A stretch of 64,000 bases of DNA from Gordonia sp. PDNC005. GTDB taxonomy: Bacteria > Actinomycetota > Actinomycetes > Mycobacteriales > Mycobacteriaceae. The stretch lies in assembly GCF_016919385.1 (NCBI RefSeq), contig NZ_CP070351.1:1054001-1118000 (forward strand). Reading direction: 5' to 3'. Positions 1-64,000 of this stretch are shown piece after piece. The notes under the pieces are model-generated. The model had not been told where the DNA came from. It saw nothing but the letters and a program-made list of their open reading frames with translations, and made no database searches. Made by a program: the position numbers and the translations under genes. Positions within the stretch are counted from its first letter, which is position 1, and each line of letters starts with the position of its first letter.

Positions 1-794
1 GTCGGTTCAGTGCTGAGGGCGCACGGCCGATCGGAGACGAAGCAGACGTCGTCGGCAGGCCACCACCAGCCGCACGAGGACACCATCGCTGACTGAAGGT
101 CGAGAACGGCGTCGCATGCGGGTGTGAGGTCGGCGAGGCCGAGCTCTCGGATGATGCTGAAGTACGCGACCCGGTAGGCCTCCTGTTGGCCTAGCCAGGT
201 GACCACGCCGGTCTGAGGCTCTACGAGGCGCTTGATCCCGGTGACCACACTGTCGACGAGCGTGGTGCGTAGGCTCTCCCAGATCGATTGTCTGAGCAGC
301 GTGTAGACGTCTGGGTCCGGGATGTACGGCTCGTAGGACGCGTAGCGCCAAGTGGGCGTGTTGCCCGGCGGATAGAACTGGCTGGGAAACGGATCGGTGT
401 CGGCACGACGCCTGATCCGAGCCTTCATCGTTCGATGCGACGCACTGAACAACTCAGTGACGCCCGACGTCATGGACTCCGGACCTTCGTGCAGGGTCCG
501 CATGATGTCGAGAGCCGCGCCGGGCGACGGGGTCCAGATCACCTCCGGCCGGCGAAGACCCGCGAGAGCGTAGATGTCGCCGATCGCCGCCTCGGCTGCC
601 GACACGTCGGCAGGGTCGCAGGAGAGACCCCGCTGGAGCCAAGGTTCGCGCAGTGCCTTCGCGGACTCGACGAGGTCGTCGGTGCGGTCGACACGAGGCG
701 GTCGGGATGCTGCGCGGCGTCGTGCGCCGCGGCCGGAGGTCACGCCTGTGAGGCGGTGGCCGCCTTTCCACTTGAGATCATGGTGAAAGACCAT
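1..794 (-). CDS. Partial DUF6745-like hypothetical protein (3' end outside window)
   Basis: A reading frame on the minus strand is open from an ATG at 794 to the left window edge (about 264 codons, no stop), so the C-terminus lies outside. Features seen are a basic N-terminal stretch, then GLRRPEVIWTPSP near residue 80, a conserved-looking middle (TPTWRYASYEPYIPDP) and a Trp-rich motif CGWWWPADDVCFVSDRP near the visible end. The 'P-x-W-x-x-SP' and 'WWWP...RP' patterns recall the DUF6745 family, which has no known function. The frame has ordinary amino-acid composition, whereas the other frames here translate to Arg/Pro-rich shadow protein. The start is uncertain because the frame stays open upstream of 794. 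The family assignment is from memory of the motif pattern only. Confidence 0.55.
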   Translation of the reverse strand, partial: MVFHHDLKWKGGHRLTGVTSGRGARRRAASRPPRVDRTDDLVESAKALREPWLQRGLSCDPADVSAAEAAIGDIYALAGLRRPEVIWTPSPGAALDIMRTLHEGPESMTSGVTELFSASHRTMKARIRRRADTDPFPSQFYPPGNTPTWRYASYEPYIPDPDVYTLLRQSIWESLRTTLVDSVVTGIKRLVEPQTGVVTWLGQQEAYRVAYFSIIRELGLADLTPACDAVLDLQSAMVSSCGWWWPADDVCFVSDRPCALSTEP

Positions 795-854
795 GACACG
801 GATTCGTAAGAAGCGCAACGGCTTGCTCGCGTGACCGCTTCGGAAGCCCCGGTG

Positions 855-884
855 TTGGGGCGTGCGGGGCAGGTGCGCTAATGT
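855..884 (+). promoter_or_regulatory. Candidate promoter of the tRNA-Arg gene
   Basis: TTGGGG (855-860) and TAATGT (879-884) are separated by 18 bases, a sigma70-like spacing. The predicted transcription start would lie about 10 bases before the mature tRNA 5' end at 901, as expected for a short tRNA leader. Confidence 0.5.
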
Positions 885-900
885 TGCTCTCGCTTGACCC

Positions 901-973
901 GCCCCCCTAGCTCAGGGGATAGAGCGTCTGCCTCCGGAGCAGAAGGTCGCAGGTTCGAATCCTGCGGGGGGCA
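901..973 (+). tRNA. tRNA-Arg (CCG)
   Basis: A complete cloverleaf can be drawn. Acceptor stem GCCCCCC (901-907) pairs with GGGGGGC (966-972), with discriminator A at 973. The D arm is GCTC-loop-GAGC, the anticodon stem TCTGC/GCAGA encloses the loop CTCCGGA with anticodon CCG (arginine), and the T arm is GCAGG-TTCGAAT-CCTGC. The 3' CCA is not encoded, as is usual in actinobacteria. A terminator-like hairpin follows at 1058. Confidence 0.97.
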
Positions 974-1057
974 CTGTGACATCCTCGCCGACTTCCGGTC
1001 GGTGTGCGCCCGATTGGTTTGAACCACTTCACGTGGACGCACCAAGTATCTGTCCAG

Positions 1058-1081
1058 CCCACGCCTCGTGCGTGGGTTTTT
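1058..1081 (+). terminator. Intrinsic terminator downstream of tRNA-Arg
   Basis: CCCACGC (1058-1064) pairs with GCGTGGG (1070-1076) around a 5-base loop, followed directly by five T (1077-1081). This is a classical rho-independent terminator in the tRNA orientation. Confidence 0.8.
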
Positions 1082-1103
1082 CAGTTGGCCTGGGCGCGCT
1101 CCC

Positions 1104-1170
1104 AAACTCAGTACTGAGATGAGTACTCGAGGGCAATATTCCCTCGAGCGCCGATATCAGTACTGAGTTT
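1104..1170. repeat. Nested inverted repeat between tRNA-Arg and the VOC gene
   Basis: Outer arms AAACTCAGTACTGA (1104-1117) and TCAGTACTGAGTTT (1157-1170) are perfect 14-base complements. Inside them CTCGAGGG (1126-1133) and CCCTCGAG (1141-1148) form a second perfect 8-base hairpin around CAATATT. The left outer arm also contains the 12-base palindrome CTCAGTACTGAG. It sits just past the 3' end of the minus-strand VOC gene, so it may act as that gene's terminator, but the double symmetry could also be a protein-binding site. Confidence 0.7.
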
Positions 1171-1182
1171 CGGAGAGTCGGC

Positions 1183-1551
1183 TCAGAGATACGGCTGCGT
1201 CAGCATTTCCAGCAGATGGCCTGACGGATCCTTGAAGTACACGCGCTTGCCTTCGTCCGTGGAGATCTCGCCCGGGCGCGTCATCTGCGGGTCGGCCCAG
1301 TGCTCCACAGCGAGCGTCGTGAGGGCGTTGTACCCGCGGTCGAACTCGTCGTCGTTCATGAGGAACGCCATGTGAATCGGATCGTTGACCGGTGCTGGCG
1401 CGAACTGCAACAACGTGTCGTCGTCGAGTTGAATGTTGATGAACGGGCCCCAGTTCGGAGCGGGCCGCGCGCCGAGAACGGCGAGATAGAAGTCGGCAGA
1501 CAACGCGGGGTCGTGCGCGCCGATGATGGTGTGATTGAAACTGACTGGCAT
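1183..1551 (-). CDS. VOC (glyoxalase/bleomycin-resistance) family protein
   Basis: A 122-residue single-domain protein, typical length for the vicinal oxygen chelate fold. The N-terminus (FNHTIIGAHDPALSADFY) and the C-terminal KRVYFKDPSGHLLEML, carrying the 'DP.GH..E' metal/edge motif, match glyoxalase/dioxygenase-superfamily members. The substrate cannot be read from sequence; such proteins range from glyoxalases to antibiotic-binding proteins. It is transcribed divergently from the FAD oxidoreductase gene at 1735, and nested inverted repeats lie beyond its 3' end. The ribosome binding site is weak. Confidence 0.85.
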   Translation of the reverse strand: MPVSFNHTIIGAHDPALSADFYLAVLGARPAPNWGPFINIQLDDDTLLQFAPAPVNDPIHMAFLMNDDEFDRGYNALTTLAVEHWADPQMTRPGEISTDEGKRVYFKDPSGHLLEMLTQPYL

Positions 1552-1667
1552 GGTGAGACTTTTCGTCTACGGCACCTCCATGTCTGACGCAGTCCGTCAC
1601 CGACACGCGATGCTGACGCCGACGTTATCAGGCCGTGACTGCTGTGATCCACTGCATAGTGGAGGGG

Positions 1668-1694
1668 TGTCACAGGCAGGCACCGGGCGGTGTC
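1668..1694 (+). promoter_or_regulatory. Probable ECF41-type promoter for the oxidoreductase-sigma operon
   Basis: TGTCACA (1668-1674) is followed after exactly 16 bases by TGTC (1691-1694). From memory, the published ECF41 promoter signature is TGTCACA with a CGTC -10 element about 16 bases away, so this differs by one base. It lies 40 bases upstream of the oxidoreductase start, and the ECF41-type sigma gene is the second gene of the operon, so autoregulation is the natural inference. Confidence 0.6.
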
Positions 1695-1734
1695 CCATGT
1701 ATGTCAACCACCGACGCTTAAGGGAGGCCACACC

Positions 1735-2775
1735 ATGGACATCGTGATCGCAGGGGCCGGATACGCAGGAACTGTCGCGGCGAATCTGTTGGCACGCAAG
1801 GGAAACGGATTGACGGTCACAGTTGTCAGTCCGCACTCCGAATTCGTCGAGCGAGTCCGGCTGCACCAGGAGATCGCCGGAAGCGGACCGGCGACGCGGC
1901 CGTTGTCAGAGATGCTCGACAGCCGTGTTGTGCACCGGAAGGCCGCGGTGGAGAAGGTCGGCGACGGTGTCGTCGAGCTGTCGGACGGCACGTCGCTCGA
2001 CTTCGACCGAATGATCTACGCGGTCGGAAGTTCGGCCACTGCACCCGAGGGAACCCTCGCGGTCGGAGACGTTGAACAAGCACGCGAGGCCGCTCGACGC
2101 CTACGTGCCCTCGAAGAAGGGGCGACGGTGACGGTCGTCGGGGCCGGACTGACCGGAATCGAAGCGGCGTCCGAGGTCGCCGAGCAGCGACCCGACGTGG
2201 CCGTTCGGCTCGTCGGCGACGAGCTCGGCGCGTCGCTCGGAGATGCTGCGCGGCGCAGAGTCTCCGAGGTGTTGTCGTCTCTGGGCGTCGAGGTCGTCCG
2301 CGGGACTTGGACGACTGCCGACAACTCGGACCTCACACTCTGGGCGGTGGCCGCGCAGGTCAGCGACCTGGCCGCGCGCAGCGGCCTCGACACCGACGAG
2401 ATGGGCAGAGTGCGAGTCGATCCACAGCTTCGCAGTACGAGTCACCCGAACGTGTACGCGGTCGGCGACGCCGCCGCGGTAGCGGGAACACGGGCCAGCT
2501 GTCAGGCCGCCCTGCCGCAGGGCGCGCACGCTGCGAAGAACGTGCTCCGGGAGCTCCGCGGCGATGAGCCGAAGCGGTTCTCGATGTCGTTCGTCGGGCA
2601 GAACGTGTCGCTCGGGCGCCGGAACGCAGTGATTCAGCACGCGCACCGCAACGATGAGCCGACGCGCATCTGGTTCGGAGGTCGGCCGGGCGCGTATTTC
2701 AAGGAGCAGGTCTGCAAGTTCGCGGCGACATCGGCCCGCAAGGGTTCCGCGGTGGCGATTCCGGGTCCACGATGA
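1735..2775 (+). CDS. FAD/NAD(P)-dependent oxidoreductase (ECF41-associated)
   Basis: A 346-residue pyridine-nucleotide-disulfide-type flavoprotein (NDH-2/AIF-like). The N-terminal dinucleotide fold (IVIAGAGYAGTVAANLLA) binds FAD. A second fold near residue 130 (VTVVGAGLTGIEAASEVAE) binds NAD(P)H, and NVYAVGDAAAV is the C-terminal FAD-contact motif. I chose the ATG at 1735 because AGGGAGG lies a few bases upstream; an in-frame extension to 1690 has no such support. The stop overlaps the sigma-factor ATG by 4 bases (ATGA). ECF41 sigma factors are typically paired with carboxymuconolactone decarboxylases, oxidoreductases or epimerases, and this gene fills that slot. The physiological substrate is unknown. 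Confidence 0.88.
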   Translation: MDIVIAGAGYAGTVAANLLARKGNGLTVTVVSPHSEFVERVRLHQEIAGSGPATRPLSEMLDSRVVHRKAAVEKVGDGVVELSDGTSLDFDRMIYAVGSSATAPEGTLAVGDVEQAREAARRLRALEEGATVTVVGAGLTGIEAASEVAEQRPDVAVRLVGDELGASLGDAARRRVSEVLSSLGVEVVRGTWTTADNSDLTLWAVAAQVSDLAARSGLDTDEMGRVRVDPQLRSTSHPNVYAVGDAAAVAGTRASCQAALPQGAHAAKNVLRELRGDEPKRFSMSFVGQNVSLGRRNAVIQHAHRNDEPTRIWFGGRPGAYFKEQVCKFAATSARKGSAVAIPGPR

Positions 2776-3632
2776 CCGACGAGTTCGTAGAGAATCGGCC
2801 CCTGCTGTTCTCGATCGCGTACGAGATACTCGGCTCGGTGGCCGATGCGGAGGACGTCGTCTCCGAGAGTTGGCTGCGGTGGCGTGACGTCGATCAGGCG
2901 AGCATCGCCAACCCGCGCGCGTACCTGGCGCGGATCGTCACTCGGCAGGCGTTGAACGCGGCGCGGTCGGCTGCCCGTCGGCGTGAGGACTACGTCGGGC
3001 CGTGGTTGCCGGAGCCTCTCGAAACGGCATCCGGCGATGCCCTCGACCACGTTTTGACGGGAGAAGCTGTCACCACCGCGATGCTGCTCGTCCTCGAATC
3101 GTTGACTCCCGCCGAGCGGGCGGTCTTTGTGCTTCGCGAGGTCTTCGCGTTCGAGTACAGCGAGATCGCGGCGGCTGTCGACAAGTCGGAGCCCGCGGTC
3201 AGGCAGATCGCCAGTCGCGCGCGAAATCACGTGCGCGCGAGGCGAAGCGCGGCTGTTGCGGAACCGTCACAGGCGCAAGCCGTCGCCGAACAGTTCCTCG
3301 CGAGCGCCATCACCGGCGACGTTCAGGGGCTTATGGACACACTTGCTCCGGGCGCGGTGTTCCTCGGTGACGGCGGCGGGGTCGTCTCGGCTGCGCGACG
3401 CCCCGTGCACGGAGCCGACCGAGTCGCACGACTGCTCGTCGGTCTGCTCGCGAAGGGGGCGGAGATGGGCGAGATGGGCTTCCGGGTGACCGTCGTCAAT
3501 GGAATGCCCGCGGTGATCTCGTCGATAAATGGCGTGATCGACAATGTCACCTGTATCGAGGTCGTCGAGGATCGAGTCACCGCGGTGTACGCCGTCCGAA
3601 ACCCGGCGAAACTCAGATCTCTGAGCCTCTGA
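2772..3632 (+). CDS. ECF41-group RNA polymerase sigma factor (SigJ-like)
   Basis: A 286-residue sigma factor. Region 2 is at the N-terminus (ENRPLLFSIAYEILGSVADA.. and AYLARIVTRQALN), region 4 spans about residues 110-155 (LTPAERAVFVLREVFAF), and a SnoaL-like C-terminal extension of about 110 residues follows. Three ECF41 signatures are visible: WLPEPL in the linker, DGGG in the extension, and NPAKL close to the C-terminus. The family is characterised by this fused SnoaL-like domain, which modulates sigma activity in place of a separate anti-sigma factor. It is translationally coupled (4-base overlap) to the upstream flavoprotein, and the probable cognate promoter lies at 1668. The activating signal is unknown. 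Confidence 0.92.
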   Translation: MTDEFVENRPLLFSIAYEILGSVADAEDVVSESWLRWRDVDQASIANPRAYLARIVTRQALNAARSAARRREDYVGPWLPEPLETASGDALDHVLTGEAVTTAMLLVLESLTPAERAVFVLREVFAFEYSEIAAAVDKSEPAVRQIASRARNHVRARRSAAVAEPSQAQAVAEQFLASAITGDVQGLMDTLAPGAVFLGDGGGVVSAARRPVHGADRVARLLVGLLAKGAEMGEMGFRVTVVNGMPAVISSINGVIDNVTCIEVVEDRVTAVYAVRNPAKLRSLSL

Positions 3633-3711
3633 CGGCAGAAGGTGTGGCTGCCGTGGCCGCGGTCGCGACGAGTGCGGCGGGCGCGCTCGCCGTCCGCCTA
3701 CGATCGAAGCC

Positions 3712-4542
3712 ATGAGCGCACCCCACTCCCGAACGCTTGATCGCGACACTGTCCTCTGTGTCTCGCTCGCCGCCCGGCCGTCCAACATCGGGACGCGGTT
3801 TCACAACTATCTGTACAACGAGCTCGGTCTCAACTACGTCTACAAGGCGTTTGCGCCCGCCGACATCGAGGCGGCGGTCACCGGGATCCGAGGTCTGCCG
3901 ATCCGCGGTGCGGCGGTGTCGATGCCGTACAAGGAAGCGGTGATTCCGCTGGTCGACGTCCTCGAGAGGTCGGCTGCGGCGATCGATTCGGTGAACACGA
4001 TCGTGAACGACGACGGCGTCCTCCGGGCGTACAACACCGACTACCAGGCGGTGGCGGACCTGCTCGCGGCCTCGTCGTTCGATCGGGCGGCCCCGGTCGC
4101 AGTGGCGGGCAGCGGCGGTATGGCGAAGGCCGTCGTCGCCGCGTTGCGTGACGAGGGGTTCACCGATGTCACGGTCGTAGCGCGAAACGTCGAGACCGGC
4201 GGTGCCCTCGCCGCCAAGTATGGATTCACGCACACCGTGGAGCTGGGCGATGCCCGCCCGACGACGTTGGTGAACGCGACACCGATCGGAATGGCCGGCG
4301 GACCGGCAGCGGAGGATCTCCCGTTCCCGCAGGACGCGGTTGATGCCGCGCACGCCGCACTCGACGTCGTCGCGATGCCCCCGACCACGCCGCTGGTCCG
4401 CGCCCTCCGTGCCCGTGGTGCGGAGGTCATCAGCGGTGACGCGGTCATCGCCGGTCAGGCGGCGGAACAGTTCACGCTCTACACGGGGATCGCGCCGTCG
4501 CCGGATCAGGTTCGTGCGGCGTCGGAGTATTCGCGGGCCTAA
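3712..4542 (+). CDS. Shikimate 5-dehydrogenase family protein
   Basis: A 276-residue AroE-fold protein. The N-terminal substrate domain carries the catalytic-lysine motif SMPYKEAV (about residue 70) and NTIV with a distal NTDY, the usual shikimate-contact Asn and Asp positions. The C-terminal Rossmann domain has a GSGGMAKAVVAAL nucleotide loop. It is divergent from housekeeping AroE and lacks aro neighbours, so it may be one of the AroE-like paralogues with another substrate. A TACGAT -10-like hexamer (3699-3704) ends seven bases before the ATG, suggesting a leaderless transcript. The following DUF1304 gene starts 9 bases downstream. Confidence 0.8.
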   Translation: MSAPHSRTLDRDTVLCVSLAARPSNIGTRFHNYLYNELGLNYVYKAFAPADIEAAVTGIRGLPIRGAAVSMPYKEAVIPLVDVLERSAAAIDSVNTIVNDDGVLRAYNTDYQAVADLLAASSFDRAAPVAVAGSGGMAKAVVAALRDEGFTDVTVVARNVETGGALAAKYGFTHTVELGDARPTTLVNATPIGMAGGPAAEDLPFPQDAVDAAHAALDVVAMPPTTPLVRALRARGAEVISGDAVIAGQAAEQFTLYTGIAPSPDQVRAASEYSRA

Positions 4543-4551
4543 GCTGTCAGA

Positions 4552-4938
4552 GTGCTCATCGCAGGTCTCGTCTTCGCCGCAGTAGCGGCCCTCGTCCACG
4601 TCTTCATCTTCTATCTCGAGTCCATCGCGTGGACGACGCCTCGGGCGCGTGCCGTGTTCGGGACCTCCGAGCCTGAAGCGGAAGCCACCAAGGCACTGGC
4701 GCTCAACCAGGGCTTCTACAACCTCTTCCTCGCGGTCCTCGTCGGTGCAGGCATCGTCGTGCTCGCCGCGGGGCAACAGGCTGTCGGTGCGACGCTGGTC
4801 TTCGCGGGTGCGGGAAGCATGGTGGCGGCAGGCATCGTGTTGATCGTGTCGGACCCGTCGAAGACGTCGGCCGCCCTCAAACAGCTCGTCCCGCCCGCGA
4901 TCGGCGTGCTGCTCCTCGCGATCGGAGTGATGGCGTGA
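4552..4938 (+). CDS. DUF1304 family membrane protein
   Basis: A 128-residue protein with four hydrophobic segments: residues 1-22, about 55-75, 80-100 and 110-128. The sequence AALVHVFIFYLESIAW followed by a cytosolic segment and LNQGFYNLFLA is characteristic of DUF1304 integral membrane proteins, which have no established function. It starts with GTG at 4552. The stop overlaps the GTG of the downstream dehalogenase gene (GTGA), so the two are probably translated together. Confidence 0.8.
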   Translation: MLIAGLVFAAVAALVHVFIFYLESIAWTTPRARAVFGTSEPEAEATKALALNQGFYNLFLAVLVGAGIVVLAAGQQAVGATLVFAGAGSMVAAGIVLIVSDPSKTSAALKQLVPPAIGVLLLAIGVMA

Positions 4939-5621
4939 TCAAGGTTCTCGCCTTCGACACCTTCGGGACGGTCGCCGACTGGTACACCGGTGTGTCGACG
5001 ACCCTCGCGGATACCTTCCCCGATCTCGACGCGTCCAAACTCGCGCTCGACTGGCGACGCACATACGTTCCGGGCCTGCTCGAGGTCGAGTCCGGTGAGC
5101 GTCCGTGGACGCTGCTCGACGACCTGCATCGCGAATCGCTGCAGCGTCTGCTCGCCGACTCGTACGGTGTCGCCCCGACCGCCGCGCAGCTCGATGCCGC
5201 TGTCCACGCGTGGCACGTCCTGCCGGGATGGCCGGATTCGTCTGACGGGCTCCGTCGACTCAAGACTCGCTTCACGATCGGGGCACTCAGCAACGGCAAT
5301 GTCGCATTGCTGACTGAGATGGCTAAGAACGCCGACTTCCCGTGGGACTTCGTCGGTGGCGCCGACCTGTGGCGGCACTACAAACCCGCGGCGGAGGTGT
5401 ACCTCGGCGTAGCGGAGCTCATGCAGGTGCGGCCGGAAGAGGTCCTGATGGTCGCGACTCACGTCTCCGATCTCGCAGCGGCCCGATCGTTCGGACTTCA
5501 GACCGCGTACATCGAACGGCCCCGCGAGTGGGGACCGGAGCCGAAGCCCGCCGAACGCAATCCGCTCGACCTGTTCCACGTCGCCGGCATCGATCAACTG
5601 GCTGACGCCCTCGGCTGCTGA
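4935..5621 (+). CDS. Haloacid dehalogenase type II (HAD superfamily hydrolase)
   Basis: A 228-residue HAD protein. Motif I is AFDTFGT with the nucleophile Asp8 (the family usually has D-x-Y/F-G-T). Motif II is the Ser/Asn in GALSNGN, a Lys near HYKPAAEVY corresponds to motif III, and VATHVSDLAAARSFGLQTAYI corresponds to the Asp-containing motif IV. It resembles (S)-2-haloacid dehalogenases. It starts at GTG 4935, overlapping the DUF1304 stop. The physiological substrate may be a haloacid or a phosphate ester; sequence alone does not separate these. It converges with the next gene. Confidence 0.85.
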   Translation: MIKVLAFDTFGTVADWYTGVSTTLADTFPDLDASKLALDWRRTYVPGLLEVESGERPWTLLDDLHRESLQRLLADSYGVAPTAAQLDAAVHAWHVLPGWPDSSDGLRRLKTRFTIGALSNGNVALLTEMAKNADFPWDFVGGADLWRHYKPAAEVYLGVAELMQVRPEEVLMVATHVSDLAAARSFGLQTAYIERPREWGPEPKPAERNPLDLFHVAGIDQLADALGC

Positions 5622-5631
5622 GGTCAGTGCA

Positions 5632-6240
5632 CTAGTCGATCCGGCGGCCGGAGATCGTCAGCAGCAGGTCGAGGGCTGTTCCCTCCACGTCCCGACCCTC
5701 ACCCGCCACGTATTCGCAGTCGGTGGCGATCAGACGCAGCCCATCGGCGCGCTCGGCTCCTCCTCCCCAGCTGACAGCGGTCTTCAATTGATAGTCCAGT
5801 GCGTCGAGGACGGCGTCCACTGGGTAGTCGCCGACGAGCCCGAGGGGCCGCCGGACGTCTTCGCCGTGGACGATCGCCTCGACCAACCGGGTTGCGGGCG
5901 GCGCCGGGGGAGTGCGAGTGAGCTCGGCGGCGGCACGGAGGTCGGCGACAAGGTCTGCCGGTCGGCGACGGAGACGTCGCCGAACCCCGAGGTCGTTGGC
6001 CCGGTCGAAGTCGAAACGTGCGAGCACCATGTCGCGGACGAACGTGAGACGACCCATGTGTGCGGTGTCGACGATGTGCGCGACGACGTCGGCGACATCC
6101 CAGCCGGGGCACAGAGACGCTGTCTGCCACATCTCGTCGGGGATCTCTGCGAGGTTGTCGGCGAGTCGCCGACGTTCGTCGTGGACCGCCGTCCACACAT
6201 CCCGGCGGTTGAGTCTCATTGATGGGCCCATGCCGTCCAT
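5632..6240 (-). CDS. Maleylpyruvate isomerase/DinB-like (TIGR03083) protein
   Basis: A 202-residue member of the mycothiol-dependent maleylpyruvate isomerase N-terminal/DinB-like four-helix family. The LCPGWDVADVVAHIVDTAHM segment provides the first metal-ligand His, and VEAIVHGEDVRRPLG provides the second His region. Such proteins in actinobacteria often use mycothiol as cofactor; the reaction here is unknown. In-frame ATGs at 6240, 6231 and 6219 are all possible starts and none has a strong Shine-Dalgarno sequence. It is divergent from the membrane-anchored protein gene at 6347. Confidence 0.78.
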   Translation of the reverse strand: MDGMGPSMRLNRRDVWTAVHDERRRLADNLAEIPDEMWQTASLCPGWDVADVVAHIVDTAHMGRLTFVRDMVLARFDFDRANDLGVRRRLRRRPADLVADLRAAAELTRTPPAPPATRLVEAIVHGEDVRRPLGLVGDYPVDAVLDALDYQLKTAVSWGGGAERADGLRLIATDCEYVAGEGRDVEGTALDLLLTISGRRID

Positions 6241-6346
6241 TGTCGACCGAACAGATCAATCGCGAAGGCATTCGCGGAGTCTTGTCGTGTTGTCGACGTC
6301 CGTCGGACGACCGAACTGTGCCTTTGCCGCCGATACGATGCGAATC

Positions 6347-7702
6347 GTGAGCACACCCGGGAGAGCGGACGAAGCGTCAGGCGAAGCGCGGCTGCACACG
6401 TCGGTCGTGGGTGGGGTGATCGCGCTCGCGCTGACCGCCGTCGTGTCGGCATTGGCGGGTTCGGTGACCGCGGCGGATGTTGTCGAGCCGCTCCCGGTGC
6501 TGGTGTGGCTTCCGGTCACGTCCTGTGTCATCTCGGTGCTGGCGATTCTAGCGGCGGGATGGGACCTCACGGGTCGGGGAGCGTCGTCCGCACTTCGGGC
6601 CACGGCAGTTCTCGCAGCATTCGCACCCTTGGCTGTCGTGGCCGCCGCCTCAGGCGACTGGAGTGGCGCCCGATTCGTCGATGAGGCGGGCTCGGTCGTC
6701 TGGACGCTCACTGGGGTTGTCGCGTCGTCGTCGGCGTTGCTCGTGTGGGCGGGGGCACCGCGTCGAGGACCTCGCGGATCCGTGGGCCTCGGAATCGCGA
6801 GCGGAGCGGGCTGCGCGATGCTTGTCGTGCTGCTGGCGACTGCAGCCGCTGTGCCGTACCTCCAGACGACGGAGGCGGTGGTTCTCAGCGAGGGCTCGCA
6901 GACGTCTGAGCCCGCAGACGTGGGGACACCCGGATACCGGCTGTCCGTCGCCGGACCGATCCATGCGGTCGGCCCGGGGTTCGCTCATGTACGCGGCTCG
7001 ACCCTCGAGGTGATCGACGGGCCGGCCGGGACACCGGTGTGGTCGTACGACCTCGGCGAGGTCACGGATTCCAGCCCGACAGCGGTCGTCGATGCGTCGA
7101 CGAATCGGACCCCGACGGTGACTGTCCAGCGAGGACACTTCGTCGCGGTGCTCGACTCGTTCTCCGGCCGGGTCGAAGACACTCGATGGGCGGGCGACTC
7201 GGCAGTCGACGACCGCGCCTCGTACAGCGACCTCGTCTACAACGGCTCTCAGCTGGAGGTGTCGACTCTGCCCGGCGAGTCGGTGACCGAAGCCGTCATC
7301 CGCGACCCGCACGGGGTGAGGATCGACGCGTTCACGATTCCAGGTCCTGTCGAAGCAACCGCGCAGACGAACGATCGCCGGGTCCTCATCCAGTTCTCGC
7401 AGCAGGCTCCTCTGATTCGCATCATCGGATCTCAGACGACGATCCCGGTTGCACTTGCGCAGGGGCCCGACGGGCACCCACAGGACGTCGTCGCGATTGC
7501 ATCCCTGCGGGATCGATTTCTCATCGCGACGCACCGTGAGATCTTCACTGTCGACTCGGGTTCGGCCGCGATAGTGACGACAACACCTTCCCCGTGCGCA
7601 GCGAACGCGGCGATTCGGGCTCTGACGGTGGTGCGCGGAGCCGTGATCGTCACGTGTTCCGATGTCGCCACTGGTCGCAGCGAAGTGGTCGGGATGCGCT
7701 GA
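6347..7702 (+). CDS. Membrane-anchored protein with C-terminal beta-propeller-like domain
   Basis: A 451-residue protein. The first ~190 residues hold four hydrophobic segments (VVGGVIALALTAVVSALAG, LVWLPVTSCVISVLAILA, a third near ATAVLAAFAPLAVVAAA and a fourth near GCAMLVVLLATAAAVPYL). The rest is an extracytoplasmic region rich in beta-strand-like repeats (GPGFAHVRGSTLEVIDG, VTVQRGHFVAVLDSFSG), resembling PQQ-like or quinoprotein-type propellers. I do not recognise a named family. The GTG at 6347 is preferred over the ATG at 6338, because a TACGAT -10-like element (6334-6339) overlaps that ATG and would start a leaderless transcript at the GTG. Confidence 0.7.
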   Translation: MSTPGRADEASGEARLHTSVVGGVIALALTAVVSALAGSVTAADVVEPLPVLVWLPVTSCVISVLAILAAGWDLTGRGASSALRATAVLAAFAPLAVVAAASGDWSGARFVDEAGSVVWTLTGVVASSSALLVWAGAPRRGPRGSVGLGIASGAGCAMLVVLLATAAAVPYLQTTEAVVLSEGSQTSEPADVGTPGYRLSVAGPIHAVGPGFAHVRGSTLEVIDGPAGTPVWSYDLGEVTDSSPTAVVDASTNRTPTVTVQRGHFVAVLDSFSGRVEDTRWAGDSAVDDRASYSDLVYNGSQLEVSTLPGESVTEAVIRDPHGVRIDAFTIPGPVEATAQTNDRRVLIQFSQQAPLIRIIGSQTTIPVALAQGPDGHPQDVVAIASLRDRFLIATHREIFTVDSGSAAIVTTTPSPCAANAAIRALTVVRGAVIVTCSDVATGRSEVVGMR

Positions 7703-7751
7703 CCCCTGCCGATTGTCCAGAACCGCGTCGGGGCCAATAGGATAGGGACCC

Positions 7752-9404
7752 GTGACTCCCACCGAACTCGCTGCTCTGCTGCGCGCTGCGACGCGCACCG
7801 TGTTCGCCGCCCACGACCTGGACGTCGACCTGATTCCGGAGACCGTCGTGGTGGAGCGTCCGCGCAGTCCCGAACACGGCGACTACGCGACGAACATCGC
7901 GCTCCAACTCGGCAAGAAGGCGGGCATCAACCCGCGCGAACTGGCGGGCTGGCTCGCCGACGAGTTCGCAGCCGATCCCGGCATCGACTCCGCGGAGATC
8001 GCCGGTCCCGGTTTTGTGAACCTGCGTCTCGCCGCCGCCGCCCAGAACCAGACCGTGGCCACCGTCCTAGCCGACCGTGAGAACTACGGCCGCGGTGACG
8101 AGCTGTCGACTCTCGTCGTGAACCTCGAGTTCGTGTCGGCCAACCCGACAGGGCCCATCCACCTGGGTGGGACGCGTTGGGCCGCAGTCGGCGATGCCCT
8201 CGGGCGGGTGCTCGCGGCGCGAGGCGCGACGGTCACCCGCGAGTACTACTTCAACGATCACGGCGAGCAGATCAACCGTTTCGCTCGGTCGCTGCTGGCT
8301 GCCGCGCTCGACCAGCCTGCCCCTGAGGACGGTTACGCGGGCGAGTACATCAAGGAGATCGCCGCCACCGTCGTCGAGAATCATCCCGGTGTGCTCGAGC
8401 AGTCGGAGGACGACCGGCTGGAGACGTTCCGCGCCGACGGCGTCGACCTGATGTTCGCACACATCAAGAGCACCCTCCACGAGTTCGGCACGGACTTCGA
8501 CGTGTACACCCACGAGAACTCGATGTTCGATCGGGGTCTCGTCGACGCGTCGATCAACGAGCTCAAAGCAAACGGCAACCTGTATGAGGCGGACGGCGCA
8601 TGGTGGCTGCGGTCGACGAACTACGGTGACGACAAGGACCGCGTCGTCATCAAGAGCGACGGCAACCACGCCTACATCGCCGGCGACATCGCGTACCTCA
8701 AGGACAAGCACGACCGCGGCGCCAACCATCTGATCTACATGTTGGGCGCCGATCACCACGGCTACGTGGTGCGCCTGAAGGCCGCCGCCGCAGCGCTCGG
8801 ATACGACCCGGAGTCGGTTGAGGTGCTCATCGGCCAGATGGTGAACCTCGTCAAGGACGGCACACCGGTCCGCATGAGCAAGCGTGCGGGCACGGTCATC
8901 ACTCTCGACGATCTCGTCGAAGCCGTCGGAGTCGACGCGGCCCGCTACGCTCTGATCCGGTCGTCGATCGACGTCAACATCGACATCGACCTCGACCTGC
9001 TGCGCAAGCAGTCCTCCGACAACCCCGTGTACTACGTGCAGTACGCGCACGCTCGACTGTCGGCGCTGTCGCGTACGGCTGCCGAGTTGGGGCTCTCCCC
9101 TTCGACCGAGCACCTCGAACTGCTCGACGACGACGCCGAGGGCGACCTCATCCGCACGATCGGCGATTTCGCCGAGATCGTCGCCACGGCCGCGACACTC
9201 CGCGAACCGCATCGGGTGAGCCGCTACCTTGAGACTCTCGCGGGCGCGTACCACCGCTTCTACGCTCGTTGCCGAGTCCTGCCGCAGGGCGACGAGGAGC
9301 CGGGCGACGTCCACGCGGCGCGTTTGGCGCTGTGCGAGGCGACCCGCCAAGTATTGGCCAACGGGCTCGACCTCGTCGGCGTGAGCGCACCGGAGCGTAT
9401 GTGA
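7752..9404 (+). CDS. argS: Arginyl-tRNA synthetase
   Basis: A 550-residue class I aminoacyl-tRNA synthetase that charges tRNA-Arg. Seen are the Add-1 domain at the N-terminus, the HIGH-type signature within [12 protein letters not shown] (about residues 132-144), the KMSKS counterpart MSKRAG, and the C-terminal DALR anticodon-binding region ([16 protein letters not shown] onward). It starts at GTG 7752, eight bases after a TAGGAT -10-like element (7738-7743), with TTGTCC at 7713. The stop overlaps the lysA ATG by one base (TGATG). The same argS-lysA-hom-thrC-thrB order occurs in M. tuberculosis. Confidence 0.97.
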
Positions 9405-10825
9405 TGGCCCACCCAGCAGGTCCGCGTCACGCGGACATCCTCGCAGCTCCGCACCTCGCGGAACGCCCGAACAGTCCTGCCGAACTGTCGCGGATCCCCG
9501 CCAACGTCTACCCGCGTGGCGCGGGCCGCAACGGCGACGAGGTGCTGGAGATCGGCGGCGTCGCCGTCGACGAACTCGCTCAGACCTATGGCACGCCGCT
9601 GTTCGTCTACGACGAGGCGGACTTCCGGTCCCGCTGCGCAGACATGCAGGCGGCCTTCGGAGCTCACGGCCGTGTGCACTACGCGTCGAAAGCGTTCCTC
9701 TCGTCCGAGGTGGCCCGGTGGGTCGATTCGGAGGGACTCTCGCTCGACGTCTGCACCGGCGGTGAACTCGCGATAGCGCTGCGTGCGGGCTTTCCGGCGG
9801 AGCGGATCGCGATGCACGGCAACAACAAGAGCGAAGACGAACTCGACTACGCACTGGAGTCGGGCATCGGCCACGTTGTACTCGACTCGATGTACGAGAT
9901 CGAGCGTCTGGACCGCCTCGCCGGCGCGCGCGGTGTGGTCGCCGACGTCCTGATCCGCGTCACCCCCGGCGTTGAGGCGCATACCCACGAGTTCATCTCG
10001 ACCGCGCATGAGGACCAGAAGTTCGGGTTCGCTCTCGCCGGCGGAAAGGCGATGGACGCTGTCCGTGCCGTCTTCGCCGCCGACAGCCTTCGGTTGGTCG
10101 GCCTGCACAGTCACATCGGGTCACAGATCTTCGAGATCGACGGCTTCGAGCTGGCGGCGCACCGCGTCCTTGGCCTCCTGGCCGAGGTCGTCGCCGAGTT
10201 CGGTGTGGAGAAGACCAAGCAGATCGAGGTCCTCGACCTCGGTGGTGGCCTCGGCATCTCGTACATCCCGTCGGAGGAGCCGCCGCTGGTCGCCGACCTC
10301 GCTCGTTCTCTCGTCGACATCGTGCGCCGTGAATCCGAGCGCCTCGGACTGCCGATGCCTGCCATCGCGGTCGAGCCGGGTCGCGCCATCGCCGGACCTG
10401 CCGGTGTCACCGTCTATCGTGTCGGCACCATCAAGGACGTCGACCTCGACGGGGCCGCGACCAGGCGATACGTGTCCGTCGACGGCGGTATGAGCGACAA
10501 CATCCGTACTGTCCTCTACGACGCCGAGTACGACGTCCGTCTCGCGAACCGACTGTCCGACGCACCCGCCGTGGTGTGCCGCGTCGTCGGAAAGCACTGC
10601 GAGAGCGGCGACATCGTCGTCCGAGACTGCTGGCTCCCGTCGGACCTGACCCCGGGTGACCTGCTGGTGGTCGGAGCGACGGGCGCATACTGCTATTCGA
10701 TGTCGAGTCGCTACAACATGGCCCCGCGCGCCGCGGTCGCCGCTGTTCGCGATGGACAAGCACGTCTCATCCTGCGACGGGAGACCGTCGAAGACTTCTT
10801 GAGCCTGGAGGTGGATCCCACATGA
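9404..10825 (+). CDS. lysA: Diaminopimelate decarboxylase
   Basis: A 473-residue PLP enzyme making L-lysine from meso-diaminopimelate, the last step of lysine synthesis. The fold-type III barrel carries the PLP-lysine motif HYASKAFLS, the His/Gly substrate-phosphate segment LDLGGGLGI and the CESGD motif ([10 protein letters not shown]) that contributes the second active-site Cys. The ATG at 9404 shares its A with the argS stop. The stop overlaps hom by four bases, so it is co-translated with the threonine genes. Confidence 0.97.
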
Positions 10826-12132
10826 CCGCAGAATCACCCCGTCCGATCGGCGTAGCCGTCCTCGGCATGGGCAACGTCGGAGCCGAAGTCGTCCGGATTC
10901 TCGCCGAGAACGCCGACGATCTTCGTTCTCGTGTCGGCGCGCCGGTCGAACTGCGCGGAGTGTCGGTCCGTGATCTGAGTCGGCCGCGTTCGGGTGTGCC
11001 GTCAGCGCTGCTGACCGACGATGCGGCGGCCCTTGTGGCGCGCGACGACGTCGACATCGTCGTCGAGTTGATCGGTGGCATCGAACCGCCGCGCACGCTG
11101 ATCCGCACTGCACTGCAGTCGGGCAAGTCCGTGGTGACCGCCAACAAGGCGCTCATGGCGGTCCACTCCGGCGAACTGTCCGAGGCCGCCGCGACAACCA
11201 ACTCCGACCTGTACTTCGAGGCCGCAGTCGCCGGCGCGATCCCGGTGATCCGGCCCTTGACGCAGTCGCTCGCGGGCGACCGCGTGACCCGCGTCGCGGG
11301 CATCGTCAACGGCACCACCAACTTCATCTTGTCCGCGATGGAGGAGACCGGCGCCGACTATGCCGACGTTCTGGCCGAAGCGGGCCGACTCGGGTACGCG
11401 GAGGCCGACCCGACAGCCGACGTCGAAGGTCACGACGCTGCCGCCAAGGCCGCGATCCTCGCGTCCATCGCATTCCACTCGCGTGTCACCGCGAGCGACG
11501 TGTACTGCGAGGGCATCTCGTCGATCACGTCCGACGACCTCGCGGCGGCGAAGAAGTTCGACTGCACTGTCAAGCTCCTCGCCATCTGCGAGCGCATCGA
11601 GGCGGACGGTGTTGAGAAGATCTCCGCCCGCGTCTACCCGGCGCTGATCCCGTTCGAGCATCCGCTCGCGACGGTGAACGGCGCATTCAACGCCGTCGTC
11701 GTCGAAGCCGAGAACGCGGGACGTCTCATGTTCTACGGCCAGGGTGCAGGCGGGGCGCCGACCGCGTCCGCCGTGCTCGGCGACCTCGTGATGGCGGCGC
11801 GCAACCGCGTCTACAGCGGCCGCGGACCGCTGGAGTCGACCTACGCGTCGCTGCCGATCGCCCCGATAGACGATGTGCCGACCCGCTACTACGTGTCGAT
11901 GCAGGTCGCCGACAAGCCTGGGGTGCTTGAGCAGGTCGCCGCGGAGTTCGCCAAGCGCGACGTCAGCATCGCAGCCGTTCGACAGGAGGGCGCGGGCGAG
12001 AACGCGCGCCTGATCGTCGTCACACACCGCGCCTCCGACCGCGATCAGTCGGAGACAGTCGCCGCAATCGAGAAGATGGACTCCGTCATCAAGGTGTCCA
12101 GCGTGCTCCGCCTGGAGGGAACCAATGACTAA
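10822..12132 (+). CDS. hom: Homoserine dehydrogenase
   Basis: A 436-residue enzyme reducing aspartate semialdehyde to homoserine. The N-terminal Rossmann motif is [17 protein letters not shown]. The catalytic domain contains NGTTNFIL and the Lys/Asp region around [21 protein letters not shown]-terminal ACT domain ([20 protein letters not shown] onward, about residues 350-436) implies feedback control by threonine, as in related actinobacterial enzymes. It overlaps lysA by 4 bases and thrC by 8 bases. Confidence 0.97.
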
Positions 12133-13210
12133 CGCCGCACATCAGCCCGTTCACCAGGGCTGGCCCGGACTGATCGAGGCCTACCGCGATCGCATGCCCG
12201 TGCAGGACGACTGGAAGATCGTCACCCTGCACGAAGGTGCGACGCCGCTCATCGCCGCGCCCGTTCTCTCCGAGATCACCGGCTGCGAGGTGTACCTCAA
12301 GGTCGAGGGCCTGAACCCGACCGGTTCGTTCAAGGACCGTGGCATGACGATGGCCGTCACCAACGCCGTCAACAACGGCAAGAAGGCCGTCCTGTGCGCG
12401 TCGACCGGCAACACGTCGGCTTCGGCCGCCGCGTACGCGACTCGCGCCGGAATGACCTGTGCCGTTCTCATCCCCGAGGGCAAGATCGCGATGGGCAAGC
12501 TCGCTCAGGCGGTCATGCACGGCGCCCAGGTGATCCAGGTGCAGGGCAACTTCGACGACTGTTTGGAGCTCGCCCGTAAGGTGACCGCTGAGTTCACCGA
12601 GATCGAACTCGTGAACTCGGTGAACCCGGCACGTATCGAGGGCCAGAAGACGGCGTCGTTCGAGATCGTCGACGTGCTCGGCAAGGCTCCCGACATCCAC
12701 GCACTGCCGGTCGGCAACGCCGGCAACATCACCGCGTACTGGAAGGGTTACCGCGAGTACTACGCGGACGGCATCATCGACACGCTCCCGCGCATGCTCG
12801 GAGTGCAGGCCGCGGGTGCCGCGCCGCTGGTCAACGGTGCGCCGGTCAGTGACCCGGAGACCATCGCCACCGCGATCCGCATCGGTTCGCCCGCCAGCTG
12901 GAATCAGGCCGTCGCAGCCAAGGACGAGTCGAACGGACAGTTCCGCGCCGCCACCGACGAGAAGATCCTCGAGGCTTACCGCCTGGTGGCGGGCCGGGAG
13001 GGCGTTTTCGTCGAGCCGGCGTCGGCAGCCAGCGTTGCCGGGCTGCTCGCCGCGCACGAAGAGGGCTGGGTCACTCCCGGTTCGACTGTCGTGTGCACCG
13101 TGACCGGCAACGGTCTCAAGGACCCCGACACCGCGCTGCTCGGCATGCCGAAGGTCGACGCCATCCCGGTCGATCCGGTGGCCGTCGCTCGTGCCCTCGG
13201 CGTCAGCTGA
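12125..13210 (+). CDS. thrC: Threonine synthase
   Basis: A 361-residue fold-type II PLP enzyme that converts O-phosphohomoserine to threonine. The PLP lysine lies in [11 protein letters not shown], and the phosphate-binding loop is [12 protein letters not shown]. It is the short actinobacterial form. It overlaps the end of hom by 8 bases and is followed 5 bases later by thrB, so homoserine made by Hom is phosphorylated by ThrB and used here. Confidence 0.97.
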
Positions 13211-13215
13211 CATTC

Positions 13216-14181
13216 ATGGAGAACGCTGTGACCGCTGTGACGATCGGTGCGCCTGACGCCGAGTTGGTGCTGACCCCCGGAGTGACCGCACGCGTGCGGG
13301 TTCCCGCGTCGAGCGCCAATCTCGGCCCCGGCTTCGACTGCCTGGGTCTGGCACTCGGGCTGTACGACGAGGTCAGCGTGACGGTCACGGAGCCGGGCAC
13401 CGGTGTTGTGGTGACCGCGGAAGGGGAGTCGGCGGGTGACGTCCCCCTCGACGAACGCCATCTCGTGGCACGCGCAGTGATCCGCGGCCTCGAAGCGGCG
13501 GGCGTCGCGGCGCCGGGTATCGCGCTGCACTGCGTCAACGCGATCCCGCACTCCCGTGGTCTCGGCTCGTCCGCGGCAGCTGTCGTCGGCGGACTCGCCG
13601 CTGCGTCGGGCCTGCTCGTCGCCGATGCGCGCCGCCCTGCGCTGACACAGACTCAGCTGGTCCAGTTGTCCAGCGAGTTCGAGGGTCACCCCGATAACGC
13701 TGCGGCATCGGTGCTCGGATCGGGTGTTGTCACCTGGACCCATGGCGACACCGAGTTCTTCGCGCGCAAGCTGCCGCTGCACCCGTCGATCAAGGCGACA
13801 TCCTTCGTACCGCAGACGCAGTCGTCGACCGCCGAGACGCGTGGACTTCTGCCCGACGCCGTTCCGCGGGCGGATGCCGTGTTCAACGTGAGCCGCGTGG
13901 CGCTCGCAGTTGTTGCGCTCACCACCGACCCGACGTGCCTGATGGATGCGACGAGCGATCGTCTGCATCAGACCTATCGCGCATCTGCGATGCCTGCGTC
14001 GAGCGGTCTGATGAGCGCACTGCGCGACCGCGGGCACGCTGCAACCGTGTCGGGTGCGGGGCCGTCGGTGCTGGTCTTGGGCACAATCGACCTCGGAGAT
14101 GCCGAGGCCCAACTTGCCGCCGAGTACGGTTTCGAGATGCTTCCGCTGGACATCGCCGGTGGTGTCGAGATCCTCCCTTAG
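13216..14181 (+). CDS. thrB: Homoserine kinase
   Basis: A 321-residue GHMP kinase. It has the N-terminal VRVPASSANLGPGFDCLGLAL motif, the ATP-binding PHSRGLGSSAAAVVGGL glycine loop, and the C-terminal SGAGPSVLVLG motif 3. It makes O-phosphohomoserine for ThrC. The ATG at 13216 is five bases after the thrC stop; GTGs at 13228 and 13237 are less likely alternatives. It is the last gene of the threonine block; rho follows after 164 bases. Confidence 0.95.
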   Translation: MENAVTAVTIGAPDAELVLTPGVTARVRVPASSANLGPGFDCLGLALGLYDEVSVTVTEPGTGVVVTAEGESAGDVPLDERHLVARAVIRGLEAAGVAAPGIALHCVNAIPHSRGLGSSAAAVVGGLAAASGLLVADARRPALTQTQLVQLSSEFEGHPDNAAASVLGSGVVTWTHGDTEFFARKLPLHPSIKATSFVPQTQSSTAETRGLLPDAVPRADAVFNVSRVALAVVALTTDPTCLMDATSDRLHQTYRASAMPASSGLMSALRDRGHAATVSGAGPSVLVLGTIDLGDAEAQLAAEYGFEMLPLDIAGGVEILP

Positions 14182-14345
14182 GGTCGGGTTCCGCTCTACT
14201 TGCCTTACCCGGTGGTACGCTGTAGGCGCTGCGCTACGAAAGTCCACGATCTAGTGGCTTTCCCTTCTTCGGCGCATTGACATACTCCCGCTCTGAATCC
14301 GAGTGGACGCCCCGGCCTCTGGTGTCGGGGAACGAAAGGATATCC

Positions 14346-16325
14346 GTGACCGAAACGGACCTGCAGGCTCCTAAGCGCGCACGTACCGGGCTGTCCGCGA
14401 TGCTGCTCCCCGAACTGAAGTCGTTGGCAGGTGAGCTTGGCATCAAAGGGACCTCCGGCATGCGCAAGGGCGACCTGATCGACGTCATCCGTGCACATCA
14501 GCAGGGTGGCCGTCCCGAGGCTGCGAAGAATGCGGCCCCGAAGGTCGAAGCTCCCAAGGCCGAGGCGCCGAGGACTGACTCGACTAAGAACGAAGCTCCC
14601 AAGGCGGCGCGAACGGCCGAGGCGCCTAAGCGGGACGCTCCGAACGCCGAGGCCCCCAAGAACGACTCGCCCAAGAACGACGCTCCGGCGGCGCATAAGC
14701 CAGCTGTCGAGAAGTCCGCAGGTGAGAAGCCTGCGGGTGAGAAGTCGGGTGACCAGCAGTCGGGTGAGAACGTCTCGGGCGACCGTCCCGCACGCAATCG
14801 CGATCGGGACCGGAACCGGAATCGAAACCGCGATCGCGACCGCAATCAGGGCGATCAGGCCCAGTCCGGCGAGAAGCCCGCAGGCGACAAGCAGTCCGGT
14901 GACAGCGCGCAGGGCGACAGGTCGCAGGGTGAGAAGTCCGAGAACCAGGGCGACAAGAACCAGGGCGACAAGAACCAGGGCGAGAAGAATCGCGGCGGCC
15001 AGAACCAGGGTGGCGGCCAGAACCAGGGCAATCGCCAGAACAACAACAACGATGACGACGACGACGGAAACGGACGTCGGCGCGGGCGTCGGTTCCGTGA
15101 GCGTCGTCGTGGACGTGACCGCGGGGGCGACGGCAACGGCGCGGAGCCGCAGGTCAACGAGGGTGACACCGTTGTTCCCGTCGCAGGCATCCTCGATGTT
15201 CTCGACAACTACGCATTCGTCCGCACCTCGGGATATCTCGCCGGGTCGAACGACGTCTACGTGTCGATGAACCTGGTCCGTCGGAACGGTCTGCGTCGTG
15301 GTGACGCGATCACCGGCGCGGTCAAGGTGGCCAAGGACGGCGAAGGCCAGCAAGCGGGTCAGGGCAACAATCGCCAGAAGTTCAATCCGCTCGTCCGTTT
15401 GGACACGGTCAACGGCGCGCCCGTCGAGGCTGCACGGAATCGTCCCGATTTCTCCAAGCTCACGCCGCTGTACCCGAACCAGCGTCTGCGCCTGGAGACG
15501 ACTCCGGAACGCCTGTCGACACGCGTGATCGATCTGATCATGCCGATCGGCAAGGGCCAGCGTGCGCTGATCGTGTCGCCGCCGAAAGCCGGTAAGACGA
15601 CGATCCTGCAGGACATCGCCAACGCGATCTCGACCAACAACCCGGAATGCCACCTCATGGTGGTGCTCGTCGACGAGCGTCCGGAAGAGGTCACCGACAT
15701 GACTCGATCGGTGAAGGGCGAGGTGATCGCCTCGACCTTCGACCGCCCGCCGTCAGATCACACGAGCGTCGCCGAACTCGCGATCGAGCGTGCCAAGCGT
15801 CTCGTCGAGGGCGGTATGGACGTCGTGGTGCTCCTCGACTCGATCACTCGCCTCGGTCGCGCGTACAACAACGCGTCGCCCGCTTCGGGCCGCATCCTGT
15901 CCGGCGGTGTCGATTCCCAGGCTCTGTACCCGCCGAAGCGTTTCCTCGGCGCGGCCCGCAACATCGAGAACGGCGGATCGTTGACGATCATCGCGTCTGC
16001 ACTGGTCGAGACCGGTTCAACGGGTGACACGGTGATCTTTGAGGAGTTCAAGGGCACCGGCAACGCCGAGCTCAAGCTCGATCGCAAGATCTCCGAGCGT
16101 CGAGTGTTCCCCGCGGTCGACGTCAACCTGTCGAGCACACGCAAGGACGAGCTCCTGCTCTCGCCCGATGAGTTCGCGATCGTCCACAAGCTCCGACGAC
16201 TCCTGTCGGGCCTCGATTCGCAGGCCGCGATCGACCTCCTCGTGAGTCAGTTGAAGAAGACGCGCAGCAACGTCGAGTTCCTGATGCAGGTCAGCAAGAA
16301 CGCTCCCGTCGCCGGCGACGACTAG
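14346..16325 (+). CDS. rho: Transcription termination factor Rho, with long low-complexity insert
   Basis: A 659-residue hexameric RNA helicase that ends transcription. The N-terminal SAP-like helical domain spans about residues 14-52. A roughly 220-residue insert follows (about 53-275), starting Ala/Lys/Pro-rich and ending with Asn/Gln/Gly/Asp repeats and an Arg/Gly-rich stretch. The cold-shock RNA-binding domain starts near PVAGILDVLDNYAFV. The ATPase core has Walker A PPKAGKTT (about residue 412) and Walker B VVLLDSITRLGRAYN. It starts at GTG 14346 behind GAAAGGA. Extended N-terminal inserts are known in actinobacterial Rho. A 17-bp hairpin follows the gene. Confidence 0.97.
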   Translation: MTETDLQAPKRARTGLSAMLLPELKSLAGELGIKGTSGMRKGDLIDVIRAHQQGGRPEAAKNAAPKVEAPKAEAPRTDSTKNEAPKAARTAEAPKRDAPNAEAPKNDSPKNDAPAAHKPAVEKSAGEKPAGEKSGDQQSGENVSGDRPARNRDRDRNRNRNRDRDRNQGDQAQSGEKPAGDKQSGDSAQGDRSQGEKSENQGDKNQGDKNQGEKNRGGQNQGGGQNQGNRQNNNNDDDDDGNGRRRGRRFRERRRGRDRGGDGNGAEPQVNEGDTVVPVAGILDVLDNYAFVRTSGYLAGSNDVYVSMNLVRRNGLRRGDAITGAVKVAKDGEGQQAGQGNNRQKFNPLVRLDTVNGAPVEAARNRPDFSKLTPLYPNQRLRLETTPERLSTRVIDLIMPIGKGQRALIVSPPKAGKTTILQDIANAISTNNPECHLMVVLVDERPEEVTDMTRSVKGEVIASTFDRPPSDHTSVAELAIERAKRLVEGGMDVVVLLDSITRLGRAYNNASPASGRILSGGVDSQALYPPKRFLGAARNIENGGSLTIIASALVETGSTGDTVIFEEFKGTGNAELKLDRKISERRVFPAVDVNLSSTRKDELLLSPDEFAIVHKLRRLLSGLDSQAAIDLLVSQLKKTRSNVEFLMQVSKNAPVAGDD

Positions 16326-16354
16326 TCACTCAGCGCAGAATCACGTAATGCCGC

Positions 16355-16403
16355 AAAAGTCACGCGGTGGTTTTGGTACTAACGAGACCACCGCGTGACT
16401 TTT
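16355..16403 (+). terminator. Long hairpin downstream of rho
   Basis: AAAAGTCACGCGGTGGT (16355-16371) and its perfect complement (16387-16403) form a 17-bp stem whose arm ends in TTTT, between the convergent rho and AbiEi-like genes; it could terminate both. The core AAGTCACGCGG recurs at 17409, on the other side of the AbiEi-like gene. Confidence 0.8.
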
Positions 16404-16425
16404 CTGCCATGTCGTGAATCCCGTG

Positions 16426-17340
16426 TCAGAGGACGCCGCCTGCGGTGAGCGTGGCCACCAGGCGCGGGATCATGCGTCGGCTTTCGAGGTCTGCCCAATC
16501 CCAACGAACCACGATGATGCCGGCGTCGACCAAACGTGCGTGGCGACGCTTCTCTCGGCGTACCGCGTCGAGCGCGGTCTCTGCGCCGTCGAGGTAGTCC
16601 ACGTACTTGCCGTATCCGTCGAACTCGCCGATCACGACGCCACGCCAATCGAAGTCTGAGCGGCCGATGAATCGGCCGTCCTCGTCGTAGAAGCGATACT
16701 GAAGGCGAGGAGCAGGGAGACCCGCCTCGATCATCTGAGCACGACTCCACGACTCGCCGGGATTGGTGGATTCCGGGTCGGCGAGTTCCAGCGCCCGCCG
16801 CGCGATTCCCACGCCGGGGCGTGAGCGTTCAAGCAGGCCGCGCATCACCGTCGGCGATGCGCCGATCCGCAGTGCTGAATCGAAAGCGGTGAGCGCTCCG
16901 GCGAAGCCCTCCGATGTGGTGCATGCCGCGTCGACCGCGGTGAGCTCGAGGGACGTGACTGGGAGACCGTCGAGCACCACACGATGCTCGGCGGGAATCT
17001 CCGGGCGATGGGAGCTCAGGTGCCGACCGCGAACTCGGTTCTCGACGACCACGGCCACGCGGCGTCGATCCGGTTTGAGCAGAGGCAATCCGTGGACGAC
17101 CGCTGCAGTCTCGTGGCTGAGTATCGCAGTCGGATGAGCTCGTACGGCGGCACGTGCCCGAAGCAGATGTGTAGCCAGCGGTGTCCGCCTCGCCGCGGGG
17201 ACCAGAACACCGGGATCCAGACGTTCGAGGATACCCGCCTCCACAGCTCGCGAAAGCTGCATCGCAGAGCATCCGACATCCAGGGCACGGTCACGGTAGA
17301 CGATGCCGTACTCGTCCATGGGAAAACTATTCAGGTTCAT
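16426..17340 (-). CDS. AbiEi-type antitoxin-domain/DUF559-like protein
   Basis: About 304 residues. The N-terminus resembles an AbiEi-type winged-helix domain (ALDVGCSAMQLSRAVEAGIL...LDPGVLVPA). The C-terminus resembles a DUF559/Vsr-like PD-(D/E)XK fold (GRSDFDWRGVVIGEFDG then KRRHARLVDAGIIVVRWDW, with candidate Asp, Glu and Lys residues). Genes of this build are abundant in actinobacterial genomes, often without a recognisable toxin partner, and their role is not established. No partner gene lies beside it. In-frame starts at 17340 and 17319 are both possible; neither has a clear ribosome site. Related inverted-repeat elements bracket it, consistent with a later insertion into the rho-rpmE interval. 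Confidence 0.75.
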   Translation of the reverse strand: MNLNSFPMDEYGIVYRDRALDVGCSAMQLSRAVEAGILERLDPGVLVPAARRTPLATHLLRARAAVRAHPTAILSHETAAVVHGLPLLKPDRRRVAVVVENRVRGRHLSSHRPEIPAEHRVVLDGLPVTSLELTAVDAACTTSEGFAGALTAFDSALRIGASPTVMRGLLERSRPGVGIARRALELADPESTNPGESWSRAQMIEAGLPAPRLQYRFYDEDGRFIGRSDFDWRGVVIGEFDGYGKYVDYLDGAETALDAVRREKRRHARLVDAGIIVVRWDWADLESRRMIPRLVATLTAGGVL

Positions 17341-17401
17341 ACCCATTGGACGCACAGAACAATCAAGCGGTTCCGCACGAATTCCACAACCGTCACCCGA
17401 T

Positions 17402-17459
17402 GCCGCAGAAGTCACGCGGAGGGCGGGTACATACCGCACCCCGGCGCTACTTCTGCGGC
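17402..17459. repeat. Inverted repeat related to the post-rho hairpin
   Basis: GCCGCAGAAGT (17402-17412) and ACTTCTGCGGC (17449-17459) are perfect 11-base complements. The left arm continues into GTCACGCGG, giving near identity to the start of the post-rho element (TGCCGCAAAAGTCACGCGG at 16349-16367). It lies between the 3' end of the reductase gene and the start of the AbiEi-like gene. Confidence 0.7.
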
Positions 17460-17475
17460 ACCACGTGACAAAAGA

Positions 17476-18657
17476 TCAGTACACGTCGCGGAGGTAGCGG
17501 CCTTCGGAGCGGAGGCGGTCGATTTCGGCTCGGGCGTCGTCGGGGTCCACTTCGCCGTGCTCGGCGATGATCGCGGCGAGCGCGTTCTCCACGTCGGCGG
17601 CCATTCGGTCGGCGTCGCCGCACACATAGAGGACCGCGCCGTCGCGGAGCCAGGTGTAGATGTCCTCGCCGTGGGAGTCCATGAGGTGCTGCACGTACAC
17701 CTTGTCCTCCTGCTCGCGGGAGAAGGCGACGTCGAGGCGATCGAGGCTTCCGTCGTGGTGCATCTGTACGATCTCGTCGCGGTAGAGGAAGTCGTGATCA
17801 CGCTTACGGGCGCCGTGGAACAGCCAGTTGCGGCCTGAGCCCTCGTCGTTGGCGCGTTCGTGGACGAACGCACGGAACGGTGCGATGCCGGTGCCGGGTC
17901 CGATCATGATGATGTCGGTGTCGGGCTCCGGAAGTCGGAACGCTTTGTTCGGGGTCAGGTAGATGCCGACGGTGTCTCCGGGTTCCACTCGATCGGCCAG
18001 GTACGTCGATGCGGCGCCGCCCCGGTCGCGGCCGTCACCCCACTCGTCTGTCGCGAAATGGCGGATCGTCGCAGGGGTCAGGTGGATGGAGCCCTCATGA
18101 ACGGTCGGCGATGACGAGATCGAGTAGGTCCGCGCGGTGAGTGGCTTCAATTCGGCCAGGAACGCCTCGGGAGTGGGGAACCAGTCGGGGTCGAGGTTCA
18201 GCAGGTCGAGTACATCACGCCCGCGTGCCCAGGCTTCGAGTTCCGCGCGGTCGCCTGCAAGGAGTGCGGCGACGTCCTCGCGTCCGCGGGCGTTCGCCAA
18301 GTGATCGAGCAGGTACGGCGAGACGGACGTGATCTCAAAGCCGTGAGTGAGCGCCTGCGCGAGCGTGCGGTCGCCCTTGCGGTCGGTGATCAGCGTGTCG
18401 GCCGGCACCCCGAGCCGATCGATGAGCGCGGCTACGAGGGCGGGCTCGTTCGCCGGAGTGACGTTCACTGCGTCGCCGGGCTGGTAGTCGAGGCCCGAAC
18501 CGGCGATGTCCAGCACCAGGTGCCTCACCTCCTTACTGCTCTCCGGTGCTGTGAGCAGAGTGTTCTCCACGACTGTGGCCGGGAACGGATTACGCCGTGA
18601 CCAGCGCTGACGCTTCGCTTCGCGGGTGGGGCGTCCCTCGGTGCTGCCTTCGCTCAT
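17476..18657 (-). CDS. CysJ-like FAD/NADPH reductase lacking a flavodoxin domain
   Basis: A 393-residue ferredoxin-NADP reductase-type flavoprotein resembling the C-terminal part of sulfite reductase alpha subunit. It has an FAD-binding barrel, RTYSISSSP (FAD-contact R-x-Y-S), [12 protein letters not shown], the NADPH loop [28 protein letters not shown], and a C-terminal GRYLRDVY whose terminal Tyr stacks on FAD in CysJ. CysJ carries an N-terminal FMN-flavodoxin of about 200 residues, which is absent here, so electrons must pass to a separate acceptor. No sulfite reductase gene is adjacent. It is divergent from rpmE. Confidence 0.85.
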
Positions 18658-18807
18658 ATGATCAGGTTAGGCCACCCCAACGAACCCGGTTCGGGGAGGA
18701 TTGGCAGCGGCCGACGATCTTGTGGAATAATCGATCGGTCAGTCCGGTTCCGGTTCACACCGCGGCAGCAGCCCGGTGACCCGGCGACCACCTTCGAAAG
18801 GGACGTA

Positions 18808-19020
18808 ATGAAGCAGGGAATCCACCCCGACTACGAGGTGACCACCGTCAACTGCGGTTGCGGCAACGAGTTCACCACGCGCAGCACCGCCAAGGGCGGC
18901 CACATCACCGTGGAAGTCTGCTCGCAGTGCCACCCGTTCTACACGGGCAAGCAGAAGATCCTCGACACCGGCGGCCGCGTCGCTCGCTTCGAGAAGCGTT
19001 ACGGCAAGCGCACCAAGTAG
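18808..19020 (+). CDS. rpmE: 50S ribosomal protein L31 (zinc-binding type)
   Basis: A 70-residue protein with the four-cysteine pattern of zinc-containing L31: NCGCGNEF and [14 protein letters not shown]. The zinc-free paralogue used in zinc starvation lacks these cysteines. The ATG at 18808 follows GAAAGGGA. An AATAAT -10-like element lies at 18726-18731. It sits between rho and prfA as in M. tuberculosis and is followed by a terminator-like hairpin. Confidence 0.97.
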
Positions 19021-19029
19021 CTCGCCTCC

Positions 19030-19086
19030 GACGCCCGACTCCGAGATCCTCACCGGTCTTGGTCTCGGGCGTCGTTTCGTTTTCCA
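19030..19086 (+). terminator. Terminator-like hairpin after rpmE
   Basis: GACGCCCGA (19030-19038) pairs with TCGGGCGTC (19065-19073), followed by a T-rich tail (GTTTCGTTTTCC). It lies between rpmE and prfA, so prfA may have its own promoter or depend on read-through. Confidence 0.65.
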
Positions 19087-19138
19087 CCACGCCGCTCGAC
19101 ACCGAGCGGGCCACTCTTTGACGGGGAAGTGAACTCAG

Positions 19139-20212
19139 GTGAGCATGCAGGGACCGTCCGCGATCGACGACATCCTGGCCGAGCACGCGGGCCTCGAGCA
19201 GCAGCTGTCCGATCCGGCACTCCACGACAACGCCGCCAACGCCCGCCGCGTCGGCAAGCGGTTCGCCGAACTCGCGCCGGTGATGGCGACCTACACGAAG
19301 CTCGCGTCCGTCCGTGACGATCTCGCCGCGGCCCGCGAACTCGCAGCGGACGACCCGGCGTTCGCCGAGGAGATCCCCGCTCTCGAAGAGAGCGAAGCCG
19401 AGCTCGACGCCCAGCTCACCGACCTGCTCGCGCCGCGCGACCCGCACGACTCCGACGACGTCGTCCTCGAAGTGAAGTCGGGTGCGGGAGGCGAGGAGTC
19501 CGCGCTGTTCGCCTCCGATCTCGTCCGCATGTACCTCAAGTACTGCGAGCGCCAGGGCTGGAAGGCGCTTGTACTCGGCGTCACCGAGTCGGACCTCGGC
19601 GGATACAAGGATGCGACCCTGTCGATCAAGGCACGCGAATCTGTGCGTGACGGCGTCTGGTCCAAGCTCAAATTCGAAGGCGGTGTGCACCGCGTGCAGC
19701 GTGTGCCGGTCACCGAGTCGCAGGGCCGCATCCACACGTCGGCCGCGGGGGTGCTGATCTACCCCGAGCCCGACGAGGTCGCCGAAGTGCAGATCGACGA
19801 GTCGGACCTGCGTGTCGACGTCTACCGAAGCTCCGGAAAGGGCGGCCAGGGCGTCAACACCACCGACTCCGCGGTCCGCCTCACCCACCTGCCGACCGGG
19901 GTTGTGGTCACCTGCCAGAACGAGCGCTCCCAGCTTCAGAACAAGGCGCGTGCAATGCAGGTGCTCGCGGCACGCCTTCAGGCGTTGGCCGAGGAAGAGG
20001 CCGCTGCCGAAGCGTCGGCGGGCCGCGCAGCACAGATCCGCACAGTCGACAGGTCCGAGCGGATCCGCACCTACAACTGGCCGGAGAACCGGATCACCGA
20101 TCACCGGATCGGTTACAAGGCGAACAACCTGGACGCAGTCTTGAACGGTGAGATGGACAGCCTGATCGGCGCCCTCGTCGACGCCGACAAGCAGGCACGA
20201 CTGCAGCAGTGA
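19139..20212 (+). CDS. prfA: Peptide chain release factor 1
   Basis: A 357-residue class I release factor reading UAA/UAG. The RF1-specific tripeptide region is [13 protein letters not shown] (PVT). The universal hydrolysis motif is [16 protein letters not shown], whose Gln is methylated by PrmC, the next gene. Starts at GTG 19139 or ATG 19145 are both plausible. The stop overlaps prmC by four bases. Confidence 0.96.
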
Positions 20213-21054
20213 CGTCGGCCGACGCACTGAGACGTCGCGCCGCCGCCGAGTTGACGGCGGTAGGCGTGGAGTCGGCGGCGCACGACGCTGCCGAGCTTCT
20301 CGCCCATGTGCTCGCCGTCGAGCCGGGGCGATTACTGCTGATCGACGACGTGGACGCAGAGGAGCAGGACCGCTTCGCCGAGGCGGTTCGACGCCGTGTG
20401 GGACGCGAACCGCTGCAGCACATCACCGGCACGGCGCACTTCGCGGGCCTCGAACTGTCAGTGGGGCCGGGAGTGTTCGTCCCGCGCCCAGAGACCGAAC
20501 TGATAGTCGAATGGGCCGCACGCGTGGTCGCAGGCCGCACGGCGGTGGTGGCGGACCTCTGCTCGGGCAGCGGTGCGCTTGCGCTCGGTATCGCAGTGCA
20601 CTCGCCGAACGCGCAGGTTGTCGCCGTTGAACGGTCGCCGGAAGCGCTCGGCTACCTGCGTCGCAACATCGCGGGCGCCGGGCTGGAGCGTCGAGTCACC
20701 GCAGTGCAGGCGGACGTCACCGACGCTGCGGCGATGAAGAATGCGCTCGGGGTGTGCGACGTCGTCGTCTCGAATCCGCCGTACGTCCCGTCGGCGTCGC
20801 CGGTGTCTCCAGAGGTCGCACACGACCCGTACGACGCGGTGTTCTCCGGGGACACGGGGATGGACGTCATTTCGGCGATGATCCCGATCGTCGCCGACAC
20901 ACTCGTCGGCGGGGGAGCGTTCGCCGTCGAACACGACGACGAGACGTCTGACGCCGTTGTCGCCGCGCTGCATGCCGACGGCCGATTCTCGTCAATCGAG
21001 GCCCACGCGGACCTCGCCGGGCGACAGCGTTTTGCGACGGCTTTCCGCACGTGA
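20209..21054 (+). CDS. prmC: Release factor glutamine methyltransferase
   Basis: A 281-residue SAM-dependent methyltransferase that modifies the GGQ glutamine of release factors. It has a helical N-terminal domain, [12 protein letters not shown] motif [17 protein letters not shown] and the glutamine-binding NPPY in [10 protein letters not shown]. It starts at GTG 20209 overlapping the prfA stop. In related genomes the Sua5 gene follows directly; here a lasso-peptide cluster intervenes, so the island begins within a few bases after this stop. Confidence 0.96.
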
Positions 21055-21158
21055 ACCTGAGTCGAAGGCTTGCCGCAGAACCTCCTCCAACTGCTCTTCA
21101 GTTCTAGCCTCTCGACCTCGCAACGACAAGCGATGAAGTTTCATGTTACGGTCGGAAT

Positions 21159-21178
21159 GAGTCATCGACCGATGACTC
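21159..21178. promoter_or_regulatory. Perfect inverted repeat upstream of the lasso precursor
   Basis: GAGTCATCG (21159-21167) and CGATGACTC (21170-21178) are perfect 9-base complements separated by AC, ending 22 bases before the precursor ATG. It could be a repressor operator or, if transcribed, a 5' UTR hairpin. No confident -35/-10 pair was found in the 21055-21200 interval. Confidence 0.6.
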
Positions 21179-21200
21179 GAAAATGGATCGAAAGGGTAGC

Positions 21201-21314
21201 ATGTACCAGTCGCCAACGCTCGTTGAAATCGGTAACTTCGAAGAGTTGACTCATGGCCTCCCGTGGGGCAGCTGGCATGATTCGTGGGGCAACAATTGGT
21301 ACCCGCACATCTAA
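21201..21314 (+). CDS. Lasso peptide precursor (A protein)
   Basis: A 37-residue peptide. Leader (residues 1-18) MYQSPTLVEIGNFEELTH fits the actinobacterial lasso leader pattern YxxPxLxxxGxxxxxTx exactly: Y2, P5, L7, G11, and T17 at position -2. The predicted core is GLPWGSWHDSWGNNWYPHI (19 residues): Gly1 can form a macrolactam with Asp9 and the tail threads the nine-residue ring. GLPWG and Asp9 are shared with BI-32169 as I recall it, but the disulfide Cys6/Cys19 are Ser6 and Ile19, making this a class II lasso. W15/Y16 are candidate plug residues. The ribosome site AAAGGG lies just upstream. Cyclase, leader-binding and protease genes follow on the same strand. Confidence 0.93.
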   Translation: MYQSPTLVEIGNFEELTHGLPWGSWHDSWGNNWYPHI

Positions 21315-21331
21315 GTAGGTAACGCTGGATC

Positions 21332-21376
21332 TGGTCTGGCTAGTAGCGGTGGGTGACTAGCCAGGCCAGGCCCTTT
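21332..21376 (+). terminator. Hairpin between lasso precursor and cyclase (probable attenuator)
   Basis: TGGTCTGGCTAG (21332-21343) and CTAGCCAGGCCA (21357-21368) form a 12-bp stem with one G-T pair and a 13-base loop, followed by GGCCCTTTCTT. It begins 17 bases after the precursor stop. Partial termination here would yield more precursor than enzyme mRNA, a common arrangement in RiPP clusters. Confidence 0.65.
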
Positions 21377-21473
21377 CTTGCAAGCTGGGGCCGCCCGCGA
21401 TGCGAAACTGAAACACCATCCGCGAACGATCCTGGCCGGGTTTGTTGGGCATCTTAAAGACGGCGGGGGATGA

Positions 21474-23138
21474 ATGAAAGCTGAGACTATATGGGTCGGG
21501 ATCGATCCATCTGACGATCTGGGTGAGGGGAGCGGCTGCCATCCAGCGATTCAGGAACTGGCTTCGTTGGAGATCGTGGGTGCTCCAGTAGGTCGAGGTG
21601 CACCTGGAGGGCCGTCTTCACTCATGGTTGATGCGAACTGCAGTCAAAAACTCTACTGGGCGAAGAGCGGCAGTGGATACGCCTATTCGCTGACTCAGGC
21701 CAGCCTTGCTCGTCTGACTAATCGAACGGTCGACAGGTCAAGTCTCCTGGCTTCCCTGTGTGGCGGCTTGCCATACTCGATGAGAAACAAGTCCGTGTGG
21801 GCGGGCGTAGGCACAATCTTTCCGGGGCAACTCTTTGATCCGTCGATGCCCGACGTCGGTGTGGAATTCATTGAGCCGGAGACTGTGTCTAACGACTATG
21901 ACCGCAAAGCCGTCACGAGCCGTCTGCGCGCCGCACTTGAATCTGCTACTGCGCGTCCATCGTTGCAAGGGCGGGCCGCGGGGTGTGACCTCTCCGGTGG
22001 GCTTGATTCGACCTCAATAGCGTATCTCCTCGACAGGCAAGGAATCGAACTTTCGCTCGCACACGATGTGTGCCCAGATCCGCGAAACGATGACTATGAG
22101 TATGCGCGTATTGCGGCCAATGATCTTGGCAGACCGATCGACCAGTTGGGTGATACAAGGACGGACCGAGATGCGTTCGACGCAGTCTTTGGGGGCAACC
22201 CGGCAGGTCTGGACGAGGCTATTCCGACCTGGATCGGGTTCGGAGGGCGGGCGACGAGATATTCTATGTATGCGCGTGCCTCAGGATACTCAGACCATTT
22301 TATCGGTCTTGGAAGTGATGACCTGTTCTCCGGACATTTCTCCGCTGTTGCGGAGATTGCTAGATCGTCTCGAGTTCCTGAAGCCAAACGTGCGTTGGAG
22401 CGGTATCGAATAGCTGCGCGTGCGTCGAAGAGGGAACTCCGGAAGTTCCTGTCTTCCGAAGTCTCGTACAGTGATTCATTGCGAGCGGCCGTTTCCGACT
22501 TGCGCAACGGGGTCGATGCGGACATTCGGATTTCTAGCATCCTCGGTTGGTGTCCGGGATTGCGGGTCAATAGCGTGTTATCGGCAGAAGCGACAACCAA
22601 GGTCTTCGAAGAGATTGATCTTGCGGCGAGAACAACTGCACCTCTCGATGTGCGTGCAAATGTCCACGTGATGAAAGCATGTCTCTTGACGCAGGCTGAT
22701 CTCGTTCGGTCTTTGAATGCCACATTCGGGTCCGAGGGCTTTAGATTCAACGCGCCGTTTCTCGACTCCGGGTTGGTGGAACTGGTTGCCGGCCTTCCGT
22801 CCATCGCCTTTCTTGGATCTGACACTTCGAAGCCCTTACTGGTTGATGCAATGGAGGGAATTCTTCCTGAGTCAATCCGACTTCGGCGGTCTAAGCCCGA
22901 TTTCAATCAGGATGTGTTCACGGATTTTCAGAGGAATCGCGAACGACTTCGAACGGAGTTCCGGGCGAGCATCCTAGGGCAGATGGGAATTATCGACGTT
23001 GATAAGGTTTGTGAGATCATAGATAATGATTTCGTCACAATCCGTCAAATAGACGATATACTCGCCGCCTACAATACCGAGAAGTGGCTGAGAAATATTG
23101 ATGACGGTTGGGTTTTCGACGGAGATGGACTTGCATAA
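21474..23138 (+). CDS. Lasso peptide macrolactam synthetase (asparagine synthetase-like, C protein)
   Basis: A 554-residue ATP-dependent cyclase expected to adenylate Asp9 of the core and join it to Gly1. The PP-loop SGGLDS is at residues 174-179 (CDLSGGLDSTSIAYLL). A DD-containing segment (IGLGSDDLFSGH) and a C-terminal RFNAPFLDSGLVELV followed by KPDFNQDVF match asparagine synthetase C domains. The N-terminal ~150 residues correspond to a degenerate glutaminase domain with no N-terminal Cys. The start is fixed: an in-frame TGA directly precedes ATG 21474. The protein is somewhat shorter than many lasso cyclases (~600). The gene is visibly AT-richer than its housekeeping neighbours. Its stop and the next start share one base (TAATG). 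Confidence 0.92.
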   Translation: MKAETIWVGIDPSDDLGEGSGCHPAIQELASLEIVGAPVGRGAPGGPSSLMVDANCSQKLYWAKSGSGYAYSLTQASLARLTNRTVDRSSLLASLCGGLPYSMRNKSVWAGVGTIFPGQLFDPSMPDVGVEFIEPETVSNDYDRKAVTSRLRAALESATARPSLQGRAAGCDLSGGLDSTSIAYLLDRQGIELSLAHDVCPDPRNDDYEYARIAANDLGRPIDQLGDTRTDRDAFDAVFGGNPAGLDEAIPTWIGFGGRATRYSMYARASGYSDHFIGLGSDDLFSGHFSAVAEIARSSRVPEAKRALERYRIAARASKRELRKFLSSEVSYSDSLRAAVSDLRNGVDADIRISSILGWCPGLRVNSVLSAEATTKVFEEIDLAARTTAPLDVRANVHVMKACLLTQADLVRSLNATFGSEGFRFNAPFLDSGLVELVAGLPSIAFLGSDTSKPLLVDAMEGILPESIRLRRSKPDFNQDVFTDFQRNRERLRTEFRASILGQMGIIDVDKVCEIIDNDFVTIRQIDDILAAYNTEKWLRNIDDGWVFDGDGLA

Positions 23139-23422
23139 TGGTTACGAAGTATCGACTTAGGAACGATGTTCAAGAGTGGAATGGGGAGGGCGATTCAGTC
23201 ATTTTATTTTCGCCTTCGAGCTCGAAGTACTTTGGCACAAATAAGGCTGGAATCTGTCTAGCACGGAGGATGTCAGATTGGTGCCGAGTCGAAGATCTTG
23301 CTGACGTGCTCGAAGCGGAGTATGGCGTAGAGTACTCTACCGCGATAAGCGATTCAAGTAGCTTTCTGAAGTTGATTTTGGCCGCGGGAATTGCGCAGAA
23401 GCGGAATTGGATTTGGCGTTGA
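23138..23422 (+). CDS. Lasso leader-recognition protein (PqqD-like RRE, B1)
   Basis: A 94-residue PqqD-family protein, typical length for the stand-alone RiPP recognition element that binds the precursor leader (the YxxPxL part). Seen are an N-terminal beta-hairpin region (SVILFSPSSSKYFGTNKAGI), a helical centre (VEDLADVLEAEYGV) and a C-terminal helix (SSFLKLILAAGIAQ). The ATG overlaps the cyclase stop by one base, so the two are co-translated. A longer in-frame start upstream would lie inside the cyclase gene and is not needed. Confidence 0.88.
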   Translation: MVTKYRLRNDVQEWNGEGDSVILFSPSSSKYFGTNKAGICLARRMSDWCRVEDLADVLEAEYGVEYSTAISDSSSFLKLILAAGIAQKRNWIWR

Positions 23423-23464
23423 GTTCGCCTGGCGAGGGCATAGCGGCCGATTTCGAGAGGTGAA

Positions 23465-23851
23465 ATGTATACTAGATTCATTGTAGCGGTTGCGGATTTG
23501 GTTTCTAGGCGATCGTTTCGCGTGCAGAAGGCGTTTCTGTCTGTACTGCGGACCGTTCACCGGGTCAATCCAATGGGCTTATCGAGCGCGGAGGAATTTC
23601 GCTGGCTCGCTGACTGCCGTGAGAACTTGTGTGTTCTTGACCCACGTTGCGCCGCAGTTCAAGGTTGTCTGACTCGTTCGCTATCTATTGCCATCGCGGC
23701 CACGTTCCGTGGAGTAAATTTTGCATGGGTCACGGGATTTAGTCCGTCACCATTCTATGGCCATGCTTGGATTGAGCATGATGGATCTCCAGTCGGAGAG
23801 TCGCTGGATGTAGGAGAATTCAACCGAGTAGCCGTGGTGAAATTCGCTTGA
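23465..23851 (+). CDS. Lasso leader peptidase (transglutaminase-like, B2)
   Basis: A 128-residue cysteine protease that should remove the 18-residue leader. The family signature is visible: catalytic Cys68 in QGCLTRSLS and His100 in YGHAWIEHDG, with Asp106 the likely third residue. It matches the C-terminal half of McjB; with the separate PqqD-like gene upstream it forms the split B1/B2 arrangement usual in actinobacteria. GAGAGGTG precedes the ATG. It is the last gene of the cluster; no ABC transporter or isopeptidase follows. Confidence 0.9.
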   Translation: MYTRFIVAVADLVSRRSFRVQKAFLSVLRTVHRVNPMGLSSAEEFRWLADCRENLCVLDPRCAAVQGCLTRSLSIAIAATFRGVNFAWVTGFSPSPFYGHAWIEHDGSPVGESLDVGEFNRVAVVKFA

Positions 23852-23943
23852 CGTAGGACCAGGTCGGCCCGGCATGGCGTTGCCAAACGAGTGATGACGA
23901 TGTGGTGGCGCGTCGGGTCGGTGACACGTGCAAGGATGGAACA

Positions 23944-24603
23944 GTGAGTGTCGTCTTCGATTGCAGTGACCCGTCCGAGCGTTCCGCAGGCTTGAGCGCC
24001 GCGGTCGGAGCAGCCCGCGGCGGCCGCCTCGTGGTGCTGCCGACCGACACCCTGTACGGCATCGGCTGCGACGCATTCGACAGTGAAGCGGTCTCGTCTC
24101 TGCTCGCCGCCAAGAACCGCGGCCGGGACATGCCGGTGCCGGTTCTCGTCGGCTCCTGGCAGACCGTCGACGGACTGGTCCGTTCGGTGTCGCCGCAGGC
24201 CAGGGAGCTCGTCCAGTCGTTCTGGCCGGGTGGTCTCAGCCTTGTCGTGGAACAGGCACCGTCGCTCGCATGGGATCTCGGAGACACCGATGCGACTGTG
24301 ATGATCCGCATGCCGTTGCATCCAGTGGCGATCGAACTGCTCCGAGAAGTCGGCCCGATGGCGGTCTCGAGCGCCAACGTCTCCGGTCAGCCGCCCGCCA
24401 CCACCGTCGGCGCCGCGCAGGAAATGCTCGGCGACCTGGTGTCGGTGTATCTCGACGGTGGGCCCGCGGCGAAGGCCGTCGCGTCGACGATCGTCGACCT
24501 GAGCGGAGTCACCCCGCGCATTCTCCGGGAAGGCGCGATCAGCGCCGAGGAGATCGGCGAGGTCCTCGACATGGATCCCGACGAGCTGAGGACGCGTCCG
24601 TGA
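23944..24603 (+). CDS. L-threonylcarbamoyladenylate synthase (Sua5/YwlC/TsaC family)
   Basis: A 219-residue YrdC/Sua5-domain protein that makes threonylcarbamoyl-AMP for t6A37 in ANN-decoding tRNAs. Motifs include GGRLVVLPTDTLYGIGCDA, KNRGRDMPVPVLV, the S/T-x-R region ATVMIRMPLHP and VSSANVSGQPPATT. The short length indicates a stand-alone synthetase domain without the full Sua5 linker domain. GTG 23944 follows AAGGATGGAA. The stop overlaps the SHMT-like start by 4 bases (GTGA). It is displaced from prmC by the lasso cluster. Confidence 0.93.
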   Translation: MSVVFDCSDPSERSAGLSAAVGAARGGRLVVLPTDTLYGIGCDAFDSEAVSSLLAAKNRGRDMPVPVLVGSWQTVDGLVRSVSPQARELVQSFWPGGLSLVVEQAPSLAWDLGDTDATVMIRMPLHPVAIELLREVGPMAVSSANVSGQPPATTVGAAQEMLGDLVSVYLDGGPAAKAVASTIVDLSGVTPRILREGAISAEEIGEVLDMDPDELRTRP

Positions 24604-25823
24604 CCGGGCCGCTCGACGCCGTCGACCCACAGATCAGTGAGCTGATCAGCCGCGAGGCCGCACGCCGTGCGGGCAGCCTGCAGATGCTCGCCGCCGAGAC
24701 GATCGCGACACCCGCGGTCCGCGCCGCAATGGGTTCGGTGCTCGCTGACAAGTACGCCGAGGGGTACCCCGGCCGCCGCTATCACGGCGGCTCCGACGTC
24801 GTCGACGACGTGGAACGACTCGCCGTCGACCGCGCGCACACGCTGTTCGGCGCGGACTACGTGAACGTTCAGCCGCTGTCGTGGGCGCTGGCCAACTTCG
24901 CCGTCTACGCGGCGTTCGCACAGCCGGGCGATCAGGTCATGTCCCTGAGCCTCCGCCACGGCGGACACCAGTCGCACGGATCGCGGGCGAATCTGTCCGG
25001 CCGTTGGTTCAGCGTGGTGAACTACGAGGTCCGGCACGACACGGAACAGGTCGACTACGACCGCATCCGCGACATGGCGCTCATCCACCGGCCACGCATC
25101 CTGCTCGCCGGCGGTACCGCCTACTCGCGGACCTGGGACTACGCAGCGATGCGGACCATCGCCGACGAGGCCGGTTGTGTGCTCTGGGTGGACGGCGCGC
25201 ACGTCATGGGCTTGGCGGCAGGCGGAGTGATCGAGTCTCCCGTCCCGTACGCCGACGTCGTCTCCGTCGCGACCAACAAGGTGATGCGCGGACCGCGCGG
25301 TGGACTGCTCCTCGCCCGCGGAGAGCACGCCGAGGCGCTGTCTCGGGCGGTATACCCGTTCTTGCAGGGCGCGCCCGCGATGCATTCGATCGCGGCCAAA
25401 GCGGTTGCGTTCGGAGAATCCTCCACCGAGACGTACAGGCAGTACGCGCGAGACGTCGCCGCTCTGGCATCCGCCCTCGCGGATGACTTCACCGCTCGCG
25501 GACTGCAGGTGGTCAGCGGCGGAACAGACACGCACATCGGAATCGTCGACGTGACTCCGCTCGGTGTCACCGGACGTGAAGCGACGCGACGCCTGGCTGC
25601 CTCGGGCATCGTCGTCGACAAGGCGATCACGCCCTTCGACCGTGCAGCGGTCTCCGAGGGCTCGGCGATCCGTTATGGAACAGCCGCCGTCACCGCCGGT
25701 GGGATCACGCCGGCCGATGCTCCCGCGATCGCAGATCTCATGATGATCGCGATGACGTCCGACGACGCCGCCGTGCACGCCGACGTGGCCGCCTCGGTCG
25801 CCCGCCTCGGAGCGTCCGAATGA
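24600..25823 (+). CDS. Atypical serine hydroxymethyltransferase-like PLP enzyme
   Basis: A 407-residue fold-type I protein clearly related to SHMT (DKYAEGYPGRRYHGG, NVQP, HGGHQSHGS, RGPRGG). Canonical SHMT would interconvert serine and glycine with tetrahydrofolate. The PLP Lys is K227 in ATNKVMRGPRGG, but several near-invariant positions differ: the residue before the Lys is Asn where SHMT has His, and QPLSW, AAET and LSLRHGGH replace the usual QPHSG, ASEN and LDLAHGGH. A glyA-type gene at this place is known in other actinobacteria. This copy may be a diverged paralogue with altered substrate (for example aldolase or alpha-methylserine chemistry, inference). It overlaps its neighbours by 4 bases on both sides. 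Confidence 0.8.
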   Translation: MTGPLDAVDPQISELISREAARRAGSLQMLAAETIATPAVRAAMGSVLADKYAEGYPGRRYHGGSDVVDDVERLAVDRAHTLFGADYVNVQPLSWALANFAVYAAFAQPGDQVMSLSLRHGGHQSHGSRANLSGRWFSVVNYEVRHDTEQVDYDRIRDMALIHRPRILLAGGTAYSRTWDYAAMRTIADEAGCVLWVDGAHVMGLAAGGVIESPVPYADVVSVATNKVMRGPRGGLLLARGEHAEALSRAVYPFLQGAPAMHSIAAKAVAFGESSTETYRQYARDVAALASALADDFTARGLQVVSGGTDTHIGIVDVTPLGVTGREATRRLAASGIVVDKAITPFDRAAVSEGSAIRYGTAAVTAGGITPADAPAIADLMMIAMTSDDAAVHADVAASVARLGASE

Positions 25824-26977
25824 ACCTGCTGGCCCTCGACGCCGGGACCGGGGGAGCGGGTGTTCCGTTACGCGAGCTCGCGCTCGTCGGTCTCACGGCG
25901 GCAGGCGTCACCTACCTTCTGACCTCTCTCGTCCGTGTGTTCGCGGTCAAAGCCGGCGCTGTCGCCGTCCCTCGTGAACGCGACGTGCACGTGATCCCGA
26001 CTCCTCGCCTAGGCGGAGTCGGCATGTACTTCGGCGTTGTCTGCGCCATCGGTCTCGCCGCCCAGTTGCCGGCCCTGAACAGGGGATTCGCGTACACCCA
26101 CGACATGCTGGCCGTCATCACGGCAGGACTGGTGATCGTGCTGGTCGGCGTCATCGACGACAGGTGGGGGCTCGACGCCCTCACCAAGTTCGTCGGTCAG
26201 CTGACCGCTGCCGGTGTCCTGGTCATCATGGGTGTCAGCTGGTATCTCCTGTACGTGCCGTTCGGCGACATCGGCACGGTGGTCCTCGACCCCCTGCAGG
26301 CCGGGCTGTTGACGGTCGCGATTACTGTCACGACGATCAACGCGATGAACTTCATCGACGGGCTCGACGGTCTGGCAGCCGGACTCGGCCTGATCGCGGC
26401 CGCCGCGATCTGCCTCTTCTCGCTCGGACTGCTGCACGACCAGGGCGGAGATGTGAGCTACTACCCGCCGGCCCTCATCACGACCGCGCTCGCCGGAGCG
26501 TGCCTCGGCTTCCTGCCGCACAACTTCTCGCCCGCACGTATCTTCATGGGCGACTCGGGCGCCATGCTGATCGGCCTGATGCTCGGGGCTGCGTCGACCA
26601 GCGCCTCGGGTCGCGTCGCCCGCAGCGCGTACGGACCCGCCGACATGTTCACGCTGCTCTCCCCGCTGATCTTGATCGCGGCAGTGATGTTCATCCCGCT
26701 GCTCGACATGGTCATGGCAGTCATCCGGCGCACGCGTTCGGGTGTCGGTTTCTACACGCCGGACAAGATGCATTTGCATCACCGTCTTCTGGAGATCGGC
26801 CACACTCAGCGCCGAGTCGCACTGGTCATCTACCTGTGGGTCGGTCTGCTGGCGTTCGCCGTCGCGGCGTCCACACTCGTCTCGCCCGCCGTGGTCGGCC
26901 CCGTGTTCGTCGTCGGAGTGGTGCTTGCGCTGATTGCGACCTTCGCACCGCGTCTACACCGCCGGTTCGCTAGATAG
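25820..26977 (+). CDS. wecA: Decaprenyl-phosphate GlcNAc-1-phosphate transferase
   Basis: A 385-residue polytopic membrane enzyme of the MraY/WecA family with about ten hydrophobic segments. It transfers GlcNAc-1-P to decaprenyl phosphate, the first step in building the arabinogalactan linker in mycolate-containing bacteria. Signature loops are visible: HVIPTPRLGGVGMYFG, VGVIDDRWGLD, NFIDGLDGLAAG, MGDSGAMLIG and KMHLHHRLLEIGHTQRR. The start overlaps the SHMT-like stop by 4 bases. The atpI-like gene follows as in M. tuberculosis (rfe then Rv1303). Confidence 0.93.
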   Translation: MNLLALDAGTGGAGVPLRELALVGLTAAGVTYLLTSLVRVFAVKAGAVAVPRERDVHVIPTPRLGGVGMYFGVVCAIGLAAQLPALNRGFAYTHDMLAVITAGLVIVLVGVIDDRWGLDALTKFVGQLTAAGVLVIMGVSWYLLYVPFGDIGTVVLDPLQAGLLTVAITVTTINAMNFIDGLDGLAAGLGLIAAAAICLFSLGLLHDQGGDVSYYPPALITTALAGACLGFLPHNFSPARIFMGDSGAMLIGLMLGAASTSASGRVARSAYGPADMFTLLSPLILIAAVMFIPLLDMVMAVIRRTRSGVGFYTPDKMHLHHRLLEIGHTQRRVALVIYLWVGLLAFAVAASTLVSPAVVGPVFVVGVVLALIATFAPRLHRRFAR

Positions 26978-26997
26978 CTGTATGCCTCGATAGCCTG

Positions 26998-27492
26998 GTG
27001 GGCGTGTCTGTGAATGATGAGAACCCGCCTACCGACGACTCCGCACCGGACGAACAAGCTGTGAAGCACGAATGGGACGATCCGGCCGCACCGCTGTGGA
27101 ACGGTTTGAAGTACGGCGTCACCGGACTCGGCGTGCTGCTGGTAGCCGGCCTTCTGCTCTTCTGGCCATGGAAGGGCACACCTGGACTGTGGGGCGTGCT
27201 GATCGGCGCGGGGATCGGCGGAACGTTCATTCTGATCACCGTCATCACGATCCTACTGACCCGCACGGCACCGCCGACTGTTGTGATGGGCGCGCTGATG
27301 GGGTCGTATCTGGTCAAGGTGGTGGCGGCGATCGTGGTGACCGCTCTCATCAAGGACATGGACTTCTACCACAAGGGCGCGCTCGCGACGACGCTGATCG
27401 GCGCGATCATCGCCGTTCTCGGCGCTGAGCTGTGGGGTGTGATGTCGACCCGACAGACATATACAGACTCCAACGGCACTACTGCCCAGTAG
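26998..27492 (+). CDS. AtpI-like ATP synthase-associated membrane protein
   Basis: A 164-residue protein with a soluble acidic N-terminus and four hydrophobic segments (LKYGVTGLGVLLVAGLLLFW, WGVLIGAGIGGTFILITVITIL, TVVMGALMGSYLVKVVAAIV, a fourth near LIGAIIAVLGAELWGV). Its position between wecA and atpB marks it as the actinobacterial AtpI-like gene; AtpI proteins assist c-ring assembly in some bacteria. GTGs at 26998, 27004 and 27010 are alternative starts. The 230 bases from here to atpB contain small inverted repeats (CTACTA/TAGTAG near 27525, AATCTGC/GCAGATT near 27603) but no promoter I would assert. Confidence 0.8.
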   Translation: MGVSVNDENPPTDDSAPDEQAVKHEWDDPAAPLWNGLKYGVTGLGVLLVAGLLLFWPWKGTPGLWGVLIGAGIGGTFILITVITILLTRTAPPTVVMGALMGSYLVKVVAAIVVTALIKDMDFYHKGALATTLIGAIIAVLGAELWGVMSTRQTYTDSNGTTAQ

Positions 27493-27722
27493 GTGTGACC
27501 ACCCTCACTGTGGCTACCCTGAGCAGCTACTACACTCGATAGTAGGACGACGAACCGCTACACGGCTCGTCCCTGATTCGCCGCCGAAGGTCAAGACTTG
27601 CTAATCTGCTGCACGCAGGCAGATTCAGGTGACGTGCGCCGTGTAGCGATGTCCGAATCGCCAAATGACAGTAGGACCCCCGCAGACCGTGAGGTCGGTG
27701 GGCCCGAGAACGGGAGAGAACG

Positions 27723-28529
27723 CTGAGCGCCACCCTCATTGCCGGAGAGTTCCACACACCGAGTCTTAACGACTTCTTCCCGGAGATGCTCTTCGGCGGC
27801 AACACCGCGCAGGACGCGGAGTGGTGGGGCATGGATCGCCTCATGCTCATCCGCGTAGTGGTGTCCGTTGCTGTGGCACTCGGGTTCCTCATCGCGATGC
27901 GCAGCCCGAAAATCATTCCGACTGGCGCCCAGAACGTCGCGGAGAGCTTCCTCGACTGGGTCCGGACGAACATCGCCGAAGAGATTCTGGGCAAGGAGAA
28001 CGGGCGCAAGTTCCTCCCGATCATCGCCTCGATCTTCTTCGCGACGATCTTTCTCAACCTGACGTCGATCATCCCATTCATGAACATCTCGTCGAACGCG
28101 CGTGTCGGTATGCCGCTGGTGATGGCTCTCGTCGCCTACATCACCTATTGCTGGGTCGGTATCGCCAAGTTCGGGTTCTTCGGATTCATCAAGTCGTCGA
28201 TCGTGCTTCCGGGTGTCCCGCTGCCGATCCACTTCCTCCTGGTGCCGATCGAATTCCTGTCGACCTTCATCCTGCGTCCGTTTACGTTGACGATTCGACT
28301 CATGGCCAACATGCTCGCCGGCCACATCATGCTCGCGCTGTTCTTCGCCGCGACCCAGTACTTCATCATCGACCAGAGCGGCATCTGGACGCTCGCCGGT
28401 ATCGGCGGTCTGATCGCCGCGATCGGCTTCACCTTCTTTGAGCTTCTGGTCATCGCCCTGCAGGCGTACATCTTCGCCCTGCTCACAGCCGTGTACATCG
28501 ATCAGTCAATCCACGCGGACTCGCACTGA
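27723..28529 (+). CDS. atpB: ATP synthase F0 subunit a, probable CTG start
   Basis: A 268-residue proton-channel subunit with the conserved Arg of the a subunit in FILRPFTLTIRLMANMLAG and a C-terminal QAYIFALLTAVYI. The first in-frame ATG (27786) lacks a proper ribosome site. Upstream, in frame, is GEFHTPSLNDFFPE, which resembles corynebacterial AtpB N-termini. The frame is bounded by TGA at 27690, and no ATG, GTG or TTG lies between. CTG at 27723 sits six bases after GGAG (27713-27716) and is the best start. First gene of the atp operon; atpE follows after 112 bases. Confidence 0.92.
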   Translation: MSATLIAGEFHTPSLNDFFPEMLFGGNTAQDAEWWGMDRLMLIRVVVSVAVALGFLIAMRSPKIIPTGAQNVAESFLDWVRTNIAEEILGKENGRKFLPIIASIFFATIFLNLTSIIPFMNISSNARVGMPLVMALVAYITYCWVGIAKFGFFGFIKSSIVLPGVPLPIHFLLVPIEFLSTFILRPFTLTIRLMANMLAGHIMLALFFAATQYFIIDQSGIWTLAGIGGLIAAIGFTFFELLVIALQAYIFALLTAVYIDQSIHADSH

Positions 28530-28593
28530 CGTTCGACTGTAAGACCAACTGAATCATCGGGTCCGAGACCGCCTCGAATCCGTCACGAACTGA

Positions 28594-28887
<294 letters not shown>

Positions 28888-28898
28888 AGGTCTGACAC

Positions 28899-29456
28899 AT
28901 GATCACCACCAGCATGATCCTCGCGAACGAGGGTGAGACGGCGGATGCGCCTAATCCGCTGCTCCCGCTGTGGTTCGACATCACCTGGTCGCTGGTCGCC
29001 TTCGCTGTCGTCCTCTTCGTCTTCTGGAAGTTCGTCATTCCGAAGTACCGCCAGGTGCTGGACGAGCGTCGCGACACGATCGAAGGCGGCATCGAGCGCG
29101 CTGAGGCTGCACAGGCCGAAGCCGCCGCGTCGCTGAAGGCGTACCGCGAGCAGCTCGCAGGCGCTCGTGAAGAGGCAGCCGGAATCCGCGAAGAAGCCCG
29201 CAACCAGGGCACCCAGATCATCGCGGATCTGAAGGCTCAGGCGACTGCCGAGAGTGACCGGATCATCGCCAACGGACACACCCAGCTCGACGCGCAGCGT
29301 CAGCAGGTCGTCTCCGAACTGCGCGGTGACCTCGGAAAGATGTCGGTCGACCTGGCCGAGAAGCTCGTCGGAGCTTCGCTGCAGGACGACGTCAAGCAGG
29401 CCGGAACTGTTGACCGGTTCCTCGCCGAGCTCGACGACGCGGCAAGCGCCAAGTAA
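28899..29456 (+). CDS. atpF: ATP synthase F0 subunit b
   Basis: A 185-residue peripheral-stalk subunit. One membrane helix near residues 24-46 ([20 protein letters not shown]) is followed by a long charged helix rich in Ala/Glu/Arg (about residues 60-165) that dimerises along the stalk. It is separate from atpH, unlike the b-delta fusion of Mycobacterium. A 99-base gap precedes atpH, where I see no gene. Confidence 0.95.
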
Positions 29457-29555
29457 TCCAGGCAGCGACGGTGAGGAACGTGGGACGGCGAGCGGGCATG
29501 GACATGCCCCTCGCGCCCACTGACCCGCCCAGCGGAGAAGAAGGAATGCAGATAG

Positions 29556-30377
29556 ATGTACGCAGCGTCTAGCCGTGAAGCCCTCGAAGGGGCTCGCGTC
29601 GAGCTGGAGACCGCATTGCGCGGTTCGTCCGCACCGGCCACCGACTCGGTGACCGTCGGCGACGAACTGCTGTCGGTCGCCGAGACCGTCAACGACAATC
29701 GCTCGCTGCGCACCGCGCTGGCCGACTCGGCCACCGCTGCGGATGAGCGTGCGAAGATCGCCGACACCGTGCTGACCGGCAAGGTGTCCGATACCACGCG
29801 CGCTGTCGTCTCGTCGGCGGCCGCCCGAAATTGGTCGAGCGACGCCGACCTGCACCGCGCACTCCAGTCCCTCGGTATCGAGGCTCTGCTGTTCGCTGCC
29901 AAGGAGACCGGTCGCATCGACACCGTCGAGGAGGAACTCTTCCGCCTCGCACGGATCGTGAAGGGCGACAACGCCCTCGAACAGGCTCTGTCCGATCGCA
30001 CTCGCAGCACCGCCGATCGCTTCGGACTGCTTCGCAAGCTGATCAACGGCAAGGTCGACACGGTCACCGAGAAGCTGGCCGTCTACGGCGTCAGTCGTAC
30101 CGATGTCCAGCCGGGCGACGCGATCGACGAGCTCTCGCAGCTCGCCGCCGCAAGCAACGGCCGCAAGGTCGCTTATGTGACCAGTGCAGGGGAGCTCTCC
30201 GCAGATCAGCGCACCACGCTGTCGGCGAAGCTCGCCGCCATCTACGACGCGCCGGTCACCCTGCACGTCGACATCGATCCGGAACTCCTCGGTGGGGTCG
30301 TCGTCCGTGTGGGCGACGAGCGCATCGATGGCAGCCTGTCCGGCAAGATCGCAACGCTGCGCAGCGGCTTGCGCTAA
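29556..30377 (+). CDS. atpH: ATP synthase F1 subunit delta
   Basis: A 273-residue OSCP/delta subunit, longer than the E. coli protein (~177) as usual for this group, with an extended N-terminal half. The C-terminal DAPVTLHVDIDPELLGGVVVRVG motif is the family hallmark. It links the peripheral stalk to the alpha3beta3 head. An overlapping ATG ten bases upstream is out of frame and soon stops. Confidence 0.94.
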   Translation: MYAASSREALEGARVELETALRGSSAPATDSVTVGDELLSVAETVNDNRSLRTALADSATAADERAKIADTVLTGKVSDTTRAVVSSAAARNWSSDADLHRALQSLGIEALLFAAKETGRIDTVEEELFRLARIVKGDNALEQALSDRTRSTADRFGLLRKLINGKVDTVTEKLAVYGVSRTDVQPGDAIDELSQLAAASNGRKVAYVTSAGELSADQRTTLSAKLAAIYDAPVTLHVDIDPELLGGVVVRVGDERIDGSLSGKIATLRSGLR

Positions 30378-30423
30378 CCCATACGATTCCCAGATCACTT
30401 AGACAGCCAGGAGAAGCAGGAAA

Positions 30424-32058
30424 ATGGCGGAGTTGACCATCTCCTCCGATGAAATTCGGAGCGCGATCGCAAGTTACACCCAGGAAGTGGGCAGCCAGGC
30501 CACTCGCGAAGAGGTGGGCACTGTCACCGACACCGGTGACGGCATCGCTCACGTCGCAGGCCTGCCCGGTGCCATGGCCAACGAGCTCCTCGAGTTCGAG
30601 GGCGGCATCCGCGGTGTGGCTCTGAACCTCGATCTCGACGAGGTCGGCGCCGTCATCCTCGGCGACTCGCAGAACATCGAAGAAGGCCAGGAAGTCAAGC
30701 GCACCGGCAACGTGCTGTCGGTTCCCGTCGGCGACAAGTTCCTCGGCCGCGTCATCGACCCGCTGGGCAGCCCGATCGACGGCCTCGGCGCCATCGAGTC
30801 CGAGGGCGACCGCGTCCTCGAGCTCCAGGCAGCCTCCGTCCTCGAGCGTCAGCCGGTCGAGGAGTCCCTGGCCACCGGTATCAAGGCCATCGACGCGATG
30901 ACCGCGATCGGCCGCGGTCAGCGTCAGCTGATCATCGGCGACCGTAAGACCGGCAAGACCGCGGTCTGCATCGACGCGATCCTGAACCAGAAGGACAACT
31001 GGGCGACCGGCGACCCGGAGAAGCAGGTTCGCTGCATCTACGTCGCGATCGGCCAGAAGGGCTCGACCATCGCGGGCGTCAAGACCGCCCTCGAAGAGGC
31101 CGGCGCGATGGAGTACACCACCATCGTCGCAGCTCCCGCCTCCGACTCCGCCGGCTTCAAGTGGCTCGCACCGTACACCGGTTCGGCACTCGGCCAGCAC
31201 TGGATGTACCAGGGCAAGCATGTCCTCATCGTGTTCGACGACCTGTCGAAGCAGGCTGAGGCCTACCGCGCCATCTCGCTGCTGCTGCGTCGCCCGCCGG
31301 GCCGCGAGGCGTACCCGGGTGACGTCTTCTACTTGCACTCGCGTCTGCTGGAGCGCTCGGCCAAGCTGTCCGACGCACTCGGCGGCGGTTCGATGACCGC
31401 GCTGCCGATCATCGAGACCAAGGCCAACGACGTCTCGGCGTTCATCCCGACCAACGTCATCTCGATCACCGACGGACAGGTCTTCCTGGAGTCGGACCTG
31501 TTCAACAAGGGTGTTCGACCCGCCATCAACGTCGGCATCTCGGTGTCTCGTGTCGGTGGCGCCGCCCAGACCAAGGGTCTCAAGGACGTCTCGGGTTCGC
31601 TGCGTCTGGAGCTCGCACAGTTCCGTGAGCTGGAAGCCTTCTCGGCCTTCGCCTCGGACCTGGACGCCGCTTCGAAGGCACAGCTCGAGCGTGGCGCCCG
31701 CTGGGTGGAGCTGCTGAAGCAGGACCAGTACAGCCCGGTGTCCGTGGAAGACCAGATCGTGTCGCTCTACCTCTGTGGTGAGGGCTTCATGGACTCGGTG
31801 CCCGTCGCCGACATCCGCCGCTTCGAGTCGGAGCTCCTGGCCGACTTGCACCACACGGCCGCAGGGGTCTACTCGAACATCGAGGGCGGCAAGAAGCTCT
31901 CGGGCGACGACAAGGCTGCTCTCGCGACCGCGACGGACAACTTCAAGGCAGGCTTCATCGCCACCGACGGCAGCCGTGTCGTCGAGGTCGAGGCCGATGC
32001 TCTGGCTGCCGAGGACGTCGAGTCCGAGACGATCCGAGTGACGAAGAAGCAGAAGTAA
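30424..32058 (+). CDS. atpA: ATP synthase F1 subunit alpha
   Basis: A 544-residue non-catalytic nucleotide-binding subunit. Walker A is GDRKTGKTA, Walker B is [10 protein letters not shown], and the signature [17 protein letters not shown] is present. It ends in a charged extension past the usual ~510 residues ([16 protein letters not shown]), as in mycobacterial AtpA, whose C-terminal extension restrains ATP hydrolysis. AGGAGAAGCAGG precedes the ATG. atpG starts two bases after the stop. Confidence 0.98.
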
Positions 32059-32059
32059 G

Positions 32060-34496
<2,437 letters not shown>

Positions 34497-34505
34497 TCGA
34501 CCGCG

Positions 34506-34883
34506 ATGTCTGACAAGACTTTCCGTCTCGACGTGGTCGCACCGGACGCCGCTCTCTACTCCGGAGAGGCGACGTTCGTCAGCGCACAGACCACCGTCGG
34601 TCAGATCGGCATCCTGGCCAACCACGAGCCGATGCTCGGCGAGCTCGCCGCAGGCGGCGCCGTGGTCCTCACGGAGGCGGACGGTGCTCGCAAGGCACTG
34701 GCCGTTCAGGGTGGGTTCCTGTCGGTCTCGGCCACCACGGTGACCGTGCTCGCAGAGTCCGCGCAGTTCTCCACTGACATCGATGTGGCCGCAGAGCGTG
34801 CCGTATTGGAGTCGGCGACCGAGGGCAGCGAAGCCTTCCTCACCGCGAAGTCTCGTATTCGCGCCGTGGAAGCCGTGAGCTGA
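34506..34883 (+). CDS. atpC: ATP synthase F1 subunit epsilon
   Basis: A 125-residue protein with the N-terminal beta-sandwich typical of epsilon (LDVVAPDAALYSGEATFVSAQT, GQIGILANHEPMLGEL) and a short C-terminal helical part. The shortness of the helical region matches mycobacterial epsilon. It ends the operon; a strong hairpin follows. Confidence 0.96.
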   Translation: MSDKTFRLDVVAPDAALYSGEATFVSAQTTVGQIGILANHEPMLGELAAGGAVVLTEADGARKALAVQGGFLSVSATTVTVLAESAQFSTDIDVAAERAVLESATEGSEAFLTAKSRIRAVEAVS

Positions 34884-34916
34884 CACCGGTCAGAAAAGAT
34901 GATGTGATCCACTGAC

Positions 34917-34949
34917 GAAGAGCCGTCCTGCACTGCAGGGCGGCTCTTC
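34917..34949 (+). terminator. Terminator of the atp operon
   Basis: GAAGAGCCGTCCTGC (34917-34931) and GCAGGGCGGCTCTTC (34935-34949) form a 15-bp stem with one G-T pair around a three-base loop. There is no T-run, as is frequent for actinobacterial hairpin terminators. Confidence 0.8.
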
Positions 34950-34990
34950 GCGTACCTTCGATGACGACGAGGCGAGAGAAGGAGGCGTAC

Positions 34991-35437
34991 ATGCCACCGT
35001 GGTTGTGGATTCTCTGTCTGGTCGTGCTCGGCGGAGTCGCCGGCATGAGTCTGGTCGTGTACCGGCTCCGCCTGATGCGGTCGGCGGGAACGCCGATGCT
35101 GCTGCGCGAACTGCCGGCAGCCGCCGATTCAGGATGGCGTCACGGCGCCATCCACTACACAGACGATGCGCTCGTGTACTACCGGCTGTCTTCGTTGAGG
35201 CCCGGACCGACGCTGAGTCTGTCTCGTCGACGCATCGACGTCGTTGGGCGTCGCAGCCCGTCCGGCACCGAACTCGAGATCATGGACGACGACGTGGTGG
35301 TCGTCGAACTCGCAGTGGGACGCCGCGGCCAGGGCGGTCGCTACGAGATCGCGATGGCGCCAGAATTGGTGATGGCGTTCCAATCCTGGATCGAAGCGCG
35401 ATCTCCCAAGCGAGCTCGCCGTCGCCCCGCCGCCTGA
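34991..35437 (+). CDS. DUF2550 family membrane-anchored protein
   Basis: A 148-residue protein beginning with one hydrophobic helix (WLWILCLVVLGGVAGMSLVVYRL) and continuing as a soluble domain (GWRHGAIHYTDDALVYYRLSSLRPGPTLSLSRR..). This build and its position after atpC match Rv1312 of M. tuberculosis, the DUF2550 family, of unknown function. AAGGAGG precedes ATG 34991. Confidence 0.85.
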   Translation: MPPWLWILCLVVLGGVAGMSLVVYRLRLMRSAGTPMLLRELPAAADSGWRHGAIHYTDDALVYYRLSSLRPGPTLSLSRRRIDVVGRRSPSGTELEIMDDDVVVVELAVGRRGQGGRYEIAMAPELVMAFQSWIEARSPKRARRRPAA

Positions 35438-35441
35438 TCGA

Positions 35442-36032
35442 CTACCGCAGGCGATCTCCTCCGGGAACCCACTTGACGTCGCCGACTCCGGCGCGGACGT
35501 TGGCGACCCGTCCGAGAATGAACAGAAGGTCCGACAGCCGGTTGAGGTACTTGGCGGGGAGAACCGACGTGTCGTCCGGGTGGCCGTCAATGGCGGACCA
35601 CGCCGAGCGCTCCGCTCGCCGCACAGTCACCCGAGCCTGATGAAGGTGCGCCGACAGGGGCGTGCCGCCGGGAAGGATGAACGAGTCGAGCGGCTCGAGC
35701 TCCTCGCCGAAGGCATCGCACCACGTCTCCAGCGCGTCGACATACGACGCCTCAATGCGCAGGGGCGGATACTTCGGCTCTGCGACGACCGGAGTCGAGA
35801 GATCGGCACCGGCGTCGAAGAGATCGTTCTGGACCGTTCTGAGGACGGATTTGATGTCATCGGGTACGTCGCCTGCGACGGTGAGCGCCAGGCCGATGGC
35901 TGCGTTGGCCTCGTCGCAGTCGGCGTAGGCGATCACTCGCAGGTCGGTCTTGGCGACCCGGGAGAAGTCCGACAGGCCGGTGGTTCCGTCGTCGCCGGTG
36001 CGTGTGTAGATGCGTGTGAGATGAACTGCCAT
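35442..36032 (-). CDS. Cob(I)alamin adenosyltransferase (PduO type)
   Basis: A 196-residue PduO-family enzyme that makes adenosylcobalamin from ATP and cob(I)alamin. The N-terminal ATP-binding loop is YTRTGDDGTTGLSDFSRV, and the C-terminal helices carry VRRAERSAW and KYLNRLSDLLFILGR, the cobalamin-contact segment. It converges with the DUF2550 gene and diverges from murA over about 37 bases, as Rv1314c does in M. tuberculosis. Confidence 0.93.
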   Translation of the reverse strand: MAVHLTRIYTRTGDDGTTGLSDFSRVAKTDLRVIAYADCDEANAAIGLALTVAGDVPDDIKSVLRTVQNDLFDAGADLSTPVVAEPKYPPLRIEASYVDALETWCDAFGEELEPLDSFILPGGTPLSAHLHQARVTVRRAERSAWSAIDGHPDDTSVLPAKYLNRLSDLLFILGRVANVRAGVGDVKWVPGGDRLR

Positions 36033-36069
36033 GACAGGGAACTTACGCGGCTGCCGATAGACTGTGCCG

Positions 36070-37326
36070 GTGAGTGATCGCTATCTAGTGACCGGTGGGG
36101 CACGTCTCGTAGGTGAAGTAGTCGTCGGCGGCGCTAAGAACAGCGTGTTGAAGCTGATGGCGGCTGCCCTTCTGGCGGAGGGGCGCACGGTGCTGACAAA
36201 CGCTCCCGAGATCGCCGACGTGCCGTTGATGGCCGACGTGCTCCGCGGGCTCGGCGCCACCGTGGAGATCACCGGCGACACCGTAGTCATCGATTCACCG
36301 GCGGAGCCCGAGTACCACGCCGACTTCGACGCGGTGAAGCAGTTCCGTGCGTCGGTGTGTGTCCTCGGTCCGCTGATGGCGCGTTGCAAGAGGGCTGTCG
36401 TCGCTCTGCCCGGTGGTGATGCCATCGGCTCGCGGCCACTCGACATGCATCAGGCAGGCCTTCGAGCGCTCGGCGCACGGAGCTCCATCGAGCACGGTTG
36501 TGTTGTCGCCGAAGCCGACAGTCTCCACGGAGCCGAGGTCGCGCTCGGCTTCCCGTCGGTCGGTGCGACGGAGAACATCCTCATGGCGGCGGTCCTCGCC
36601 GACGGCGTGACGACCATCGAGAACGCGGCCCGCGAGCCGGAGATCGTCGACCTGTGCGAGATGCTCCAGCAGATGGGCGCCGTGATCGATGGTGCGGGCA
36701 CCCCGACTCTCACGGTCACCGGAGTGCAGGCTCTGCACCCGACGACGCACCATGTGGTGGGCGACCGCATCGTCGCGGGCACGTGGGGGACGGCGGCGGC
36801 CATGACGCGCGGCGACATCACCGTTCGTGGGATCGATCCCGAACACCTTCGACTCGTACTCAAGAAGTTCGAGGACGCGGGCGCGCGGGTGGATCGTTTC
36901 GACGACGGCTTCCGTGTCGTCCAGGAGAAGCGCCCGGTTGCAGTGAACACCGCGACACTGCCGTTCCCCGGTTATCCGACCGACCTCCAGCCGATGGCGA
37001 TCGGACTCGCGACGATCTCCGACGGACTGTCCGTGGTGACTGAGAACGTCTTCGAAGCGCGCTTCCGCTTCGTCGAGGAACTCGTCCGTCTCGGCGCCGA
37101 CGCCCGTACCGACGGCCACCACGCGGTGATTCGCGGTGTGGACGCACTGTCCAGCGCGCCGGTGTGGTCATCCGACATCCGTGCAGGAGTCGGCCTGGTG
37201 CTCGCTGGTCTCGTCGCCGACGGCGTCACCGAGGTGCACGACATCGAGCACATCGATCGCGGCTACCCCGACTTCGAGAATCAGCTGAGGACACTCGGAG
37301 GGACCATCGAGCGCGTCAGAGGCTGA
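36070..37326 (+). CDS. murA: UDP-N-acetylglucosamine 1-carboxyvinyltransferase with Asp at the fosfomycin site
   Basis: A 418-residue enzyme of the first committed peptidoglycan step, adding enolpyruvate from PEP to UDP-GlcNAc. Motifs: [19 protein letters not shown] (catalytic Lys), [15 protein letters not shown], and [17 protein letters not shown]. The last motif carries Asp117 where E. coli MurA has Cys115, the residue alkylated by fosfomycin; M. tuberculosis MurA has the same Asp. I chose GTG 36070 because it aligns with the mycobacterial N-terminus and gives Asp the number 117; GTG 36064 is an alternative. Confidence 0.96.
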
Positions 37327-37359
37327 CTCAGCGCATCCGGTACGAAGGGGTCTCGGGCA

Positions 37360-37386
37360 CCTGTCCGATCGGACAGGACCGGTCCT
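37360..37386. promoter_or_regulatory. Overlapping perfect palindromes upstream of mno
   Basis: CCTGTCCGATCGGACAGG (37360-37377) is a perfect 18-base palindrome, and AGGACCGGTCCT (37375-37386) is a perfect 12-base palindrome overlapping its end. They lie between murA (ends 37326) and mno (starts 37498). They could be the binding site of the locus response regulator or form a hairpin ending murA transcripts. Confidence 0.6.
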
Positions 37387-37497
37387 GATCGCTTGGACCG
37401 AGTCGCCGCGCTGCAGGTCAGGAGCGCTGGACGGCCCAGTGACCTGGGGCACACGCTGTGAGGGACAAACAGTCCACAGTCACAGGAGTTGAGCCGC

Positions 37498-38769
37498 ATG
37501 GCAATCGAACTGAATCAGATCTGGGATTTCCCGATCAAGGAGTTCCACCCCTTCCCCAAGGCGAAGTTGGGGGTCGGCGCCCACGACATGCTCGGCGTCG
37601 AGGCGAAGGAACTCGGTATGACCCGTGTACTCCTGATGACCACGGGACTGCGCGGCTCGGGAATCATCGAAGAGCTGACCGGCAAGATCGAGTACCAGGG
37701 CGTCGACGTCGTCCTGTTCGACGAAGTGCAGTCGAACCCCAAGGACACCAACGCGATGGACGCGGCAGCGCGGTACCAGTCGGAGAAGTGCGACGGCATC
37801 ATCTCCGTCGGAGGTGGATCCAGCCACGATGCGGCGAAAGGCGCGCGCATGGTGATCGCTCACGACGGGCGAAACATCAACGAGTTCGAGGGCTTCTCCA
37901 AGGCCACGAACAAGGAGAATCCGAAGCACATCGCCGTCTCGACGACGGCCGGCACCGGTTCGGAGACGTCCTGGGCGTACGTCATCACGGACACGTCGGA
38001 TATGGAGAAGCCGCACAAGTGGGTGGCCTTCGACGACACCTGCCTCGTCGACCTGGCGATGGACGACCCGCTGCTCTACTACTCGTGCCCGCAGGAGTTC
38101 ACCGCCTACTGCGGCTTCGACGTGCTTGCACATGCGAGCGAGCCGTGGGTGTCGCGCCTGGACTTCGCTCCCTCTCTCGGCAACGCCAAGTACTCGATCG
38201 AACTGATCGCGAAGCACCTCCCGACCGCTGTCTACGATCCGCACAATCTCGAGGCGCGAACCGGGATGATGCACGCCCAGTACATTGCCGCGCAGGCGTT
38301 CAACTCCGGTGGTCTCGGTCAGATCCACTCGATGTCCCACGCCGTCAGTGCATACTTCGACCTGCATCACGGCCTGAACAACGCGATCGCGCTGCCTCGC
38401 GTGTGGGAGTACAACCTGCCGGCTCGATACGAGCGCTTCGCCGAGATGGCACCCCTCCTGGGTGTCGACACCAGGAACATGACCACGGTCCAGGCGGCCG
38501 ACTCGGCTGTCGACGCCGCGATCCGGCTGTCGAAAGACCTCGGCATCCCCGACAACTTCGGGTCGGTCCGACCGGAGAGCTACCAGAAGAACCGTATGAA
38601 CACCGGTCTGTACGAAGGCCGCGGAACCGAGATCGACACGTCGGACGAGATGGTCCGCACGATCTCGGAGCACATGATGGGCGACTGGTGCACGCCGGCA
38701 AACCCGCGCGAGTGCACGGTCGAGTCGCAGCTGCCGATGATCCGTCACGCCATGACCGGAAGCTACTGA
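37498..38769 (+). CDS. mno: NDMA-dependent methanol dehydrogenase (Mno/Mdo type)
   Basis: A 423-residue iron-containing (group III) alcohol dehydrogenase. The N-terminus MAIELNQIWDFPIKEFHPFP, TTAGTGSETSWAYVITDTSD, GFDVLAHASEP and HSMSHAVSAYFDLHHGLNNA match the methanol:NDMA oxidoreductases of Amycolatopsis, Rhodococcus and Mycobacterium. These are decamers with tightly bound NAD(P)H that pass electrons to mycofactocin (NDMA in assays) and oxidise methanol and other small alcohols. ATG 37498 is supported by the family N-terminus. It is followed 4 bases later by the MoxR-like gene. Confidence 0.95.
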   Translation: MAIELNQIWDFPIKEFHPFPKAKLGVGAHDMLGVEAKELGMTRVLLMTTGLRGSGIIEELTGKIEYQGVDVVLFDEVQSNPKDTNAMDAAARYQSEKCDGIISVGGGSSHDAAKGARMVIAHDGRNINEFEGFSKATNKENPKHIAVSTTAGTGSETSWAYVITDTSDMEKPHKWVAFDDTCLVDLAMDDPLLYYSCPQEFTAYCGFDVLAHASEPWVSRLDFAPSLGNAKYSIELIAKHLPTAVYDPHNLEARTGMMHAQYIAAQAFNSGGLGQIHSMSHAVSAYFDLHHGLNNAIALPRVWEYNLPARYERFAEMAPLLGVDTRNMTTVQAADSAVDAAIRLSKDLGIPDNFGSVRPESYQKNRMNTGLYEGRGTEIDTSDEMVRTISEHMMGDWCTPANPRECTVESQLPMIRHAMTGSY

Positions 38770-38773
38770 CCCG

Positions 38774-39796
38774 ATGATCAACGTGGACGCCGGTCCCGTC
38801 GACGGTTTCGAGACCGCCGACGACCTTACCGATGCGCTTGCCGGGCAGGGATACCTGATCCAACCCGACCTCGCGGTGGTGTTGCACTTGGCGACCCTCC
38901 TCGGTCGGCCCCTCCTCCTGGAGGGGCCCGCCGGGGTGGGCAAGACCGAACTCGCCAAGGCCCTCGCCGCAGCATCCGGTCGGGAGCTGATTCGGCTGCA
39001 GTGTTACGAGGGGCTCGACGACTCTCGATCCCTGTACGAGTGGGACTACGCCCGCCAACTCCTGCACGTGCAGATGCTCCGCGACCGCATCAGCGCCGAA
39101 CTGTCGACGCACAAGACGCTGGCGGCTGCGTCCGCCGCGCTGGCCCGGACCGACGTCGGTGTCTACACCGAGGAGTTCCTGGTGCCGCGGCCGCTGTTGG
39201 CTGCGATCCTGTCACCGTCGCCGACTGTCCTGCTCGTCGACGAGATCGACAGGACGGACGAGGCGGTCGAAGCGGTGATGCTGGAGGTGCTCGCCGAACG
39301 TCAGGTGACGGTGCCCGAACTCGGAACGTTCACCTCGCGATCGGAACCGTGGGTGATCCTGACGTCCAACGACACCCGCGAGTTGTCGCCTGCCCTCAAA
39401 CGGCGGTGTCTGCACTTCCAAGTGGAGTACCCGACGGCGGAACGCGAACAGCAGATCGTCGCGGTGCGAGCGCCGGAGGTACCTGCTGAGATCGTCAGCG
39501 ACGTCGTCGACCTCGCGCGACGTCTCCGTGAACTGCCGCTGCGCAAGAGCCCCTCGATCGCGGAAGTGATCGACGCGGCACGGGCGTCGGCCCTGTTGGC
39601 CGGTGCCGACGGTGAGGCCGACACGAGCGCTGACGGCGCGCTGATGTCCTTGCTTGTCAAGTTCGGCACCGACCTGGACCAGGTCCGACGCAGCCTGTCG
39701 GCGACCGCGCGCACGTCGAGCCGGGCGGTGGGCACGTCGACAGAGGCGGCTTTCGGCGCGAGTCGGTCCCGCGTGGGGGTCGGAGCCCGGGGATGA
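38774..39796 (+). CDS. MoxR-family AAA+ ATPase
   Basis: A 340-residue AAA+ protein. Walker A is EGPAGVGKTELAKAL (about residue 57), Walker B is VLLVDEIDR, sensor 1 is VILTSNDTREL, and ALKRRCLHF is the arginine-finger region. MoxR ATPases work with VWA proteins in maturation or metal insertion of dehydrogenases. The next gene encodes such a VWA protein, overlapping by 4 bases. A target among the alcohol dehydrogenases of this locus is an inference from position. Confidence 0.92.
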   Translation: MINVDAGPVDGFETADDLTDALAGQGYLIQPDLAVVLHLATLLGRPLLLEGPAGVGKTELAKALAAASGRELIRLQCYEGLDDSRSLYEWDYARQLLHVQMLRDRISAELSTHKTLAAASAALARTDVGVYTEEFLVPRPLLAAILSPSPTVLLVDEIDRTDEAVEAVMLEVLAERQVTVPELGTFTSRSEPWVILTSNDTRELSPALKRRCLHFQVEYPTAEREQQIVAVRAPEVPAEIVSDVVDLARRLRELPLRKSPSIAEVIDAARASALLAGADGEADTSADGALMSLLVKFGTDLDQVRRSLSATARTSSRAVGTSTEAAFGASRSRVGVGARG

Positions 39797-41322
39797 CCGC
39801 AGCGCTGACACCGGGTGTCCTCGACGAGTTGGCGGTCGCCTTCGGAAGGGTGCTGCGCCATGTCGGGATCCCCGCGTCGCCCGCGGAGGTGATCGAGGTC
39901 CGGCGAGTGATGGCATTCGTCGGCGCCTCGGATCTCGAGCGCCTCCGCTGTGCGTTGCGCTCGGTGAGCGTGAAGTATGCGCACGAGCGGCCGTTGTTCG
40001 AGATCGCCTTCGACGTCTACTTCGATCTCGGCGAGCCCCTGGGGTCGGACACGAACCGGGCGGTGATGAGGAGCGTCGCGAACGATCTCCCCGATGACGT
40101 TGACTGGGACGAGGACTTCGTCGGCGCCGGGCGCATGATCGGCGCCGACGAGCACACCGAGGAGATCGGTGCGCTGATGATCGACGATCCGGACGCCCGG
40201 GAGCGGACCGGCGAGAGCTCACATCGCGAGGACGACGACTTCTCCGTGTCGTCCGGCACCGAGGAGCTTCAAGTAGCCACCGAGTCGTCGACGGTGGGCA
40301 GCGGCGCGACGTACACGATCGACGTGGATCACGCCTCCGCCGCCGACGCCGGTGAGCTCGTCGGGACCGGCGCCAGAGTGGAGAGCGGATCACTGTCGCT
40401 GGCAGATGCGGCCGGTCTGCTCCGTGCGCTCGGTGCAAGCGACGGCAGAGCGGCGTACCAGGCCGAGGGCGTCGACGACGCGGTGCTCAATCAGCGACAA
40501 CGCGAGTCGCTGCAGGAGGCCTTGTCGAGATTCGTCGCCGCTTTGTCCGACCGCCTGGAAGCGACGAGTGATGCACGCGTCGGAGCGGCGGCAGATCAGA
40601 CGGCGCGGGTCCATCGGGACCAGGCCGACATCGACCGCGCCTGTCATCGGCTGGTACAGCGCATGCGTGGTGCGCCGCGACGTGTTCCACGCCTCACGGA
40701 CCGCGGTCGGCTCGACATGCGTGCAACCATGCGGTCCGCGGTCACCACCGACGGAGTGCCAGTGGAACTCTGGCGTCGACGTGTGGTGGCGGGCCCGGTC
40801 CGCCTGTTGGTGATGGTCGACGTGTCGCTGTCTGTGCGTCCCGTCGCGGGCTTCATTCTGCGGTTGGCGCAGACCTTGCACAGATTCGGTGACAGGTGCG
40901 AGGTGATCGCCTTCGTCGATCGACCGGTCCTGGTGACGTCGGCCCTCCGGTCGGCGTCGGCCGACGACGCACTCGCCGAGGTGCTCGCCGCCGACGGACT
41001 CGACCTGGCAGCGACCAGCGACTACGGGAGAGTCTGGACGGAGACGCTCGACGTGTTCGGCGACCTGGTGTCGCGGCGCACCAGCGTCCTGGTGGTGGGA
41101 GACGCCCGAAGCAATGCCTTCGATCCCCGCGTCGACCTGTTCGCCGAACTGGCGAGACGATCACACCGGGTGGCGTGGCTGACTCCCGAGCCGTCCCGCT
41201 ACTGGGGCCAGACCGGTTGTGCCCTGAACGACTACGAGGAGTGCTGCGCGGGCGTTGTCAGCGCTCGTGACGGCGCCGAGATCCTGACTCGGTGTAACGA
41301 ACTCGGCGCCGCCCTCGGATGA
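39793..41322 (+). CDS. VWA-domain (CoxE-like) protein
   Basis: A 509-residue protein. The C-terminal ~210 residues form a CoxE-like von Willebrand A domain with the MIDAS motif DVSLS in RLLVMVDVSLSVRP and a distal VLVVGDARSN. The middle (about residues 100-230) is acidic and low in predicted structure. It is translationally coupled to the MoxR-like ATPase gene, the standard MoxR-VWA pair. Confidence 0.9.
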   Translation: MTAALTPGVLDELAVAFGRVLRHVGIPASPAEVIEVRRVMAFVGASDLERLRCALRSVSVKYAHERPLFEIAFDVYFDLGEPLGSDTNRAVMRSVANDLPDDVDWDEDFVGAGRMIGADEHTEEIGALMIDDPDARERTGESSHREDDDFSVSSGTEELQVATESSTVGSGATYTIDVDHASAADAGELVGTGARVESGSLSLADAAGLLRALGASDGRAAYQAEGVDDAVLNQRQRESLQEALSRFVAALSDRLEATSDARVGAAADQTARVHRDQADIDRACHRLVQRMRGAPRRVPRLTDRGRLDMRATMRSAVTTDGVPVELWRRRVVAGPVRLLVMVDVSLSVRPVAGFILRLAQTLHRFGDRCEVIAFVDRPVLVTSALRSASADDALAEVLAADGLDLAATSDYGRVWTETLDVFGDLVSRRTSVLVVGDARSNAFDPRVDLFAELARRSHRVAWLTPEPSRYWGQTGCALNDYEECCAGVVSARDGAEILTRCNELGAALG

Positions 41323-41364
41323 GGACGGTAGCGTCGTGAGTCAGCAGAAGGAGGTGGGCGGCCG

Positions 41365-42546
41365 GTGACCAGCGTCGGCGAATTCGGGCGTCGGCGTGCC
41401 GCCACGGTGGCCAAGTTCCACACGCCCGAGATCGTGCTCGGTCGGGGAGCGTTTCCCGAGGCGGCCATAGCGGCCGCTGGGCTCGGGATCCGGCGGCCGC
41501 TGATCGTGTCCGACCGGAAGATCGAGCAGACCCCATGGTACGAGCGGCTCCTCGTTGATCTTCGCCGACAGGGACTCGAACCAGGGTCGTACCTCGGGGT
41601 GTCGCCGAACCCCAGGGCCCAGGAGATCGCCGAGGGGTTCACCGCGTACCAGGGACACGCCGCGGACGGCATAGTCGCGCTCGGCGGCGGATCGGTGATC
41701 GACGCCGCGAAAGGAGTCGCCGTCCTCGCGTCGAACGGTGGACTGATCCTCGAGTACGAGGGCATCGACAAGGCGCGACGACCGCTGCCGCCTCTCGTGG
41801 TGGCGCCGACGACCGCAGGGAGCGGTGCCGACGTCTCGCAGTTCTGCATCGTCAACAACCCCGAGCGGCGCACCAAGGTGACCATCATCGGGCGGACTCT
41901 GGTGCCGAACGTGACGGTGATCGATCCCACGATGCTCACCACTGCGCCGCCCGAGGTGACCGCGCAGGCCGGAATGGACACTCTCACTCACTGCATCGAG
42001 GCGTACGTGTCACTCGCACACGGCAGTCTCACCGACGCCTTGGCCCTCGAATCGCTGACCGGAGTGTGGGCCAATCTCGAACGGCTCGTCGACGACCGAA
42101 GCGATCCGGTGGCGGGCGAGGAGATGGCGCTGGCGTCGCTGCGTGCGGGGATGGCGTTCACCAACGCGATTCTCGGTGCCACTCACGCCATGAGTCACCC
42201 GGTCGGTGGACACTGCGACGCACCGCACGGAACGATCAACGCCGTCCTGCTCCCTCACGTCATCCGTTACAACGCGCTCGTCTGCGCCGACGACTTCGTC
42301 CGCCTCTCCGATGCCGTCGGCCTCTCCACCAGTGGCGATCCTCGAGTGGTCGCCGACCGTCTCGCCGACGCCGTGGCTCGACTCGGTGCGCGCGTCGGGA
42401 TGCCCGACACCCTCGCGCCGCTTGGAGTGGAGGCCGTCGACGTTAGCCTCCTCACGAGGAACGCGCTCGCCGATTCGTGCATGATCACCAACCCCCGCCG
42501 CCCGGAAGAGGCGGAGATCGCCGACCTGTACCGGCAGGCGCTGTGA
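41365..42546 (+). CDS. Iron-containing alcohol dehydrogenase (1,3-propanediol dehydrogenase-like)
   Basis: A 393-residue group III Fe-alcohol dehydrogenase distinct from Mno. It has the nucleotide motif ALGGGSVIDAAKG, APTTAGSGADVSQFCI, and metal-ligand segments MDTLTHCIEAY, THAMSHPVGG and APHGTINAVLLP. It starts at GTG 41365 after AAGGAGG and overlaps the sensor-kinase start by four bases. A diol dehydrogenase of this class next to mno is, as I recall, also found in M. smegmatis. The substrate (1,3-propanediol or another alcohol) is inferred. Confidence 0.9.
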   Translation: MTSVGEFGRRRAATVAKFHTPEIVLGRGAFPEAAIAAAGLGIRRPLIVSDRKIEQTPWYERLLVDLRRQGLEPGSYLGVSPNPRAQEIAEGFTAYQGHAADGIVALGGGSVIDAAKGVAVLASNGGLILEYEGIDKARRPLPPLVVAPTTAGSGADVSQFCIVNNPERRTKVTIIGRTLVPNVTVIDPTMLTTAPPEVTAQAGMDTLTHCIEAYVSLAHGSLTDALALESLTGVWANLERLVDDRSDPVAGEEMALASLRAGMAFTNAILGATHAMSHPVGGHCDAPHGTINAVLLPHVIRYNALVCADDFVRLSDAVGLSTSGDPRVVADRLADAVARLGARVGMPDTLAPLGVEAVDVSLLTRNALADSCMITNPRRPEEAEIADLYRQAL

Positions 42547-43859
42547 GCTCGCCCATCGACCCCGATCTGGCCTCGCTCGTCGGGCTGCGCACCGTCAAGG
42601 GCGGTCACTACGCGCAGTATCGTGGCAGCGAGGCGAGTCTCAACCGCGTCATGATGGCGCTCGAAGGCATCTCGAAGGCACTCGTTCAGACCGCGGCAGG
42701 ACCGGAGACACTGCTGGTCGCCGTTGTGGAGACCGTGCGAACTCATCTCGACGCGGCGTGGGTGCTGTTCGCGCTCGCCGACGGACAGTTGTCGGGGACG
42801 GCGCCGCGGCACCTGATCGCAAACGGAGACGGCGAGATCCTCGCCTTCGAGGGAGTCACGATAGCCACCCCGCCGACCGGACTTCCCGACCCCGTGCTGA
42901 ATCGGCTCAACGATGTGCTCCGAGGAGAGGTCACCGTGCTGCACGGCCCGATCGTCGACGATCACCACGTGCACGTGCCGATCGAACTCGACGGCGCTGT
43001 GGTCGGCGGGCTGTCAGCCTGGACGAGCGACGCCCGCCGCAGCGACCCCTCGGACCTCACCGTTCTGCGGATCCTCGCCGGTCAGGCGACCGTCGCGCTC
43101 GTCAATTCGTCCTTGTTCCTGCAGGCACAGCAACGTGCCGAAGAACTCGCCGAGCGAAATGACGAACTGGTGCAGACGCAACGCGAACTGTCAGCGGTGC
43201 AGCGGTACGCGCTGCTCAGCGCAGAACGCGCCCGGATCGCCCGCGAGCTTCACGACTCTGTCGGGCAGACAGTTCTCTCGGCGGGACTTCAGATGGAGTT
43301 GTGCCGCGACGAGGTGAGCCCCGCCGGCGCCGATCATCTGGAGAAGGCCGTCCGTCTGAGCCGGGATGCGATGGAGCACCTCCGTGGCGCGATATTCACC
43401 CTCACCCAACCGAGCGAACCGTCGTCGAGCATCGCGGACACCCTCGATGAACTGTGCAGTCTGCACATGCCGCCCGGGGTCGAGACGAGTGTGACGGTGC
43501 GCGGCCGAGTACGGGAGCTGCCCGGCGACGTTCAGCATTCGGTCCTGCGGATCGTGGGGGAGTCGCTGGTCAACGCGGCGCTGCACGCCGATCCGTCCCG
43601 CGTGGCCGTGACTCTCGACTACAACTCCGCCGGGGTCCGCGTGCGAGTCGACGACGACGGGGCCGGGGACCCTGCGGATCTACGCGCCGTCCTCCGGTCA
43701 GCCGAGCGCGGCGATATCGCGCAGGGGCGCAGTCGGGGGCTGGTCAACATGGCTTCCCGCGCCGCCGAACACCACGGGTCGTTCTCAATCAGGCGATCCA
43801 GACTCGGGGGCGTTCGCATCGCCGCGATGGTGCCCACACCTGCAGAGGAGCGTCAGTGA
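42543..43859 (+). CDS. GAF-domain sensor histidine kinase (NarL-family partner)
   Basis: A 438-residue cytosolic kinase without membrane segments. A GAF-like sensor domain covers about residues 30-190, a short coiled coil (QQRAEELAERNDELVQTQREL) follows, then the HisKA_3 dimerisation/phospho-acceptor box SAERARIARELHDSVGQTVL (His near residue 237) and a C-terminal HATPase with VDDDGAG. It should phosphorylate the response regulator encoded next. A corresponding pair (MnoS/MnoR) controls mno in M. smegmatis as I recall. It starts at GTG 42543 overlapping the dehydrogenase stop. Confidence 0.9.
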   Translation: MSSPIDPDLASLVGLRTVKGGHYAQYRGSEASLNRVMMALEGISKALVQTAAGPETLLVAVVETVRTHLDAAWVLFALADGQLSGTAPRHLIANGDGEILAFEGVTIATPPTGLPDPVLNRLNDVLRGEVTVLHGPIVDDHHVHVPIELDGAVVGGLSAWTSDARRSDPSDLTVLRILAGQATVALVNSSLFLQAQQRAEELAERNDELVQTQRELSAVQRYALLSAERARIARELHDSVGQTVLSAGLQMELCRDEVSPAGADHLEKAVRLSRDAMEHLRGAIFTLTQPSEPSSSIADTLDELCSLHMPPGVETSVTVRGRVRELPGDVQHSVLRIVGESLVNAALHADPSRVAVTLDYNSAGVRVRVDDDGAGDPADLRAVLRSAERGDIAQGRSRGLVNMASRAAEHHGSFSIRRSRLGGVRIAAMVPTPAEERQ

Positions 43860-44506
43860 CCACGCATCAAGAAGTGATCCGCACGGTTCTCGTCGACGAC
43901 CACGCGCTCCTGCGGGAGGGACTCCGAGCGCTGCTCGACCGGTCTGACGACGTCACCGTCGTCGGGGAGGCCGACTCATACGATTCGGCGCTCGCCGAGG
44001 TCGCGATAAGCCGACCGGACGTGGTGGTGGTCGACCTGAAACTCACGGCGGGCGCAGACTACGACGGTCTTCGGCTGGTCGGTGAGGTCACGCGACGACA
44101 TCCGAACGTCGCGACGCTGGTGCTCACCACGTTCCTCGACGACGACCTTGTGGTCCGGGCCGTCCGCGCCGGTGCGCGCGGTTACGTGGTGAAGGACGTC
44201 GACACGACTGAACTCGTCCGGGCAGTGCGTGCGGTCGCCTCCGGCGGCAGCGCGTTCGACCCCCGCAGCGCGACAAGTGTGCTTCGCACGATGGCAGGTG
44301 GGCACGACCCGTCGGCGGAACTCACCGACCGCGAACGCGAGGTGCTCCGTCACCTGGCGCAGGGAGAGTCGAACGGACAGATCGGTGCGGCGCTCTACAT
44401 CTCTGAATCGACCGTCAAGTTCCACATCCGCAATGTCATCCGGAAGCTCGGAGTGAGCCGGCGGACCGATGCTGTTTATGTCGCCAGTAAACGGGGCCTG
44501 ATCTGA
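43856..44506 (+). CDS. LuxR/NarL-family response regulator
   Basis: A 216-residue regulator. The receiver domain has the acidic pair in TVLVDDHALLREGLRALL, the phosphorylation Asp in DVVVVDLKL, and the Thr/Lys switch residues in LVLTTFLDDD and YVVKDVD. The C-terminal LuxR helix-turn-helix is ELTDREREVLRHLAQGESNGQI...ESTVKFHIRNV. It overlaps the kinase gene by four bases. It most likely activates the mno operon; the palindromes at 37360 are candidate sites. Confidence 0.93.
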   Translation: MTTHQEVIRTVLVDDHALLREGLRALLDRSDDVTVVGEADSYDSALAEVAISRPDVVVVDLKLTAGADYDGLRLVGEVTRRHPNVATLVLTTFLDDDLVVRAVRAGARGYVVKDVDTTELVRAVRAVASGGSAFDPRSATSVLRTMAGGHDPSAELTDREREVLRHLAQGESNGQIGAALYISESTVKFHIRNVIRKLGVSRRTDAVYVASKRGLI

Positions 44507-45244
44507 TCAGGCATCGCAACCGGGCGCGACGTCGAGAACAAGCCAGCCGCCGCAGTCGGTGAACGCCGAGGCACGCCCACCGGATCGGACCCACGGGACC
44601 GCCCACGTCAGAAGGTCTTCCTCGGTGAGGCGCGCCAGATGACCGAAGTGCGCGGACGGTTCGTCCTCGAAGGGGACCGCGATAACCACTCGTCTGCGGG
44701 CGACGCGAACAGCTTCAGCAATCGCTGACGCGACATCGCCGGGCGCGAGATGCTCCAGGAGATGAATCAGCGTCACAGTGTCGACGGACCTGTCGGGGTA
44801 GGGGAGGGCGCGTGCGTCGCCGATGCGCGGAGTCAGCGGAAGGCTGAGACGGGCAGACGCGTGTGCGAGGCGTTCAACGGCACCCGGACAGATATCGCAC
44901 GCGTCGACGGCGTATCCGTCCTGGGCGCACTGCAGGGCGAACAGTCCGAAGCACGATCCGACTTCGAGCACGCTGGAACCCGAGAGCAACGACAGCGCCC
45001 GTCGATGGATCCGGGCGAAGTCGACTGCGCCGGCGCGCAACTCCGCCAGCGAGTTGACGTAGAAGGCGTGCCATCCGTCCGCGGCACTGTCCCCACAGGT
45101 TTCGATGACGCGGACCATCGCCTCCTCGAACCCGCTCTGTCCGTCGAGATCTCCGGCTGCAGCCATAGCGCTGAGCACGGGTACGAGTGCACCGTCGCTG
45201 ACCGAATCGAGGGTGAACGTGTGGTGCAGATCGGCGATCGTCAT
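44507..45244 (-). CDS. mftM: SAM-dependent methyltransferase, probable mycofactocin methyltransferase MftM
   Basis: A 245-residue class I methyltransferase. SAM motif I is SSVLEVGSCFGLFALQCAQ, the acidic residue is in VDACDICPGAVE, and motif II lies near LPYPDRSVDTVTLIHLLEHL. It directly abuts the response-regulator gene in convergent orientation in the mno locus. In M. smegmatis the methyltransferase that methylates the mycofactocin oligosaccharide (MftM) is encoded, as I recall, beside the mno regulators; the length and N-terminal region before motif I are compatible. The assignment rests mainly on that context. ATG 45244 is preferred over an upstream TTG (45301). Confidence 0.68.
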   Translation of the reverse strand: MTIADLHHTFTLDSVSDGALVPVLSAMAAAGDLDGQSGFEEAMVRVIETCGDSAADGWHAFYVNSLAELRAGAVDFARIHRRALSLLSGSSVLEVGSCFGLFALQCAQDGYAVDACDICPGAVERLAHASARLSLPLTPRIGDARALPYPDRSVDTVTLIHLLEHLAPGDVASAIAEAVRVARRRVVIAVPFEDEPSAHFGHLARLTEEDLLTWAVPWVRSGGRASAFTDCGGWLVLDVAPGCDA

Positions 45245-45359
45245 GCACTCGACGCTAGGACCGCGCCAGACGCTCGAGAACTGCCTGAACGGGTCGTTCA
45301 ATCACCCGAAAGGTCAGGTCCCGTCCTGGATGCCAAACGCGAGCGCCTGACCAGGCGAT

Positions 45360-45388
45360 TTGTCATCCGGCGCGGTTGTGCGTAACTT
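45360..45388 (+). promoter_or_regulatory. rRNA operon promoter P1 (candidate)
   Basis: TTGTCA (45360-45365) and TAACTT (45383-45388) are separated by 17 bases, pointing to the 16S gene. It sits in the 586-base interval between mftM and rrs, which contains no gene. Confidence 0.55.
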
Positions 45389-45501
45389 ATGTCGAGTCCG
45401 AGCGGCCAGGCCGCGGAAGACAAATTCCCTTCAACTTCTTCGCCGGGTCGTGAGATTCCGGTGGTGTTGGTGGTGGGGCCGGTCACGGCCGGCACGCTGA
45501 T

Positions 45502-45531
45502 TTGCACTGCGGAGCGGCGTGTGGCTAGACT
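45502..45531 (+). promoter_or_regulatory. rRNA operon promoter P2 (candidate)
   Basis: TTGCAC (45502-45507) and TAGACT (45526-45531) with an 18-base spacer lie about 300 bases before the 16S gene. It is followed by the boxA-like antitermination element, which fits a long rRNA leader. Confidence 0.6.
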
Positions 45532-45617
45532 GGAAGAGTTGGCCCGAAACGGTCGGCGGATAATTGAGTTCACTGGAGTTCGGCCTGTGTTTGTGCGGGT
45601 TGGTGCTGGTGGGTGTG

Positions 45618-45630
45618 TGTTCTTTGAGAA
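45618..45630 (+). promoter_or_regulatory. boxA-like antitermination element in the 16S leader
   Basis: TGTTCTTTGAGAA resembles the boxA sequence bound by NusB/NusE on rRNA leaders (E. coli TGCTCTTTAACA). A near-identical copy recurs in the 16S-23S spacer at 47637. Confidence 0.65.
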
Positions 45631-45830
45631 CTCGATAGTGTGTAGATAGATGTTCTTGTGCCACATTATTTTTGTTTTGTGGCATTGAGGATGTTGTGAC
45701 GGACAAGAATTTGTTTTTGTTTTGTTTATGATTGAATCTTTGTCAGTTTTTTGGATTTGGTCAGGTTTTGCTTTCTGGCTTGTGCTGAAATCTCGCACTC
45801 TTTTTTGGGGGTGTGTTTGTTTCACATTTT

Positions 45831-50934
<5,104 letters not shown>

Positions 50935-51046
50935 AACACTCACACACATTTTGTTTGATGTCTGTGATGGTCGCATCCACTATCTACTTCTGAAACAACA
51001 CACGATCACGACCGTTTAGGTTTGTGGTTGGTGATAGTTTCATATT

Positions 51047-51166
51047 GTTTCGGTGGCTATAGCGGAGGGGAAACGCCCGGCCCCATTCCGAACCCGGAAG
51101 CTAAGCCCTCCAGCGCCGATGGTACTGCACTTTAGTCAGTGTGGGAGAGTAGGACACCGCCGAACT
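51047..51166 (+). rRNA. rrf: 5S ribosomal RNA
   Basis: Contains GTTTCGGTGGC...GGGAAACGCCCGGCCCCAT, CCGAACCCGGAAGCTAAG, CAGCGCCGATGGTACTG and the closing GGACACCGCCGAAC, which pair to form the 5S terminal stem. Ends are approximate to a few bases. Confidence 0.95.
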
Positions 51167-51176
51167 CAACTCTATT

Positions 51177-51209
51177 CGAGCCCCTCAACCCTTGTGGTTG
51201 AGGGGCTCG
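51177..51209 (+). terminator. rRNA operon terminator
   Basis: CGAGCCCCTCAACC (51177-51190) and GGTTGAGGGGCTCG (51196-51209) form a perfect 14-bp stem with a five-base loop. A second hairpin, TGCACCCG/CGGGTGCA, follows at 51219-51240, just before the next gene. Confidence 0.88.
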
Positions 51210-51258
51210 AATACTTTGTGCACCCGTATGAGCGGGTGCATCCACTATCGTTCTCAAG

Positions 51259-52413
51259 ATGAGCGATCAGGCGACGACTACGCAGACTGACGACGGACAG
51301 CGGGGCGCGTCGACGCTTGAGCTGTTCTTCGATCTGGTCTTCGTTTTCACTATCACCCAGTTCACGCATGCGTTCGGCCATGATCCGACGTGGAAGTCGG
51401 CCGGGACGATCGCCCTGCTGTTCGCGATCATCTGGTGGATGTACTCGGGTTACGTGTGGCTGACCAACGAAGTCGCTCCATCGACGCCGGCGCGACGCAC
51501 AGTGCTCGTCGCCGGCATGTTCGGCTTCTTCACGCTTGCCCTCGCGGTGCCCGATGCCGTGCATGGCCACGGTGTTGTGTTCGGGTGGGCATTTCTCGGG
51601 GTCACCCTCATCCACGCTCTCCTGTTCCGAGTGAGCGGAGGCGAGGACGCGTCGGCGGCGATCATGCGGATACTGCCGACCAATCTCACGGCAGCGATCT
51701 GCGTCGTCGTGGGCGGGTATGTCCACGGAAACGCAACGTACTTCTGGTGGGCGGGAGCCCTCCTGGTGATCGGGGCCTCGCCCTTGCTCAGCGGGGCGGG
51801 TGGATTCGTCTTGCGGACGAAGCACTTCTGCGAGCGCCACGGTCTTGTCTTGATCATCGCCATCGGTGAATCCGTCATCGGTGTCGGCTCAGGTCTCGCA
51901 GAAGAGACGATGAACCTGCAGTTCTTCGTTCAGGTACTGCTCGGCCTGACGGTGATCTACGTGATGTGGTGGTCGTTCTTCGGAACCGACAACGAACACG
52001 GTGAAGCAGCACTTGACGCACTACCGATGACCGATCGGACGCGCGCAGCGCTAGTCGCATACGGATACTGCTTCGTACCGATGCTGCTGGGCATCGTCTT
52101 CGCCGCGGCAGGTCTCGGCATGGCGATCGGGCAGGGCGAGCGACAAGCCACCTGGTCGGCGGCCGCGGCGCTGTCAGGAGGCGTCGCCCTCTACCTCGTA
52201 GGCCAGGCGGCATTCCGGGTCACGCTCGGCCTGCCCCGACCGTGGATGCGGCTGCTGGCGGCGGTCCTTGCGCTCCTCACAACTGCACTCGGCGTGTACG
52301 TCACCGAATGGGCGCAGCTGGCTGCGATCGCAGTCGTCGTGTACGCGGCGATCATCGCCGACGATGTGATCGGACTACGAGGGGGCGAGAGCAGCAGTTA
52401 CCTCGCAGGCTGA
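51259..52413 (+). CDS. LtrA (low temperature requirement A) family membrane protein
   Basis: A 384-residue polytopic protein with about ten hydrophobic segments. The N-terminal ASTLELFFDLVFVFTITQFTH and the central RHGLVLIIAIGESVIGVG are the two signatures of the LtrA family, named from Listeria but of unknown biochemical function. The ATG lies 18 bases after the second post-5S hairpin. Its 3' end overlaps the convergent agmatine deiminase gene by 16 bases. Confidence 0.88.
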   Translation: MSDQATTTQTDDGQRGASTLELFFDLVFVFTITQFTHAFGHDPTWKSAGTIALLFAIIWWMYSGYVWLTNEVAPSTPARRTVLVAGMFGFFTLALAVPDAVHGHGVVFGWAFLGVTLIHALLFRVSGGEDASAAIMRILPTNLTAAICVVVGGYVHGNATYFWWAGALLVIGASPLLSGAGGFVLRTKHFCERHGLVLIIAIGESVIGVGSGLAEETMNLQFFVQVLLGLTVIYVMWWSFFGTDNEHGEAALDALPMTDRTRAALVAYGYCFVPMLLGIVFAAAGLGMAIGQGERQATWSAAAALSGGVALYLVGQAAFRVTLGLPRPWMRLLAAVLALLTTALGVYVTEWAQLAAIAVVVYAAIIADDVIGLRGGESSSYLAG

Positions 52414-53432
52414 TTCTGCGTGATGCAGTGGATGCCGCCGCCACGCGCAAAGATGGGACGGGCGTCGATGGGGACCACGGCGCGGCCGGGATACACCGAA
52501 CTCAACAGCTCAACCGCTTCGTCGTCGGACGGGTCGTCGAATGAGCACGCCACCACGAGCCCATTCGCCACGTAGTGGTTGATGTAGCTGTAGTCGACGA
52601 AACCCTCATCGTCGGTCAGCACGCGCGGGGCCGGCACATCCACGATCGTCAACGGGGACCCGTCCGACGTGACGGCGCCGCTCAACACGTCGCGGACCCG
52701 ACGGGACACCTGGTGGTCCGGATGTCCCGAATCCCGTTGGTCGTGGACGATGACGGTGCCCGGCGTCGGCATTGCGGCGACGATGTCGACGTGCCCGCGA
52801 GTGCCGTACTGCTCGGAGTCTCGAGTGAGTCCACAGGGAAGCCAGATGACAGTGTCGACGCCGAGCGTCCGAGCGAGTTCGTGTTCGACGTCGGCTTTGG
52901 CCAACTGAGCGTTGCGCCCAGGGTCGAGCTGGACGGTCTCTGTGACGAGAACTGCGCCTGCACCGTCTACTTGGACGCCTCCGCCCTCGTTGACGAGCGT
53001 TGACCCGATACGCTCGACGCCGGCGTTCTCGATCACCGTCCGGGCGATGTGCTGGTCGTGGCCCCACGTGGCCCAATCCTGTGCACCCCACCCGTTGAAC
53101 ACCCAGTCGACGCCGCCGACGGCTCCGTCTTCAGAGACGACGAACGTCGGCCCGATGTCGCGCATCCACGCGTCGTCGAGAGGCGCCTCGACGATGTCGA
53201 CGGCCGCGGACAAGTACTGCTTCGCGAACGCCGTCTGAGTCGGGTCGACGACGACGGTGACCGGTTCGTGGTCGACGATCGTGTTGGCAACCGCTGACCA
53301 GGCGGTCCTCGCCTCATGGTGTTCGACCTCGGTGTCGCCGAGCGAGTACCCGGGTGCAGGGAACGCCATCCACGTGCGTTCGTGCCGTTCGTGTTCGGCG
53401 GGCATCCGCCAGGGTCCGGGGTTCAGAGTCAC
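52398..53432 (-). CDS. aguA: Agmatine deiminase
   Basis: A 344-residue guanidino-group-modifying enzyme that converts agmatine to N-carbamoylputrescine and ammonia. Motifs include MPAEHERHERTWMAFP at the N-terminus, DDAWMRDIGPTFVV, NEGGGVQVDGAG, and the catalytic Cys in GGGIHCITQNQP at the C-terminus. I set GTG 53432 as start because it overlaps the aguB stop (GTGA) and gives the family N-terminus. Its product is the substrate of AguB encoded just upstream in the same operon. Confidence 0.94.
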   Translation of the reverse strand: MTLNPGPWRMPAEHERHERTWMAFPAPGYSLGDTEVEHHEARTAWSAVANTIVDHEPVTVVVDPTQTAFAKQYLSAAVDIVEAPLDDAWMRDIGPTFVVSEDGAVGGVDWVFNGWGAQDWATWGHDQHIARTVIENAGVERIGSTLVNEGGGVQVDGAGAVLVTETVQLDPGRNAQLAKADVEHELARTLGVDTVIWLPCGLTRDSEQYGTRGHVDIVAAMPTPGTVIVHDQRDSGHPDHQVSRRVRDVLSGAVTSDGSPLTIVDVPAPRVLTDDEGFVDYSYINHYVANGLVVACSFDDPSDDEAVELLSSVYPGRAVVPIDARPIFARGGGIHCITQNQPAR

Positions 53433-54427
53433 TGTGCTGATCCCGTCGCCGCGGAACCGATGGGTGCCGAACGATCGACCGGAGCTGTCAAACGACCGTA
53501 GGTGTCGGGACGACGTGTGGCCAGGAACGGAAACAGAGTCAGCCAGTCGCGTCGCTGATCGAGATCGAGATCGGCGACGAGTACGGCGGACGCATCGCGC
53601 GGCGCCTGAACCAGAATGCGGCCGTACGGATCGGAGATGAACGACGAGCCGTAGAACGTGATGGCGCCCTCGTCGCCATAGCGGTTCGGAGCGATCATGA
53701 ACGTGCCGTTCGAAATTCCGTTGCCGACGATGACCTGCTGCCAGAGTGGTTGGGTGTCGAAGTCGGGGTGCCCGGGCTCCGACCCGATGGCGGTCGGGTA
53801 GACGATCATCTCGGCGCCGCCCAGCGAGTACATGCGTGCGACTTCCGGGAACCACTCATCCCAGCAGGTCGGCATCGCGATGCGGGCGTCGCTGAGACCG
53901 TCGGGCGTGTGAACGGTGTAGGCCTCATCGTCTGCGGGGCCGCCGCGGAAGTACGTGTCCTCGTAGTAGCCCTCGGTCACGGGGATGTGCAGCTTGCGGG
54001 TGCGAGCCACGAGGCCGTTCGCGTCAGCGAGGATTGCGGTGTTGAACCCGAGACCGTCGTGGTAGGTGATGTCGCCCGAGGAGGAGTTCTTCTCGTACAG
54101 CGACGCGTGGACGTAGATCCCGTTGCGTTCTGCCGCCGCCGTGGCGAACGCCAGAGTCGGGCCGGTGGTGAGGTCCTCGGCGGTCTCGCCGGGGTTGTCT
54201 CCACCGCGGACGAACGCAGGGTAGCGACTCAGTGTCAACTCGGGCAGGAAGACGACACGTGCGCCCTGTGCGGCGGCGGCGTCGATTCCTTCGTTGAGTT
54301 CGGCGCGCATCTCCTCGTCCGACTCGTGCCAACGGTGCTGGACCACACCGACCCGCAGAGGAGCGCGTGTCGGCTCGTCGACGCGGGCGAGTGAGGTCGG
54401 GGGAGTGAGGGATGTGATGACCTGCAT
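53429..54427 (-). CDS. aguB: N-carbamoylputrescine amidase (nitrilase superfamily)
   Basis: A 332-residue carbon-nitrogen hydrolase that turns N-carbamoylputrescine into putrescine, CO2 and ammonia. The catalytic triad is visible: Glu in FLPELTLSRYP, Lys in RKLHIPVTEGYYE, Cys in PTCWDEWFPEVAR. The Cys-loop sequence is close to plant and bacterial AguB. ATG 54427 shares a base with the permease stop (TGATG). A ~20-residue N-terminal extension precedes the core (VGVVQHRWHES). Confidence 0.9.
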   Translation of the reverse strand: MQVITSLTPPTSLARVDEPTRAPLRVGVVQHRWHESDEEMRAELNEGIDAAAAQGARVVFLPELTLSRYPAFVRGGDNPGETAEDLTTGPTLAFATAAAERNGIYVHASLYEKNSSSGDITYHDGLGFNTAILADANGLVARTRKLHIPVTEGYYEDTYFRGGPADDEAYTVHTPDGLSDARIAMPTCWDEWFPEVARMYSLGGAEMIVYPTAIGSEPGHPDFDTQPLWQQVIVGNGISNGTFMIAPNRYGDEGAITFYGSSFISDPYGRILVQAPRDASAVLVADLDLDQRRDWLTLFPFLATRRPDTYGRLTAPVDRSAPIGSAATGSAQ

Positions 54428-55965
54428 CAGAGGAGTTCCTTCGAAGGTTCGGGTGTGCCGCGTTTGAGTGTCTCGCCGACGAAGAACGCAGGCGAGGTGA
54501 TGCGCATGACGACCATGAGGATCGCGCCGAGGACGAGTAGGCCGAAGCCGATGTAGAAGACGAGGCCGATACCGAATATCTGGGCGCCGCTGCCGTTCTC
54601 GGGGTCGAGGCTCTCGCGGACCGATACGACGAACACCAGAAGCAGCGAGACGCCGCCGAGCAGTGGGAAGAGGAACCGGAAGATCAGGTTGTGGACATTG
54701 TCGAACAACGAGCTGCGGAAGTACCAGACGCATGCGAACGCGGTGATGCCGTAGTACCAGCAGATCATGATGCCGAGTGCGGCGATCGTGTCGCCGAGAG
54801 TCTTCTCCGACAGCAGAGTGACGGCCGTGTAGAAGACCGCGGTCACGACTCCGGCGACGATCGCGGCGAACGCCGGGGAGAGGAATCGGGGGCTGATCTC
54901 GGCGAATTTCGCGGGAAACGCTCGGTAGCTGCCCATCGCGAGCATCGTGCGGGCGACGGGGAGGAACGTCGTCTGCAGACTCGCGACAGCGGACGCGAGG
55001 ATCGCGAGGAACAGGAACATGCCGCCCCAGCGGCCCATAACCGGTTCGGCGAGTGCACCGAACACGTTGTCGCTGATGTCCTCGTTGCCCAGTCCCAGTC
55101 CAGTGTCGCCGACGCCTGCGTACATCATGGTCGCGAGCGCGACCATGAGGTAGGTGCCGAGAATCGTCAACACGCAGAGCAGTCCGGCGCGACCGGGAGT
55201 TCGTTTGGAGTCCTTCGACTCCTCGCCGAGGGTCAGACAGGTGTCCCAGCCCCAGAATGCGAAGATCGAGCCCGTGAGTCCGAGTGCAAACGACGCGATC
55301 GACAGACTTCCCAGCCCACCGAACGGGTTGAACCATGACCAGCTGAAGTCCAGGTGTCCCACATGGCCGCCCGCCTTCGCGAACGCGATCACCGAGAACA
55401 CGACGAGCACGATCATCTGGAAGCCGACCAGCCAATACTGAAGGCGCTCACTCGTGGTGATGCCGCGCATCGACACGTAGGTGGCCGCCGCCAAGAGAAC
55501 AAGCGTGGTCAGGATGTTGACCGGCTTGTTCGACGTCCCCAGCTGCTCCCAGCTCGGGTGATCGAAGAGCCTCGCGAGCATCAGGTAGAAGAACTGGACA
55601 CCGACGGCCGCGAGGTTCGACAGGACGATGATCGTCGCGAGCACCATTCCCCAACCGCACATCCACCCCACGTACGGGCCGAATGCCTTCGTCGACCACG
55701 TGAACGACGCGCCGGCGTCAGTCGTGTCCGAGTTGAGCTCGCGATACGCGTACGCGGTGAGGAACATCGGGATGAAACCGGCGATGAAGATCGCGGGCAT
55801 CTTGAGGCCGACCGCCGCGACGATCAGTCCGATGCTCGCGGTGAGCGTGTATCCGGGCGCCACGGTGGACACGCCGAGCACAGCTCCGGAGAGGACGCCG
55901 ACCTTGTTCGCGGCGAGGCCCTTGTTCGATATCTGCGGTGCGGCCGACTCTGCTGGTGTAGCCAT
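54427..55965 (-). CDS. APC-superfamily amino acid/polyamine permease
   Basis: A 512-residue transporter with about 12-14 hydrophobic segments. The APC helix-1 region is LGVSTVAPGYTLTASIGLIV, with AGASFTWSTKAFGPYVGWMCGW following; the C-terminal tail is short and hydrophilic. Its position inside the agmatine/putrescine operon suggests uptake of putrescine, agmatine or GABA. The exact substrate cannot be read from the sequence. Confidence 0.9.
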   Translation of the reverse strand: MATPAESAAPQISNKGLAANKVGVLSGAVLGVSTVAPGYTLTASIGLIVAAVGLKMPAIFIAGFIPMFLTAYAYRELNSDTTDAGASFTWSTKAFGPYVGWMCGWGMVLATIIVLSNLAAVGVQFFYLMLARLFDHPSWEQLGTSNKPVNILTTLVLLAAATYVSMRGITTSERLQYWLVGFQMIVLVVFSVIAFAKAGGHVGHLDFSWSWFNPFGGLGSLSIASFALGLTGSIFAFWGWDTCLTLGEESKDSKRTPGRAGLLCVLTILGTYLMVALATMMYAGVGDTGLGLGNEDISDNVFGALAEPVMGRWGGMFLFLAILASAVASLQTTFLPVARTMLAMGSYRAFPAKFAEISPRFLSPAFAAIVAGVVTAVFYTAVTLLSEKTLGDTIAALGIMICWYYGITAFACVWYFRSSLFDNVHNLIFRFLFPLLGGVSLLLVFVVSVRESLDPENGSGAQIFGIGLVFYIGFGLLVLGAILMVVMRITSPAFFVGETLKRGTPEPSKELL

Positions 55966-55996
55966 CGGTGACTCCTCGGGACTGGGATGGGAGGTG

Positions 55997-57472
55997 TTAC
56001 GGGGTGAGCGCGATGTACTTGGTGTTCAGGTACTCGTTGATGCCTTCGCTGCCGCCCTCGCTGCCGAGGCCCGACTGTTTGACACCGCCGAACGGAGCGG
56101 CGGGATCGGAGATGACGCCGCGGTTGACACCGACCATTCCCGCTTCGAGTGCTGACGACACCCGCAGCATCCGGTCGAGGCTCTGTGTGTAGAAGTAGGC
56201 GGCGAGGCCGTACTCGGTGTTGTTGGCCGACGCGATCGCCTCGTCCTCGCTGTCGAAGCCGGTGATGACCGCGACGGGGCCGAAGATCTCCTCGCTGAGG
56301 ATCCGTTGACCGGCGGGGACCTCATCGATGACTGTCGGTTCGAAGAAATACCCGGGTCCTTCGACCGCCGCACCGCCGGTGCGGACTCGGGCGCCGGACT
56401 CGACGGCCTCCCCGACGAGGTCCGCCACGGAATCGCGCTGGCGGGCGTTGATGAGAGGACCGAGAGCTGTTCCCTCGACGTAGCCTGCTCCCACAGTGGT
56501 GGCCGCTATCCGCTCGGTGAGCGCCGCAGTGAACTGCTCGCGGACGCTGTTGTGCACCAGTAGTCGGTTGGCAGCTGTGCACGCCTCGCCGCCGTTGCGC
56601 ATCTTCGCCGCCATCGCGCCGTCGACGGCCGCACTGATGTCGGCGTCGTCGAACACGATGAACGGTGCGTTGCCGCCGAGTTCCATGGATGTGCGCAGGA
56701 CCTGGTCGGCCGACTGTGCGATCAGCTTCTTGCCGACTCCGGTGGAACCGGTGAACGACACCTTCCGCAGGCGCGGATCACTCATCAGCGCCGCGACGAC
56801 GTTGGGGGCGTCCATGGTGGGCAGTACCGACAGCACACCCGAGGGAAGGCCTGCGTCGGCGAATACCTGTGCCAGCAGCATCGTGGTGAGCGGTGTGTCC
56901 TCGGCCGGCTTCACGATGACCGTGCATCCTGCGGCCAGTGCGGGACCGATCTTTCGGGTGCCCATAGCGAGTGGGAAGTTCCACGGGGTGATCGCCAGAC
57001 ACGGCCCGACGGGCTCCTTGGTGATCAGGATCCGTCCGTTACCGGATGGGGCGGTAGCGGTGCGCCCGCCGACGCGAACTGCCTCTTCGGAGAACCAGCG
57101 CAGGAACTCGGCGCCGTATGCGACCTCGCCACGGCTCTCGGCCAGAGTCTTGCCCATCTCGATGGTCATCAGGAGCGCAAAATCCTCGGTGCGCTCGATG
57201 ACCAGTTCCCACGCGCGCCGCAGGATCATCGACCGTTCGCGCGGAGCTGTCGCGGCCCACGCCTTCGCGGCGGCGGTGGCCGAGGTGAGTGCGGCGTCGG
57301 CGTCCGCGACGGTTGCGTCCGCGATCGTCGTGAGCACGTCGCCGGTCGCGGGATTCCGGACCTCGAACTCCGCCGATCCCGATGCGGGCCGGGCCGCTCC
57401 GTCGATCCAGATTCCGGTGGGAACCGAATCGATCAGAGCCGACGCGTTCGCGGGGAGATCGGTGCGGATCAC
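55997..57472 (-). CDS. gabD: Succinate-semialdehyde dehydrogenase
   Basis: A 491-residue aldehyde dehydrogenase of the GabD class. NAD(P) and active-site motifs: TPWNFPLAMGTRKIGPALAAG, SFTGSTGVGKKL, ELGGNAPFIVFDDAD (catalytic Glu) and NGGEACTAANRLLV (catalytic Cys). It oxidises succinic semialdehyde to succinate, completing GABA degradation. The start overlaps the gabT stop by four bases. Confidence 0.93.
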   Translation of the reverse strand: MIRTDLPANASALIDSVPTGIWIDGAARPASGSAEFEVRNPATGDVLTTIADATVADADAALTSATAAAKAWAATAPRERSMILRRAWELVIERTEDFALLMTIEMGKTLAESRGEVAYGAEFLRWFSEEAVRVGGRTATAPSGNGRILITKEPVGPCLAITPWNFPLAMGTRKIGPALAAGCTVIVKPAEDTPLTTMLLAQVFADAGLPSGVLSVLPTMDAPNVVAALMSDPRLRKVSFTGSTGVGKKLIAQSADQVLRTSMELGGNAPFIVFDDADISAAVDGAMAAKMRNGGEACTAANRLLVHNSVREQFTAALTERIAATTVGAGYVEGTALGPLINARQRDSVADLVGEAVESGARVRTGGAAVEGPGYFFEPTVIDEVPAGQRILSEEIFGPVAVITGFDSEDEAIASANNTEYGLAAYFYTQSLDRMLRVSSALEAGMVGVNRGVISDPAAPFGGVKQSGLGSEGGSEGINEYLNTKYIALTP

Positions 57473-58818
57473 GACGCGGCTCCTGCGGCCGCGGTGCGGA
57501 CGGCGTGCTCGAGGACGGTCAGGCCGTCGTCGAGCAGTTCGTCGGAGATCGAGAGCGGCGGCAGCAGCCGGAACACATTGCCGTACGTGCCGCAGGTCAG
57601 AGTGACGACTCCCTCTGCGAGTGCGGCGGCGGCCACCGTCTTCGTGAGGTCGGGATCGGGGGTGTCAGTGCCCTTCTTGACCAGTTCGACGGCCAGCATC
57701 GCCCCACGTCCGCGGACGTCGCCGATGACGCCGGTCTCCTCGGCCAGTGCCTTCAATCGGGGGATCACCTGGTCGGCGATAGCGCGGGCGCGGGCCGAGA
57801 GGTCCTCCTTCTCCATGACGTCGATCGCCGCGAGTGCCGCCGCACACGCGACGGGGTTGCCGCCGTATGTGCCGCCCAGTCCACCCGGGTGGACCTTGTC
57901 GAGAAGGTCCGCGCGACCGGTGACGGCGGAGAGCGGCATGCCGCCGGCGATGCCCTTGGCCATAGTGATCATGTCGGGGACAACACCCTCGTCATCGCAC
58001 GCGAACCACGAACCGGTGCGAGCGAATCCGGTCTGGACTTCGTCGGCGATGAACACGATGCCCTTCTCACGCGCCCACTGGGCGAGCGCAGGGAGGAAGC
58101 CGGGCGCCGGGACGATGAAACCGCCCTCGCCCTGAATCGGCTCGATGATGATCGCGGCGACCGAGTCCGCCCCGATCTGCTTGTCGATCTGGGTTATCGC
58201 CCGCTCGGCGGCCTCCGCGCCGGTCATGCCCTGCGGGTCCCGGTACGGGTACGACATCGGCATCCGGTACACCTCGGGAGCGAACGGACCGAAGTTCGTC
58301 TTGTACGGCATCGACTTCGCGGTCAGGGCCATCGTCAGATTGGTACGCCCGTGGTAGGCGTGGTCGAACGCGACGACGGCCTGCCTGCCGGTGGCCAGAC
58401 GAGCAGCCTTGACCGCGTTCTCCACGGCCTCTGCGCCCGAATTGAACAACACCGACTTCTTCTCGTGGTCGCCAGGGGTGAGCTCGGCGAGCCTTTCGGC
58501 GACGGCGACGTATCCCTCGTACGGGGTGACCATGAAGCACGTGTGGGTGAAGTGCTCGGCCTGTGCGGCCACGGCGGCCGCGACGGCGGGCTCCGAGGCG
58601 CCGACGCTGGTCACGGCGATGCCCGACCCGAAATCGATCAACGAGTTGCCGTCGACGTCGACGATCACGCCGCCGTCGGCGTCAGCCGCGTAGACGGGGA
58701 CCGACGAGCCGACGCCTGCGGCCACGGCACGGGCGCGTCGAGCGGCGAGCTCGGCCGAGCGGGGGCCGGGCATCGCCGTGACGAGCGAGCGGACCTGGGG
58801 AAGGCGGTAGTGCGACAT
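57469..58818 (-). CDS. gabT: 4-aminobutyrate aminotransferase
   Basis: A 449-residue class III aminotransferase. Seen are NSGAEAVENAVKAARLATGR (PLP phosphate), FDHAYHGRTNLTMALTAK, IIIEPIQGEGGFIVPAPGF, IADEVQTGFARTG (the Asp contacting PLP) and the PLP Lys in MITMAKGIAGGMPLSA. It transfers the amino group of GABA to 2-oxoglutarate. It lies 48 bases after the universal-stress-protein gene in the operon. Confidence 0.94.
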   Translation of the reverse strand: MSHYRLPQVRSLVTAMPGPRSAELAARRARAVAAGVGSSVPVYAADADGGVIVDVDGNSLIDFGSGIAVTSVGASEPAVAAAVAAQAEHFTHTCFMVTPYEGYVAVAERLAELTPGDHEKKSVLFNSGAEAVENAVKAARLATGRQAVVAFDHAYHGRTNLTMALTAKSMPYKTNFGPFAPEVYRMPMSYPYRDPQGMTGAEAAERAITQIDKQIGADSVAAIIIEPIQGEGGFIVPAPGFLPALAQWAREKGIVFIADEVQTGFARTGSWFACDDEGVVPDMITMAKGIAGGMPLSAVTGRADLLDKVHPGGLGGTYGGNPVACAAALAAIDVMEKEDLSARARAIADQVIPRLKALAEETGVIGDVRGRGAMLAVELVKKGTDTPDPDLTKTVAAAALAEGVVTLTCGTYGNVFRLLPPLSISDELLDDGLTVLEHAVRTAAAGAAS

Positions 58819-58866
58819 GGTGTTCTTCTGACTCCAGAGATTGTGGGGGAGGTGAAACGGCCGAGA

Positions 58867-59721
58867 TCAGTCGGCGGGGGTGACGACCATCGGAACCTGC
58901 AGGACGCGCAGCATCTTGGCCGCCGTCGATCCGAGGAACAACCGACGCGGTGCGGCGAGACGGCTGGAACCGACCATGATGAGGTCACCGTCGTTCCACT
59001 CGAGTTTGTTGACTGCCTCTTCGACGGTCGGCCCGTCGACGACGTCCCAGGTGACGGTCGCATCGGCAGGCAGGTGACTGCGAGCTTCATCAAGCCGTTC
59101 GTGGGCGTGACGGGTGGCGTCGGCCAGCGCTCCCTCGGGCGAACCGCGATAACTCGCGGCCCGATCGAGGGCGACGAGCGAGACCACTCGAAGGGGAACC
59201 TGCGCCCGCTGACTCGCGGCGACCGCGGTGTCGAACAGTGCGTCGGCTCCGACCCTGGTACCCAGAGCGCAGGTGATCTCTCGAACGCGGGTGACCTTCG
59301 ATCGGCGCAACCCACGCGGCGCGAGGACAACGGGTAGCGGGGCGGAGTGGACCAACTCGGTGACGACCGAACCGAGAGTGTGGCCGCCGACGATGCCGCC
59401 GCCGCTGCCGCCGACGACGATCGCCTCCGCATCGAGCCGCTGCGCTTCGGCGATGATGCCCTCGGCGGCCGAATCGTGGAACGCGATGTGTGTGCTGATC
59501 TCGACGTCGTCTGGGAGCTCCGCCGTTGCTTCGGTGAGCCAATCGGTGGCCTGCGAGGTCAGGACGTCCTCGAAGTCACCGGAGTGGAGTGCCGCGGATC
59601 GGTCGGGCGGCAGGACCATCCCGATGTCGAGCCGGGCGGACAACGTGCGAGCGAGCCGGACGCCGAGGGCGACGGCGTCGGCGCCGCCGTCCGTGGCGAG
59701 GTACGCGACGTACAGTCTCAT
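58867..59721 (-). CDS. Tandem universal stress protein (UspA family)
   Basis: A 284-residue protein with two Usp domains. The ATP-binding pattern G-x2-G-x9-G-(S/T) appears in AIVVGGSGGGIVGG..LGSVV and again in LIMVGSSRLAAPRRLFLGSTAAKML. It lies between the amine oxidase and gabT in an otherwise metabolic operon; a role in tolerating aldehyde or peroxide made by the amine oxidase is only a guess. ATG 59721 is preferred; ATG 59739 would overlap the oxidase stop. Confidence 0.85.
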   Translation of the reverse strand: MRLYVAYLATDGGADAVALGVRLARTLSARLDIGMVLPPDRSAALHSGDFEDVLTSQATDWLTEATAELPDDVEISTHIAFHDSAAEGIIAEAQRLDAEAIVVGGSGGGIVGGHTLGSVVTELVHSAPLPVVLAPRGLRRSKVTRVREITCALGTRVGADALFDTAVAASQRAQVPLRVVSLVALDRAASYRGSPEGALADATRHAHERLDEARSHLPADATVTWDVVDGPTVEEAVNKLEWNDGDLIMVGSSRLAAPRRLFLGSTAAKMLRVLQVPMVVTPAD

Positions 59722-59731
59722 GGCGCCTGCC

Positions 59732-61738
59732 TCACTCATGCCCGCACTGGCAGCCGTCGCCGCACCCGCAGCCGCCCGAACTGCAGCACGACGACTTCGA
59801 CGGTGACGGTTCGACGTCCAGCGAGGGGTTCCGATCGAAGAATCCGAACGGCTTGAGCCAAAAGCTGACCGTGTCGGCGGGCATGATCGGCCAGTCCTCC
59901 GGCCGGGTGATGTGATGGATGCCGAACGTGTACCACATGACGACGTCGGTGTTCTCGATCGGACGGTCGGCCTTGGTCCACTCGGGCAGCCCCATCCCGC
60001 CGCCACCCTGGTTGACGAACTCGCCTGCAGGCCAGCGCTCGTCCGCGTTGTTCGGTGTCACCCACAGGGTGTTGCGGATCGCTTCGCAGCGAGCCGCGAT
60101 CGGGGAGTCGTCCGGGAACATCGCCGGGAACGCGCCGCTCGGCGACAGCTTGTACGCGGGATTGCGACCGATGCCGGTGGTCTTGTTGTCGTTGGAGATC
60201 TTCCACGAACGCTGCGTAGCGTAGTTCGGATTCTGCTTTCCCTCGGACTCGGTGCGCAGCGGGGTGTTCACCTGACGGAGAGACAGTCCGTACGGGTTGT
60301 CCGGGCCGACGGGCTCCATGACGGTGTCGCTGGCGTAGACGGTGTTGTCTGTGCCGTCGATGTCCATGTCGAGGCGCGCGGTGAGGAAGTGCTGGTGGTA
60401 CGGCGCGAACGTCTGATTGTCGACGAGCGTTCCGTGATCACTGACTTCGCCGGGGTTCAGGTGGCTGACGACCATGATGCCGGTGGCGCGGACCTCGCAC
60501 TCGATGTTGCCGTCCTGGTAGAAGCGCCAATACGTCAGGTACTCGTAGTTCGCGACCGTGACGTGGAATGACACGGTCAGGCGACGCATGCGTCGCACCT
60601 GGGTGTCGCCGTTGTGGTCGGCATGCTTCCACAGGACGGCGTTGTCCTCTTCGTGGATGCAGATCGCGTTCTTGATGTCGTACGGCTCGCCCTTGCTGTT
60701 GTGCAGCGTCGCGTCCAGGTAGCGAATCTCGCCGAGGCAGTCACAACCGAGCTCGAGCGACGTGGTCATGAAGCCGAGGCCCCATTCGCCGATGTCGAAT
60801 GCGGTGCGACGGTAGTGGTCGTCGCAATGGTCGCGGTAGGGGACCATCATCTCGGCGAACGACATGCGGTGAGCGATCTTCCGCTCCGAGCCGTTGTCGT
60901 TGTAGGAGATGTTGTGGAGGGTCATGCCCTCGCGGTAGTTGAAGCCGACCCGCAGCGACCAGTTCTGCCAGGTCAGCTTGTTGCCTTCGAGAGTGAACGA
61001 CGGCCCTTCGGACTGGGTGATGTCGAGCGGCTTCAGGGGTTCGCGGGTGCTGGCATTGCGAATGCGTTCCGGGACGTGCGACGGAACGTACTCGCCCATG
61101 ATCTCCGGGCGTTCGACGCTGAACGTGTCCTCGATGCGGAGCAGTTCCATCGTGTTGAGGTCGATCACGCAGTGGAAGCCGTTGACCGGGCCCGCATACG
61201 GATTGGCGCCTTCGCTGGCGCGCACCCAGGTGTCCGACCATCCGATGCGGCGTCCGGCGAACTCCTCGGGGATGAGGACGCCGCCGTAGGTCCACGTGTC
61301 CATGAACACCAGGTCGAGATCGGTGATGCCGCGGGCGGCGAGGGCTGCGATCACCTCGGGGTGTGCACGGAGAGCCTCGTCGGCCTCCTCCCACTCGTCT
61401 ACCGTGACGTTCGGCTGGACACCGGGGATGTGCTCCCACGACAGGACCTCCCCGTCGGTGAGCGAGATGAGCGTCGCATACGTGCTGTTGGTGGCGCGTT
61501 CGAGTACAACGGCGCGTGCTCGACGGTCACACGCGGCGCCGTCGGCGTCGAAGGCTGCGATCTCGGCTTTGGACGGCTCGATCATCTCGATCGAGGTGTA
61601 GCGCCATCCGTCGCCGACCGAATGGGTCTCGGCGAGTATGCGGGTGACGGCGGTGAACTCGTCTGCCGACAACGGATCGAGAGGATGGGGGTCGAGTGGG
61701 TGGAAGTTCGAGGTTGCGTTCAGCTGAATGTCAGTCAT
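59732..61738 (-). CDS. Copper (topaquinone) primary-amine oxidase with Cys-rich C-terminal tail
   Basis: A 668-residue copper amine oxidase oxidising primary amines (here probably putrescine) to aldehyde, ammonia and H2O2. The topaquinone precursor is Tyr398 in TVANYEYLTYW (consensus N-Y-D/E). The catalytic-base Asp315 is in TAFDIGEWGLG, and copper ligands are HQH (in APYHQHFLTARL) and a distal His in TFGIHHITRPEDWPIMPAD. No signal peptide is seen, so it is probably cytosolic. After the usual C-terminal FGFFDRNPSLD the protein adds a tail ending SSCCSSGGCGCGDGCQCGHE with six cysteines, which I do not know from the characterised family members. ATG 61738 gives the family N-terminus. Confidence 0.95.
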   Translation of the reverse strand: MTDIQLNATSNFHPLDPHPLDPLSADEFTAVTRILAETHSVGDGWRYTSIEMIEPSKAEIAAFDADGAACDRRARAVVLERATNSTYATLISLTDGEVLSWEHIPGVQPNVTVDEWEEADEALRAHPEVIAALAARGITDLDLVFMDTWTYGGVLIPEEFAGRRIGWSDTWVRASEGANPYAGPVNGFHCVIDLNTMELLRIEDTFSVERPEIMGEYVPSHVPERIRNASTREPLKPLDITQSEGPSFTLEGNKLTWQNWSLRVGFNYREGMTLHNISYNDNGSERKIAHRMSFAEMMVPYRDHCDDHYRRTAFDIGEWGLGFMTTSLELGCDCLGEIRYLDATLHNSKGEPYDIKNAICIHEEDNAVLWKHADHNGDTQVRRMRRLTVSFHVTVANYEYLTYWRFYQDGNIECEVRATGIMVVSHLNPGEVSDHGTLVDNQTFAPYHQHFLTARLDMDIDGTDNTVYASDTVMEPVGPDNPYGLSLRQVNTPLRTESEGKQNPNYATQRSWKISNDNKTTGIGRNPAYKLSPSGAFPAMFPDDSPIAARCEAIRNTLWVTPNNADERWPAGEFVNQGGGGMGLPEWTKADRPIENTDVVMWYTFGIHHITRPEDWPIMPADTVSFWLKPFGFFDRNPSLDVEPSPSKSSCCSSGGCGCGDGCQCGHE

Positions 61739-61788
61739 CGCGAAAAGGTCCTTCGGTTGGTCCGAGAGTGCGGGAGTCGGGGCTGACC

Positions 61789-63216
61789 TCAGTCGTGCGC
61801 GCTCATCACGTGCTTCACGCGGGTGTAGTCCTCGAGTCCGTAGATCGAGAGATCCTTGCCGTAGCCGGAGTGCTTGAAACCGCCGTGCGGCATCTCGGCG
61901 ACCAGCGGGATGTGACAGTTCACCCACACACATCCGGAGTCGATGCGTGCCGTCGCACGTGTCGCGGTGCCGTGGCCGGTGGTCCAGACACTGGCGGCGA
62001 GGGCGTAGTCGACGTCGTTGGCGAGGTCGATCGCCTCGTCTTCGGTGCTGAAGGTCTGGACGGTGATGATCGGACCGAACGTCTCCTCCTGCACGATCGG
62101 GTCGTCTTGGCGTACCCCGGTGATGACGGTCGGCTCCACGTAGAAGCCCTTGTCGCCGATGCGCTTGCCGCCGGTCGCGATGGTGGTGTGCGCGCCGAGG
62201 GCCTCGATCTTGCCGAGCACCGCGGTGAAGTGGTTGACGTTGTTGAGGGCGCCGTAGAACGCGTCCTCGTCGTCGGGCGCTCCGGGGCGGAGCTGTTCGG
62301 CCTGGCCGACGATGGCATCGACGAACGCGTCGTACACCGACTCGTGCACGATCGCGCGTGTCGCGGCGGTGCAGTCCTGGCCTGCGTTGAAGAACGCGGC
62401 CTGAGCGATGCCCTCCGCGGCTTTGGCGACGTCCGCGTCTCCGAACACGACGGCAGGCGCCTTGCCGCCGAGCTCAAGGTGGGCGCGCCGGACGTCTTTG
62501 GCTGCTGCGGTCGCGACCGCGATGCCGGCTCGCACCGAACCGGTGATCGCGACGAGGCCGAGTGCCGGGTTCGAGACGAGTTCGGCTCCGGTACCGCCGT
62601 TGCCGAGGACCACGTTGAACACGCCGTCGGGAAGAATGTCCTTGGTGAGCCGAGCGAGGACCAGAGTGCTCTCGGGTGTGGTGTCGCTCGGTTTGAGGAC
62701 GATGGTGTTGCCTGCGGCGAGCGCGGGCGCGATCTTCCAGACGGCCATCATGAACGGGTAGTTCCACGGGGTGACCTGGCCGACGACGCCGATGGGTTCG
62801 CGGCGCACGTACGAAGTGAAGCCCTCCATGTACTCACCCGCGGCACGGCCTTCCAGCAGACGAGCCGCACCGGCGAAGAAGCGGATCTGATCGGCGCCGA
62901 CCAATACTTCTTCGGACTTCACGAGAGCTGCGATCTGTCCCGTGTTGCGGACCTGCGCCGCGACGATCTCGTCGGCGTGCTCCTCGACCGCGTCGGCGAG
63001 TTTGAGGAGAGCGGCCTGCCGAACACTCGGTGTGGTGCGTCCCCAGGTGACGGCGGCGCGCTCGGCGACTCGAACGGCGGCGGCTACCTCGTCTGCGGTC
63101 GACACCGGCGACTGCGCCACAACGGTCTCGTCGGCCGGGTTGACGACGTTCAGAGTCTCGGTTGATGTCGAGTCGACGAACGAGCCGTCAACGTAGTTCT
63201 GGAGCCGGATCGTCAT
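61789..63216 (-). CDS. Gamma-aminobutyraldehyde dehydrogenase
   Basis: A 475-residue aldehyde dehydrogenase. Motifs: TPWNYPFMMAVWKIAPALAAG, AITGSVRAGIAVA, LELGGKAPAVVFGDAD (catalytic Glu) and FNAGQDCTAATRAIV (catalytic Cys), with the C-terminal PHGGFKHSGYGKDLSIYGLEDYTRVKH shared by the YdcW/PatD group. It should oxidise 4-aminobutanal made by the neighbouring amine oxidase to GABA. First gene of the operon; the 137-base gap to the divergent PucR-type gene must hold both promoters. Confidence 0.9.
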   Translation of the reverse strand: MTIRLQNYVDGSFVDSTSTETLNVVNPADETVVAQSPVSTADEVAAAVRVAERAAVTWGRTTPSVRQAALLKLADAVEEHADEIVAAQVRNTGQIAALVKSEEVLVGADQIRFFAGAARLLEGRAAGEYMEGFTSYVRREPIGVVGQVTPWNYPFMMAVWKIAPALAAGNTIVLKPSDTTPESTLVLARLTKDILPDGVFNVVLGNGGTGAELVSNPALGLVAITGSVRAGIAVATAAAKDVRRAHLELGGKAPAVVFGDADVAKAAEGIAQAAFFNAGQDCTAATRAIVHESVYDAFVDAIVGQAEQLRPGAPDDEDAFYGALNNVNHFTAVLGKIEALGAHTTIATGGKRIGDKGFYVEPTVITGVRQDDPIVQEETFGPIITVQTFSTEDEAIDLANDVDYALAASVWTTGHGTATRATARIDSGCVWVNCHIPLVAEMPHGGFKHSGYGKDLSIYGLEDYTRVKHVMSAHD

Positions 63217-63353
63217 GTCTGGCAGCCTCTCTGTCCGCTTTTGGTGGTCAGAATCACAGTGCACCCTCGAACTGCGGACGGCTACCTGACGAAACGGCTA
63301 GTCTGGGCGATGTTGACTGGACAACTTGGAGTGTCGAATGGGTGTGATCGCTG

Positions 63354-64000
63354 ATGCCGGTGACTGTCCGGTGGCTCCTGCGGCACCCTGAGCTGCACCT
63401 GGCCGCCGCGGGCGGCTCTGACGATCTGTCCCGCGAGATCGACTTCGTCGTCACAACTGAGCTCGCCGATCCGGCGCAATGGCTGTCCGGCGGAGAACTC
63501 GTGCTCACCACCGGGATCGGTCTGCTCGACCGCACCGGAGCGGTCGCTGACCGGGCCGGATGCGACCGCTACGTTCAACGTCTGGTGGAGCGGGGCATAG
63601 TCGCGCTCGGCTTCGGGGTGGGGCTCACCTTCGACGACATTCCCCAGGACTTGGTCGATGCCGCGGCGGCCGCGCGGCTTCCGCTCATCGTGGTCCCGCG
63701 ACCGACTCCGTTCGTGGCGATAGCGCGGGCCGTCGCCGACCGTTCTGCCGAACTGCAATACCGGGCGCAAGAACTCGCGGCCCGGGCGCAGCCGAGGATG
63801 ACGCGCGCCGCGGTGTCCGGTGGCGCTGTGGCGTTGCTCAAGGAACTCGCGACTGCCTGCGACGGCGCGGCTCTACTCCTCGACGATGACGGGCGCGTGA
63901 CGCAAAGCGCCCCCGCAGGCGTTTCGCCCGCCGTGATGCGCGCAGTCGGCGAACAGGTCCGCGGCCATCGGACGTCGTCCGCCGTCACCATCGGCGCCGA
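63354..64000 (+). CDS. PucR-family transcriptional regulator (3' end outside window)
   Basis: The frame is open from ATG 63354 to the right edge (about 215 codons). The N-terminus matches the PucR/purine-catabolism N-terminal domain: VRWLLRHPELHLAAAGGSDDL, DPAQWLSGGELVLTTGIGL, GIVALGFGVGL and PLIVVPRPTPFVAIARAV. A C-terminal helix-turn-helix is expected beyond the window. Divergent orientation to the agmatine/putrescine operon suggests it senses an intermediate of that pathway; related regulators control GABA and amine catabolism. Confidence 0.85.
   Translation, partial: MPVTVRWLLRHPELHLAAAGGSDDLSREIDFVVTTELADPAQWLSGGELVLTTGIGLLDRTGAVADRAGCDRYVQRLVERGIVALGFGVGLTFDDIPQDLVDAAAAARLPLIVVPRPTPFVAIARAVADRSAELQYRAQELAARAQPRMTRAAVSGGAVALLKELATACDGAALLLDDDGRVTQSAPAGVSPAVMRAVGEQVRGHRTSSAVTIGA

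Follow-up and report, generated by a model that had tools for sequence, protein, structure and literature searches.

A probable cysteine-free, BI-32169-like lasso peptide gene cluster in Gordonia sp. PDNC005

Four genes lodged between two housekeeping genes of Gordonia sp. PDNC005 raise the question of what peptide they would make and how they came to be there. They occupy positions 21201-23851 (+) of the window, the 64,000-nucleotide stretch of DNA that was analysed, and the sequence and its open reading frames confirm the place, strand and order given in the original prediction: A-C-B1-B2 (precursor, cyclase, leader-binding protein and leader peptidase), all intact. The locus is very probably a horizontally acquired cluster for a cysteine-free lasso peptide resembling BI-32169, with no exporter gene adjacent to it. 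It is not a new kind of system; a well-known class would gain a new member.

The precursor gene A (21201..21314, +) encodes 37 amino acids followed by a stop codon. Starting at another in-frame ATG, 21183, the product would have 43 amino acids, but AAAGGG at 21191-21196 lies just 5′ of the ATG at 21201. The leader MYQSPTLVEIGNFEELTH (21201..21254, +) has the layout YxxPxL...GxF....T, which matches the leaders of the chaxapeptin and lariatin families, with threonine at the penultimate position (-2) and a junction that reads ELTH followed by G. The claim that this leader pattern is complete was borne out by the profile NF033521 (lasso_leader_L3; 30.4 bits against a cut-off of 19, E 2.5e-7). In the 4.26-Mb genome the leader is the single match over the cut-off, one further match (11.2 bits) falling below it, and among 14 control genomes seven had a match and none passed the cut-off. 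The whole genome holds one over-cut-off lasso leader and one B2 gene, and these lie side by side. A sequence scan upstream of A returned no sigma-70-like promoter match.

The core GLPWGSWHDSWGNNWYPHI (21255..21311, +) consists of 19 residues, lacks cysteine, and is predicted to form a Gly1-Asp9 ring with a ten-residue tail. Asp9 is its only acidic residue, so the ring size is unambiguous; Gly1 with an aspartate at position 9 falls within the usual arrangement of a first residue, mostly glycine, and an Asp or Glu at positions 7-9. As judged from the sequence, a lasso fold would accommodate the length of the core, its Gly1 and Asp9, and its bulky tail. The cleavage point, the ring, the masses and the lasso cluster itself are supported as predictions, and the hand-calculated masses (about 2290.01 cyclised, 2308.02 linear and 1146.01 for the 2+ ion) were recomputed as 2290.013, 2308.024 and 1146.014 ([M+2H]2+).

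The core had been said to match no known lasso core. As to identity this stands, insofar as a search of the papers at hand for the core and two of its fragments found no occurrence; a likeness to BI-32169 had been overlooked. BI-32169, a glucagon receptor antagonist and class III lasso peptide of Streptomyces sp. DSM 14996 (core GLPWGCPSDIPGWNTPWAC), shares with the Gordonia core its length of 19, the Gly1-Asp9 spacing and the GLPWG start. Eight of 19 positions are identical (GLPWG, Asp9, Gly12 and Asn14), the best value among 62 published cores (PMC12427821 Table 1), the other 61 having five identical positions or fewer. Positional identity was computed for all 62 cores and plain alignment scores for 49 of the 62 rows. 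Cattlecin scored higher than BI-32169 in the alignments (53 vs 45), but was rejected as the nearest core with four identical positions and a z of 2.1 vs 3.5; its high score is ascribed to tryptophan content. Chaxapeptin, too, had a z of 3.5, though it scored only 24. The tail of BI-32169 is mostly unlike that of the Gordonia core, and its Cys6 and Cys19, which form the single ring-tail disulfide of class III, are replaced by serine and isoleucine; therefore, the Gordonia product would be a disulfide-free class II peptide. A natural cysteine-free relative would allow the disulfide's part in stability and receptor binding to be tested against a natural counterpart.

A scan for the pattern GxPWG detected four further precursors, each with a lasso leader over the cut-off: Streptomyces uncialis GTPWGCPNDLVGWNTPFAC, Actinophytocola oryzae GLPWGGNIDNFNANTPIWG, S. 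tricolor GWPWGDRYDGGLPPYWRFPYGG and S. iconiensis GPPWGYRRDWHGHSRHFH. They share G1, P3, W4, G5 and D9 with the Gordonia core, and a cyclase match lies beside three of the four (A. oryzae, S. tricolor and S. uncialis), with 26-27% identity to the Gordonia cyclase. Three of the seven stretches of the second scan (L048, L052 and L054) were dropped as chance matches, none having a C, B1 or B2 match; L048 had no NCBIfam match, and for L052 and L054 the verdict came from inspecting the reading frame by eye. Across 397 genomes of the order the pattern occurred in six, and the five matches beyond that of Gordonia were taken as chance, with no NCBIfam match to the frame and no C, B1 or B2 within 3 kb.

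The enzyme assignments of the original prediction, an asparagine-synthetase-like cyclase with SGGLDS, a PqqD-like leader binder and a Cys68/His100 protease, held in profile searches. The cyclase C (21474..23138, +; 554 amino acids) exceeds the cut-off of PF00733 (92.4 bits) and carries an intact ATP motif, SGGLDS, at residues 174-179; G176, D178, S179, D282, R471 and K474 are identical in all 19 aligned rows. B1 (23138..23422, +), whose start codon shares one base with the cyclase stop codon, is PqqD-like (PF05402, 32.5 bits, cut-off 23.4) and falls below the NCBIfam lasso-specific cut-offs. B2 (23465..23851, +) is a transglutaminase-like leader peptidase (PF13471, 49.7 bits, cut-off 26) that also passes NF033537 (57 bits vs a cut-off of 33), and the Cys68 and His100 columns are conserved in 8/8 aligned B2 proteins, the window's own included. 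A search for relatives of B2 returned the window's own protein only.

The very divergent cyclase is the oddest part of the cluster. It lies below every NCBIfam lasso-specific cut-off, the best match being the albusnodin/ikarugamycin family macrolactam cyclase NF033561 (136.8 bits vs a cut-off of 300). A Gordonia malaquae cyclase is 95% identical over 429 residues; its record begins at residue 125 of the Gordonia sp. protein, either because the gene was called differently or because the protein is truly truncated. The other relatives found have about 30% identity or less over most of the length (one has 33% over 20% of it), and at E 1e-10 only two of 59 same-genus genomes have a match, the second (G050) being 24% identical. 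In a tree the cyclase and its one close relative form a long branch, apart from the cyclases of A. oryzae and S. uncialis, which pair together with weak support (80/93). A genome-contig scan with the cyclase as query gave 19 stretches, none of which was confirmed. So divergent an enzyme should be useful for mapping what the lasso cyclase fold tolerates.

The gene order had been equated with that of the lariatin cluster. The order A-C-B1-B2 agrees, and a separate B1-like gene is likewise described for larABCDE of Rhodococcus jostii (PMC4960549); that cluster includes a fifth gene, the ABC exporter gene larE, which has no counterpart beside the Gordonia cluster. A lariatin-family plasmid cluster of Rhodococcus sp. 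WB1 also has the order A-C-B1-B2 and, unlike the Gordonia cluster, is followed by an ABC exporter gene. The lariatin core has Glu8, and the lariatin-type cyclase is about 27% identical to that of Gordonia. The better layout match is the chaxapeptin-family cluster on the S. leeuwenhoekii plasmid pSLE2, which shares the order and has no exporter gene annotated alongside in plasmid gene tables that are incomplete. Its cyclase is 29.6% identical to that of Gordonia, and chaxapeptin has a 15-residue core with Asp8 vs the 19 residues and Asp9 of Gordonia. No exporter gene of the PF00664 type adjoins the Gordonia cluster, the next gene after B2 being Sua5; the genome has 14 such matches, of which the two closest, at 1043824-1044615 and 1148374-1149159 in genome coordinates, lie some 31 and 71 kb from the cluster.

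The cluster sits cleanly between two conserved housekeeping genes, prmC, which encodes a release factor methyltransferase (20209..21054, +; TIGR03534, 219.7 bits, cut-off 199.1), and a Sua5/TsaC-type gene (23944..24603, +; TIGR00057, 196.2 bits, cut-off 123.2). The latter probably starts at GTG 23944, and the sequence is common to four relatives from GTGCAAGGATGGAAC on. Between them, a foreign-looking block of about 2.9 kb, to which no strand is assigned, spans 21055..23927 (edges approximate) with a GC content of 0.541, where the genes on either side have 0.693 and 0.682; C, B1 and B2 are also low in GC3 relative to the host. The site is empty in relatives. The alignment to the nearest relative compared (G024) ends at 21049 and restarts at 23927, with 50 bp in its place in G024, and none of 29 other same-genus loci examined (from 58 such genomes) has a match to C, B1 or B2 beside prmC. 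A recombination tract was suggested by protein identity to G024 (99% for Sua5 and SHMT, 87% for prmC) and was dropped, as DNA identity is 91-92% on both flanks. An origin from a mobile element found no support, with no plasmid DNA match to the insert and no tRNA nearby (the sole tRNA of the window is at 901). Rfam searches of 20000-24500 at E up to 1 gave no match. A second island at the low-GC dip of 45.8-51.2 kb was likewise rejected; the dip is an rRNA operon.

From these gene families we infer a reaction sequence in which B1 would bind the YxxPxL..GxF leader and hand the precursor to B2, and B2 would use Cys68 and His100 to cleave the His18-Gly19 bond. The cyclase, with ATP, would then activate the Asp9 side chain and link it to the new Gly1 amine as the tail threads. 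The product would be a 19-residue class II lasso peptide of 2290.01 Da (neutral) with a BI-32169-type GLPWG...D ring and without the disulfide. Its likely plugs are the bulky Trp15, Tyr16 and His18, and the peptide may act as a narrow-spectrum antibacterial or as a signal.

This reading draws on the four gene families in the expected order, the genome's lone over-cut-off leader next to its lone B2, Thr at -2, the single acidic residue at 9, the conserved residues of B2 (8/8) and the cyclase (19/19), the cyclase kept in G. malaquae, the lasso leaders and BI-32169-like rings of the four named actinobacteria, and the gene order of the chaxapeptin plasmid. Weighing against it are a cyclase and B1 under the lasso cut-offs, few close relatives, the lack of a PF00664 exporter alongside and of a promoter match, and the G. 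malaquae record that starts at residue 125. It is scarcely credible that a chance reading frame was taken for a precursor beside unrelated genes: at just 37 codons the gene is short, but its leader is the sole over-cut-off match in the genome, at E 2.5e-7, directly 5′ of C, B1 and B2.

That the cluster is a silent or decaying relic of transfer, yielding no product, would suit its low GC and GC3, the missing exporter and promoter match, and the rarity of the cyclase in the genus; this is nonetheless unlikely, for the four frames are intact, the catalytic residues and the C-B1 stop/start overlap are kept, and a 95% identical cyclase persists in G. malaquae. None of the characterised lasso cyclases compared is close to this one, so the enzymes might instead make another macrocyclic, unthreaded RiPP (a branched-cyclic peptide) from the precursor. 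The long branch and sub-cut-off scores of the cyclase agree with such a product, which is very improbable given that the leader and B2 pass lasso-specific cut-offs, that the core, with its length, its Gly1 and Asp9, and its bulky tail, suits a lasso fold, and that it resembles BI-32169, a lasso peptide whose solved structure (PDB 3NJW) is given in PMC7549694. Within the favoured lasso reading, it is conceivable, if somewhat doubtful, that a separate, uncharacterised synthetase lineage, so far found only here and in G. malaquae, reached the BI-32169-type GxPWG ring independently, holds it without a disulfide, and perhaps releases its product without an exporter.

The gap between A and C contains a hairpin with a 14-bp outer stem (21331..21369, +; -27.4 kcal/mol). 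Among 18276 segments of 39 nt drawn from the window's two strands, 7 matched it in stability. An intrinsic terminator was rejected, as the T tail is weak and the terminator scan did not call it; the hairpin is a possible attenuator or partial terminator, a brake that would leave more precursor than enzyme. Taken as a whole, the gap does not exceed shuffled sequences in stability (z -0.68), and in two lariatin-type plasmid clusters (L041 and L042) the parts examined between A and C have stems of only -15 kcal/mol.

The lasso peptide cluster is real and intact, and is composed of four complete genes on the + strand: the precursor gene A (37 codons, 21201-21314), an asparagine-synthetase-like cyclase C (554 aa, 21474-23138), a PqqD-like leader-binding protein B1 (94 aa, 23138-23422), and a transglutaminase-like leader peptidase B2 (128 aa, 23465-23851). 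Two of the four products pass lasso-specific NCBIfam thresholds: the precursor, whose leader reaches 30.4 bits against a cut-off of 19 for lasso_leader_L3, and B2, with 57 bits against 33 for lasso_biosyn_B2. C and B1 exceed their Pfam cut-offs and reach no lasso-specific NCBIfam cut-off. The 4.26-Mb genome holds a single B2 match and a single leader match above the cut-off, and among 14 control genomes the leader model gave below-cut-off matches in seven and none above it. In the protein collection the exact precursor is recorded for two contigs, of which the 4.26-Mb one is the longest. Gene reading bore out the coordinates of the original prediction and the residues it had named, SGGLDS in the cyclase and Cys68 and His100 in B2, and its masses were reproduced on recomputation, with 2308.024 Da for the linear form, 2290.013 Da for the cyclised one and 1146.014 for the doubly charged ion of the latter. 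All eight aligned B2 rows keep Cys68 and His100, and all 19 cyclase rows keep G176, D178, S179, D282, R471 and K474. The cluster is probably working.

The leader, MYQSPTLVEIGNFEELTH, shows the usual YxxPxL, GxF, and Thr at the penultimate position. The core, GLPWGSWHDSWGNNWYPHI, combines Gly1 with a single acidic residue, Asp9, and a nine-residue ring is therefore expected. Maturation of lasso peptides is established to proceed from B1 to B2 to the cyclase. A passage of PMC5067487 describes for the class how the leader is held tightly by B1 and handed to B2, which cuts it off before the cyclase closes the ring. Here, MYQSPTLVEIGNFEELTH would be bound by B1 and presented to B2 for removal, after which the cyclase would close the Gly1-Asp9 ring, and the predicted product is likely a threaded lasso.

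The cluster is flanked by prmC (20209-21054) on the left and by a gene of Sua5/TsaC type on the right, which probably starts at 23944; both neighbours are on the + strand. It appears to be a foreign insertion. The nearest genome, G024, aligns up to 21049 and again from 23927 and has 50 bp in place of the stretch between; the flanking DNA is 91-92% identical on both sides. GC content is 54% in the insert versus 69% and 68% in the neighbours, and GC3 is 0.48-0.56 for C, B1 and B2 and 0.71 for the short A versus 0.80-0.82. The prmC neighbourhoods of 29 of the 58 other same-genus genomes were compared (30 loci returned, one being the window's own). All 29 carry a Sua5 match within 1.5 kb downstream of prmC, and none has a match to C, B1 or B2 in the neighbourhood compared; at locus L032 the two genes are set apart by roughly 1 kb of different DNA. 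Neither a plasmid DNA match to the insert nor a nearby tRNA that would explain its arrival was found. Lasso B2 genes occur in three of the 59 genomes of the genus, and a cyclase relative (E up to 1e-10) in two, the window's own and one 24% identical. The two further B2 genomes are G009 (locus L056) and G050 (L003/L055); in G050 the contig concerned is 3.3 kb long and its edge coincides with the start of the cyclase frame, so that any precursor ahead of it is missing. Elsewhere in the window, 16366-17475, around a 337-aa reverse-strand ORF (16426-17439), is 69% identical to G024 with 90-91% on both sides, and a second low-GC dip at 45831-51165 is a complete 16S-23S-5S rRNA operon.

The original prediction equated the gene order with that of lariatin, and the A-C-B1-B2 arrangement is indeed shared; lariatin, however, has five genes of which the last is an exporter (as stated in a passage of PMC4960549). 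Two Rhodococcus plasmid clusters keep this exporter, whereas no exporter-type PF00664 gene adjoins the window's cluster, the nearest of 14 genome matches being about 31 and 71 kb away. The chaxapeptin-family cluster of pSLE2 shows the same A-C-B1-B2 order, and its annotation places no exporter alongside. The gap between A and C holds a hairpin (-27.4 kcal/mol) whose outer stem is 14 bp long and whose tail is weakly T-rich. When 18276 windows of 39 nt were sampled from the region, 7 proved equally stable, some of them perhaps overlapping the hairpin itself; the terminator scan made no call there, and the gap taken whole folds no better than shuffles. In the A-C stretches examined from two lariatin-type plasmid clusters, stems reach just -15 kcal/mol. 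A brake yielding precursor in excess of enzyme is a plausible but unproven role for the hairpin.

The core was originally said to match none known. Neither it nor two of its fragments were found in the literature searched, yet BI-32169 (GLPWGCPSDIPGWNTPWAC, 19 residues; Table 1 of PMC12427821) is identical at 8 of 19 positions, its two cysteines corresponding to Ser6 and Ile19; the other 61 of the 62 cores in that table share at most five. By local alignment (49 of the 62 cores), cattlecin ranked first (score 53, z 2.1 against shuffles) and BI-32169 second (45, z 3.5). BI-32169 is described in part of PMC7549694 as a class III lasso peptide with glucagon receptor activity. Among the literature passages retrieved with both "lasso peptide" and "Gordonia", none concerned a Gordonia lasso peptide. 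The molecule itself is most probably new; even so, novel lasso cores have come from genome mining in very large numbers, and the interest of the cluster is modest for that reason.

The pattern G.F...T.GxPWG...[DE] was scanned over genome_contigs (one genome per species, 84,980 species by description), returning seven stretches. Four, from S. iconiensis, A. oryzae, S. tricolor and S. uncialis, have a lasso leader above cut-off; the remaining three look like chance. The S. uncialis precursor is a clear BI-32169 analogue, and that of A. oryzae has a Cys-free GLPWG core. A matching cyclase adjoins three of the four; around the S. iconiensis precursor (L049 1904-2071, core GPPWGYRRDWHGHSRHFH), neither cyclase nor B2 was detected in the 8-kb stretch covered, by similarity or motif. 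The presence of such leader-bearing precursors in further actinobacteria shows GxPWG to be a recurrent ring type, of which the window's core is one more example. A keywimysin-related precursor on a Streptomyces sp. NBC_00048 plasmid (L044 3504-3623) ends in GLPVGSWDWNHRGGWF, with GLPxGSW common to the window's core. GLPWGHPVD also lies within a longer frame near 1501 of L034, L035 and L036 (three genomes, one other genus of the order), probably by chance in a conserved stretch; neither a lasso leader nor a match to C, B1 or B2 accompanies it.

By sequence comparison the cyclase is the odd part of the cluster. Its best relative is from Gordonia malaquae (95% identity across 429 residues), which makes Gordonia the most likely genus of the window; this database protein (P0001) begins where the window's cyclase has residue 125, reflecting either another gene call or a true truncation. 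For the relatives found outside G. malaquae, identity across most of the cyclase stays at about 30% or less, and one at 33% is limited to 20% of it; one of the similarity searches scored only those 8000 candidates that had most words in common. The search with B2 yielded solely the window's own protein. In a 19-row cyclase tree, with good support for 4 of 16 inner branches, the window's cyclase pairs with that of G. malaquae on a branch 2.2 changes per site in length; the tree program marked as unsafe the placement of this pair beside a long-branched Streptococcus row. The BI-32169-like ring may be either inherited or convergent. A lasso-like cluster, judged by eye, is also present at L059 3410-8067 (OR846608.1, an unverified record of Enterococcus phage Efs 1-1-1), comprising a precursor with likely core GLWTGKFRDVFGGRALFQVVIYY, a cyclase, a PqqD-like protein, and a product of 763 aa in which a B2 domain and an ABC exporter seem to be fused; the phage label may reflect host DNA within an assembly. 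Streptococcus salivarius plasmid pSsal-YU10 (L043) encodes a precursor resembling this one, along with a long gene whose annotation is B2.
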